DNA from: Sipunculus nudus
Lineage: Eukaryota; Annelida; Sipuncula; Golfingiida; Sipunculidae
DNA length: 64,000 bases
Direction: 5' to 3'
Assembly: GCA_026874595.1 (NCBI GenBank)
Contig: CM049322.1
Coordinates: forward strand, 8,050,900-8,114,899
Below, in pieces: positions 1-64,000 of the stretch. The notes under the pieces were generated by a model, which searched no databases, had not been told where the DNA came from, and worked only from the letters and a program-made list of their open reading frames with translations. The stretch's first letter is position 1. Each line of letters opens with the position of its first letter. The translations under genes were made by a program, and so were the position numbers.

Positions 1-310
1 AAAAAGATGACTTCCATATAAAACATGTTTCACCAAAACATGTCTCAAAGAGAAACATGTTCAGACACCAAAAGATTGAGACATGTTTCTTGTAACATGT
101 TTTGAAAGTCAAACATGTCATCTTTAAACGTGTCTTGAAACGCGTTTCAGACATCTCGGTTTTAAAACACCAGGGACTTGAAACATGTTATTGTCTCGTT
201 TTTCGAAACACCAAAAAGACGTTTTAAAAGGTGACGTGTCTTAAGACGTGTTTCAGACGTCTCGGTTTTAAAACACCTGTGGCTTGAAACATGCAGCTGT
301 CTCACTCTCG
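1..310. repeat. Left subterminal repeat array of the CACTA element
   Basis: About fifteen copies of a 9-12 base motif of the form AAACRYGTTTC, in both orientations, alternate with AAACACC words. The same words recur at the other end of the element. In plant CACTA elements such arrays are the binding sites of the accessory protein; that role here is inference. Confidence 0.8.
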
Positions 311-1552
311 AGAACACGATTTAAAAGCTAAAACTCATGATAAAATTATTGTTTATTTATGCAAGTTAACGCTGCGTGATAATGTGTTTGCAGCATCTAT
401 AAATATACATGTACCATCATACGTTATTATGTAAATCATCATATGAACAAAAGCAGAAGCCATTATATTCATTGTGTGGCTTGTATATGCCTAACAGAAG
501 TACATGCATGGATACATACTCAATGAACAAACTAACAGAATTTCCTTCAGAATAACATTTCTGATTTTTTTTAAAACTAATCTATAATATTGGTAAGTTA
601 TTGAGCCCACAATAAGGCAAATACAGTAATTACTGATGCATCATAAGAATTAAACATTTTACCTCAAAGTATTACATGGAAATAATGTTTTTTAAAGTGT
701 GATATGGATGTAAATTAAACATATGTTTTAGTTGCTTCTTGCAATGATGAAAATCTTAATAAATAGTCACATAACAAAGGAAAATCATCCCTTTTTACTG
801 AATGTCCATAACAGTTACAAAAATGGTAAAACGTTTATCTACCTTTGACTAACTCTATTAATATAAACATATGAAAAAAGATATACAGATAACTTTAAGA
901 TAAAGTGTATCAATTTATCTATTGTAAAGACCGTCCTATGAAAGAAATCTTGAAACTGAACTACTTTGATTTTATGAAGTTGAAATTAGCATGAAATAAC
1001 AATCCCTTTGCATTAAAAAACTTGCTTAATCACTACAAACAAACTTATCAAACCAGAATGTAATGCCTGATATACACCATACATTCATCTTAAAGACTCC
1101 ATGAATCTTTTTAAAGACATGCCTTAATTGTGGTTAGTTAAATCACTATAACAGTATAAAGATTAAAATATCGACTTGTTTTTATACTATAATTAATCCA
1201 AACTGTGCCCCCAGTTTCTATAACACTACACATCAGGACAAAGTTATTCCATATCAACCACTTCTGTGTAACCTTAAAGTGCTTTTTACATCTGAATGCA
1301 TCTGAACTGTTGGCCATATATCCACTTTAACACAGTACTTTCAGGATGCAAAAGATAAAACACTAGTCAGCATACAACAAGGGATGTATTTTAACTGATG
1401 TATAAACTGATGTAAACAGCATCCACATGCTTTCAAGGTGCAAATGAAAAAACATCAGCAAAGAACACTGAATTTATTTCAAGTCTCTTTTTATTTGACC
1501 TGTCGACTGTATATAAAAAAGTAGTACTTCCAGGGAGAAAATGAATCAAGGG
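311..1552. other. AT-rich non-coding interior of the CACTA element
   Basis: Lies downstream of the last exon of the SAMD3-like gene. No coding frame, RNA gene or repeat was recognised. Confidence 0.5.
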
Positions 1553-3409
1553 ACCTATGAGCCACGGCGCTCAGCTGAAGTTTGAAATTTTAGCAAATGC
1601 AAAACATGATGATTTCTATTGTAATGTTTTTCATATATATAAGCATTAGAATAGCTAAGAGAAAATGGCCCTCCTACTTGGTCATAGTAAAGTTCTAAAT
1701 ATATGATTGCAAAACTAATACTTTGGCAAGACTGTCATGAAGAAAAACAGTAAAAGTTTTGGGATACTTTGATGCATAAGTAAATTTACAGATGGACAGG
1801 CGACTGGATAAAACGGACTGATAACATTATTTCACTTTCACGAGAATTTAGTTTATAATAAACCCTATTTTTTTCAGCATATTCACTATTTCCAGTCATA
1901 GTTTTCATCAGATTAATTTTTTTAATTGACAAGTTTCTAAATTTGTAATAAAAAGGATCTAAAAATATGTTAAAATATCAGAATTGTAAGTTGCATTATT
2001 ATTTATCCAGAGTTAAGCTCACATCAGGTCATATTATGCACACATATATTTTATTAATTTTAAATCACAAATGTTCAAACTGAATTTAAAGAAAATATGC
2101 AATAACATGGCACCTTCAAGATTATTCCTTGAATCACAATTTACAAGTTTTGTACATAGGAGTTTTCAGTACAAGTTTAATTTTATTCATTGAAATAAAA
2201 AGGTTCAGTAAAGTTGATTAAATAAAAACATCTTTTTAAATGAAGTATACACACTGTTGGTTGAATGAGGGACAAACAATATCATGCTAATTACTGTCTT
2301 AGCTATAATTTAATTATTACTGGAATTAATATCCAATTTCACACCTGGTGAAGTTTTTCTCTTCTAAAGTAAGGAATTTCTTATCTGATGAACATCCACA
2401 CTTTTATAGCAATACACCACTTTGTGGACACAATTAAATGTACACTTTAATCATTGTAACCAGGGTGGTACAATACAAAATCTAAAATGTAGCATAGCCT
2501 AGAATACGAATGAAAACAATACAGAAAATTATAACATTCATCTAGCTAATGCACCATCTGGTGGGGGGGGGGGGGGGGAGGGGGGGGAGGTTCAGGGCAG
2601 AGAAGAAGCCTGCAAAGAGGGGAAACTGGCCAAGCTGAGCCAAGGCAAGCTGCCTTGAGTGGATTACATAACACAGGTGAAGGCTGTACTAGGTGGGCTT
2701 GATGTTAACAACACTTGACATGGTGTATAAAAGCTACTCTTTTCCATTTATTACTTTGAAATTTCAGATTTTAATAAATTAAATTATGTATATATGCTGT
2801 GAAAATTAAATCAACAGAGCTTACAGGGGAAAATTGTGCCAGGGCCAAAATTTAAGGTATTGATTTTTTATTTATGCTAATAACTTTAAAAAATTGCAAA
2901 ATTTAGATCTTCTTTTTGGTAAACAATTGGACCTTGATTAAATAAAGTTATATCCCTGAAAAAAAGTATCTAGCTTCAGCAATTCTTATGTTAAGTGAGT
3001 AAATATATTTCCTGATTTTTAAAAAGTGCATTATGTTTGGGCGTATAACTTCAATAAATTAAGTAATACTGAACCAATTTTTGGTTTGAACACAGGAAAT
3101 GTATGGAATTAAAAATATGCATATTAAATATGATGTAAAACAGATCAGTGGTTTTGATATTAGGCAGTCTTGAAGTGTATCAATAGGTTTTTAATGGAAA
3201 ACATAGGTATTTCCTTAATATCTCAAAGGAACAAAGTCCTAATGACCCAATTTTTGGCATGGTAGGAGATTTTGGGGACATCTAACTGTATGCAAAATTT
3301 TGGATTTGTAGCTCCAAGTTTCAAAATGTGCCCTGTTAATGGATGGATGGACAAACGATGGACAAAGGACCATGACTATAGCTCAGATGACTTATAGTCA
3401 GCTGAGCTA
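1553..3409 (-). repeat. Hairpin-ended dispersed repeat, reverse orientation, possibly one long copy
   Basis: The right edge (3379-3409) is the 31-base hairpin of the family: arms TAGCTCAGATGACT and AGTCAGCTGAGCTA around TAT. It is preceded by ATGGACAAAC-type text matching other copies. The left edge (1553-1576) carries the other family end, CGGCGCTCAGCTGA. Internal words such as TTAGGCAGTCTTGAAG (3161-3176) recur near 10302-10317, within the copy at 10275-10552. Whether one element spans the whole interval is inference. Confidence 0.5.
2563..2590. repeat. Poly-G tract
   Basis: Sixteen Gs, one A and a further G run. It is one of several long G or C runs in the window, and a G-quadruplex could form. 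Confidence 0.9.
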
Positions 3410-3806
3410 ATAAAAGTGTAAAACTTTTCTGTTCAAAGGAAGCATTACTGATTTATTAATATAAAAATTGGATACTTTTCAAGGGTCGTTTTTACCAGCA
3501 GCTGTTAGTTTTTCATTGATTTACTATAAATCACTATGCTCATACCAAAATAAAACATCGATCTAACTGACTAACTTTACAAAATATGAAAAACAAGTTT
3601 TAATATGCTTTAATAATGTAAAGTGTTTAACATCAATAAAAAATCCTGAACTACTCCTCATAACTTTCAAATACCAGAAATCATGCCCTAATCAATATAA
3701 AATTGCAATTTCAGCACTGCTGCAAACTACTAATAACACAGGTTTTTATCACACTGTAATCTAAGCATCAGGTATTATAGGGTAGAGTCAATGAGTTGTA
3801 ATGAAG

Positions 3807-6800
3807 TCATTTGAGCAGAGCCACAAACTGCTTATAACCTGTAGACTTGTCCTTCATGGGAACCTCTTCTTCAAGGCAGTTTTCTTGAAGCAAATTCAAC
3901 AGTTGCATGTTGGGTAGTGGATATGTGAGGTTAAGGATGTAATACCAACCCAGTAAAAGAAAGCACGTCTCCCACACACATCCTTCCTTGATCAGATTGA
4001 TCTGTTTTCCATCTCCCAAAATAACGCTTGATCGGACCTCTCCTTTATCAACAATAAAAACTGAACTCGGTTCCTCACTGGTAACTGATGTTAGAGAGTT
4101 CTGTGATACTTCCTCCTGAAAAAAAAAAAAAAACTGTGAATGCAACAAGCAACAGAAGTCACTTTCTGAGTCACCTGGGCTATACTATTGGCCCTTTCTG
4201 TGTCAATCATCTGTTAAAAGGGCATACACCTGATTACTACAATATTAGGCATAGCATAATCAAACTTGTAAATAGAATTCTATATTTTGCTGATCACAAA
4301 TTTTCAGGAAGTGTTTGCATACATAATATGATGTCTGTAAACCAACATCTCAGGAATGGCTGCAGTTATGAGAACCTAATTGTATCAGCCAGAACAGAGT
4401 TTTGCGGATACCATGTTTTCAGTCAGATGTCGCTGCCGCTTAGGTTTCACGAGAACTCATCTGTAACCACTGGGCAGATTTTTTTAAAATTCGGAATTAT
4501 GATGGGGTCACGTGAACTGCTGCGCCCTCATTTTTGACTGACCTTTGACCTTTCCCCTCCGCCCAGCATCCATTTGTGCATCTGTTTCCACACATAAACC
4601 CACATATCTCAGGAACCGTTTGACCGATCAGGCTAAATATTTTGCACAAATGTAGCCCTTGGATATCTTTACAACATATACTAAAAATGGTGGTGCCACC
4701 TGCAACAATTTTTGCGCAGCATTGATCTGTTCGTCTGCCTTGGGATAAAATCACTCATATCTCTGCATTGGTTTGACTTATCCACCGGAAATTTTGCATG
4801 TGTATTCATCCTGGACAGCTTTCTTGATTTTATGACAGGTGGCGCGACCTACATTCATATTTATGCTGCAGACATCATAGCTCATATCTTGGGAACTGTT
4901 TGACCTATTGGGCCAAAATTTGCAAGTGTTCAGACCTCACATAGCTCTTTATCATAGTCAAAACTGGTGGCTCCACCTGCAACCATTTTTGCACAGCTTC
5001 CATCTGTTCATCTGCCTTGGGATAAAATCACTCATATCTCGGCAGTGGTTGACATATCTGCCTAAAATGTTGCATGTTTATACATCTATGATGGCATTTC
5101 TCGATTTTTTGGCAGGTGGCGCAACCTACAAACACATTTTGGCTGCAGACATCCATGCTAATATCTCAGGACTGGTTTGACATATCTCCCTGAAAATTTG
5201 CATATGTATAGATCTACATAGCTCTTAATCGTACACAAAATTGGTGGCTCCACCTGCCACTACTTTTGCTCAGCGTCCTTCTGTTTTTCTGCTGTGTGAT
5301 GAAATCACTTACAAGTAGTGGTTTGACTTATCTGCCTAAAATTGTGCATATGTATAACTTGGACAGCTCTCTGGATTTTGTGGTAGGTGGCGCAACCTAC
5401 ATACACACCTCGATCTATTTCCCCTTCCCACTCCATCCATGCATCACTTCACCAGTCCGACTCTGATTTTGGCAGACACATTTAGTCGCTTGTCAACTAC
5501 CTGTATTCTAGTTTTACAGGATATTGATCATTTGAACAACAGACAGTGCCACCTATGTAAGCCTTTCTTTCTGTGAGCTGAGGCTGAAAGGGGCCCTTCT
5601 AAGAGTCTGAACAATTGTAACCAATCACTCTGTTCCAAAATTAGGACTCATGTATCCAAGGTTTAAAAGTATATCTGCTTATCACAGCAAATCTGAGATC
5701 AGTCTTTAATTATTTATTACTGTAGGGCTCTATAGCCAGAGCAGGCTTTGTTTTGGCCAATATGATGAGAGACTTGCTAACGAAATAAAAATTACAAGAA
5801 CAAATTACATATTACATGTATACTAACGATTCATAGAGATATCACCAAGTCCAATATATATACATGATTTGCATTGTTGAAAAGCTACCTGTTTAGAACT
5901 TCATACTGTGTTCAGAACCATGAGTACTCGACTGAGACTTGGGGTGAAGCCACCAGAGTACATTAGTACCCACTACTACCAATTTAACCCTCCTGTTATC
6001 TGTAATGGTATATTTCACTCCCAGATTTAAACCACTTTGTGGAAGTGCCACTTATGCATGCCTACAGCTGAAATGGTATTTTCAAGTTTACAATTTTATT
6101 TCATCGTTATTTATTACCATGTTCTATTTAACAAGAACATTACACCCCTTGAGTCTCTTGATTCTTCAAATGCAGCCTAGTATCATGGCTCATGGGCATT
6201 GTGTATGATCTAATGTAACTCCCAATGTGTTTATGCAAAGAAGAATTAATCACACAAGTCTTTTCTGTTGATTATTTTGTAATGAGGCAATTAACTGCCA
6301 AGCATAAAATCTATAAATTTTGGATTTGTTCATTCCACACATGCATTTTGCATTTTGATCAGATATAGCAACAAAAGATAGGCCTCTGGTTTACTCACGA
6401 CAAAGTAGAAGAAATGATTGGGCTAGTCAAGGAGGAATGTTTATATATTATACTGGCCCAACAGAGCAATGGAAAATTTGCAATAAATATATGAAAGAAG
6501 ACAACAATGGACCCAAAGATTTTAAGTTATAATTATAATGTATTAAACGGTAAAGTTAAATGGAATTGCTAGATTTCAAATGACATAATGCAAGTACAGA
6601 TCGCTAATAAACTGAAAAGGCAATGAAAGTCTAGCTCCCCCCCCCCCCCCCATACAATAAAAAACTGAAGCATACACAGATGGACGGACAGAACGACAGA
6701 CGGACAACTGACTATGGACCATTGCTTAAACTCAGTTGACTTATAGTCAGCTGAGTTAAACAGCTAGATATAGGGTAATCAGAATAAGCACAGGTAAATG

Positions 6801-8729
6801 CAAAAAACATATAATACAACTTACAGATTTTAGGATTTTTATCACTTCCTTCTTTCTTTTTCTTCCTCTGTGGGAAACACGTGCTTCTGCAATTTTAAGG
6901 AGCTCCAACATGGTTGCTTCTTTTTTAAGGTCACAGCCAGTGTTTTGGAAATTTTCCATTTTTCTCATGAATTCCATAAAGTTTTCTTTGAAACTTTCTT
7001 CTTTGTATCCAAGCATTTCCATTTCAAGTTTTGTACAAACAGTGTCCTCTAGCCAAGGATATTCAATCAATACTGTGCTGAGTGTAATTTGTGTTGATGG
7101 CTTACTATGTATCCAATCTTTACGATGTTCAAATGTTTCCCTTTGCCATTTTTTCACTTTCTCCATGTCTGGTTGAACTTTCATTTTTTCTGCCTTTAAT
7201 TTCTGAATAATATCTTCCACCTCAAGCTCCTCTTCTTCTGTTTGAGAAGCTTCTTCCTCCAAATTTGCTGTTGACAAGAGCTTTGGTTTTTTTGCTGGGT
7301 ATTCATCACAAGCTGTATTAAATTTCTTCATTTTTTCCTTTCGACGATTTCTAGTGTTCCTTATTTTAGCAGATAATTTTGTGTTAAAGAACTGCCAACT
7401 GCTTTTTCCCTCCATTATCAAAAGTGGGTATTTTATTGTCATCGTTTTCCCTGTGAAAAGAAAAGTCAAGAAAACTTGTATCAGTCTTACCCAACAAATA
7501 AGTCCTGAAATGAGTTCTAAATGCATATGACTAAGTTCAGCTTCTGATAACTCAGCTAAAATTCAATGAATCAGAACCATTTGAACAACTTTGAATAAGA
7601 ACCACTAAAGAATCATTCCTGTGTGATATTAAACCTGTGCAACAGTTCATGAGATAAAAGGTAACAGATTTTGCACAATATATGCAAACATAAAAAGTCA
7701 TAACATTTCTTAATCAGTAAAATTCAGAGTCTTGTGGATTCAGGAAACATTATTTTAAAAGAAGAAAGCAGCAGGGGTTTTAAAGATAATTGGTAAAAGG
7801 AGGATGCTGGATGTGTGGACGGACGGACAGATGGACACAGGCCATTTTAATAATCCTCCTTCCTAGAGTTAGGGGGACTAATTATGCTCCTTAATCAGGT
7901 TTTTTTTCATACCATACCCCACAGGTAAAGAAATATTCTTCGGCTCCTTAAACTTAGAGACATCACACTGAACAACAGTTTAAAACTGGATCAAATAAAC
8001 ATATGGAACAATAACTTTGTTCTCCAAGCTCAGTCTAAGCAAAGTTCCAACAGTAAAGGCCTTTTAGTTTATGTGAATGATAACATAACCTAAATAGCAC
8101 CAATGAGTGAAAAATAAACCCTTTTGGCATATTTATGTTCACACAGTTACCTATACCTATGATCTTAGCTGCTGTGGAAATGAAATTTTATCAAAGGTCT
8201 GTGACAGATGTCATATTTATTACAAGCTTTTCAATATAACTTTAAATCATGTAGACTATAGTTTACATCCTCAAAATAGGAAACTACAGATAAGAACTTG
8301 AGAACCTTAGGAACTTAAAGCTATAGATGGAGTCCATTAATGGCAGTATGGGGGAAATAAAACATGTTAAGTGAAAATGTAACAGAGAAACATCAAAGAG
8401 AACAAGAGTAAATCTTTTTGTGGTATTTGTGGACAAAATAACATACCAATGTTTTCATATGACTGCTTAGCCCTTTCTGAACTGGTGGGACAGAGAGGCA
8501 TGTAGAAACCTGCAGCTTCCTCTATTATTTGGTTGTAAACAGCAAGAACCCTTGATTTGTCATTCCCATTCAGCACAGATGAAACAGGCCCAGAAAACTT
8601 TGGTAACGGGGCTGGGTACGGAACTACAGGCAGATCTTCAAGTTTCTCAGTTGATGCTGTCACAGGAAGACTTGGCCCTGCTTTGGGGAAGTGACTGGGT
8701 TCAGATTGAAGCATGTTATCTTCAAACAC
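3807..8729 (-). CDS. SAMD3-like CACTA accessory protein, three exons visible
   Basis: Exons are 8729-8447, 7450-6825 and 4115-3807, on the minus strand. Each junction has good signals: acceptors CTACAG, TTCACAG and TTTCAG, donors GTATGT and GTAAGT. Phases fit exactly (0, then 1, then 0). The product reads ...SYENIGKTMTIKYPLLIMEG, then a basic and acidic coiled stretch (KKPKLLS... EEELEVEDIIQKLK), then a C-terminal block GWYYILNLTYPLPNMQLLNL before the stop. From memory of the family, this order matches animal proteins named SAM domain-containing protein 3-like: KYP-L-W motif, R/K-rich linker, and a late LNLSYP block. These occur beside EnSpm transposases. The first visible exon begins in phase 0 without its own obvious ATG, so the N terminus probably comes from the upstream SAM exons. 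It may bind the subterminal repeats as TnpA does in plants; that is inference. Confidence 0.72.
4480..5470 (-). repeat. GGTGGCGCCACC-type tandem array (reverse orientation)
   Basis: Four to five degenerate units, each with a 'CATATCTC... TTTGACCTAT... TTTGCA... GGTGGC(G/T)CAACC' pattern. They match the array at 30412-31320 in the opposite direction, down to the shared end (TCACGTGAACTGCTGCGCCC here). It sits in the intron between the last two exons of the SAMD3-like gene. Confidence 0.8.
5471..6636. other. Intronic AT-rich DNA
   Basis: Intron of the SAMD3-like gene. Nothing recognised; a poly-C tract follows. Confidence 0.5.
6637..6757 (-). repeat. Poly-C tract followed by end of a hairpin-ended repeat
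   Basis: Fifteen Cs (6637-6651). Then GATGGACGGACAG text and a hairpin with arms ACTCAGTTGACT and AGTCAGCTGAGTT (6730-6757), the family end in reverse orientation. Confidence 0.75.
7527..8446. other. Intron of the SAMD3-like gene
   Basis: The intron runs 8446-7451; this entry covers its part beyond the coding exon. A short GGACGGACGGACAG repeat fragment lies at 7818-7840. No other feature was recognised. Confidence 0.5.
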
Positions 8730-9058
8730 CTGTAGAATAGTAAATCATTTGAATATAATTATGACAGTTTAAGTCTTGTTGTTGGTAATGACAATATAAA
8801 GTCAGGGAATGGACAGAGAGAAACAGATATGATCCATTTTATTTTTATAAGGTTATTCCATTCCAATTATAAGTAATCCTTATCTGCTTCTTTTACCTGA
8901 CAATCGGACATTCTACAGCCTCTTTAAAAATAACAACACACACTGGAAGACTACCTGTATATAAAGTATAAATGCCTGGAATGAGACCAAGTGACATTGG
9001 TTATATAATGGAGTAGATGCATTTTTCAATGTGTTTTACCCTGAAGATAATACTATAT

Positions 9059-9340
9059 TTAATAACATATATTGATAGTGAACATGCTTTTGGCTAACAT
9101 GGGATCCATAGGACACAGTGCTCTGCTGAAATTATCTAGGAGGGTAATAAAATCCTGGCCTAGCATTTTAGTAATTTGTGTGGAAATCCTGCAATTTCTT
9201 GGCAATATTGTCTGCATAGCATGTGTTCTTTCTCTCAGTTGTCTGCTGATCAGCATGTCATATTTAACAGTAACATGAAGTACTGTTGCTCTTGCACCTA
9301 TGCTGGCATCATGAATGATGAATACCCTTTTATCTAGTTT
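9059..9340 (-). CDS. Candidate alternative terminal exon, unknown product
   Basis: A 94-codon open frame (93 residues plus TAA) begins right after a fair splice acceptor (TTGTCTACAG, 9350-9341) and lies between the transposase and the SAMD3-like exons. It starts KLDKRVFIIHDASIGARATV and ends LAKSMFTINICY. The frame is phase 0, so it could be joined to the phase-0 donor of the SAM exon at 13026. No family was recognised and no internal donor was found. It could be chance open sequence; the opposite strand also has a 68-codon frame here. Confidence 0.3.
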   Translation of the reverse strand, partial: KLDKRVFIIHDASIGARATVLHVTVKYDMLISRQLRERTHAMQTILPRNCRISTQITKMLGQDFITLLDNFSRALCPMDPMLAKSMFTINICY

Positions 9341-9399
9341 CTGTAGACAAAAATACAATCCTTGTGAAAATAATATTCTTTCAGCAAACATAGCATCAT

Positions 9400-10270
9400 A
9401 GCATTAACATTTATAGATCAAACATACTGACTGCAAAGTTCAGAAGAGCAACACTGTCAAAAACAGATTGTATATTTTTTCTACACACACCCATACAATG
9501 TGGAAATAAAGTATAATTTATTTCATTAACATATAGTACTCTTTACTTTTATTTATATTTTTAATCAGTTTAACACATTTTAACAAAGGGAAACAAGTTA
9601 TCTGCAGTAAGGATAATGCTGTCGTTGGTAATTTATGACCAATATTTCTAAACAAGTATTTACACAATTCGCACCGTTCATTCTTTTGTGAGAGATCAAG
9701 CTATGAATGAGATCACATCATAAGAAATGAAATGATGACAATGTTATAACGTGACCACTGAAGATGATGCTATGATAACTGGAACTGACAAATAAAGAAA
9801 GAAAGAGCAGTGAGCCTGACATTAGACAGGACCTCTTTTTGTCTACATAAATTTCCATTTACAGTAAATGATGTTCTAAAAAATTTCAGGGAACTCATGT
9901 AGATCCTCCTGAAAACAATGCACCATGGAAGAATTAAATTGTATCTCTGTTGGCAGAGAAATTTGCCAATGATAAATTTGGAAAACCTTTTTGCTTGAAA
10001 TAAATTAAAATCAATGACTTCTATAATTCACAAAGTCAGATCTGATCTTTGGTATACACTAAGATCTAGAGCAAAATTAATAACGTCCTCAAATAGTTTT
10101 TATAACTCTAACATGTAAATTATTAACTTAGTGCAATCTAAATTTACTTCATATCTTTCCTACTTTTTTGGACTAGTACAACATATTACAGTCAGTAACC
10201 TCTACAAACAATGCAATATTGATTTAATTATCATCACAAACATGGACAATATACTGAAAACCCTTCACGG
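9400..10270. other. Non-coding interior of the CACTA element
   Basis: AT-rich sequence between coding modules. No gene or repeat recognised. Confidence 0.45.
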
Positions 10271-10274
10271 AAAC

Positions 10275-10552
10275 TTGATGGAAAAAAAATGTGGTTTTAA
10301 TATCAGGCAGTCTTGAAGAGTAACAATTAGACATTCATGTAAAATGGAGATTTCTTTTGATTGCATGACGGCATTAGGTCCCAGTTACCAATTTCATGTA
10401 TGGTAATAAACAGTTTTTGTATGCAAAAGTTCAAGGTGGTAGCTTTACTGGTTTAGTTTGTGCGCAGTTAATCAATATCTGGTTGGATGGACAGACAGAT
10501 GGACAAAGGGTCATTGCTATAGCTCAGATCACATATGGTCAACTGAGCCAAA
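10275..10552 (-). repeat. Short copy of hairpin-ended repeat
   Basis: Contains ATCAGGCAGTCTTGAAG (shared with 3160-3176), then GATGGACAGACAGATGGACAA and the hairpin region ATAGCTCAGATC...GTCAACTGAGCC. Lies just downstream of the transposase stop codon. Confidence 0.7.
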
Positions 10553-10600
10553 AAAAAAGCAGATTTGAAATAATCTGATTTACAATATTTACATTTATAA

Positions 10601-13002
10601 TCATGGCTCCACATATGGTGCAGAGATGATGACAACAGTGTGGTATTCCTCATCTGTATGGAAGCACAAAGCAGGCCAAGGAACATCCAGTTGTCCTGGG
10701 TCTATGGTGATGCCCTCTCCTCCATTGAAAGAAACGTTATAAACATTTTTACTTTCAATATATGTAGAACACTTGTGCCTTTTCCCATACATGACCACCT
10801 TTTTGGTAAGACTGGAAACATATATTTCTGATATTTGAGTAAAAATGCAGTGATCTGCCCCTTCAGACCAAATGACAACCACAGAGCCAGTTTTGTATGT
10901 TACACCAGATGTTCTCACACAGCTGGAGAGAAACCACTGTTCAGCTTGTGCATCAGGTATGTTTCTGATATAATCTGGAAGAGGAACATATTTCCCCATA
11001 CTTGTTACTGGGCTGGGATTCAGAAAACTTGGGTTCTCAAACTGATGTAAGCACATCCACTGCTGGTGACAATATGCCAATGTCTTAGGAATGTTTTTGA
11101 AGTTTCTGTATTTCTTGCGTTTAAAAATTTGATTTTTTCCTTCGAATCTCATGCACCAATGTGCTCGAAGTGGACCAAACTTCTGAAGCTGCTCAGGGAG
11201 ATGAACCATATAGTGGATTTTGGGGATTGTTGCATAATCTGGATACAGAACTGGAACCTGTGAGATGAATTCTGCCACAAGCTGTTTCAGCAAATTTACT
11301 GTGATTACATCTGCCACTGGTGATGTTACTAGTGTTTGTATTTTCAGAAGTACAATGAAGTGTTGCCATCTTGTATAATCCTTGGGAACAAAGTTTCCTA
11401 TGAACAATGGAAGCAAATGAGAAAAGTACTGCATCTGGCTTGCAGTCTGCCTAAGTTTAGCTGATTTGAGTGACATTTGATCTACCTGATTAGGCTTCAT
11501 GGGCACTGATCCAGATTCATTCACCTTTTCAAGAGCATTATTTAAGTCTGCTAGACTGAAAAAATGTTTCTGAATACAATCTTTGAGAAGTTCTTTAATA
11601 ATGTACATGGATATACCCTCAAAAAATATGTGCATGGGGTCATGAAGTAGGCATTTGGTAATGTCAAATTCTGGAAGCCCCATTAAAACTGATCTTGTGT
11701 TTACTCCATATTCTTTAGACCAATATTGTCTGGCTTGTGGCGTTAGAGCCTCTGATAAAATTTCACACTCCTGGGTATGCCTCTCTAGATGACGCAATGT
11801 ACAGTCATCATGCACAATTAGATTTGTAATTTGATCCTTTGATGCATAGCAGGACATGCAAATTCTGTGTGAAAGACCCACTCCTGCTTTGAAACCTCCT
11901 ATTGTATGCAATGCCAGATTGTCCCCACTAAATGTGAGCAGCTTGCCATAAAGAACCCCAAGGCCATCCACATTTATCCCATTGCTGTACAGTTCTTTCA
12001 ATCCTCCAGTAAAATCACTTAAGATATCATTCATCCCAAATGATTTAATGTCTTTTGTTTTAGCCAAACCAACAAGCTGTATGCAGTGTAGCTTAGACCT
12101 ATATTGCTGTGGTATATTCAGTAATTGCCAGTAGAAGACTCCAATTTTGTGTTTTTTTGTATGAACCCCAACAGGATTTGCAATTTCGAGGTCATCATAA
12201 TAAGCCCCAATCCAAAGCTGACACTCTTTCTCTCTTGTAACACTGAAAGAGTCACCATCATAAATGTCTCTCATTTATCATCCCTGCTTTTATAGTTTTC
12301 TATTGGTTTAATACATTCCCTAACTTCAGGGATCTTTAACAAGGACCTCAGATTGTCCAAAAATGGCACAACATATCCTTGAGCTTTTACCTTGACCATC
12401 CTTCTGTTTTTTTTATTCCACTTCATCCTTGTTCCAACTGTTAGTTCAATAGGTTCCAGCAAATTTAGTGTCTCCCTGAAATATTTCTGCTGTTGCCATT
12501 CAGAATTCAAAGGGGCTATCATCTCTCCTGAGATTTTTGAACAAATGTTACTTATATGAGCCTCACTTATCTCATCACTTTCTTGGATAGTTTCACAAGT
12601 CTCTTTTACAACTTGTTGTACTAAATCAGAACATGATGATACTACTTCTTGAAGTCCAGCTTGACACAAATTATAATGGGCTTTAAGCTTTAACAGCAGG
12701 AGTCCAAGCAGTGATGTAGTTGCTAACTGGTCAGCAAGCTGATCATCTGTCAATCTGACATTTTCTAAAACATCACTGTCCACTTGTTCAATATTACTGC
12801 TTGGATCCTGGACAGAACTGTGGTTTCTTTTAACATGTTTCCTAAAGGAATTGTAGTTTTTATATGATGCTCCACATTCTACACATGACACATTAAAATA
12901 AGGGTGGGTTTTGTGTCTCTCAATTATGTGATGCGACAGCAATGGTTTAAGAGTAAATTGACAAGGACACAATGTGCACTGGAACAGTGGCTCCATTTCA
13001 CC
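10601..13002 (-). CDS. CACTA/EnSpm transposase: C2H2 zinc fingers plus DDE core, split by a frameshift
   Basis: The exon opens at 13002 after a TTTCAG acceptor, in frame with the SAM exon. Two textbook C2H2 fingers follow the first Met: C-x2-C-x12-H-x4-H at residues 7-28 and 38-59. This first frame of 241 codons after Met ends at TGA 12273-12271. A second frame of 557 codons starts with an overlapping ATG (12274-12272). It carries the core of the animal EnSpm (tnp2-like) transposase: YYDDLEIANPVG with D27/D28, FSGDNLALHTIGGF with D118, and HDPMHIFFEGI with D211 and E218. The family is normally one continuous protein here (finger region, then 'DI.DG..F', then 'YDD.E..NP'), so the overlap looks like a one-base frameshift. 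A coupled stop/start is the alternative. The protein would cut and rejoin element ends in the nucleus. Confidence 0.85.
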
Positions 13003-13025
13003 CTGAAAGGATAAGACTAAATTAC

Positions 13026-16018
13026 CTGGCCCAGTTCATTCTGTAGGATCCTGAGAAATGCTTTCTGTAAACCAATTTCAGGAAACATAGTCTTCACATC
13101 CTCAAATTTTAGGCTCAAGAAAGCTTCTCCATCAATGAAGTTCTCTAAAAAAAAAATTCATTTGAATGGTGCATTCTACTACTCAAAGTGTCAAATTCAA
13201 ACTTGAAACAGTGAAAAGTATCAACACCCACTAATATTGTAAAATAAATAAAATTAACAACATGCCTTCTGTTGAATATAACATTAAACTGCATTATAAT
13301 AAGTAATTACTGACTACACAACCATAAATAATAGTACAAAGCATGTTGCATAACAATATTTATAGGTCTGATATCTTTTGAACATATATGCAGAAGGTAT
13401 ATCACATATTATAATACTACAAATAAAAGAGCAAACCGCTATTATAACTTATAAAGCTGTTATGATCATGTGTGGTGTTTGGATGGCCAGAAATAAAACC
13501 AATTGAAACAAGAATATAACCATACAAAACCATCAACAGTGTCTCACCAGAGCAAATCTCTCATCTTGGATCTTCTTGTCCATCTTACTTATTTGTAGAT
13601 ATTTTAAAATGGTGGTTTATCATGAAAAAGTATTAACTGTATTTGTAACAAGGCCTACAGACCCAATGTGTTTCTGGCATTATGCCAAAGTTGATAAAAT
13701 CTTGGCAAGAAAAAGAGCTATTGTTTACAAGGGTTTTTTTTCCAAGGTGATATATTCATCAGTTTTTTTTTTTAAATAAATTAACAATAATAAAAAGATG
13801 TTTATTACATGCAAAGTCAGACCGATTCTCACTTGGTTCAGACCAATTCGGGGGGGGGGGGGGGTTTAAGAGACCAACATATGGCTTGATAAAAATTTAT
13901 ATATACTGTTATATATACAAAGGGGATACAAGTACCGACCAATCTTTGTACTTTGGGTGATAACTGAGGTGTGTGATGTCACAAGACCCAGTTGAGGCTC
14001 TGTGAATAAAAGGGCCTACATCCCGCAGGCTTTGGTCAAGTACATATACTTGTACTTGGTACTTGAACTTAAGAACAAATATCTTGGTACTTGTACTTAA
14101 GAACAAATATCTGAGTACTTGTCCTGTACTTGTTCTTGGCAATTTTAACCAAGTACAGCCGTCGCTTGATTAAAACTGATATATATATACTATGGGAATA
14201 TGGGCAGAGATTCATCATTATACTTTGGGTGATAACTGAGGTGTGTGATGTCACAAGACCCAGTTGTGGCTCTATGAATAAATGGGCCTACATCCTACAG
14301 ACTTTGGTTATGTACATGTACTTGTACTTGGTACTCATACTTAAGTACAAATATCTGAGTACCTGTCCTGTACTTGTACTTGGCAATTTTAACCAAGTGC
14401 ACCCATCACTTGATTAAAACAGATACATATACTACAGGTATATGGGCAAAGATTCATCATTATATTTAGGGTGACCACTGAGGTGTGTGATGTTACTATA
14501 CCTAGTTGTGGCTCGGTGAATAAATGGGCCTACATCCTACAGACTTTGGTTGAGTACATGTACTTGGTACTGGTACTTCAGTACAAATATCTGAGTTCTT
14601 GTCCTGTACCTGTACCTGGCACTTTTAACCAAATACAGTCCCTGTACTGTACTTGCACTTGCAATAAATGTACTTGAAAAATCAAGTACTTGTCAAGAAC
14701 AAGATTTTAAAAACAAACAAAAAACTAATATCCTTTTACCATAAACTTCTTTGTTCTCACAGAAGCCAAATTATGCAACCTGTTCCATATCCAGTGAATG
14801 ATACAGATATAAACAATGTTTATTATACACAATAAAAGAACAATTAGAACAATTTGTGCATTTTCTTTATACAAATGAATTAAATGATATGTGTTTGTAC
14901 TTCATTACAGACTCCTGTACATGTACTTGAGTACACCTAAAAATTCTGTACTAGTACTTTGATTAATCCTTGCCAAAAATGTACTGGAAAAATCAAGTAC
15001 TAGTCCGAATACTAAGCTGAGATACTTGTACTGCACGGTACCTTAATTGTAAGTGTACCTGTTGTTGACCAAGGCCTGTCACCTGTCCCAGTGAGCTGGC
15101 CACAGCTAACAGTTGTTTCAGTCAGCAGGTACATACATGATACAGTCAGCAGGTATATATCATTTTTACTGCTAGCCTTGCATTCAGCCATGCAGGGTTA
15201 CCAAAACAGGTATGTTCATAATCCGTCCTTTTTATGAGACATGGCAAACAGGTGTTTCATTAAATGTTATTTCCTTGCAAATACTGAAATATTATTTTAT
15301 ATTACCAGCTGGTATCTTGTCCTCCATGGTACAGTTACTAACATGTTAACTGGTCTCTGATCTAGAGATTGCAGGTTTGAATCCTACTTAGGATGACTTC
15401 TTGTATTCATTGATATTTCATGTTAGTATAAATGGCATGATTGCAGGGATCATGATGTCTGGTAATATACTAGTGCTACAAGTACCTGCTCACCTTCACT
15501 AGTGAACAGCCGTGTAGCAGCTAGTAATATACAAGGGATTTAAATACATGAAAACAAACAACAAATTTCTTTAATTTTAACATTCCAAAATGTAGACAAG
15601 ATGCTGAACACTGTCAAAAGTAGGCCTACTGTGCATCAGTTTCATGTGCTGTCCGCTAGATAAATCAAATTTCGAGTGAATACACAAGAGCCACAACTTG
15701 GTGCGGGGGGGGGGGGGGGGAGTGGTGCTAAATCTATTGATGTGTTCACCACTATTAAACAAATACCTGTGCACCATATAAAGTAGCAAATTAGGTAATG
15801 TAATATATATATATATTTTAACAATGTGCTCACATGTTGTGAACACATTTCAAGTACTCATATGAACCATATTTAAATATAAATCACGATAATTAAATAC
15901 TGAGCCTACCTTTCAACCGCTTCTCAATCGCAGATTGCACGGCTCCGGCAAATTTCGTTCTTGCCCACTGACACACAGTATCGATGGTTGAATCAGACGT
16001 AATTTCGGTTTCTTCCAT
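13026..16018 (-). CDS. 5' SAM-domain module of the CACTA transposase (two exons)
   Basis: Exon 1 is 16018-15910. It starts MEETEITSDSTIDTVCQWAR and ends in phase 1 at a GTAGGC donor. Exon 2 is 13144-13026. It follows a T-rich tract ending in AG and reads ENFIDGEAFLSLKFEDVKTM, then ...LGQ at a phase-0 GTAATT donor. Together they give 76 residues with a SAM-like pattern (W, then IDGEAFL-L, then a late F-RIL). Exon 2 continues in frame into the zinc-finger exon at 13002. Because its donor is phase 0 it could also join the exon at 8729. SAM domains mediate protein oligomerisation. The ATG lies about 320 bases inside the element end, just after the subterminal repeats, with a TATATTT-like box about 100 bases upstream on the minus strand. 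Confidence 0.72.
13850..13864. repeat. Poly-G tract (15 Gs)
   Basis: Uninterrupted run of 15 Gs seen directly. Confidence 0.9.
13905..14650. repeat. Three-unit tandem repeat of about 240-270 bp
   Basis: Each unit runs 'TTTGGGTGATAACTGAGGTG... TGATGTCACAAG... AATAAATGGGCCTACATCC... TACTTGTACTTGGTAC... AATTTTAACCAAGT'. The phrase TGATAACTGAGGTGTGTGAT starts at about 13958 and 14230, and a diverged third copy near 14470. Confidence 0.85.
14640..15060. repeat. TACTTG-rich degenerate repeat
   Basis: Scattered GTACTTG, GTACTAG and AAAATCAAGTAC words continue the theme of the array to the left. The two TGTACT(T/G)GAAAAATCAAGTACT phrases near 14670 and 14983 are similar. Confidence 0.6.
15319..15397 (+). 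other. tRNA-like segment (SINE head or tRNA relic)
   Basis: The ends GTCCTCC and GGATGAC pair at 6 of 7 positions. An inner GTCTC/GAGAT stem has a seven-base loop, and GCAGGTTTGAATCCTAC resembles a T arm with a pol III B box. The anticodon loop has G instead of T at position 33 and the D region is too long, so this is not a normal tRNA. A tRNA-derived SINE head is most likely. Confidence 0.35.
15705..15720. repeat. Poly-G tract (16 Gs)
   Basis: Uninterrupted G run inside the first intron of the transposase gene. Confidence 0.9.
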
Positions 16019-16139
16019 GACTTTGTGAGGCAGCAGAACATTAAAAAACAGTTGCAGCGTTCCGTCAGAACATTTTCTTCCTTCCGAGACTTCTCCCGCC
16101 CGTTATTGAAAAGGACAAATATAACGCCCGTTGTGACTT

Positions 16140-16339
16140 ATGTCGCACCAGAAAACGCTTGTAAAACACGTTTGAGACGTGTGTACTTCTTGTAAACACG
16201 TTTCTGGTGTTTCGATCACGGAAAATTTTCATGAGCTGAGTTCCAGGTGTTTCGAAACATGTCTATTGTTCAAACGTGTTTCTATATGAAACACCACCAT
16301 GGATTTTAAAACACTTGCGAAACGGCACTTTTTAGAGTG
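16140..16339. repeat. Right subterminal repeats and terminus of the CACTA element
   Basis: Words AAACACGTTTGAGACGTGTG, AAACACGTTTCTGGTGTTTCG, GGTGTTTCGAAACATGTC and AAACGTGTTTC echo the left end. The element ends ...TTTTTAGAGTG at 16339; its reverse complement begins CACTCTAAAAAG. Confidence 0.8.
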
Positions 16340-16950
16340 CAACCTTCATATAATTGTGTCATTAATTAATACTAAAATAGTTCAGCCAGCCTTCCTTGTA
16401 ATGTATTATCTATTAATATTAATTTTTTTGCAAGCCTCCATTGTTTGAAGCGCAATCTGTCATATTTGGGATAAAATAAACCGATGTTTAGTTACAAAAT
16501 AATGGACGGGTAAGATAAGCTAGAAATGCTATGGCAGCATGACAATATTGTCAATCTTTCCTTCAAATGATTAAAGTAAAATTATACTTTTTTCTGTATA
16601 GGCCTAGTTCCTTTCTGGGTCTCTGTTTTTTTTTATCTAATTTCACTTCACGAAATCGGTGTTAACTCGAACACAACAGTTGATTATTACGCGCAGTGCG
16701 CATGTTCGTGGAAATAGTGGGAGGGGATAAAACGCTATTATTTTCTTTGTCAAATCTGACAGACCCCCGGTTCTCCGAGAGTTTGGTAGTTTTTCTCAGT
16801 TCCGTATTTAACATACAACGCAAACGCAAGCATTCAGACATTAGAAGTTTCTTCTTTCAAAGGCAGTAACGGCCTTTTGTGGGTAAGACCTTTACCTAAG
16901 GCTCTAGTGCAGAGGATTGTTCAAACAAAATATGAGCCAAAGCACTATAA
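16340..16950. other. Flanking DNA, possible 5' non-coding exon
   Basis: Mostly AT-rich. From about 16680 the sequence becomes less AT-rich, and a donor-like GTAAGACC follows GGCCTTTTGTGG at 16881-16882. No ATG is seen in the 100 bases before it. A 5' untranslated exon for the 17478-17675 frame is possible but unsupported. Confidence 0.25.
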
Positions 16951-17176
16951 CTCAAAATAACCCATGGACACACTCAAATAAACCCATGGACACACTCAAA
17001 TAAACCCATGTACACTCAAATAAACCCATGGACACACTCAAATAAACACATGGACACACTCAAACCAACCCATGGACACACACAAATAAACCCATGGACA
17101 CACTCAAATAAACCCATGGACTCACTCAAACCAACCAATGGACACACTCAAATAAACCCATGGACACACTCAAATT
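16951..17176. repeat. 22-bp minisatellite
   Basis: About ten copies of CCCATGGACACACTCAAATA plus two bases, with small changes (TGTACACT, CCAACC). Confidence 0.95.
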
Positions 17177-17477
17177 AAGTAAGAGTGACTTTAACGCCAA
17201 CTATATGTGTGTTTTATTTCTATGTGAATAGAACTTTTGAATCATATTCATGTTTGTTATTTATTTTTCTTTATATATTAAATCTTAAATTAAACAGGGA
17301 CAACCACTTAACATTTACTTAAAATACCCATATTATCGCCTGCGTTAATCTTGGCAGACTTTTGTACAAGTATCCCGCTAACACGACCACCCCGCTAACA
17401 CGACGATTTATATATATATACCTTTACAAATAATTATAGATAAAGAGATACATTGATATATTATATATACATTGCAG

Positions 17478-17675
17478 GTGTTTTATATAAAAGGTGAAGA
17501 TGACGCTGATGCTGACTTTCTGGCCGTTTTCGGCTGCTCGTCAGCTTTAACTTTGGCGTGTGTTTGTGAGAATGGGTGGGCGCGTCTTAACGCGAGGAAT
17601 CAAACTGGGATCATGAGAGGCGTCCTCCAGTCAATGACCGGGCGACCAAACGGGAAGATCATCTACACGTTCTAG
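17478..17675 (+). CDS. Orphan terminal-exon candidate, unknown product
   Basis: After a good acceptor (ATTGCAG, 17471-17477) a 65-codon frame reads VFYIKGEDDADADFLAVFGC and ends GRPNGKIIYTF before TAG at 17673. AATAAA follows only a few bases later (17679-17684). The stretch is clearly less AT-rich than its surroundings and has two cysteines in CVC. No family was recognised. No upstream coding exon was found, so it may be the last exon of a decayed or very short gene. Confidence 0.35.
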   Translation: MFYIKGEDDADADFLAVFGCSSALTLACVCENGWARLNARNQTGIMRGVLQSMTGRPNGKIIYTF

Positions 17676-17696
17676 ACTAATAAAGCTATGTCAGTT

Positions 17697-17699
17697 CTC

Positions 17700-17749
<50 letters not shown>
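17697..17749. repeat. CT microsatellite
   Basis: (CT)n interrupted by one TATCT near its start. Confidence 0.95.
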
Positions 17750-17753
<4 letters not shown>

Positions 17754-17835
17754 TCGTACTGAACTAGATTTTACTCATCTTATCTGACTGTGTGAGACCA
17801 TAACCTTTGTCGTTGATAATTATACTATTATAATA

Positions 17836-17900
17836 TTACTACTACTACTACTGTAACTACTACTTTTACTGCTACTATCATTATTATAACTTCTACTACT
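17836..17900. repeat. ACT trinucleotide repeat
   Basis: (TACTAC)n with interruptions. Confidence 0.8.
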
Positions 17901-18313
17901 ATTTACTTCTACCATTTTATTTATATAGAAATATTCAAACACATTGCAATTGAACACACTGTCAATTCCTTTACGCGGAAAAGCCGGTTTAATGTGAGGT
18001 TGGTTTTAAGATATTTACATAAAAATGTTTGAGTGAAATCATGATTTGTCATTTTAGTATAAAAAAGTTTTATCAGGAATTAAATCAGGCGGGTCTCTGT
18101 ATCTGTTCCGCATCGTCTTGATCTCGTGGTTTAACTGCAAGTTGCAAAACAAATCAGACCCGCCTAAAGCGGAAATTTAATCTAAGCTCTTTGATTTTAT
18201 TTTTTTTTTTACATTTAGAATTCTTGGAAGTTTTTACAAGTGACACTTGTCTCATAATTATAATATGACGTGTAGTTATAAGCTGAGAGTTGACATCGTT
18301 ACACGGTTATATA

Positions 18314-19432
18314 CACTCTGAGAAAAACGGGTTCCAACTAGAACCCAAAAGGGTTCTTCAGAGTGGACTGAGTGGGCAACCTTAAAAGGTTCTTAGTGGA
18401 AGCCCATGTGTAGGGTTCTTTATAGTACCTTCAAAGCAGTTTTATTTAAGAAAACAGTCAAGGCTGTCCTATTAAACGTCTATGATAAATTAATTACGTC
18501 ATATGTCCATGCATATTTGATAGAGTGTTGATAGATATGCAAAAAAATATAAAATCATGTCTCAAAGAAGGTGGGTAACTGCAAGGATCATAGCTGAATT
18601 CATATATATATACTTTTATCCTTTGAATGTGATAAACCTTGGAGGCGAAATAAAAATACTTTTTAAGAAAACACATTTCTATTTAGATGTAAAGATCAGT
18701 CTGTGAAAAAAGAGCAATTACAAAAAGCATTAGCTAATATATGCACGTAAATGATGTAAATGACATTGCTATACAAAGTTCACGAACACCTCACACAGTT
18801 CCGAGTCGTTATCTTACACTTAAATAAATTCCCTTGTTATCGTTCAGCGTAGAGCTTTCATACTTCATGCAAATGTTGTGTTTTACCTGCAAGAATTTCA
18901 GTTTTCGTGGTATAAACCAACAATGAAATTGAATATTTCGCTCTGTCTCTCTCATCTGCACACATCAAATAAGAATCTAACATCCACGATGCGCAGACTG
19001 TTCTGTTTTTTTGTGGGTTTGATATCCGGTGAACGTCAAGAATATATTTTCGATGAATTATTTGTGTGTATCTGTTTATCTCTTGTGAGTCCAGGTCTTC
19101 TTGTGTAGTAATTCTGTAGAAATAATACTTGTCTGCATTACAAAATAAATTATATGAAATCGCAGCAACATATAATCGATACGCAACAGATGATGAAACA
19201 AGTCTTGTACGATGTTTGTATGGGGATTACAGCTGGTACGCCTTGGTGAGCGATTCAAACGTATTCCAACCCATAGGCAAATAGTCTAAACACTGCGATG
19301 GTCGATGGTCGAACTCATCTCTGATTCCGTGTCAATATATCCCTTAATTACGTGATGCATACTAGGTTAGGAAAGGTATACGGAGAATCGATCTGTAAAA
19401 TAAGAGGTGTGATTACCTTTTTTCTTAGAGTG
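18314..19432. mobile_element. Non-autonomous terminal-inverted-repeat element with CACTCT ends
   Basis: The left end CACTCTGAGAAAAACGG and the right end, read in reverse, CACTCTAAGAAAAAAGG match over about 16 bases. Both ends are flanked by TA. No transposase frame lies inside. The CACTCT terminus resembles the big CACTA element next door, though TA flanks would also fit a mariner-type element. The left end folds into a nested hairpin. Confidence 0.65.
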
Positions 19433-19533
19433 TACGTACATTAACACGGTTTTCTTATCATTTGTATTTAAAATTAAAATTGACGGGAATCAGTGAAAAC
19501 AAAAGTACATAGAAACTTTTCCACATATATATT

Positions 19534-19628
<95 letters not shown>

Positions 19629-20119
19629 TCTTTTCCCCCTTTGTCATCGTACATTTAATTTTGCATGCATGTTAACCGAGCTGTATACAACATTTAAAAA
19701 TATCGTACATAGACCTCAATAACTTTAGGTTACCATGAATGCCTGACTGGACTTGGGAATAATCTGGATACTGCACATTTTTTCCTTTGGTCTGAGCAAC
19801 CGTGGGAGAGAAACGCCCTTGAGCGTTGGAGGGAACCTTGCTATAACTGTCAAAACAAAGACTTACAACTTCCAAAAAAATTAAATTGATTATGTATTGT
19901 AACAATTGTTAAGGAATAAAAGTAGGTGTCATAGTGGGTACTTGCATTTATTAAGTAATATCTCATTAGTATTAAACATAATAAACAATGAAATCAAATA
20001 TTTGAAACTAAAATAACCTGACCTATCTACCAATGCTGCTTCGAGATCAAGTGTGGAAGCGAGTGTTCTTTTATCATTGGCTCATCAGTATTCCGCCTGA
20101 GGCTAAGCCGGTTTGTAAA
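19433..20119. other. Intergenic DNA with a GA microsatellite
   Basis: A TA run passes directly into (GA)n at 19549-19622. No gene recognised in the rest. Confidence 0.6.
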
Positions 20120-20730
20120 AATCGGCGGCTAGCGGCTTAAGAAATTAATCGGCGGCGGCTTGCTCATAAAATAAACGGCAGTGGCAGGCTGATAAAATAA
20201 ACGGCGGCGGCTTGCTGATAAAATAAACGGGGGCGCTTGCTGGTATAAGATAAACTGCGACGGCTTGCTGATAAAATAAACGGCGGTGGCTAGCTGATAA
20301 AATTAACGGGGGCGGCTTGCTGATAAGATAAACGGCGACGGCTTGCTGATAAAATAAACGGCAGCGGCTTGCTGATAAAATACACGGCGGCGGCTTGCTG
20401 ATAAAATAAACGGCGCCGGCTTACTGATAAAATAAACGGCGGCGGCCTGCTGATAAAATACACGGCGGCTGCTTGCTGATGAAATAAACGGCTCGGGTTG
20501 GCTGAAAATATACACGGCGACGGCTTGTTGATAAAATAAACGGCGGCGGCTTGCTGTTAAAATTAACGGGGGCGGCTTGCTGATATGATAAACGGCGACG
20601 GCTTGATGATAAAATAAACGGCGGCGGCATGATGATAAAATAAACGGGGACGGCTTGCTGATATGATATACGGCGACAGCTTGCTGATAAAATAAATGGC
20701 GCTGGCTTCCTTATAAAATAGTTGACAGCG
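20120..20730. repeat. GC-rich 26-bp minisatellite
   Basis: More than twenty copies of CGGCGGCTTGCTGATAAAAT plus AAA and a variable CGG run. It stays open in two overlapping minus-strand frames of 70 and 107 codons that repeat 'SKPAPFILSASRRR', a by-product of the unit. Confidence 0.9.
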
Positions 20731-21361
20731 CCTCCATGGCGCAATTCAGTGGCGGCTTCCAGGTCTGTATATCATCCTACAGCACAATTGTCTATGCAAG
20801 AAAAATATTGATATATTTTACATAAACTGAATACTATTCCTTGAAGAAAAACAATTTTTTCTGTTATTTTTTTTTCACAAAAAAACATGAGGTTGTGTGA
20901 TTTGTTAAAAAAAATGGCACTGTCCATTAGCACTATCAACACGGCAGTGACGTCACACACTGTGAAAACCCCTTTTGCTGAAAATTCTAGATATCATCAA
21001 AAGATAAGTATTTTTGCCTCTGTCAGCCTGAAATTTTCAGGAAAGAATAAAAACAACAAGCATTGCTAGATTTAAGTAATTTCTAAATTTTGCCTATGAC
21101 GTCACACTTTGCCCCAGTCTCTCTTCTTGATGCAAGACACCATGCACATTACATCACCACGTGCTAATAAGTTTGCCTAACCTTCCTTCTGCTATCACCC
21201 TCAGTTATATTTATAAATTTGATAAGGTGAAGGTCAGCCAAGCTGACATGGAGACCTGCCGGAGGCTTAGGATTCTTGAAGCGAATTGTCCAAGTGGCAT
21301 GGCCTATTTCTGCTGGCTGGAGGTCCCAAACAAACAAACAAACAAACACGACAGATTTTGT

Positions 21362-21365
<4 letters not shown>
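20731..21365. other. Intergenic DNA, no gene seen
   Basis: Ends in a (CAAA)n run at about 21327-21350, which could be a retroposon tail. The 160 bases before it are less AT-rich but unrecognised. Confidence 0.4.
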
Positions 21366-21410
<45 letters not shown>

Positions 21411-21421
21411 TTATATATATA
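21366..21421. repeat. TA microsatellite
   Basis: (TA)n tract seen directly. Confidence 0.95.
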
Positions 21422-22747
21422 TGGTCATCTTTAGTTTATGTTTGTTTTACTGAGATGTAGGGATATTTTTGGTATATCTGTGTGTATGGGTTTGCGTGTA
21501 TGTGTGTAAATGTATGTGAATATTTAGTTTATTCTCGAAACATACAAACATTGCTTACAATCATATATTTCAGTTATATAAAACCAAAAAAGCCGGCACT
21601 GGCAATGAGTAAGATCACGCTCCGGTCGGGTTGTCCTTTCCACAGTTGTGTTATTTCTCAGGATGAACGCATGGGGGCACTCCAGTATCGGGCACAAGAC
21701 CCCATGTTGTACATTTATTATTTATATATTATGTCCGGGTCAGGGGAATGTTATTCTCTATAGATAAATAAAATGAATATAAAAAGTGCAAGGTGTAATT
21801 TATGAGTTTATATACCCGATCATGTCGGCATCAGTCTACTTTGCCGTGTTATTTTTTATTCTTCCAAGCCAATTCGTTCCCTCCGCTAGGAGATACGTCC
21901 GCCCCGTTCATTCGTGTGTTGGTTTGCTTTTTCTCATATTAATCACGCCATCATCAACGGAATCTCGTGAAAGTTTAAGGTCAGTCCCGGAATGGGCAAA
22001 GGGAGATTCGATTAGATTGTGGACCTGGCACATGACCAGGATTCAGGAACTTCATTAAGGAATATTCACAAATGTAGAGTCAATTATGCACAAATGAACT
22101 TGAGAATACGGGCTGACTAAGTGAATGCAAACACATGGCTGAGGATTGCTTTCCGTAAACGATCTCTAGTTTCGTGTACTTTTATTCTATGTCCCTGACG
22201 TAGCATACAATCAACATATCTCCGGCGGATGTTATACAAGTACATTTCTGGTGTCCAATGATAGTAAACATATAGTCCTGCAGGTGAAGTCCTTGTGGTT
22301 AGTACCTTGACCGGGGTATCAGAGAGTGGTTTGTATGGGACGCAAACCATTACCGTTGGACACTAGTTCAAATCTCTCGCATTACACCACCAAGGTCTGA
22401 CTGTGAGGTTTCAACCTTTTTGTTCTTTATTAGGAAGCTTTTATGGTTTTTGTTTTCTTTTTCACATCTGAGCACGGGGTTGCGTGTTTATAGTAAAACT
22501 CAGTGATGCAGTCAAGTCCTCACCACCCTGGTCCGAGTTCAGGCCATTCGAGTCTAATTCAGAGTCCTTGAGGTTCGAGTCCAAGTTCACCTTCTTTGGG
22601 CCCGAGTCATTTGGAACCTGGGCCAAAGTCCGAGTCCGAGCCAAATACAAACATCCTTGAAATCCAATATAAGTAGAAATATCAGATCATCATGAACATT
22701 TCAAAGTTAGTTCACACATACTTGTTCGATAATGGTTGATTTCATTT
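21422..22747. other. Intergenic DNA with a GAGTCC-type degenerate repeat
   Basis: At about 22530-22645 words such as GAGTCCGAG and GAGTCCTTGAGGTTCGAGTC recur. Nothing else recognised. Confidence 0.5.
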
Positions 22748-22769
22748 TTTGCTCACAATGGTGAGCAAA
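22748..22769. repeat. Perfect hairpin
   Basis: TTTGCTCAC, loop AATG, GTGAGCAAA. Confidence 0.8.
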
Positions 22770-24904
22770 TTTTGTATATAAAGTGCTGTTATTTTGTAAT
22801 ATTTTGTTACTAGTTCTCACATGATAAACAAGATAAACATTTAGAGAAACATTAATGTAACTAAAACATGAACTGAAATCATAAATAGTGTGTGCTTCAA
22901 CAAATTAAATTGTCACCATATATTATTCACTAGTATGTAGAAACCCTCGGTTTGATAAAAAGTCGGGATAACATGAAGGCATATTTCTCTTTGTACGACT
23001 AACCATATTTTCCCAATAACTTCATAATGTTTATTTTTAGTCCTCCTTTACGTCATTTACTTTACATTCTTTATGCAATCTACATTAATATTTTTATGTC
23101 ATAGGATCTTCCACGGACACTTTATCCACGTACCACCTTTCTTTTTTCCTATCACATATCTAAAACAGTAGAAAAATTGCCGCAATCGGTAAATAAACGG
23201 ATCTCCTATGCAAATACTGGCTACACGATTATCATAGTGTAAAATTCGCAATGTGAAGAACTAGTTTAAGAAATAGACAAATTCGTCGACACTGATAACT
23301 GTTTCTTCATGTGATATCCATAGTTTAGTTTCTGATATGTATATATAGGGAGAAAGGGATGGGGAGTGAGCGGGAGATTAAGAAACCCTTTAAGAAGTAA
23401 TGGTAGGAAAATAAACAAGAGAGAGAGAGATCAAAAGTAAATGTTCGACAGCTCGAAAAATCTTAATTATTTCGGTATGTGATAATATCTTTAATTAATA
23501 TTGAGCGTTTACAGTGTTTGGATAATGTAGAACAGGCAAAAGTAGCAGGAGGAAAATGCAGTGTAATAAATTAAATAATGCAAATATGCGAGTCTCGTTT
23601 CCTAAAAGATAAAAATATAGAAAATAAATACAAATAGTATAATATAATTAAAATCAAGGAACATGTTAAGGACATAACTGTTAGTTATTTTTATCTAATA
23701 CTTAAAATACGAGCTTCTGTTCAAGTAGATTCACATGAGAGTAAATATAAGCGAAAATTCACAGCCGCAACAAACCCACGTTGTATGTGCAGACACTCCC
23801 ATCCAGACCAAGCCAATCTGCACCACGCCCATGTACCCTTAGGACTGTAATCAATATAAATGCCTGTGTTCCCGGCTACCCCTATGCAAGTATGGACGTC
23901 GGTAGCCAGACGGTAAGTCAGTAGCCGTCTGTAATAGCTAAAAGTTAAGATAAAAGTTCGTCAAGAACATGACCAACATCACGCTTCTGTATGACGACAT
24001 GGGAATTCCAGTTTCCCAATAATTTTGATAGCTGGCCTTCCGGCATACTTCACACGGCAGTCAAAGAACGCTAGGCCATGTAACATAAAAGTAAAGTTTA
24101 TAAAATTTGGAGATTAATAGTATTATTTTTCTATTTACTTTTCTAGTCCGAGGTCTAGTAGGTCTAACAAATACTTGGTTATTCCAAGGTAATATACGGT
24201 ATAAAGTTGTTACTGTACATCTGTAGTGACATATGGTACAAACCTTTTACTGTACGTCTTTTCTGGAAGGAAATATATGATCAAAGATACAATAAACGAT
24301 ATGTAATTTGTTGCAAGTTATAAACCAATATATATTGAGAGTTTGACATGTCTACCGTATGCTGTTTGGTTTTCCATAATATCTCTTTATTATTTGATGT
24401 CCACCGTATATTGACCATTTATATTATACAATACCTCTTTAATTCCTTAAGGGACACAACACGTCATTTAATGTTTTCCTTAAATCAACCCAGTATTGAA
24501 TATACGTTCAGAGAAATTATATACAGTGTATGTTTGTTGGTGGCTACCAGGAATGGATTTTTACTTAGCCTGGCCTTACGCAAACGAACGCGCTCCAAGT
24601 AAGCGAGCTAGTTCCTGGCGTGTGAAACCCCTTGTGTAAACGTATCAATAGGCAAGTTGAAAGCTCGTAAAGCCCGAAAGCTTACAGCAGGTCGCTTAGT
24701 TGATTGCAGGCTGAGAGACGACTGAGATTTAGAAAAATCTTGGAAGAAACGTGAGTTTCAATTAATACTGTTTGGTTATGTGTAAATTTGCATCAATGTT
24801 TATGAACGTTTGTGGCCATTCCAAGTACCATACGTTTTCTGCCTGGTTGGAACCCAACTTTGTCAGGTAATCGATTAGCGTGGCCATGCCGAGCCACGGG
24901 TTTC
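22770..24904. other. AT-rich intergenic DNA
   Basis: No gene recognised. At 23860-23915 a TATAAAT is followed by a short ATG frame (MDVGSQT) ending at a GTAAGT donor, a weak candidate first exon. Confidence 0.4.
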
Positions 24905-25133
24905 CCTGTTTTATTAGCTCAGGGAGCGAAAGCCGACTGATGTATAGGAATGGCTCTTTGTCCGTCGACGGTCCGTCTGTCTGTCTGACTGTCTGTCCGT
25001 CCGTACGTTAGACTGGGACGTATTGACACATTTGAATCTAGAAACCTGTGACTGTATATCAAGGGGTGTCTCCTTGGACACCTTAAATTAGGTCACTGTG
25101 AGCTATATCCTCCGAGCTATGGGGCTTGTAAGT

Positions 25134-25679
25134 TAGACTGGTACCCTGCTCTATCATGGCCCTCAGCCAAGCTTAGAGACAGGCGTACAACGCCATCTTA
25201 AGTACTCCCAGTTGCAACTCCTGATTTACCTGTAGACTGGTTCCAACTCCAGTATGCGCGCTCATACCGATTGTCATGGACGTTCACGCGATGCTGGCTG
25301 ATTATCCATGAAGATTTCCAATAAATGACTTTCTTTAGTTATTTCTAGTTTTCAAATATTTAAAAATGTGTTGTTGCACAAAAATTGAATGATGTATGTA
25401 TAGATAATACGATATACTGAATCTTTGATATTCCACTCTATGTGGCATTGATTTACTATCAATATCTATTAATCTAATCATTAATGTCACACGAAATGTA
25501 CAGCCAACCTTTGGCAACTTCATTGAGCAAACGAAATGCTTATTTTTTTATCATATATGATACACACTGGAGTTGGAACCAGTCTGCCGGGAGTAAATAA
25601 GATGGCGTTGTACGCCCGTCTCTATGATTGGCCTAGAGCAGCGGTGCCATACTAGATACTAGAGCGGGGTACCAGTCTA
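25134..25679. mobile_element. Mutator-like MITE with about 120-bp inverted repeats
   Basis: The left arm (25134-25255) begins TAGACTGGTACC and the right arm (25563-25679) ends GGTACCAGTCTA. The arms match in reverse over roughly 120 bases, including GGCGTACAACGCCATCTTA and TGGTTCCAACTCCAGT. It is flanked by CTTGTAAGT and CTTGTGAGT, a 9-bp duplication with one change. Long inverted repeats plus a 9-bp duplication are typical of Mutator-like elements. Confidence 0.8.
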
Positions 25680-25799
25680 CTTGTGAGTACCCCTCAGAAT
25701 AATTAAAAATTGATACAAAACCTCCAGTTTCTTTATAATTATTGCATGGATTGCCCTGAATCTGGCCTAGAATATTGGTCATGACCAGGGTTATAAGCA

Positions 25800-25935
25800 G
25801 AGTTGGGTCCAAAAGTAATTGTATTTGAAGTACTTGTTCAAGTAATTGTAATTGTATTCAATTACATTTTCTAATCATTGAAAGTAATTGTAATTGTAAT
25901 TGATTACTTTTGAAAAGTAATTGTTTGAACAATTA
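25800..25935. repeat. AAGTAATTGTAATTG-type simple repeat
   Basis: Dense GTAATTGTAATTG words, diverged tandem. Confidence 0.8.
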
Positions 25936-26219
25936 CTTATCAATTACTTTTGATATATTTGTCTAGTATGAATAATTCCATCAAACTCTTAAATTTGATA
26001 AGCATGCCTAGCTATTAACCAATGTCCATGGCTGTCCCTCATGTACTTCAAAGCTATCCCAATAAGCCATCTGAGCTATAGTGATGGTCCTTAAAGCTCA
26101 AATGAAAGGATTTGGCAAAAATACTGCTGTAGTGGCCAGACTTGGGGTAATGGTACTAAGTAATTGTAAGTTCCCAAAAACTGGTAGAGTGACCAGCAAT
26201 TTTTCTAATTTTTCGATTT

Positions 26220-27475
26220 TTTTAACTGTGCCCGTCTAAGGACAACAATTATGTCATTTTCTCAACTATGGGCTCACCTAGTGTCCCGAAACCTGTGAGT
26301 TTATTGATTAGTACTAGTTGCTTCAGTTCCTGAAGACTGGTGGCCCACATGTATTTTTTCTGTTTTATCAGTTTCTTTACTTAATTTTGATACTGCCAAA
26401 TTATATTGATACTTTCCGATTTTCAACTGGTTCCATCTAGTGTCCTGAAACCTTGTGTTTTCTTAGGAACCACTTGAATAAATTGTGCGTTATAGTAATC
26501 ACCCTGTGTGTTCGTATGTTCGTCTGTTCGTCTCTCTGTGTCCGTCATATTTATTTCCTGAAGATTACTCCAGTTCGGATTGACATATCAATTTCAAACT
26601 AGAATCTCTAAAGCAAGAGCTCTATTGATTTTTGATTCGTGAGAACAAAAGTCAATATCATAGGTTTCAGGTACTTAGAAAGATTGTGGATGCATTTCAT
26701 CCAAACCTCTCATCCGAAACTTTTCATCTTCCAGATTTTGCTCACCTGCCAACAATGGAAGAAATTTTTGGATTTTGGGATCAAGGTCAAAGGTCAAGGT
26801 CACAGGAGCCATCTGTCCATGTATTTTTTATTGAATGATAGCTCCAGCTAGGATTAACATATTGGTTTTAAACTTGATTTTTATATGGTCCACCAATAAA
26901 AAAAGATCCCTTTTTTTGAGATCATGATGTCAAAGTTCAAGACAATAGGACCTACTTCTTTAAAAAGATTTTGGATGCATTTTAAGCCGAACTTTTATTC
27001 CTAAACTTCCATCTTCCACATAATGCTCATCTGCCAATATTGGAAACAACTTTGGATTTTTGGGGTCAAAAGATCAAAGGGTCAAGGTCACAGGATCCTC
27101 CTCGTGAAAAGGCTCGTGGGCCCATTTTAAGCCAAACCGTTTTACCAGAACTTTTGCATCTTGCATATACGGCTCACACACTCATGGATGAAGAATCATA
27201 TCAATTTTGAGGTCACGGGGTCAAAGGTCAAGGCGACCGGATCAACTTCTTGAAAACGTTTATAGACTCATTTTAAACCAAGTCATTTGACCAAAACCTC
27301 CATCTTTCACATTTGGCTCAACCACACACAGAAGAACCCTACTGAGTTCGAGATTACAGAGTCAAAGGTCAAGTTCAGAGGGCTTCTCTGCTGATTGTCT
27401 CACTCTGTAATACACCCAGTATAATTATGCTCCTGTGGGAGGGGATGCTCCGCTTTGCAGTGCTCTTGTTGTATT
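26220..27475 (+). repeat. Dispersed repeat with AGGTCA arrays (copy 1)
   Basis: Parallel to 40190-41370: shared phrases 'GTGTCCCGAAACCT', 'TTCAGTTCCTGAAGACTGGTGG' and 'GAAACCTTGTGTTTTCTTAGG', then several units each with CATTTTAAGCC-AAAC, TTTTGGGGTC and GGTCAAAGGTCAAGGTCACA. Ends TTTGCAGTGCTCTTGTTG, like the repeat ending near 36648. Confidence 0.75.
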
Positions 27476-30264
27476 ATTAAATGGTTTCAGGCCGCAATTT
27501 CATGTATTACAGAGTAAAATATATACTTATAAGATTAAGTTTGCCCGTAATAGCGGGTTGTCTGTAGTAGAGAGGTTATGAATTTCGGGACCTACTTATT
27601 TCAACCTAAGGGCTTAACCTGAATTGAATCAACACAAGAAAATAACACCAGTTTATAAATTTGATAAATAATATACATATAAACTACATTCTCCTCGTAC
27701 AATTCAATAAGTTATTTAAGAAAATAGAAAACACTTGTAAATGTGTATATTTAATTTCTAAATGGGAAAAACAACCACTAAAATATTAATATATATTTAA
27801 AATATATATTTTTTTTGCCACGAGCGTTCTTGAACCATTTCCACACAAGCAAGCTGTTTTCCAGTATCATGTTTCTTTCTAACTTAAAATTAAATTTTTA
27901 AAATTCGATTCTGTAAAAAAATATAATTTTATTTTTTAGACATTAAGGAAACACAGTAAAGGAAAAAAAAGAGATTGTTTTGAAATATTGTCAAATAGTT
28001 TAATATTAACCCATCAAAAAGTGGTTTCCTAATACCGGTTTCTTATAATTGTGTTCCATTTAAAAATTTTCAATTTTCAAATCTGTTTAAATCTCATATG
28101 AAATAAATGTGAAATATGCCATTAGAAATAGCTCTGTCCCAGGTGTAAAATGATATATACTTTATTGGGCATTTGAAACAGCCTTTTGATTGATTTTAAA
28201 TTGAGGGGATTTGCCAGCGAAACTACCTTAATTGATTTTTATTACCAAGATGATTTTTATTTTTTTGGAATTCTAATTGCGAATTTTGCAGATCTGGCAC
28301 GAATACGTTATTATGTGTTCGGCTCTTGTACGTGTGTGCGTTAATTTATGGACACATATTTGTAATTATATGTGTATCAGAGCGCGACTCCGATTGTCGT
28401 GAATTGAAAGTCCTTAGCGATACTGTTGTCTTAACCCAAGGTGTCCCTTAGCTGCTATGTTTCATGTATATACAAATATCAGCGTAGCCCTCTCTGTCAA
28501 GAAATATAAACGAACACAGTGCCCGGACTTGATTCGCTTAATTTTACCAAGGATGCATACCGCGGCTGAGTTTACACTGCAAGTCCTTAGTAATAATGTT
28601 GACATAACCCTACGCGCCCCATATATACTCATATGGGAGAACTGACTGGTACTATATATATGCAAAGAGGGAAGGATTTGTGGCAACATTTCACTCGCCT
28701 GCAGAACAATTTACACGCCAATATATTATGATAGGTATAATGAGACCGGATAGTAATTAGATAGCTGTCGCTTGGATTTCACATGGCTTCAATAGACGCT
28801 AATATTCAATCATACACAGCGGCCTCCAACGCACCTGGGAATTACTGTATCATGCACATTCTTGTTAGTCGGTTTTGAGGAAATTCGATCATTTAAAGGA
28901 GCGCCAGCTAGGGGAAACTTAAAATTTGATGCCATTCTTTCCCTTCAATTGCCCTCAGCTATCATTAGATTAATATTCATTAGGGAATCTTTATCTAATT
29001 ATCACCACTTATATTTATTTTTCGACGTGAGGCCATACGAAGTAAAAATCGGTATCCATAAAAATCCAACAATTAAATATATACTACCACAAACAAATAA
29101 TCATTTAGAAGCTTTGAATTAGCAATCTTTCTTTGTACTTTTGCATAGGTCTAATACCTTTCCTTGTCTTATGACCATAACTGATGAGGTCACTTAAATA
29201 AATGATTGACTTCATATTTACCTATTACAAATTACAGTCTTTGGATTTATATTTAGGATGTTCGCTACAGAAATGCTATGCCTGTTTGAAACAAAAGCAA
29301 GGGCCGAACACATGTTGAAGATGTTCATTTTGCCCAAACTAAGCTGTTAGAAGTTAATGATATTTATAGCAGGTGAGCTTTTCCGAAAGAAGAAGTGTTT
29401 CTATTGATTGTTTTTTTTTTTGTGAAACAATCAATAACTATTACATAATGAATAAAAACCTGTATACACATTAGTATAGCCTAATGCTCCGCCCTTTGTT
29501 TGTGAAAAATTCACGCGCTTATAATTTTCGGCGGGTGTTTATCGGTGCTTCAGCTAATGTTAGCCTGTAATAGTGCGTAATTTATTTTCCACGAAGATTT
29601 GTTTTATCGGGATATATTATTATCTACTTGCATTGGCCTACGGGAGGTAATATTGTACGGCGGCTGCTTGACAAACGGGTACCTGAAAAGGGACGTCCTC
29701 CTTTGTTACCTGACTATCGTTGTAGCCTGGTCCCGCTCATTCAAAACACACGATTAACTGAACCGGAACGGCCTCATTCAGTACCTAGCTATCGTTGCTG
29801 CGTGGCCTAGTTCATTCCAGACACACACCCTTCCTTGTCTCTGCTCTGTGTATATTGCAGGTTAGTTCGATTTTCAAACTTCTAATCCATTTAAAACACT
29901 GAATTGCTGTTAATAAGAAACCCATGATTGGGACTGTGAGTGGTTTTGATCCACAAATGACGCGAACCTCCGACTATAGACATACAGACATGTTGTGTCG
30001 GCCCTCTTACCAGTCTGCCTTATTTTATACGTACGTCTCATGCAGCCTGTGTCATGTGGTTAGGTGTTAATGTGTAGATAATAAGGTAATGATGTGTTAG
30101 TAAGGTGTTTTCATTATATGATTTCAATTCTGAAATATGTTTGTTTCTTATGACTAATGTCAGCACAACCAGATGAACCTGGCTAACCCTATGTTTGACC
30201 TATTCAGTATGAATTTTAGTCATAGAGATCACAAGTATTCGGCCTTCGTGTTTTGATTGATCAA
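27476..30264. other. AT-rich intergenic DNA
   Basis: No gene recognised. Contains a weak doubled phrase AAGTCCTTAG..AT..TGTTG at 28408 and 28580, and a 75-bp duplication (29690-29830). Confidence 0.5.
29690..29830. repeat. 75-bp tandem duplication
   Basis: ACCTGACTATCGTTGTAGCC at 29708 and ACCTAGCTATCGTTGCTGCG at 29783, with flanking similarity. Confidence 0.7.
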
Positions 30265-30318
30265 CTAGAATACGGGTAGTCGACAAGCGACTACGTGTAT
30301 CCGCCGAAATCAGAGTGG
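30265..30318. repeat. 54-bp dispersed motif, copy 1
   Basis: Shares TACGGGTAGT, ACGTGTATCCGCCGAAATCA and the gaps between them with 51895-51948. Both copies lie 90-160 bp before a GGTGGCGCCACC array. Confidence 0.75.
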
Positions 30319-30411
30319 GACGGGTGAAGTGAGGCATTGATTGAGTGGCAAGGGGAAATAGAGTGAGGTGTGTTGCATATATGCATGTATTTCGCAGCTG
30401 AAATGTGTATG

Positions 30412-31320
30412 TAGGTTGCGCCACCTACAACAAAATCCAGAAAGCTGTCCAAATTGTATACATATGCAAAATTTTAGGCAGATAAGTCAAACCACTACTT
30501 GTATTTGAGTGATTTTATCCGACAGCAGACAAACAGAAGGGCGCTGTGCAAAAATGGTGGCAGGTGGCGCCACTAATCTTGTGTATGATTAAGAGCTATG
30601 CGAGATCTATACACATGCAAAATTTCAGGGGGATATGTCAAACCAGTCCTGAGATATAAGCCTGAATGTCTGCAGCGCCAACATAAATGTAGGTGGCGCC
30701 ACCTGCCACAAAATCGAGAAAGCTATCCGAGATGTATAAACCTGCTAAATTTTAGGCAGATCAATCAAACCACTACTGAGATATGAGTGATTTAAGCTCA
30801 CTGCAGACAAACAGACGGACGCTGTGCAAAAATGGTTGCAGGTGGCGCCTCCAGTTTTGTGTATGATAAAGAGCTATGTGAGATCTATACACATGCCAAA
30901 TTTTGGCCTAATTGGTCAGACGGCTCCCGAGATATGAGCTTGGATGTCCGAAGCGTGAACGTAGGTTGCGCCACCTGTCATAAAGTCAAGAAAGCTATCC
31001 AGGATGTATACACATGCAAAATTTCAGGTGGATAAGTCCAACCAATGCAGAGATATGAGTGATTTTATCCCAAGGCAGATGAACAGATGGATGCAGTTCA
31101 AAAATGGTTGCAGGTGGCGCCACCATTTTTAGTGTATGTTATAAAACTATCCAAGGGCTACATTTGTGTAAAATTTTTAGCCCGATCGGTCAAACCGAGT
31201 CCAGAGATATGGGGGTTTATGTGTGAACACAGACGCACAAATGGACGCAGAGCGCAGAGGAAAGGTAAGAGATCAAAACAAAATCGGGGCGCAGCAGTTC
31301 ACGTGTCCCGATCATAATCC
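30412..31320 (+). repeat. GGTGGCGCCACC tandem array (forward)
   Basis: Alternating sub-units of about 110-125 bp. Each has ATACACATGCAAAATTT, GGATAAGTCAAACCA, GAGATATGAGTG and a core palindrome: 30564-30573, 30691-30704 (14 bp, perfect), 31113-31124. Same family as 4480-5470, reversed. Confidence 0.85.
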
Positions 31321-32337
31321 CGGGTTTCGTAAAATTCCGACCAGCGGTTACCCAGGAGTTCTCCGGAAACCTTCGCGGCGGCGGCGGCGTCCCACTGAAA
31401 ACATAGTATCCGTAAAACTCTGTTTTGGCGGATACAATTATATTCAGAATGATTTAATCGGATCACACAAGGTTTCGCATGCAATCCGACCAGTAGGCGA
31501 AAAACCGAAATGTTGATTCTTGAGTGACCATATATAACACGTTTGTAAGTAATTATAGATCAGAGTGTTATTTATTTCTCATTTATTTTATATATACTTT
31601 ATAAAATCATAAGATCATTATATTGAGCAAGAAGGATCATATATTGTTTAAATATGTTTTAAGTTTAAAAAAATATCGTTATTTTTTCTTTTTTAATAAA
31701 TTCGTTTACGGTAACATTCCTGCAGAAGCCTCTCATTCTTCTGAGATTATAGTTGACCAGGCCCCCTAATGCTGTCTCACACTTCCGCTTCGAAAGTTAA
31801 GTGTGTTAAATCATGTGTCATTGGGCTATGGCCGACCCAACTGTTAGCTGGTATGAGCCTTTACAGAAAAATATGCCAATTGCCAAAGTAACATGATTTA
31901 TGTATAGATATATGCAGATTCATCCCAGTTAACACATTTAAATCATTTATAAATGATAACTGTAATGAACATAGCATATTTCTTTTCTGTTATTCCGGTT
32001 TTATTTCAAAAACAGGCAACGTACAATACATGATTTAGATTTACAAGAGGAAACAATTATGAAGATATTAGCAAAATCATCAATCTCAGAGTATTTAGAA
32101 ATAAAGGATATTATATACGTACTTTTAAAATGTAACTTCTTATACATAAATGCTGGTTAGAAAGTTCCAATATATCAAGGGAGAAAAAAAAAAGAAAAAA
32201 AAAATCACCTAATATTTTAATTGACAAAATCATTCCCAACCTCACTCATTACATTATATTATACTAATCATTCACAAGTTTTAAATTAAAACAAAAATAA
32301 AACTGGAAGCAAAACCCCTGTTATTCGATGTTCTTTA
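31321..32337. other. Intergenic DNA
   Basis: Opens with a short (CGG)n run at 31376-31389, then AT-rich sequence. No gene recognised. Confidence 0.5.
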
Positions 32338-32524
32338 TAGCTCAGCTGACTGAAAGTCATCTGAGCTATAGCGATGGGTCTTTGTCAGTCCGTCGTGCAA
32401 TCCCCGTGTCCGGGCGTCCGTCCATTAGCAGGTCACATATCGTGACCGTTAGACATAGAAACTTCTAACTGTACACCCAGGGAGATCCTAGGCCAATCTC
32501 TTTGGAAACCAGACATTAGGTCAA

Positions 32525-34122
32525 GTTACTTCCCTTGTTCAGTTGGAACAAGACTGGGTTGTATGGTAAGTCCTCTACTTTTTTCTATATTTATTGATGA
32601 ATACTGTAATACTTTGTGCAACCCTGATTGTAAAGGAATTTTCATAAATGAAGAGCTACCTAATATTATGACCTTGATGTATGCTGATGATATAGTTAAT
32701 TTTGGAGATTCAGTTGGGAGACTACAACAACAAATTAATCATCTGCAGGAATTTTGTATAAGATATGGATTAAATATAAACATGGACAAAACAAAAATAA
32801 TAGTGTTTAGAGGAGGTGGTATATTAAGGAATAATGAAAAATGGTATTTGTTCAACCGTAAATTGGATGTAGTGTCCCACTATAAATATCTGGGGATCAC
32901 TTTTACTTCAAAATTATCATGGGCTAGGACCCACCAACAGCAAGCAATGCAGACAAATAAAGCTGTAAGTATTATCAGGGATTTTAATATAAGGTATAAG
33001 ACAGTATCTGTGAAACATCTTTTTAATTTGTTTGATAGTATGGTAGCACCAATTTTAATGTATGGAAGTGAGATCTGGGCTCATTCTAAAATTGAAATAC
33101 TAGAGAGAGTACAGTATAAGTTTTGTAAGTATGTTCTCGGTGTAGGTGATAACACTCCAAATTCAGCAGCTTTAGGTGATTGTGGCAGATTTCCACTTTT
33201 TGTTACATATGTGGTTCGTTGTATAAAATACAGGTTTAAAATTATTCACATGGAAGACAATAGATATCCAAAGCAGTTTTATATGTATTTAAGGAAGATG
33301 GACAACAATGGAAAAATTAATTGGGCTACTTATATTAGAACATAACTATATCAGGCAGGATTTGGTTATGTGTGGATGATAGAATATGAGGGAGATATAA
33401 ATATTTTTATTGAACAGTTTAAGCAACGAGTAAAAGACATGGCAGTACAAGATTGGCATAATGATATTAACTCCAGTAATAAATTGTATTTCTATGGAAT
33501 TTTCAAATCATTGTTAACAGTAGAAAAGTATTTATTATGTGTACCTTATAAAAAATATTACAAGGCACTCGCCAAATTGAGATGTAGCAACCATAAATTA
33601 GCATTAGAATAAGGTCGACATAAATGAATTGATAGAGAAGAAAGAATATGCAAATACTGTTACAATCTTGGTTATAATATCATAGAAGATGAATGTCATT
33701 TTATGTTAGAATGCCCTTTGTATAATGATCTACGTGTGAAATATTTAAGAAATGATATGCTACAGCCTGATGAATATAATTTTAAAAGAATTTTCAATTT
33801 GGAAAATCTGTTAGAAATTTCAAATTTAGCAGCCTTTGTTCACTATGGTTTTATAAAAAGACAAAAAAATATTAGATAATTGATATTTATAGTACCACTT
33901 TGTAATACATGGGAGAATTTTTAATAATTTTTTTTTTATTCTCTCTTAGGAATGTTCTTTTCTATCTTACAGAATCATAAGTATTTATTTATATTTGATA
34001 TAACTTAGAATGCACATGTTTGTTAGTATTTTTTTGTTAATGTTATGGCAAAATGAATGTTTACAGTTGGAACTTTGGGCCTGAGGCCTCTATTCCTGAA
34101 TAAACTCTTACTTACATACTTT
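32525..34122 (+). mobile_element. 5'-truncated non-LTR retrotransposon (LINE)
   Basis: Flanked by perfect CATTAGGTCA duplications (32515-32524 and 34123-34132). It keeps only the late part of the reverse transcriptase and the C-terminal region. The 3' end reads GAATAAACTCTTACTTACAT. Truncation at the 5' end with a target duplication is typical of target-primed reverse transcription. Confidence 0.9.
32539..33879 (+). pseudogene. LINE reverse transcriptase, C-terminal half, with three in-frame stops
   Basis: One frame runs through: GTRLGCMVSPLLFSIF (RT motif before the active site), MYADDIVNF (catalytic YADD, near 32690), then LGITFTSKLSW, a GYVW segment and a cysteine-rich RICKYCYNLGYNIIEDECHF tail before TAA at 33877. 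In-frame stops at 33343-33345, 33610-33612 and 33625-33627 break it. The frame itself is never lost, so this copy decayed by point changes. The endonuclease and N-terminal parts are missing. The clade was not settled; a CR1/L2/Jockey-like LINE is likely. Confidence 0.88.
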
Positions 34123-34756
34123 CATTAGGTCATGGTGATCTATATTTTACATACTACAGGCTGAAAACATGATTTTGAGCTATCAGTCAGACGGGGCACA
34201 AATTGTATCCGCTAGGCCTAGAATCTTCAATCGTTAAACCCGTGGAGGTTTATAATAATCTCATTAGAAATCTGAAATTAGGTCACTGTGGCCTATATCC
34301 TCCTAGTTCTTCAAATGAAACGGTCATCTGTTAACAGGGCACAAAATGTTGCCTCTGGACCCAGAAACTTCTAACTGAAGATCTAGGAAGGTCTATAAAA
34401 TATCGCCTTTGAAAACTGAATATCCAAGGGAGGTCAATAATAAAATCTCTCTGGAGTTAGGTCTCTGTTACCTATATCCTCTAAGCTGTGGTTCTCGTAA
34501 GGACCCACCAGAATTATTGAACATTTTATACAAAAGTCCCGATATCTGAATAACTAATGCATTGATCGCCATGATTCTATGCATGACCTCATTTGGATAA
34601 ATTGCAGGCTTCTCTATAGTGCCCTCCGGACAACCAGTACCAAACACATAAATTCATCTAGTATCACACTATAGCAAATACAATCTTGTCAGTTAGCTGA
34701 GCGTCATGACCCTTGGGTCACTTGTTAGATAATTATTTAACTGTGCAGTACATTTT

Positions 34757-35338
34757 TAGCTCAGCTGACTGAAAGTCATCTGAGCTATAACGATCACCCT
34801 TTGTCCGGCGGCTGCCGTCTGTCCGTCTGTCCGTCCGTTAACCAGGCACAAATCGTAACCGCTGGACGTGGAACCTTCTAACTTGACATCCAGGGAGGTC
34901 CATTAAATATCTTCTCGGAAACATGAACTTAGGTCTCTGTTGCTCATATCCTCTGAGCTATTGGGCTCAGAATTGCCCCCAAGAATAATTAAAAATCTGA
35001 TACAAAAGCTCCAGTATCTGACCAATTAATGCATCGATTACCATGATTCTTTGCATGCATATTCATCATGGGGTCTTTCATCAGTTGCTGCAGACTGGTG
35101 GCGCCACCTGGATTTTTTTTTATTTTTTTACGCATTTTTTCTCTATTTTTGAGACCTTCAAAGATGCGCTCGTCCGTTAACAGGGAAAAATCGTTACCAT
35201 TGCACCTGGAATCTTCTAACTTGACATATGCTTCAGTTGAATTGGGATACCACTTACAAAATTTGGCATTCAGATGATAAAATTCTTTGGTCAATGTCTT
35301 CCTACTTAGCTGAGTGTCATGACCCCTGGGTTACTTGT
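34757..35338 (+). repeat. Hairpin-ended repeat, compact copy
   Basis: Starts with the hairpin at 34757-34787 and has GTCCGTCTGTCCGTCCGTTA. The GGTGGCGCCACC palindrome is at 35097-35108. Ends GAGTGTCATGACCCCTGGGT. Confidence 0.88.
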
Positions 35339-35989
35339 TCCAAGATGTATATCCTGTCTATTTGTCGAGTAAGACACAAAGATATGCACCGTAAAATGAC
35401 GCTTAGCTTTCAAACTCAAAGCTAAGCACATTTCTTGTCCTCGCATTTTCCACGCTTTTATTACCTACGCACTTCAAATTCGTGTTTAGCCTTAGATTTT
35501 CTAGCTTATCATGTTGAGCGTGTTTAGCATTTTTATATGTTAAGTCTTGAAATGTATTTTGATCCCCTGCGATGTAAAATTTTGCTAAGTTACATTAGAT
35601 GCTTACTTCTTTCGCTTTTGGATCTGATTGTATCCGATTTCGGGTGTGGGATAAAACTCTTGTACACACACGCACAGGATGATTTACAACTCCCCGACAA
35701 AAAAAAAGATAAAAGCTATTTTCTAAATTCATTTTTTTTTTTTTTTAATCTTGATAATGTTAAATATATACATCACAGATACAAGTATTAAGATGATCAC
35801 AAGGTAATAACATGAAATTCTGAAAGTATGTTTAGCCTCACTTGAATAGAAGGAACGCTTTGCTTTAATTAACTAAACTGTAGCTCTTTTCACGTTATAC
35901 AAAGACACATGAGGAAATAAATTCTCAAAACACAAGCCATATACAAACTACAACGGCAGATAGTTAATTTTGTTGTGTTAAGTACAATT
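35339..35989. other. AT-rich intergenic DNA
   Basis: Nothing recognised. Confidence 0.5.
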
Positions 35990-36650
35990 TTATACGCCCC
36001 TCTTATGACGGAAGAATTATGGTACATGCACCATCCGTCCGTTAACTTTTAGTGTCGCCGCGATAACTCACCAGGGCTTTGATGGATTTTTGCGAAACTC
36101 ACCTACCAAAAGATTATCTCGCCCAAGTTCGATTATGGGCAACGTCCACGTATATATTAAATGGGGTCACGGGTCACTCGGCTACTTTGTGGTATTGCCT
36201 CGATAACTTAGGAAGAATATGAAAGATTTTGATAAAACTCATCAGAAATGTAAATCAATAAAATATCTCGCCTAAGTTCGAATTCCAGCAAAATCCATGT
36301 ATATTTAATGAGGTCAAAGGTCACCGCACTTTTGGGCATCTTGGTGACTTACCAAAAATTCTATGGATTTTAATGAAACTCATTATATATATTTAGCAAT
36401 AGATTTTCTTACATGATGTACATTTTCATCAAAATTCACGCATATTTAATTAGGTCAGAGGTCACCGCACTTTGTAGGTACCTTGGTGACTTACAAAAAT
36501 CCTATGGATTCACATGAAACTCATTATACATATTGACAATAGATCCTCACCTGAATTACATTCCCATCACAATTCACGCATATTTAATGAGGTTAGAGGT
36601 AATAAGATGCACAACGGGCGTATTATGTACGTTTGCGGTGCTCTTGTTTC
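35990..36650. repeat. Dispersed repeat with internal tandem units and AGGTCA pairs
   Basis: Begins TATACGCCCCTCTTATGACG and ends ACGGGCGTATTATGTACG, followed by TTTGCGGTGCTCTTGTTT, with a TACGCCC/GGGCGTA inverted pair near the ends. Units of about 140-150 bp repeat 'CCTATGGATT...ATGAAACTCATTATA...AATTCACGCATATTTAAT.AGGTCA'. Confidence 0.7.
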
Positions 36651-37299
36651 ATATTTTAATCAGAGCTTTTAATGAATGGATTTTGCTTTTTATATTCCAT
36701 AGTACGTCAAACTGAGGGAAGGCCTGTTTATTTAAACTGGCATACTGTCTCGGGAAACTAAGGATTTTTTTATGCCAAAAACGTCACTTATGAGTTGACT
36801 AAAATTCCTGTCGTTTGTAGGTGGAGCCTATTCATAAATGATTCCCTCAGTCTACACTCTCCTGACGAGGACCAGCCTTGGGGAGATGTAGCTGGCGAGT
36901 AGGAGCCCATATATCTCACTTGTGTCAAAGTATATAATCATAAACATTTTGAATATTTTTGTCTGCATGATTAACAGATCAATCCTTTTCAGTAAAATAT
37001 TTTGCTCTTATTATCTGGTAGCACTGAATGATCTACTTAAGTGCAGAGTTATACAAATATTTTACATCTTTTTTGTTATATATTGAAAAAAAAACAGGCC
37101 TACAGACCGAAAGCAACCCTATGCAATTGGTTTCACATCAGGTGTAATGCTTTCATGATGACATGCTTGACCATTGTTTGATAAGTACTTGATTACAGAA
37201 CAGGTAAATGTGTGACATGTTTTACACGAAGCAAGTATCAAACATTTTGAATACGAGTATTAGTACTAATTACGCAAACGTAAGTCCTGCTATACTGGC
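36651..37299. other. Intergenic DNA
   Basis: No gene or repeat recognised. Confidence 0.5.
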
Positions 37300-37730
37300 A
37301 TGTATACAACACAAAATGATTGTAGTGGCACCACCAGTCTTGTGAAAAAGCCATCAAAGGACATGCAACACAGATGTGTACAGATGCATGAAACCCAAAA
37401 ACAATTGTTGGTGGCGCCACAAGTCTCGTATACAACAAAACTGTCAGAGATATATACACATGCATATTTTCAGGCGGACGTATCAAAGAAATAAGCAGGG
37501 ACATACTATGTGCAAAATTTATTGTAGGTGGTACCAGGAGTCTTGTAAATGACAAGATATCAGATATGCTCAATTTCAGGCATATATATGAAATTCCTCC
37601 TAATAATAAGCAGAGACTAACACTGTGCATATTTTTGGTAACGGGCAGCAGCAGTCTTGTGTATGAGAAAGAATAAAAGATGAATAGACATGCCAAACGT
37701 TCAGGCAGATACATCATATCGCGTCAGGTG
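37300..37730. repeat. GGTGGCGCCACC-type array, diverged
   Basis: Four units of roughly 105 bp, each with GTGGCGCCAC or a decayed form and AGTCTTGT(G/A). The core palindrome is intact at 37411-37420. The minus strand stays open for 159 codons repeating YTRLVAPPT, which I read as a by-product of the repeat. Confidence 0.75.
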
Positions 37731-38554
37731 CACTGGGTTTATTAAATTCGGTTGAACAAGGCAGTTGCCCCTCAAGTAAAGCGAAGCAAATAGCCAGCTG
37801 CAGCTTCTGCACTGCACGGATTGAAATCTTGACCTGTTGCCTAATCAGATACAGTTGGCAGCCTGCCAAAACCATAAATTGATATAGACTTAAACTTGGC
37901 CTGTTGCCAAAAAAATGTCTCTCAAGCTATTTATAGAGATTATCTTGGCATGTGGTTAAATCTATTTATACATACTGATTTATTTGGCTATAATGCATTG
38001 TCAGGTTGACATATATATAGCATGCTTTTATCAAAATGTTGGGAATAATAACAGATGCTTATGAAATGGAAGATCAGATTACAGAGTTATTTTATCATGG
38101 ATTAATCTTACACGAAAGTTGCATATGGACATTAATTATGCATGTCCCCTGTACAACTAAGTATGTTAATACAATGAATCTTCCGGCTTTGTTTACCAAA
38201 GTACCTCAAATACCTTTAATTGTTTAAGGTCCAATAGTGCAGCCATAATTATTTAAGTCCACTTGAATAAGGCCACCTAATATCAATTTTGTGCAGTGTT
38301 ACAGAATTTGAAACAATGTTTTGCAGAAGAGTTTATTGTAACCCTCAGTTTGAAAAAAAGCTTACTTGGCCACAAAACCAACTTTAGCATTCTATGACTA
38401 TTCCACAATTCAATGAACCTGATCTGTTCTTATACAGGAATGAGAGAACCCTACCCTAAGTTTTTTAGTTTTTTCCCTGTAACATCTAAGTCAGTACTTG
38501 TAGCCAACAAATAAGTTGAATCCGAGGGTTTTCTTTTGGTTAGAGGACTGATTT
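37731..38554. other. Intergenic DNA
   Basis: Nothing recognised. Confidence 0.5.
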
Positions 38555-40025
38555 TTTAGCTCATTGACTGTAAATCATCTGAGTTATAGCGATCACCCTT
38601 TGTCCGTCGTCCCTCTTGCGGTCGGCCGCGGCCGTCTGTCCGTTAACAGGGCACAAGTCGTAACCGCTGGACCTGGAATCTTCTAACCTTACATCCAGGG
38701 AGGTCCATGAAAAATCTCCTTGAAAACCTGGAATTAGGTCTCTGTTACCCATATTTTTCGGGTTATGGCGCTCCGAAGTACCCCCCCCCCCCCCAGAATA
38801 ATGAAAAATTTGATACAAAAGCTCAAGTATCTGAACAACTTATCCAATCTAGACCTAGAATCTTCTCTCTTGATATGCAGGGAGGTCCATGAAAAGTCTC
38901 CTTGGAAACCTAATATTCGCTCTCTGTTACCCATATTCTTCGAGCTATTCTGCTCTGAAGTACCCCCAGAATAATTGATAATTTTATACAAAAGCTCCAG
39001 TAGCTGAACAAATAATGCATTGATAACCATGATTCTTTGCATGGATATTGGTCATGGAATGTTTCATCAGTTTCTGCAGACTGGTGCCGCCACCTGTATT
39101 TTTTTTTTTATTTTTACGATTTTTTTTCTCTATTTTTGAGACCTTGAGAGGCGGTCATCTGTTAACAGGGCACAAATCGTAACAACTGGACCTAGAATCT
39201 TCTCTCTTGACATGCAGGAAGGTCCATGAAAAGTATCCATGGAAACCTTAAATTAGGTCTCTGTTACCTATAACCTCTTGAGCTTTGGGGCTCCGAAGTA
39301 CCCCCCAGAATAATGTAAAATGTGATACTAAACTCAAGTATCTGAGCAACTATTGCATTGATCACCATGATTCTTTGCATAGATATTGATCATGGAATGT
39401 TTCATCAGTTTTTGCAGTCTTGTGGTGCCACCTGCATTTTTTCAATTTTTACTGATTTTTTCTCTATTTTTGAGACGTCATAAGATGCGTTCATCTGTTA
39501 ACAGGGCAGAAATTGTAACCATTGGTCCTAGAATCTTCTAACTTGACCTCCAGGGAGGTCTGTGAAAAATATCCTTGGAAACTTGAAATTAGGTCTCTGT
39601 TACCCATATTTTCTGAGCAATGGGGCTTATAAGCACCCCTCAGAATTACTGAAAATTTAATAAACCAAAGTAGGACACAAATCATAACCATTGGGCCCAG
39701 AATCTTATAACTTTATATCCTGAGAGTTCCTCTAAAGTACTCCTCAGAAACCTGAAATTCGGTCATTGCGACCTATATTCTCAGGGTTTAGGGTATGTTT
39801 GAGCACCCCAGAAATAATGCAAAGTACACACGAATTGCCAGATTCCTCAGGAAAGGCTGGTTGGATTGTCATCAAATTTGTTGTGCTTATGGGTCTTGAT
39901 GAACTTAAGCTAATATACATGAACAATGATGCCACCTACATTATCGTAATTAGTTTCCTGTGCAAGGACATATTGTCACATGTCAGTCTGCTGAGCGTCA
40001 TGACCCATGGGTCACTTGTTTATAT
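38555..40025 (+). repeat. Hairpin-ended repeat, expanded copy with internal tandem units
   Basis: A decayed hairpin start, then about three units of roughly 345 bp. Each runs from GTTAACAGGGCACAAATCGT through TCTCTGTTACCCATAT to CATGATTCTTTGCATG and a GGTGGCGCCACC-like core. Ends with the palindrome TGACCCATGGGTCA (40001-40014). A 15-C tract sits at 38780-38794. Confidence 0.85.
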
Positions 40026-40189
40026 ATTTCAAAGGTGCTAGACGCCATTCCATAGTATAAGCACAAGGATAAAAATAAATTGAATAAATTTGTCGAAATT
40101 GATAATAATTTCTAGATGTGTTATTGATTATAAAAAATGCGAAAATGTAATAGGCCCTTTGACATGGACAGTTTGTGTTTATATCACAT

Positions 40190-41370
40190 CTCTTTCAGTT
40201 CCAGGTCAGGCATCGGCATCGCCTTGGCCATTGTTTCAGTCCGTTTCTAAATTTCAGTCCCATCTAGGGTCTGGAAACCTCAGGTGTATATTGATTATGA
40301 CTGGTTTCTTCAGTTTCTGAAGCCTGGTGGTGCCACCTGTATTTTTTCTATTTTTTACGATTTTTTTCATTTATTTTGATAATGCCAAATTATTTTGAAA
40401 CTATCAAATTTGCAACTGTGTCGTGTCCTGAAACCTTGTATGTTATTAGGGGCCCTATTGTAATCACCCTGTCTGTGTGTCTGTCTGTTCGTCTTTCTGT
40501 ACGTTTGTCATTTGTTTCCTGGTGATAATCCAGTTTGAATTGAAATACGGAAATCAGACTTGACCTATAAATGACCCACCTCTATCACAATAACTCTATA
40601 GATTTTGAGGTCAGGAGGTCAAAGTTCAAGGTCACCCAACCGACTTAGTTAAAAACCTTGTGGATGTGTTTTAAGCCAAACTTTTCATCCCAAACCTTGC
40701 ACATATAGCTGACCTGCCAATAGGGGAAGATTTTGATTGATATTAGAGTAACAAGGTAAAAGGTCAAAGTCACAGGGCCATCTGACTGCATATTTGTTTC
40801 CGCATGATAAATCCAGTTTGGAATGACATTTTAGGTTCAAACTTGACTTAAATATAACCCATCAACAATGTAAGACCCTAATTGCTTTTGGGGTCAAAGG
40901 TCAAGGTCATCTAACCCTCTTACTTATAAAGATTGTGGATGCATTTTAAGCCTTTTCATCCTAAACCTTCCACCTTACACATATAGCTGACCTGCAATTA
41001 GGAAATGAACATGGTTAATTTAGGGGGTCACTAGGTCAAAGGTCAAGGTCACAGTGGCCATCTGTCCATATATTTGTTTTCGAGTGATAACCCCATTCTT
41101 TGGATGAACATGTTGTTTATAAACTTGATTTATTTATAGCCCACCAATAAAGTAAGAACCCTTTTTATTTTGGAGTTCAAGGTCACAGGGCAGAAGGCAT
41201 TATTCAGTATTACGCCAAATTACAGTCTGAATCGGGTTTTTTTGGCTGGACCACCTCGTGATCAGGGTTTGGGCTGGTCAGATTCCTGACTGGGATTTGG
41301 TCTTGACGCTATAAAAATATTCTCATTATCAATTTCAGCCGAGCGCCGTAACCCACAGGTCCCTTGCTTA
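40190..41370 (+). repeat. Dispersed repeat with AGGTCA arrays (copy 2)
   Basis: Matches 26220-27475 in order: 'GAAACCTTGTATGTTATTAGG', then CTGTCTGTGTGTCTGTC, then three units with GGTCAAAGGTCAAGGTCA. Its end, CGAGCGCCGTAACCC, resembles the 3' end of the hairpin-ended family, so the two families are probably related. Confidence 0.75.
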
Positions 41371-41445
41371 TATATGCTTCTATTGTTTCTGTGTTTTAAC
41401 GACTAGATCAACAGTTGCTATATGCACAGATGCTCTTATCGATGA

Positions 41446-41473
41446 TTATATATATATATATATATATATATAT
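41446..41473. repeat. TA microsatellite
   Basis: (TA)n tract seen directly. Confidence 0.95.
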
Positions 41474-41938
41474 CAATGAGTATTTGACATATAAATTATA
41501 TATTGAATATGTATTTATATATAATATTGAAATTATATCTTACCTATATATCAGTGTGTATATGCCACATATATGCGTGCGTGTTTGAACAAATTTGAAT
41601 AAGCAATTAAACAATAATTATAAACATGTTTAGTGCATTTTAAAAATATGTAGCTAAATATGTTAAGCACGTCCATTTTTTTACAATGTGTCAACAACAA
41701 TGCATTTCGCTAAAGATATTTACATTTCAGCTAAACTTCTTTATATTTTAAACGTGTAAATATTTTTGGAAACTTATGGATAAAAATCTAAACATGTCCA
41801 GCCCAACTTGGTACATGTTTAGCTGCAAAGCGGGGTATTTTTTATCGTTAAATGATAATCGCGGTTTTTACATCGGGTGTATTGATCGTTATAGCCAATC
41901 GAATATATCTTGCAGGATGAGCTTATAGCTTGGGCAAT

Positions 41939-44900
41939 ATGGAACGAAAGCGATCAGCTGGGGACGAAAAAGCCCCACCGGAAAAGAAACACAAAGGTAG
42001 TTTACACCGTTCACGAAAGTTTTGTTTTGTGCTGCCACGTTACCGTTTTACAATGTCTATCTCCTCATGAGATGTATATGACTTTTAGTTAATCACCAAA
42101 GGAATAGTCCTATTTGTGATGTATTAAATATTTCCCAGGTGGTGAGAAAGGCGAAGTTTGATTTAGATATAGATTTTTTATTGCATAACATACTTTGTTT
42201 GCTGTAATTGTATATAAATATATTTTATTTTCTTAACTGAACATTTCATTGTTGAAGTGTCATTATTAATTAAAATTCTGGTATAAATAAATTCCAGAAG
42301 GCCAAGTTCATCCCAATGTGATTCAAACGCAGAGAACTTGGTTAGTCCAAAACATTGATGTCTTGAATACCCCTATACTGGACGAACTTGTAACAGAGAG
42401 TGTCCTATCGCAGATTCAACTGACAGCTCTCAAGGTTAGTTTACAGTATTCTTGGACGTAGTTACATGAACTCATTTTTTAAGGTGAAACTAAGATAAAA
42501 ACTGATTTTTTTTAAAATATGGTTTTATACAGGTATATAGTTTTTACATTTGATGGCTTGAAATTTAAACTGAACCGCAGGAATCATGTTCTCAATTTGC
42601 CACCTGTTGAAAGCTCATAATTTGCTCAGAAAGAGTCATTCCTTTTGTCCGCAAAGTGTTTCAAACAAAACTAAAGTCTGAACTAAACACCCCTTAAAAT
42701 TCCACATATAATACAGGTAAAAGGTCCATCCTTAAGCTGTCTTTACCTTCAACCGACCTGATATTGCTATGGCAGTGTTTAATTCATGATACACGGATGG
42801 ACGTAAACTTTATATTTTTTTTTATTATTTTTAAACTAGCCTTTTGCTTGTCTAAAATAATGTTTCAGCCAATAAAACTGTTCCACATATTCCGCAATTA
42901 ACAGGAGAAAAATTCAACAAATATACAGAGAGTATCTGGACTACTTGACCATCTCTACGGGAGATGTGAACAGGACTGGCAGAAATTTAAGAACTGTCTT
43001 TCCAAACATGGCCACCATCATGTGGTGACAGCAATTGAAGCAGGTAAATATAAAGTTTAATTAGGAAAGGTGCACAGTGTAAGTGACTGAAGGTAAATAT
43101 AAATATTAATGAGGAATAATTATAGTGCAAGTCACTGAAGCTAAGCATAAATATTTATTACTAGCTGATAGACCCGGTATACCGGGCTTATTACCGGGGT
43201 TGGGGAGATTTATAAACTGAGATGTGAAATGTTGGCTCCTTTTTTATTCTCAAAGTTAACAGATAATATAGGTTTTCAGTGGGAAACTGTCTCCAAAAGA
43301 TATGTATAAAAATTTTGGCAGGACTGCAGAATAAATCACCCTCCTCTCTGAGGCACAACACTTCAGTGAACAGAAAACGTTTCTATGTCCAGCTGCTTGT
43401 ATCTTAATTTTGCCACTGATTTTTATCTGCCTCTTACTTGTAAATTACATGAATCCTAAACATCATACCGTCCGTCCGTATAAACTCATAACTTTATGGA
43501 GACAGTGCGTCAATGATCCTGCAGTCGCTCCAATATGTTTAACACTTATTGTGTGGGGCTATCCTCTCAGCAAGAAATTTATACCCCGGTTTGTTTACCT
43601 TGAAGACCTGGTCAGTGATGGTGTTTACATTGCGAACCGGAATGAGACGCGGGGGCATTCAGGTTTTCGATGATATTTGACTGGATTTTATCGTTGGACG
43701 TATAAAGATTTGGTTGATGTGAAGAACACATGAAAGATTTATTAAATGTACGTTGAAAGGACACTGTTCCTGAAGAAAGAAACAGAAATATGAATACCTC
43801 GTAAGTAGCAGAAGCGGACCCAACGGGACTCCATGCAGAGGGTCCGTATTCATTGTCAACCACCGCATATTCATTTTTTCATCGTATCAGACAAATTTTG
43901 AGGCCTGAAACCCCAGACACTACTCCACCCCACCCAACCCCACCCAACGCTTGTTCGTGAAATTGGGACCTTGAAATAGGTTTTGTCATTATTCCTCCTG
44001 GGTTGAATTCTCCATTTCATAAAGCGAGTACCATATTTTTCTTTTTTTCTTTTACTGACCACGCACGTGGGTGAGAGCCTGGGTCAATGAAAGGCCCGAC
44101 AGGCTCAAATCCCTAACTGAAAGCAAGCGTTATTCATATGAACAATAGTAGTGTTTGAGGTTGAGAGACCTCGATGCATGCGTTCGGTCATTGCCGAAGG
44201 CAATTCGGCTGTGCTCGATCTAGCCTCTGTGCTAGTCAGTAAAAACGGAAAAATCACTCAAAATTATATGTACATTAAAAATAATTTATTCTCATATCAC
44301 CTATGTCACTGCGGGCATAATAACCTTTAAAGTGATATAAGGCACACTATTGTACACAGCGCGCTTTTAGAGAACATTGCGAACAGACGTGAACCGAATT
44401 CCTTTTATAAGTATTAGATAAATATTTCAAAGCGTGACTGAAGGCAAATATAAATACTAATGATAAATAACTCTCATTGTAAGTGACTGAACATAAATAT
44501 AATTATTTATGAGGAATTATTTACAGTGCAGGTAACTGAAGTTTTGGTACACATACACAAGCATCACCCTTGATTTATAGATAAAACATTTTGTCATATA
44601 AAATGTTTACTTTTTCTTTTAATATATACCGATTGTTTTAATATTCTTATAATCTTAATGCAGTGGTGCACCAATCTGTCCCTGATCTTTGTTATTTTTT
44701 CTTAAAAATTTGTCTTTTTTGAACATTCCTTATACTCAATAAGTCAAGGGTCGGGCACTTAGAGGCAAGCTATAAGAATATTGTCTATAATCTTAGTTTC
44801 TGCTATTTTTCAAAGTCAGTACATTCAATTTGAGATTCTGGACTGGGTAAACAATAAGGTGTTTCCAAAAGGAAATTAATAACCGAGAACAACAATAATG

Positions 44901-46983
44901 TGACATTTTCTGCATTTTTTTCCTTTTTCTGCATTTTTCTTTGTTTAATTTAATACAAAAGTAGACTTTTAGCTAAAAGTAGACTGCTTTTTAATTAAAC
45001 AATATTAACATGTTCTGTCATAACGGTTACTTAACATACATCACTGACTGTGGGGAAATGTGATTCATTGGGACCCATGTGTAAGATCATATAATATCTT
45101 GGAAATTATATCATGTTTCTCGTGCTATGAAATGAAAACAATTGTTTCATTTTTTTCTATTACAGCCACAGTAGAGAATACCAGTGAGAACATCACTGAC
45201 TGTCAAAAAGCGGTGGCTCGACATTACAAGAGGTTCCACAAAGACGTAATTTTGTATCCCTATGGCAACCGAAAGAGAACTGTTAGACTGGACGCAGTGT
45301 ACACCTCTATGACATATTCTGTGACCACAGACGACGGAAAAACTACAAACACCTCTGATATTGCCACTGTATTGAGCAATGTAAGTTTATCACAAAAATC
45401 TTTCAATATTTTGTTTCATATTTAATTCCTTCATATATCTATTGCCTCTTGTCGTTTTAATATTCTGAGAATAAACGTTGATAAAACGAGAACCATGAGG
45501 TGACTTTCAGCCCTATTAACCTTAGGTAATACCTTTTTATTTCATTTAATTTTTTTGTGATGTTTAATTTTATTTTTAGAGTGATGCCATATATCTTAGT
45601 TTACCTCAGTTGTCATACATGGTAACAATAAAACTTTAAAAATCATTTAGGATGTATATATTAATATCACAAAGATTTGACTCAAACCAGACAAATTTAC
45701 GGAAATTGGTGGAAAGTATACCGCGTTGTATGTCAGACCAGCGTATTACTGAAATGAAAATTCTTTTATGACCAAAACCAGATGGTCATAACCAGATTGC
45801 ATATAACTCTGTCTGCACATTCTTAACGAGTAGTCGGACCTTGTTTTTAAATTACAGAGATATCATTGAATGTTCTTTGTCTGACTGAGTTCGGTATTTT
45901 TGTGTTTTGTTCTGATTCTTGTTTGATTTATTTAAATGGTTTTATGATTAAACTAGCTGATAAACCGGTATACCGGGCTTTTTACCGGGGTTTGGGAGAT
46001 ATATTTACTGAGATATTGAATGTTGGCTCATTTTTTATTATAAAAGTTATGGCACAATATTGTACACAACGCGGTTTTAGAGAACATTGCGCACAAACGT
46101 GAACCGAATTCCTTTTATAAGTATTAGATACAATTTTACAAACCAAGTTTACTGTTAACTGAAATGGCAGGTAAATCTAATCACTCACTTCACCTGCACT
46201 GTTCATTTCTTGATCAACTGCGTCAGTCAACTCATCCCTTAAATTTATCTTGTATTTATTCAAGATGTTAAGACGAAAGGGTTCTGCAGTCACAATCTGA
46301 GGTCACAATCAAAGGCATTAACTTTTAGTTTTTGTTATGAATAAAAGTAGTACGCAACCGTTATGTGTACGGAACCGTTAATTTTGTTACATTGGCTAAA
46401 AGCCATTATATTAATGATGTAAGGTGACACAATAAAACTGTTCTCCACATTGACTGGGACTTCTATGGATATATCCTTTCACGATGGGTAAGATCAGGAC
46501 ATTGATATCTTATATATATATATATATAATATATATATATATCTATCTATCTATATATATATATATATATATATATATTCGGTATATATAGTCTTTTTAC
46601 AGGATTATCCGATTACATTCTAAGATTTATCAACTACTTTATAATTATGTGATCAAAATCATAACAAACAAAAAGAAATCTGACAGTGCACGTTGAGTCT
46701 TTAATCAATTACCCTAGTTTGCCATTGGACGACACAATTTCAAAACCTTTCGTACAGGTCCTTGATAATATTATTCAAAAGTAATTAATTATTGAAATTC
46801 AGTTGTTAAATCCCACTTGAAAGAACCATTTTCCAAGATATAAAATCAGTAGTTTCTCATGATATAATCTTTCTGTTCGTTGTAACTGACCGTGCATGAA
46901 GTCATATCCAATATAATACAACATATGAGATTTTCCTTAGTTACTTAATGAATTCAAACTAATAAAGTCAGGTGTTATTCTGT

Positions 46984-47032
<49 letters not shown>

Positions 47033-50000
47033 TATATATATATATAAGCACATTATCAGTAACTACATTTCTAATAATATTCTTTTTGGTTTAAGTTACC
47101 TAGGGTTATTTATATATGAACAGAACCAAAGCCATGCTTACCATGCCGTGGACCCTTTAACAATATCATAATTTTGCATATTTTCGATACCCTGAGGTTA
47201 ATAATTTTTCCTGGTTCAAAATGTGACTGACTGGTATATGCTGACTCATCTGGTATATGACCAGGTGGAAAAGGTTAAACAATCCAATAACGATATGTCC
47301 CTGATTCTGTATGCTCAAATATTTAATGTGGTCTTTCCTAATCCAACCCCCTCTCAATCACTTTTATTGCACCCGGTTCTTTAGATTTATTAGATTTCCT
47401 ACTGAAACACAAACACAAAAAAAGGCTGTCACTTAAACATAACCTCCTTAGTAGAGGAGACAACATATGCAAATCAGATAAATTGTTACATAGATATAAA
47501 ACTCCTTCGAACATTTAAACATCGAATAAAATATTTAACCGTATATAAAACCCACATTTTCTGTATTTACAACCAATTGACTAATAACTGTTCAGTTACT
47601 AATTAACTTTTGTACTGGGTATATGAAACTCTGGCATGTTGGGGATGGACGTGTGATTTTATTACCTATATTGTTTGCTTCATATTTATAAAAGGAAAGT
47701 GTAATTTGAGACTGATATCTAGTAGTGACTATTTCAATTCTGCTGTTATACAAGCTAAATTAAATATGTTGGTTTTGAATATGTCTGAAATAAGTGGAAA
47801 GAAATATCATCCTCACACAGTAATATGCAATAACCTTCTTTGTTACTTCTAATATTTCTGCTTTTCTTAATGGTAAAATAAAGAGAACAGACCTAATAAA
47901 TGGCTCGGGTAAAAATTACATTTCTTTCCTTCCAGACACGAGCGTGTTCATGGACATCTTTAAATGGTAAACCTGGCACGGGAAAATCAACCTTAGTTAA
48001 CTGGTGTTTGACCACATGGGCTGATTATGTCATGGAAACAGTAACTCTCACAAATGACCTTGATAAAAGGGCATCATCAAATAACACAAGAGCAGATAGG
48101 TGTGGAGTTGGATACGACCTTGTCCTTGGGATTTTCTTGAGGTATGTCAAGCCAGGCGCGACATTTACTGAAACAGTATAGCAACAGATACATGGTCTCA
48201 ACATGAAAAGCATCAGTAATTATATGCAGCAGAAACCAGACAAGGTTTTGTTAATTTTTGATGCTTTGGATGAATATGACTTGGATACGTCACAGGAAAT
48301 TACAAATATTCTGAAAGGAGAACTCTATCCGGAAGTGGACAGGTTGGTGACGTCTCGTCACTTACAGGCTGACAGCGAATCAGCTGATATACTGAGGTCT
48401 TATGATAAGCATATAGAATTGAAGGGTTTCAATGACCAAAACATTGACGAATACATGAAGAAATATATGCAGAACTCCAATCCTCTTCAAATTCAGCTAT
48501 CACAACGGAATGAAAGCATGGACGCGGCAACCTGTGAATTTTTAAAGACGATTAAAGAATCAAAAGTGTTGCCCCTCTGCCACACGCCCTTACATTTATG
48601 TTTTGTTTGTCAACTGGCTGAGGCCGGAGCGGATATCAAACTCCTAAATAAAACTCAGCTCTACGTAATGATTACCAAATACATCCTGGATGTTAACAAC
48701 TGCAGAGAAGAAACGCCAAAAGTCAAAGATCTAAGGAACTTGGAAGACTACCATAATGAATTAATCAAATGTGGTTCCGCAGGTCAGATCTTTATCCGTA
48801 ATGATAAGAAAAGCAAGTGCCTATTTTCAAATGACGTTGACTCAACAAAAAGTACAGAAGACTTGGTTAACATGGGAATCCGCCTTGGACTAATCATTCC
48901 AGTTCCACCTGAACATTTAGCAGACAATTTTTATGCATTTATACATCTGTCGATTCAGGAATTTACCTATGCTTATTCTATAGTCCATGACCTGGACCAG
49001 AAACTTATGTTTATATCATATTTGACCGACATATTCCGACTACACGACTGCCGTAATATAATTTCATTTTGTTGTGGTATATCTGAACATTGCGGGAACG
49101 AGCTGCTCTCACATGCTGTCAAACTTGTCAGACATAGCAAGGATAGACCGACCGCTCATCAGTGTCCATACTTTAACTCCATTTCCTGGCACTCGGGGAA
49201 GGTTGACTGGGAGGCTGAAGTAAACCCCTCCTCTGACATCAGTTTTTATATTGCACAATGTGTTGCGGAGTTTAAGAACCCGAATCTTTGTGCTATTCCT
49301 TTACCAAACAGTATTACTCTAGATCTCTCTCAGTCTGAGACAGACGCTATGTTAACAATGTTCAGACACAACAAGTCACAATCAGCGGTTATAGCTATTG
49401 AGATAAAGAATGGTGTTCTCAGTAGAGATATATGGGAGACAGCAACATCAGTAATACTGCCACATGAGCTCAAACAGCTTTATTTAACCTTGACTTGTAT
49501 AGATGACACGGCAGTACTAGCAGCAAGTATTAATCAAATGGCCAAACTGACGCATCTGAAACTCCAGATACAATCCCTGACACAGACTGACAGCGAGCGC
49601 CTCCTGGCGGTGATCCCGCAGACCATAACACTTCATAGGTTGTTGCTGAGATATTTCCCCCTGAGTGCCCGCGGGGCTGATTTTTTATTTAAACTCGCGG
49701 GGACTCAGCATCATATGAGAAGGCTACATGTTACAGACACCGACCTGTCAATGCTGGGTCCGCGCGTGACATCACTCCTCACATCTCAACATCTGGTTCA
49801 ACTTGTAATCTCCAACACTCACGTGACCCGGCAGCAGGTGACTTCACTGTGTACCGACCTGCCGGGTCAATGCCGCCATCTCCTGTGGCTGAACATGTCC
49901 GGTAATGATATATCTGATGTGGAGGACCGATTAGCTGAGGCCATCTCAAAACTTAACCATCTCTCATGGCTTAATATCAGGAACTGTAATATAACATCAC

Positions 50001-50314
50001 AGGGACTGTGGCGGATCCTGCAACATCTGCCGGACTCACTGCGTCTGTTAGACATTTGTAACAATGGTTTCACACATTTCTCACGGCTGTCAGAGTGTTG
50101 TCATTTTCTAAAGTATATTCGTTTTCTGTGGTGTGAGGGTACAGCTGTACCGGCCGAGGTGATGCAAGAACTGGTACAAGTGTGTGACCAAAACCTCCCT
50201 GAGCTCAAACTGATGTACGACGACAAATCATGCCAGGCTGGTAAACAAGCTTTACAGGCGTTTACTGTTGAGCTCATTAATGAGATATCGACAAGGGCAC
50301 ATAAGGTAGACTGA
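41939..50314 (+). CDS. NOD-like receptor gene (CARD-NACHT-LRR), five exons, interrupted by one in-frame stop
   Basis: Exons are 41939-41996, 42298-42434, 42905-43043, 45166-45380 and 47936-50314. All have GT-AG borders and phases that fit (1, 0, 1, 0). The start is MERKRSAGDEKAPPEKKHK, a basic leader. Exons 2 and 3 give a death-fold, CARD-like region at about residues 33-111 (NIDVLNTPILDELVTESVL, then RVSGLLDHLYGRCEQDWQKF). Exon 4 is a linker with KAVARHYKRFHKD, similar in position to the FISNA region of other NLRs. Exon 5 holds NACHT and leucine-rich repeats. Such proteins sense danger or microbial signals in the cytosol and oligomerise through NACHT. The model gives 976 codons, but TAG at 48179-48181 (codon 265) would end the product early. 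A leader exon upstream of the TTGCAG at 41910-41915 is possible. Confidence 0.82.
43080..44545. repeat. Intronic tandem repeat of about 57 bp, split by an insertion
   Basis: Units such as AAGTGACTGAAGGTAAATAT, AATATTAATGAGGAATAATT recur at 43080-43156 and 44430-44545, on both sides of the insertion at 43157-44417. Confidence 0.7.
43157..44417 (+). mobile_element. 1.26-kb insertion with CCCGGTATACCGGG head, in NLR intron 3
   Basis: Starts TTACTAGCTGATAGACCCGG with a 14-bp palindrome (43173-43186) and ends TTTTATAAGTATTAG. It is flanked by perfect ATAAATATTT copies (43147-43156 and 44418-44427). The head resembles the ACTAGCTGA-type heads of short retroposons linked to RTE LINEs; that class is inference. 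No reverse transcriptase was recognised inside. Confidence 0.7.
45954..46130 (+). mobile_element. Short deletion derivative of the 43157-44417 element
   Basis: The first about 90 bases match the head of the 1.26-kb element (CTAGCTGATAAACCGGTATA, then TTACCGGGGTTTGGGAGAT). The last about 100 match its tail (GAACATTGCG, then ACGTGAACCGAATTCC). The middle is missing. No clear target duplication. Confidence 0.8.
46510..47046. repeat. Two TA microsatellites
   Basis: (TA)n at 46510-46578, with an ATCT run in the middle, and at 46987-47045. Confidence 0.9.
47936..50314 (+). CDS. NLR exon 5: NACHT ATPase, winged-helix region and leucine-rich repeats
   Basis: Walker A is GKPGTGKSTLVNW (48 kb mark, model residues 194-206). 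Walker B is VLLIFDALDEYD (residues 287-298), with the paired acidic residues typical of NACHT, followed by the sensor-like LVTSRH. The block FIHLSIQEFTYAYS is the signature seen after the winged helix in many NLRs. The last third has about six irregular leucine-rich repeats (for example HLLWLNMSGNDISDVEDRL and HLSWLNIRNCNITSQGLW). The stop TAG at 48179 lies between Walker A and Walker B; the frame continues cleanly on both sides. No splice pair removes it in frame. From 48203 the frame is open for 703 codons. Confidence 0.88.
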
Positions 50315-50710
50315 CGGTAACCAGAATTCAACACATTTATAAGTTACAGAATAGTTACACAGTTACAGAATATACATAATTTAAGAACAAAACTCGTTAT
50401 TTTTTACAATTAAGTTTCTTTTATTCTTTTTAAAATGTTTTTTCAGGTATCCATGGAATGTATACATACGCCGCATTATAACACGCAGTGACAATTCAAA
50501 TCTTGACTTCTCGTGACACGATTGTGTAAGTGAACAAAAAGGTATGAAAAACCACTGGATTTACATAATCACTATCTGTTTAAATGAACCAAAATGCCGG
50601 TGACCAAGCTGATATGAGCGAACTTTTACCATGAGTCACGTTTATCCTTTTGTTGAATCAGTGTTTTGATGGTATGATAAAATAATTTAAACAGGATAAT
50701 TTTAAATTGA

Positions 50711-50764
<54 letters not shown>

Positions 50765-50917
50765 GTATATATAGTTGTAGTTTTTTGGCGTCTGTATAAA
50801 ACCAAAGAAAAACACGTATTGAATATAATTTTGGTTTGCTAAAAATACCACAATATTTCTCCTTGGTACATTTCTAGGATTTCATTAAGTACCAGAGACT
50901 ATTATAGCTAATATACT

Positions 50918-50967
<50 letters not shown>

Positions 50968-51535
50968 TGTGGTGTACATGTGTATGACACGTCTTCCGAC
51001 CATGTTATATATTTTGCAACCCGACCCCAATCAAAATGCTGTTCCAGCCCCTATGAATAAAGAAAGTTCTATGAATATGGATGGCTCGAACATTAGGTTA
51101 TGGTCCAAAATGAGCACAAGTTGCAAATGTATTACCTGTTAATATTACTCTGGCCCAGAGTAAGTTTTGGATAGTCAGCCGTATTGGAGAGCTAGCTCAA
51201 ACTGGGACAGAATGGAGCGATAATGGGTGATCGGATTCACTGTAAGAGCTTGGAAATAAGGACAAGGTCAAAAATAAATATCAGGTGCAAATCTGTCTCC
51301 CATGACTAATATTGCAACCGCAGGTCAGTTTTTTAAACGGTCATATTTAAGCTGACACAAGGGCGGAAGGAAGAAATCGGTGGTTTTGCACTCGGGGGAC
51401 CTAAGAAAGTCCAACGAAATATTTAGCCCAAAATATTGATAAAGAAATAAACTCATCAATCACTAGAAGCGTCCCCATTACTTTGGAAGGAGGCTTAGTA
51501 AATGAAGTTTATATGAAATGTTATAATGTTGTTCC
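50315..51535. other. DNA downstream of the NLR gene
   Basis: TA tracts at 50708-50765 and 50922-50964. No clear AATAAA was found close after the stop. Otherwise nothing recognised. Confidence 0.5.
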
Positions 51536-51539
51536 CAAC

Positions 51540-51690
51540 ATTAAAGTAGAAACGTATGGGCCGTTTTTTACAATAAAGGCCAGTTTTATCACAATATGGG
51601 CAGGTTATGGTTATTACAATATGGGTCGTTTTTATTACCATATGGGCCGTAATTACAATATGGGCAGGTTATTACATTATGGGTCATAAC
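51540..51690. repeat. Degenerate TTACAATATGGGC repeat
   Basis: About seven units of 20-30 bp with AATATGGGC(C/A)(G/T) cores. Confidence 0.75.
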
Positions 51691-51894
51691 AGCGGACCTG
51701 GAGTTGGCGGTCCGCCCCGGTCGGTTCGTTTAGGGGTGGGCGGTATTTAGGTGAATTTAGATAGGATATTTGTATAGTATAAAATATTTTGATATGATGT
51801 TCTTGAATTAAAGTATGATTTTTTTAACTTTTGGAATAATACAATTAAACATTTTCCCATAAATTATCCAATTGTTTGAATTTGTATGAAAAAA

Positions 51895-51948
51895 CTCTAA
51901 TACGGGTAGTGGACGAGCGACAACGTGTATCCGCCGAAATCAGAGAGC
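51895..51948. repeat. 54-bp dispersed motif, copy 2
   Basis: Matches 30265-30318 (see there). Confidence 0.75.
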
Positions 51949-52039
51949 ATGGTACGGGGGAAGTAAGGGATGGATTAAGTGTTATGTAACACCATTCCCG
52001 AATGAAGTCTACTAAAACTCAGAAAAGGGCAATTTATTC

Positions 52040-52270
52040 AACAAAAACAGAAAGGTACGTGGCGTTACCTGTCTGGTATACGATATATCCCTGCAAGATG
52101 GATGGACGTGCCAAATGTCAGACCAACATCATCGAACCACTCGTGATATATGAGAAATGTTGACCCAAAGCAAATGTACGGAAGAACGCTAAGCGAAAAC
52201 GACTGCATGTGGCGCCACAAGACTTGTGTATGAGATGGTGGTATATCCAAGATCTATGGACATGCACCAT
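52040..52270. repeat. Two units of the GGTGGCGCCACC-type array
   Basis: Core GTGGCGCCAC at 52209-52218 and a decayed core at 52060. Shares AAGACTTGTGTATGAGA-type text with the other arrays. Confidence 0.7.
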
Positions 52271-52679
52271 TTCAGACCAACACCTCTGTTTTGGGGGATA
52301 AATAAAGGTAATAAACAGGTGGAATTATAAGTTACTGTGCCCATTTCTGAATTCAGTTATATGTTCCTCACCAAATAAGGTCTTACCATGTTTAATTTCA
52401 AGTTAATCACAAATGGTGTGTACACGAAAAATTACGTAACAGCGTTACAGGTGAAATTTGCAATAAAATGGTATTTTCTCCAGTTTCCATTGGGGCGAAA
52501 GATGTAGTTTCAGTGAATTTTATGATATAAATGTGTGGTCTACAAAACATCTATAACGAAGACAATTTGCCATATAGTCTTTGCATATATATGTTTCCAG
52601 TTTTATAATGTTATTAAGAGGGGCGGCTTATTCTATGACCGCCCCGGGCGGCACAAATGCTTGGTACGCCACTGGTCAC

Positions 52680-54555
52680 AGTTCCTCAACTATCAATGAA
52701 CTTGTTTTCAGAAATGACTTAAATATTAAATTTACACGTATCTACGACATTTTGGAACTCAGCCATTACAATGTGTAGGGTAAAGATTTTTACTTGTTGT
52801 TGGTTCCGGATTGCTGCATAAATTGCTTCAAAATTGCTTATAATTTCAATGAAAATTGTGAAATAAATCAAACCTAAGAGGGGGTACAACCTCTTAAACC
52901 CAACCCGAGTTTAAATATAGTATATATTAAGATGGAAAGGTCTGTGGTTATTTGTTGAGGAGGGGGAGGCAATTTATATCTTGTTTTAAATACAGTAGTA
53001 GACAAATTAATCGAGAATACTCAAAATCTATTTAAGCCCTCGAAAAAAAATCCTGTATTTTACTTCCTCTCCCCCCTCTCTCTCCCTTATACCTTATATA
53101 TATATAATATTTATATGTATAATTATATATGCTTAACTAATCTAACAAATTATAAGAAAATTCTACAATGAAAGACTGCACACTAAGCAGAGACGAAAAT
53201 GATGCAAGTACAGCTGTTAATGACCTGAGCCAGCAATAAGCGCAGTAGTAAAACGGAACGACGGCATGTACTTTCCATAAACGGACATTTGGCAGAAACG
53301 TGTAAGGGAGTCACATTCGGATATGTTCATATAAATTATATTCAGAAAACCGCCGCATTCACGTGACTGGTGAATATAAGAAAGTCAAAATTTTATTATG
53401 TATATATATGGAAAGCCCCGAACATATAAATAATCATCAAACGAACCAACCAAAAAATCACACTCTCACAGTTTGTAATCCAAGATTCAATTACGATTGG
53501 TGTTATAAAATCTACATACAATAAAATAGTACGATTTATCTTCAGCATAATTGAGCAAGTGTGAATCAAAGAATCGTAGCAGGGGTATTGCTATTACATA
53601 TCTATAATTCAAGGAGAACTACTGTAGTAAATAATATTACAGAAATGTGAGTGAAAACAATTTAAAAATCAACAAGTAGTTTAGACATATACATAAACCA
53701 AAAATGTAACTAAATTTAACTAAAAAGTTATCATTATCCTATTTACAATTTTACACTAGGTTTTCACTTGCAAAAAAATCCAAATATTATACAATGCTTA
53801 TTTAGAAAAGCATTTATTATTATGTACCTAGCAGGTTATATACACATTCCATTTGATTATACGAGAATATTTTATTATATTTCTAGAGGAAAGGCAATTA
53901 TTTTCCATCAGAAAGGCTATACTGATATTTTAACAGTGGAATGGGCAATATATCACAGTCAAATCATTGAATGCCGTCAATCAGTCTTAAAAGTTCGTAA
54001 GCTGAGGATGGTAGAGGCAGCTTGCTTTCTTTAGGAATTTTGCAGTTTAGAGTTTCCTCTTTCCCTCTTCCCCTCTAACATTTTGTCCGATTTTCCTTAT
54101 TTTGATTTCTGATATGTCTTGGGTTTGTTCGAAGACACCAACTTGGCCTTTGTTTCATTCATTCTTTATAATACACTCATTTACTTCACTACATGATCAA
54201 ATGCACAAACTTTAGACTGTAAACGAATAACACTATATTAATCATGATTAAGAAGATATGCAACGAGGAATGATGAGAGAGAGAAGAAAGGAATGTGGGA
54301 AGTAAGAAGGGTTTTTGGTTTTAACACTAAGCCTCACCATGGTTTGGAGACAGAACTTTTCAGAGCTATACCATAAGTCCGCTTGAGATCTAAACCGGTC
54401 CGTTATAGTGGTCCGAGATGGTAAGGAATGAGGTCCGAGATCGTCGACCGGGCGGTCCGAGATTGTACTAAGTATATCGCCAGTATTGCCATACTACCTA
54501 TGTAGCTGTAAATAAATCGTGTGCCGCATATCGACGTATTGCTTTTATAAAAATG
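52680..54555. other. AT-rich intergenic DNA
   Basis: No gene or repeat recognised. Confidence 0.5.
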
Positions 54556-54559
54556 CATG

Positions 54560-54864
54560 TTTTTCGCCTGAATGTTTACTGCGCACTTGTAACATGTACA
54601 ATGTCTGTATGCCGACCCGTATGTATGATATTATGTTTGTCCAAAATGTACAGTCTCCGTAAGTCGCTCGTATAAGTATTATGAGATGATATATAACGCT
54701 GCGTGTACGCGTATTGCTTATGTACAACTCACAACTGCTTGTGTGGCACCCATCTGCTAATCCCCATGGGTAATATGTAACACGTCTGAAGATTATGCGA
54801 GTGTCAGTGTTTGTTTGTAGGGGTATTTAACACACACAGACCCACACGAATACACACACATATA

Positions 54865-54914
<50 letters not shown>

Positions 54915-55640
54915 TTTATATATATATAGACATGTGAAATATAATACATAAAACATGTACACTGGATACATTTCGAACGTCAGGCACTCTAGGTAACCTA
55001 TGCACTGAGCACTGCACAGATGTTTAACCGGTACGATGCCTGCATATTCTCTGTATACGCATTGCGTATGTGTGACCTGTACACTACCTGTATATTTGAA
55101 CTGCGTATGTATCAAGTGTCCAGTGCCTGAATGTCATCCATATGCGTTTTGCGTATTTATATAACTTTTCACACTGCCTGTATTTCACCCATATGCACTT
55201 TTGAGTATTTTATATTCTTTGAAACTGCCTGCATGTGTTCCGTAGCATTGTTACCTATGTAAATCCAGTGTATCGCATGTTTTTCGTCCAAACCCTCACT
55301 GATACCGCCTTTATCTCACAAGCATGTGCCATCTGTATTTATAACCTTAACTGCTATAAAATGCTTGTTAAGTCCCGTATCCGCCTGTTGCACGTGTAAT
55401 CTATACTACATTGCAATTGCATTTTTGCCACAAGACGCCTATGCTATGCTACGAACGTGTACGGTTTATGTAACTCTGTAGTATGTATGTTTGGTGTGTT
55501 TAACCTCTAAACTAACTTTATTTCACGGGTATGCGTACTGCGTATACTGCGTATGTATAACCTGGTGACTGCCCCTGTGTCATGAATATGTATAACCTGG
55601 TGACTGCCCCTGTGTCATGAACATGTGTACTGGTAATGTC
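54560..55640. repeat. Decayed tandem repeat of about 55 bp
   Basis: Recurring order 'ATGCGTATTGCGTATGTATAAC... TGTACACTGCCTGTAT... CACCCATATGCG'. It includes a clean 37-bp double near 55568-55621 (TATAACCTGGTGACTGCCCC twice). Interrupted by a TA tract (54860-54912). Confidence 0.7.
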
Positions 55641-58600
55641 AATCTTTTACATGGCCGGTTTTTGTTTCGTATGAGTACTGAAATTGCCTCTATATCTTTG
55701 GCTTACGAGCTTCGTATATACATCCCCTAGACAGCACTGTGTTACAGGTGCCCCTTTTTATTGTGTGCACAAGTCTTACAGATGTATTTTTTTATTGTGT
55801 GACACGGGCGTAACTCGTGTTGTTGCGGACTCGCCTGTCTGGGTGTTGCACTCTCAGTTTAAACCGTACTGGTTGAACTCTCGCGGAATGTAACAGCTCG
55901 CTGCCTTGCCTGTCTCGAATGTTCGCGTCTGTGCATGTGTATTGTTCTTTTTGATTGTTCGTGAAAGGGAATTTTCTAGAGTTTTCGGATGAAAGGTTAT
56001 AAACAGGAGCTGTGTTTTAAAGCCGATAGAGAGGTGAGAGAATATTCCAGCGGACACAGAAGCGGGTACATCAGTTAGTGGGACCTATTCCGATAAGTGC
56101 GGCTATAATAGATTTTCTTCAGATTTTCTTCCTGATTTGTGACGAATCTTATTTTGTCTTCAGTCAGTTAAATGCGGGATTGTTACAAGAGCATTACATT
56201 GGACTGTTATTCTCTGAGAGAATTATTGTGAAATGTTCGTCCGGCTTATACATTTTAAAGAACTTGTCGCTGTGACAGTGGTGGTATCCAGGTACTGTGT
56301 ACTTTGTTTATTAGACTGTGTGATGATATTGATTTGCTGTCATACGGTTGTTGTACTGTGTAATTGTATTGATTTAGTGTATTGTAATGTTAGAGTTGTT
56401 TTAAGAATAAATTATAGTTATTTGTTAACAAAAAACACTGACTTCTTTATTCATTCCCCTAAAATTTAACGCTGCCTAGTGTTACAGAAAATTTTTGGTA
56501 ATGATGTTTCCAATGTTCCACTTAAGCTTGCTTTAAATAACAAGGGAAAATATTGGACCCTCGCCTTCAAGTGTATCCTCGCTTTAAAGGGTAATTGTGC
56601 CACGATATAAGATATCAATGGAAAATTTTTATCATGTTTTTCTCTAATACATTGATTTGACGACAGGTGCCCAATGGAGAAAAACAATTTATTTAGTAGA
56701 CAGTTAAGCGTTCCAAGCAAACAACGTATAAAGGACTTGTGTCGAACAAAATTGATTTCCATATTTCACGGATAAACACATAGGGGCACTTTTTCATCAC
56801 ACTAAATGACTGCGTGCAGGGTAACATTGCAATGCGCTGATAACCTTTAGCTGCATGGTCCTTATCTTGTCTTATTTTACCAGCAATGTCATACCTGACA
56901 TGTGTAAACATTACGTTCTCAAGACAACCTTGATACATGAGTGGGGAATTAATCCACCGTTCAAAAACAACTCAGTCAGTGCGTGTGCATCAAATAAAGA
57001 AAGAAATTTTTGCAGACTAGGTCAGTTTAATTAACCACCCCCATTTAAAATAAATCTTGGCCATAGGTCTTAGGAAAGTATGGCCTGAAAAAGGCCAACA
57101 ATTGATGCACAAAAATTTTGATTTAAGGCCTTAACCACCAACCATATTCTTAAGTCTTGCATTGTGCTGAATAAAATATGACACTAATTGTTTCGGGAAC
57201 CGGAGTTTGTGACGTATGAGGTAAGCCAGTCGGTTAGGTTCCTTTTCCTAAATAATTAAAGCAAGTGTAATAACAATAAGATAAAAAAAAATGTTTTTTT
57301 CGGAGATATTTAACACAAGACCATGTGAAGGGCAAGTAATTTTTGGAAATTTTGTAATTTTGGGATGCAGAATAAGGAATATCCACAGGACATGGAATCC
57401 TTGGTTTTTATCATATTTTTTTTTTATTTTATTTGAAGTCATTTGTCTTTAAGTAGAATTCAAAAATGAATAGAGACCTCTTTAATCATTAATCATTCTG
57501 ATATTTATTTTCTTATAGCAATAAAAATTCATACATCCGCTTCATCAATGAGGATAATAGAATATATCTTATATATTCACGGTATCATGCTGTGAAACGA
57601 TTAAATAGATTGAACAACAGTGGTTGAACTTGAATTTTTATTGCATTATAACGTGCCCGTGTTTTATCCATCCTGCATGCACCAAATATACTGCACTTTG
57701 GCATATCACTCGGGATCACCTCATGATTAAAAGGTAAAGGTTATCGCTTGATACATAAACAGAGCTCGCTCTAAGAACATAACGCGTAGCAATTAATTTG
57801 CCTATTGGCAACACATATCGAGCCCGTATAGAGGTCTATGCTTGTGTTGATGTGTGTGCTCGTGGCAATAGGAAACTCTCTCTGTCGTTTCAATGAATGC
57901 CTGCTTTGAAAATGCATGACTCGAAAGAATAAGGTTGTAATCCCACAAACATCTTTTTACACTGAAACGGAGCGTGAACACCACGTTGTACATATTCAAT
58001 ACAAATGATGAAATGCATGAAACACAGCTGGAAAGACAAGGGGAGATAGACAGGGAAAGAGAACACTGAACATATTAACTCATCAATTCATAAACTCTGA
58101 TGAATAAAACCTAATCAAACTGACAATGCTCTAAGGGAGTAGTTTTCACAGAAAAAAAAAACTGCTCAACATGATCAGTTTCGTACTTGAAAAGTCATGA
58201 ATGTGGGCATTTTGCAAGAAATAAGCTACCCAGATTGAGGAGTTTATAAGTAGTTAAACAAGATTCGCGCTAATTTAACAGTCGAGGAACCAGTTATCAT
58301 ATTTTTAAACCGATCATAATGTATATGTATAGATCAGTAATTTGAAGCATTTGTCTTAATATACCCAAATAGGATGACCCTAAACGTCCTGCATACCAAC
58401 GAAAACTCAAGGCGCCCAGAAGCGGCCATAAAAACTTGGGGAGAAAATGCATATTGCTCCTGATCCAAAGAGGAGGCAAAGTGCTGCCATCGTGAAAGTA
58501 CCATGCACGCACGGTTAACAACCTCGTGATTTTGTTTGAGATAAATATGTTTTACCTGTATAGTTCATGTATACTACATCTATATGGTAGTTCCGTCAGG

Positions 58601-59937
58601 ACATACAGACAGGAGCTTTGTTATGAAAGGACTTGGCGGTGTATGATCTGGATGGAAAAGTCTGTTTTAAAATAAACATAATTATGATTTTGTCAGGGTG
58701 TGTTGACCTTGTCATCGATGAAGGCCTCGCATTGATGGAACTGTATCCCGCCTAGCTAAATGTCAAATGTTTAGTGAGGGCGTGCAGTGAAAAGGTTCCA
58801 CATCCTGTATACTCATAATTTGAAAGGCCTGACAAGTACGAACTTTCAGCTCAAGACTATCCAGATTTAATTATACGTCCATATTGTTCATATACGGTGC
58901 TGGAAATATGTACAGCTTTGTAAATGGAACATACAGGCAATAACTTTCTTAACTCCTATACGCCAGCTAGCGGTACAGCCTGAAATAAAGTGCAAGGGAA
59001 TAATGTTAATGGCTAAAATCCATTTCATGAGCCGTCACCATCAAAATTTATTTTTACATTAGGTACATTGTTTCCACATTCATATATTTCATATATCGGT
59101 ATTAAATCTCGGGTAAAGATTTTTTTTGGTTGTTCTTATGCTAACATAACAAATGAGGTATGCAGTAATAGATCATAAAAGATTGAGTATCAGTGGGATT
59201 AGAAATGCATCATTTTATCAAACTTAACACCACCCATACTTGTAAAAATCTTCCATTTCTTCATATCTAAGAGTTCGATTTTTCTGAATATATTCTCAAT
59301 ATGAGACCTCTAGCACGTATATATCCAGGCAATCAGACCCGACGCCAGGGTGATTAGCAATCAATCTAGGTTGGTGCCGATTATGATGGAGTTTCGATAA
59401 TACTATATGGTCCATTAGCATTACCACAGCCCAACAGGATTCTAGGGTATACAATTATAATTACAAGAAATCTATATTGTATCTCATACATAATATGGAA
59501 AACAATTACAATTATCCTTTCCTTGTTTATGTTAAAACTATTTTTTCAGGCTAATATATTATTACAGTAGATTTATAATAACAAGAGAATACATCTTTCG
59601 ATATCCACTCCTAGAATAAAACGTGTTTGGAGAAATTCAATATGGACCTGGGAAAGCAAAATCATCATGAGCCACTTAACATTCATTCATTTTATATGTC
59701 AGAGAGCATCATTGTAGTCTGCCTAAATGCCAATTAAATTTGTCTGATGTGTATTTAATGGAACCAAAGAAAATCTTATTTTTCTTTCATCCGTGAAGAT
59801 ACTTGACTTTGTTTGATATATCAATGATATGCAGATCGCGCCCAGATTCTCTTTAAGTTGGTGTACACTATTTAATAAAAACTCACCACAGGCGCTTTCA
59901 AATTATGATCTGTCTTGCCGAACGTACGCGAAACGAT

Positions 59938-59939
<2 letters not shown>
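55641..59939. other. Intergenic DNA, no gene recognised
   Basis: No coding frame with family features was seen. A short word block at 56829-56849 is shared with 63243-63263. Confidence 0.45.

Positions 59940-59991
<52 letters not shown>
59940..59991. repeat. TA microsatellite
   Basis: (TA)n tract seen directly. Confidence 0.95.
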
Positions 59992-59992
<1 letters not shown>

Positions 59993-60207
59993 CACTGAAG
60001 AAAATAACACTGTACATTCTCTACAGTCTGTTTCACGGGATGCGACCTGATCACTAGGTGAATGTTGTTAGAATCAAGAGATACATATATGTGGGACATT
60101 GTACTTTGCACATGAAACACGGGATCACTTTACGATAAAGTTAAAGATTATCGACTGATCAAAATAAGTTTATTTTCCAGTAGCGTGGCATATAGTGCAG
60201 TATTTTT

Positions 60208-60560
60208 CCGTGTGTGTGTGTGTACCTGTTTATATACGCTTGGTTGGGTGATTTTTCATGTATGTATGTATGTATGTATGTATGTATGTACGTGTGTATG
60301 TGTCTGTGTGTATGTTTTCTGTGTGTATGCCCATGTTTGTATGTGTGTCTGTGTATGTGTCTGTGTATGTGTCTGTGTATGTGTCTATGCGTGAATATTC
60401 GTCTATGTGTGTATGCGTGTCTATGAGACTGTCTATATGTTTATGTGCTATGTGTATATGTATGTCTGTGTATATGTCTTTGTGTGCATGTGCGCCTATA
60501 CGTGTATGTGTCTATGTGTATGTTTATGTTTGCATGTATATTTGTGTGTTATTTCGATTT
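60208..60560. repeat. GTAT/GTGTAT microsatellite block
   Basis: (TGTA)n at 60258-60290, then TATGTGTCTGTG units. Long frames here are low-complexity MYVCMYVCV-type and not genes. Confidence 0.95.
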
Positions 60561-62072
60561 TGGTGGTATGATTTATAAATGATAAAGAAACTATATTTAT
60601 ATCCCCTTATCTTTTTGTACCTGGTATACGTGTTACAGGTCATGCACCTGGGTGCTTGCCAGTTTGAAGGTGGGCAGACAAAACCGGATTGTTCACATGA
60701 TTAGTAAACACAATATGGTAGCTCCTGCAAACATCATATTTTGTCGGAGACCAAAACTATGTATTATCATCTCGGAGAAACGTGGAGGTTCAGCTTTTAT
60801 TATTGCTTAGAACAATTACAAAACAGCGATGAATATAATTAGAATTTATGTGGCTATGATAATTTTTTACAAACATATAAGAAAAACGCGATGTTGAGAT
60901 GAATAGATGACCTTGAACTTTCACAAAACTCAAGATTTTTGGCAAGCAATAAATATAAAGAATAAAAGAAAGAGAGAAAGAATATTGAATTTGTAAAACC
61001 AATAAATTATATAAATATGATTTTTATATAAAATACTCTGTTTTTTTTTTTTGTGAAATTGTCCCGGTGCGCGTTCTCGCAGGGTTTTTGTGAGGGAGCA
61101 TTAAACAATTGTTTGGCGTATTTTAGGGGCGGATGTATATAATTTAGTATTAATATATATTAATATTAATAATATATATATACTTTGTGGTTGCCCCATG
61201 AGTGTGAAAAATTGATTTTCTTGGCTTGGAAATAAGTGTTTATGGTGTTGAGCTAGGATGACTTTTTTGCAGAATATTCCGACGCGGGGTAAATAAAAAT
61301 GTATGTATAATTATGAAATAAATATGTTTGTTTATATATCTGATTACTTTTTATCCGAGGAGATTTGAGAGGCAGGTTTGAAGGCCTTGGCTATTTTTGT
61401 TGCCGATCGGGACTCTCTTCGCCGCGGCGGGAAATGTCGTATATGCTTGTGTTTGTGTTTAGTTTCACGGAGCAAATTTTGGGTAAAATCATATGTTTGA
61501 GTATATGTGCGGGTCTGATGGTGTTTGGAGTTAGCAGAATTTTCCGGGTCATTTTTGGGGTGTGCGGGAGTTTTCGGGGAAATTTCACGACCTGCTTGCT
61601 TCGAGTCTTGTGCTCTATACCAAGACCACGGACCTCGATTAGCTCGTATCCTCGTGCTCTAACAGTCACACTTAACATCTGAATGACGTGTTTCGTATCT
61701 TTATAGATGGTCTGTCACAACATGGTTCAGTGCAACATATATTCATTGAGCCTTCTCTTTGCTAGGAGAAGTAGATTGACTATGTATACTGTTTTTAAAC
61801 GCCAAAATAATCCTGCCTGATTCAATGCATGTTCAGCACTAGGCCATATTTTTGCAATAAGATGTATGAAGTCAAAATAAATGTCATATTGTTGCTTCTT
61901 ATGGGGATTTTTGTACAGTTTACGGATTATACAAACCGTGTTTTCGGTAGATACATTGAGACACCAAGATGATGTAACACAATGTCAGACTCCGTACAGT
62001 TATAACAAACAATCCCTAATACATCCAGGCGGCATTGCAAATTTGTTTCAATCGACATAAAAAATATGAAGA
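60561..62072. other. Intergenic DNA
   Basis: A less AT-rich block at 61365-61690 is open on both strands but shows no known motif. An AT-rich ATATTAATA tract lies at 61140-61185. Confidence 0.45.
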
Positions 62073-62630
62073 AGTGACCCACGGGCCATGACGCTCAGCT
62101 GACTAGGAAGACATTCACAACAGGAATTTTATCATCTGGATGGCAAAGTTTGAAGGTGGTATCCCCATTCAGCTGAAGCAATTAAAGTTCTTCAAAATCA
62201 ACAAGAAGAAAAAGTTTCATGATAATATATCAAGCCATTCCCACGAAATATAACCTTTTTGTGTGCAGCCCATGTATATTTTTAAGGGCATCCCTGGATG
62301 TCAGACAGAAGATTCTAGGCACAAAAGTAAACTTTTTTCCTCTGTCCGACTCTCTGGGTGCTTAAAATGATTTTGTCGGGTAATATCGGTCACCATGACC
62401 TAATTTCAGGTTTCCATGGATATTGTACAAGACTTGTTGGCTGGTAGCACGCAAACTATAGGTCACAGTGATCTAAATGCATGTTTCTTAGGGGATTTTT
62501 CATGGACCTCCATGGGTTTTCATATAGAAGTTTCTAGGTCCGTCGGTTACGATGTGTGCCCTGTGAACGGACAGACAGACAGACAAAGAGTGATCGCTAT
62601 AGCTTAGGCGACTTTCAGTCAGCTGAGCTA
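62073..62630 (-). repeat. Hairpin-ended repeat, full compact copy, reverse orientation
   Basis: Starts with the 3' family end in reverse (GTGACCCACGGGCCATGACG, then CTCAGCTGAC). It contains TGTGCCCTGTGAACGGACAG and ends with the hairpin TAGCTTAGGCGACTTTCAGT plus CAGCTGAGCTA. Confidence 0.88.
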
Positions 62631-64000
62631 CAAAATCAGCATAGGTAAAATCTTATCATATCCAATTATAATGTTATTTATACTTTATGGCCAGTAACAC
62701 AGTACGAGTGCAGTCCGTAAATAAAACTCACAAATATAAATATATATACAAGTATATGTGTGTGTGTTGGTCGTGGATGTGGGCGTGCGTGTATTGAAGG
62801 GTAGGTTTTTGAAGATCACGTTTTCAAATGATGTGGTTGGGTAAATTTTTACATTGGTTTTCTATTATCAAAGACAGCTTCTTTTCAGTGTTTAAGAAAT
62901 TGGTGTGCGGCAGTATTTTTTTTTTTATTTCTTCTGTTCGAATATTGATGAATGAAACGTTTTATCAAAAACATTTTGTACTGCTCGAGGAAATCTTTGT
63001 CATACAAACAGGGCAATATGTGAGAAAGGACACTTACCTTTAATATCACCTTGGAGTAAGTGTTTATCTTGGAAAACATTCACCTTGTTTACGCACTTGA
63101 TACATCATGACGGAAAATGAATTGGTTATAATCAGGTGATACTTAAACGTCTTATCATTCAAGCAAACATGGCAACGAATAAACACTAACGGGTACTTTA
63201 CTGCTTCCCGTCACACTCAATACTTGTGTTACTGGCTACACTGCAATGCGCTGATAACCTTTACCTGTGTGGTCTCATTATTGTGTTTACACCAGCATAG
63301 GTACACCTGAAATATATAACATAACAGTAAGCCATCAGGTTACTGTACAAACATTTGCCCGCCAGTGTGTCTGCTCCGAGAATAATCGTTAAATTATTTG
63401 TTTAATAAGTCACGTGTGTTTGATATATAACATATGTCATATGGTCTTACTGCAGGAGTATAGCAGAGCTCAATAGTGGATTCTGTCTAAAATACCCTCC
63501 TTCAAGACCTTAACCACTTCTTCCTAAGTCATTAACTTGACACATCTATGATACATGACACCAGTCATAACGGCAACTTGAGTCAGAATGTTGGTGCCCT
63601 AATGATGATGAATTATGCATGATTTCATATCATCATTTTTAAATCATTCCTTATGCTAACATTACCGGTATGTCTCAGAAGCAAACCTTGTGTATTCTTA
63701 AGGATTATGGTAACATTATGTCTCAAATGCCCCCCTTAATTGTGTATCCGCAAAGCACTGGTCTGTGCCATGTAAGAGCCCAGCTATTCAATTCGAATGT
63801 CTGCTTGATAAATAAATTTTAAATTGCGCATTTAAAATTAAATGAAAAGCTGAAGCATTCCAAGGTTGGATACATTAATAGTGTAAACACCCTGAAACCC
63901 AACGTGCTCTCAGCATTTAGTATGGTCTTAAAAATCATAAAAAAAACCCAAGAGAGACATACACACAGCACAAAAATATTCATATTTACATCAATTTGCA
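62631..64000. other. AT-rich intergenic DNA
   Basis: Contains the second copy of the GCAATGCGCTGATAACCTTT block (63243). No gene recognised. Confidence 0.5.

Follow-up and report, generated by a model that had tools for sequence, protein, structure and literature searches.

A CACTA-like element of Sipunculus nudus with its transposase nested in an intron of a predicted SAM-domain accessory gene

How might one transposon make two proteins when the reading frame of one lies inside an intron of the other? This question is raised by a minus-strand element in the genome of Sipunculus nudus. In maize En/Spm, the intron-1 region of tnpA contains the large tnpD ORF, according to the excerpted text of PMC2613891. 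An earlier note on the present DNA, made from its letters alone, likened the element to En/Spm as a maker of TnpA and TnpD from one transcript by alternative splicing, and proposed a SAM exon spliced alternatively to a transposase exon and to an exon of a 'SAMD3-like' protein (the note's label for the accessory body, kept here as a name only). We analysed the whole stretch of 64,000 nucleotides (C17:8050900-8114899, hereafter the window) and sought relatives of the element in the same 1.43-Gb genome. Features are collected in Table 1, in which, as in the text, a slash in a splice-site sequence marks the exon boundary.

Table 1. Features of the window element (window coordinates).
Feature	Position	Strand	Evidence or remark
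CACTA-like element, 16,490 bp in total	1..16339 (5' end at 16339) plus 151 bases left of window base 1 (3' end)	minus	copy boundaries, ends, flanks
5' subterminal region, four AAACAYG/CRTGTTT motifs	16090..16339	minus	motif count
SAM exon 1, ATG 16018, phase-1 donor AAAG/gtaggc	15910..16018	minus	donor rank 3/793
SAM exon 2, phase 1 in/0 out, donor CAG/gtaatt	13026..13144	minus	open in copies, conserved, donor rank 7/793
29-nt gap, exon-2 donor to transposase ATG	12997..13025	minus	
Transposase ORF, N-terminal zinc-finger part	12271..12996	minus	copies; frameshift near 12.28 kb in window copy
Transposase ORF, remaining part, 557 aa	10601..12274	minus	at least 80 genome matches
SAMD3-like exon a, phase 0 in/1 out, acceptor ctacag/GTG	8447..8729	minus	
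SAMD3-like exon b, phase 1 in/0 out	6825..7450	minus	
SAMD3-like exon c, phase 0 in, with stop	3807..4115	minus	

Ends, copies and class of the element

The element starts with CACTCTAAAAAG and finishes with CTTTTACAGTG, ends of the CACTC...CAGTG type. A terminal core of CACTA type is present, CACTC at one end and, reversed, CACTGTAAAA at the other, with a core that is CACTN, not exactly CACTA, and a short inverted match. The relative C2 begins with CACTGTAAAA, keeping the CACT start at its 5' end, and the CCC ends of animal TRC elements (SmTRC1 type) are absent from the window element. A 2-bp TG/TG repeat flanks the window copy, and such repeats were found in four of the five copies with both ends seen (the window copy, c17b, c16 and c9; c11 is without). 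The motif AAACAYG/CRTGTTT occurs 26 times—four within 250 nt of the 5' end, 15 within 490 nt of the 3' end and seven between—with 19 of the 26 clustered at the two ends as subterminal repeats, the 3' set lying partly left of the window.

The SAMD3-like exon has twelve matches in the genome including the window's own, and both flanks of ten of the other eleven (all but C1:29308162) were compared with the window copy. In six copies (c17a, c17b, c11, c8, c1 and c12p) the greater part of the element is present and ~96-99% identical, with gaps or inserts in some of them. From c12m the bulk of the transposase is missing, and c16, c15 and c9 have neither SAM exon 2 nor the transposase. Tandem repeats of ~242 nt (window 14632-14083) and ~277 nt (5285-4683) lie in introns of the element. 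At seven further loci (C2:51414036/51410630, C2:39016080, C5:47757959, C4:21916034, C17:50697837, C16:59463815 and C15:1796568), SAM exon 1 and exon c lie ~3.2-3.4 kb apart with exon a, exon b and SAM exon 2 unmatched between them among the matches listed; they look like a non-autonomous family formed by deletion.

No match to Transposase_21 (PF02992) came from scanning the window transposase protein against Pfam, and the window element is not among the 17 genome matches to that model. Ten of the 17 (E 0.002-0.007, below the Pfam cut-off) are loci also hit by the window transposase, with E from 8e-33 to 6e-57. A match of the window transposase to DUF4218 is weak (E 0.02-0.03) and also below cut-off. 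From its ends, target repeats and gene layout we class the element as CACTA-like, the link to Transposase_21 running through relatives only. The remaining seven Transposase_21 matches exceed the cut-off and are transposases of other kinds than the window's.

A predicted SAM-SAMD3-like gene around the transposase

Joined in order, exons 1, 2, a, b and c encode an uninterrupted protein of 481 aa, with all four junctions compatible in phase. The phase-0 end of exon 2 and the phase-0 start at 8729, both put forward in the earlier note, are confirmed at CAG/gtaatt and ctacag/GTG, on either side of an intron of 4.3 kb (13025-8730). Splice sites were scored over window 3501-16339 (793 GT sites, 826 acceptor candidates) with a matrix built from approximate splice-site frequencies; the donors of exons 1 and 2 rank high (Table 1) and the acceptors only moderately (exon 2, 237/826; exon a, 124/826). 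Phase agreement by itself is weak evidence: a 93-aa ORF between the transposase and exon a (9340-9059) also has a phase-0 acceptor. That ORF was considered as an alternative last exon and rejected, being intact in two of eight copies and split in six, with all 14 of its genome matches inside copies of the window family. High donor ranks, together with an exon order and phases that recur in the divergent families described below, point to a gene structure that is more than chance.

SAM exon 2 is open in all eight copies that hold it, among the 11 compared. Exons 1 and 2 together match the Pfam model SAM_Ste50p narrowly (21.3 bits against a cut-off of 21; E 3.2e-4), and their homolog in C2 matches SAM_3 and SAM_1 below cut-off (E 0.012 and 0.015); a search of solved structures with the SAM part gave no match. 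No Pfam model exceeded its cut-off for the SAMD3-like body, for which the structure search returned a single match, at E 1, that is not credible. Comparison of SAM exon 2 between the window copy and C2, C10, C15x and C17z gave pN 0.27-0.34 and pS 0.62-0.86; for exon a, exon b and the zinc-finger part, window copy against C2, pN was 0.33-0.41 and pS ~0.8. Synonymous change is saturated in most pairs, so for most no dN/dS ratio is given. By these values SAM exon 2 is under purifying selection, and both proteins have therefore been maintained as proteins.

The SAMD3-like exons could instead belong to a separate gene with a noncoding first exon and a start at ATG 8714, leaving the SAM exons to encode a small SAM protein only. 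The earlier note had held that the exon at 8729 lacks a start of its own, which is true of C2, where no ATG precedes the conserved block of exon a, but not of the window copy, which has an in-frame ATG at codon 6 (8714), or of C10, which has one at the same place. The want of an ATG in C2 speaks against a separate gene. So does the stretch from transposase to exon a, where window and C2 share only short DNA matches (the best, 70 nt, is of sequence found elsewhere in the window too), although this argument is weak, as noncoding exons need not be conserved. We regard a separate SAMD3-like gene as very improbable. That the SAM leader feeds the SAMD3-like exons is, by contrast, a well-supported prediction, given the donor, acceptor, phase and order conserved across families and the signs of purifying selection.

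Retrocopies of the joined exons were also sought: none of 20 matches crosses the exon-2/exon-a junction and none of 41 SAM matches crosses exon 1/exon 2. One candidate for joined exons b and c, C5:44488812, reads as a decayed piece and was rejected.

All of the transposase ORF, which opens at ATG 12996, falls within the intron that separates exon 2 from exon a. It is a single ORF of 798 aa in c17b, c11 and c1, is broken by a premature stop in c17a, and carries frameshifts in c8, c12p and the window copy. The stretch from the transposase to exon a includes seven polyadenylation-like hexamers, of a kind that AT-rich DNA also gives by chance.

Divergent families in the same genome

Genome searches yielded at least 80 matches to the transposase and at least 103 to the SAMD3-like protein. 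At C2:35705503 and C10:46224551, whose transposases are 64% and 62% identical to the window's, exons a, b and c follow downstream in order on the same strand and SAM exon 2 stands immediately before the transposase (...GWQ/GTA...). C2 keeps exon 1 with its phase-1 donor, the phase-0 acceptor of exon a and the a/b phase; the decayed C10, with a stop inside exon a, has also kept the phase-0 acceptor of that exon.

A genome search with the SAM peptide gave 41 matches, 13 of them divergent exon-2 matches outside the loci already read. We read nine of the 13 (all except C15:49104927, C1:50489390, C5:66381605 and C3:81995772). Although picked by their SAM match alone, each of the nine shows sequence of the transposase N terminus immediately after exon 2 (E 3.9e-4 or better). 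C15x/C2x and C17z are distinct families; C17y, C7x, C2y, C11x and C3x are kin of C2; and C8x is a decayed relic. Several of the nine are decayed, some with stops in the SAM frame, and in four (C17y, C2y, C11x and C8x) the transposase start codon is lost or out of frame.

As a control for ascertainment, we read the 1-2 kb upstream of transposase at 13 readable loci chosen by transposase (a fourteenth reads N). SAM-C exons occur in C2, C10 and C17x, while C2b and C4n have SAM-N-like exons just ahead of the transposase. No SAM exon was recognised in that stretch of the remaining eight (C15, C7, C6, C3, C4, C11n, C13n and C3n), and in C13n and C3n the zinc-finger part was unmatched as well; the arrangement is therefore not established as universal. 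The SAM profile was trained on the window copy, C2, C10 and C17x, so matches to those four are no independent evidence. For the C2b exon, Pfam SAM_1 gave a match under its cut-off (E 4e-4); the C17x and C4n exons have no Pfam match, C17x matching the window SAM peptide at E 0.003 and C4n being called SAM-N-like by manual reading. At C17x the SAM-like exon and transposase start seem to be tandemly duplicated (stretch L042 976-1740), the last duplicate having an ATG 5 nt behind a donor-like GAG/GTAAA.

The exon-2 donor is CAG/GTA in the window copy, C2, C10, C15x/C2x and C17z, and the transposase ATG follows at a distance of 29 nt in the window, 19 in C2, 57 in C10, 19 in C15x, 20 in C2x and 33 in C17z. 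The SAM frame of all five of these SAM-C families meets a stop 2-6 codons beyond the donor, ahead of the transposase ATG (in the window copy after two codons, VI), which is only a mild sign of a separate reading frame, stops being frequent in AT-rich sequence. How the SAM frame stands to the transposase frame differs from family to family, and C15x and C2x disagree in it although they are close copies. Fusion of SAM and transposase by read-through was rejected on these two grounds, the stops and the varying frame.

Splicing models and relation to known elements

The earlier note had SAM exon 2 spliced to both 13002 and 8729. Part of this fits: 13002 is in the transposase frame, phase 0 obtains at all three sites, and the acceptor at 13002 scores well (rank 25/826). 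An intron from 13026 to 13002, however, would be 23 nt long (13025-13003), too short for animal spliceosomes, and its AG is lost in copy c12p. Elsewhere, C15x/C2x have no AG at all between the exon-2 donor and the transposase ATG, C17z has AGs only of the wrong phase (they need a phase-2 donor), and the sole phase-0 AG in the C2 gap would leave a 19-nt intron. Splicing of one leader to both bodies is extremely improbable on this evidence; the proposal that the SAM leader feeds two proteins is well supported for the SAMD3-like exons—by donor, acceptor, phase, order and selection—but not supported for the transposase.

If SAM exon 2 were skipped, phase-1 exon 1 would be joined to an acceptor in the gap that precedes the transposase ATG, and open AGs of compatible phase do exist in this gap in the window copy, C2 and C10. 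The gap has no AG in C15x/C2x and only AGs that need a phase-2 donor in C17z; in the window the phase-1 AG is a poor acceptor (rank 566/826), and joining exon 1 to 13002, a better acceptor, leads straight into a stop. We consider exon-2 skipping improbable.

The want of an acceptor in C15x/C2x implies that the exon-2 donor goes unused in the transposase mRNA of that family, or that this mRNA starts close to or after the donor. Under the second option a promoter within intron 1 or close to exon 2 would serve the transposase alone, and SAM-SAMD3 would be spliced independently, with no common switch. The transposase does have an ATG of its own, in good context, its ORF is unbroken in three copies, and none of our computations displays a transcription start common to both genes; against this, the transposase start keeps within 19-57 nt of the SAM donor in five families despite introns kilobases long. 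This closeness suggests that the RNA, or its translation, needs it. An own promoter is possible, if on balance unlikely.

We rather favour one transcription unit for both proteins, in which use or non-use of the exon-2 5' splice site would decide which is made. A minus-strand unit common to both proteins of this CACTA (En/Spm-like) transposon would be spliced from exon 1 through exons 2, a, b and c to give the SAM-SAMD3-like accessory protein, presumably a TnpA-like partner that may bind the subterminal repeats. The transposase, at the start of the second intron, would be translated from its own ATG on RNA in which the exon-2 donor is unused, whether by retention of the intron or by cleavage and polyadenylation inside it. 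The short SAM reading frame would precede the transposase ATG on such an unspliced transcript, and the ratio of the two proteins would be set by this single 5' splice site. Use of the donor against non-use, through retention or intronic polyadenylation, is the simplest common model for the families read.

Several results count against this model: the want of retrocopies among the matches scored, the moderate acceptors of exons 2 and a beside the good score at 13002, and the eight transposase loci with no recognised SAM exon in the 1-2 kb read upstream. Two further points fit retention less well. Reinitiation after a SAM frame of ~78 codons is inefficient by the usual rules in animals; a frame of that length upstream of the transposase ATG would make translation from it inefficient and counts against retention. 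C4n, too, is poorly explained by retention: its SAM-N-like frame stays open for 35 codons beyond the donor and crosses the transposase ATG. An intron of 56 nt with a long T tract could exist in C4n, though its acceptor would not be in frame with the phase-1 donor.

More tentatively still, the one 5' splice site could act as a rheostat. Used, it would yield the SAM-SAMD3 regulator; unused, a dicistronic mRNA with a SAM-only microprotein frame and the transposase ATG 19-57 nt beyond. The SAM-only peptide could co-assemble with SAM-SAMD3 and poison it, a built-in copy-number control conserved across several animal CACTA families. We consider this idea unlikely.

The likeness to En/Spm that the earlier note drew is good as regards an intron-nested transposase, and fails for one leader spliced to two bodies. 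According to the excerpted text of PMC2613891, the maize element likewise has an accessory gene of many exons, a transposase ORF in a 5'-proximal intron that is absent from the accessory mRNA, and subterminal repeats. It differs from the window element, whose predicted accessory protein is SAM-SAMD3-like, whose transposase occupies intron 2 (in C2b and C4n it follows a SAM-N-like exon), and which has CACTC/CACTG ends and 2-bp target repeats. Tgmt* of soybean, a large CACTA element (20.5 kb), expresses from a single gene both a precursor mRNA for the transposase and mosaic transcripts of smaller size; unlike the window element it is a plant element with a multi-exon transposase gene, and the same excerpted text mentions no SAM domain for its accessory protein (PMC2613891).

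The earlier note judged that such logic would be notable in an animal element, a view overtaken since 2006, when several alternatively spliced transcripts of SmTRC1 of Schistosoma mansoni were demonstrated by ESTs and RT-PCR (PMC1636069, excerpted text). SmTRC1 resembles the window element as an animal CACTA-related element with 2-bp target repeats, and makes several proteins from its alternative transcripts; it differs in its size (~4.5 kb against 16.5 kb), its CCC rather than CACT ends and its 54-bp TIRs, and the excerpted text describes no SAM-SAMD3-like part (PMC1636069). Among the papers listed by our search of the open-licence PMC literature, none appeared to treat a SAM or SAMD3-like protein together with CACTA elements, or a SAM-exon/transposase arrangement. 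Alternative transcripts in an animal CACTA-related element are thus already known, and the conserved SAM-exon/transposase arrangement is the new part.

With this arrangement, animal CACTA elements gain a defined two-protein anatomy that resembles En/Spm, and a possible reason for the association of a SAM-domain accessory protein with the transposase. It also names a single splice site whose use is directly measurable. If the model is true, splicing control of transposase output would be common to plant and animal CACTA elements.
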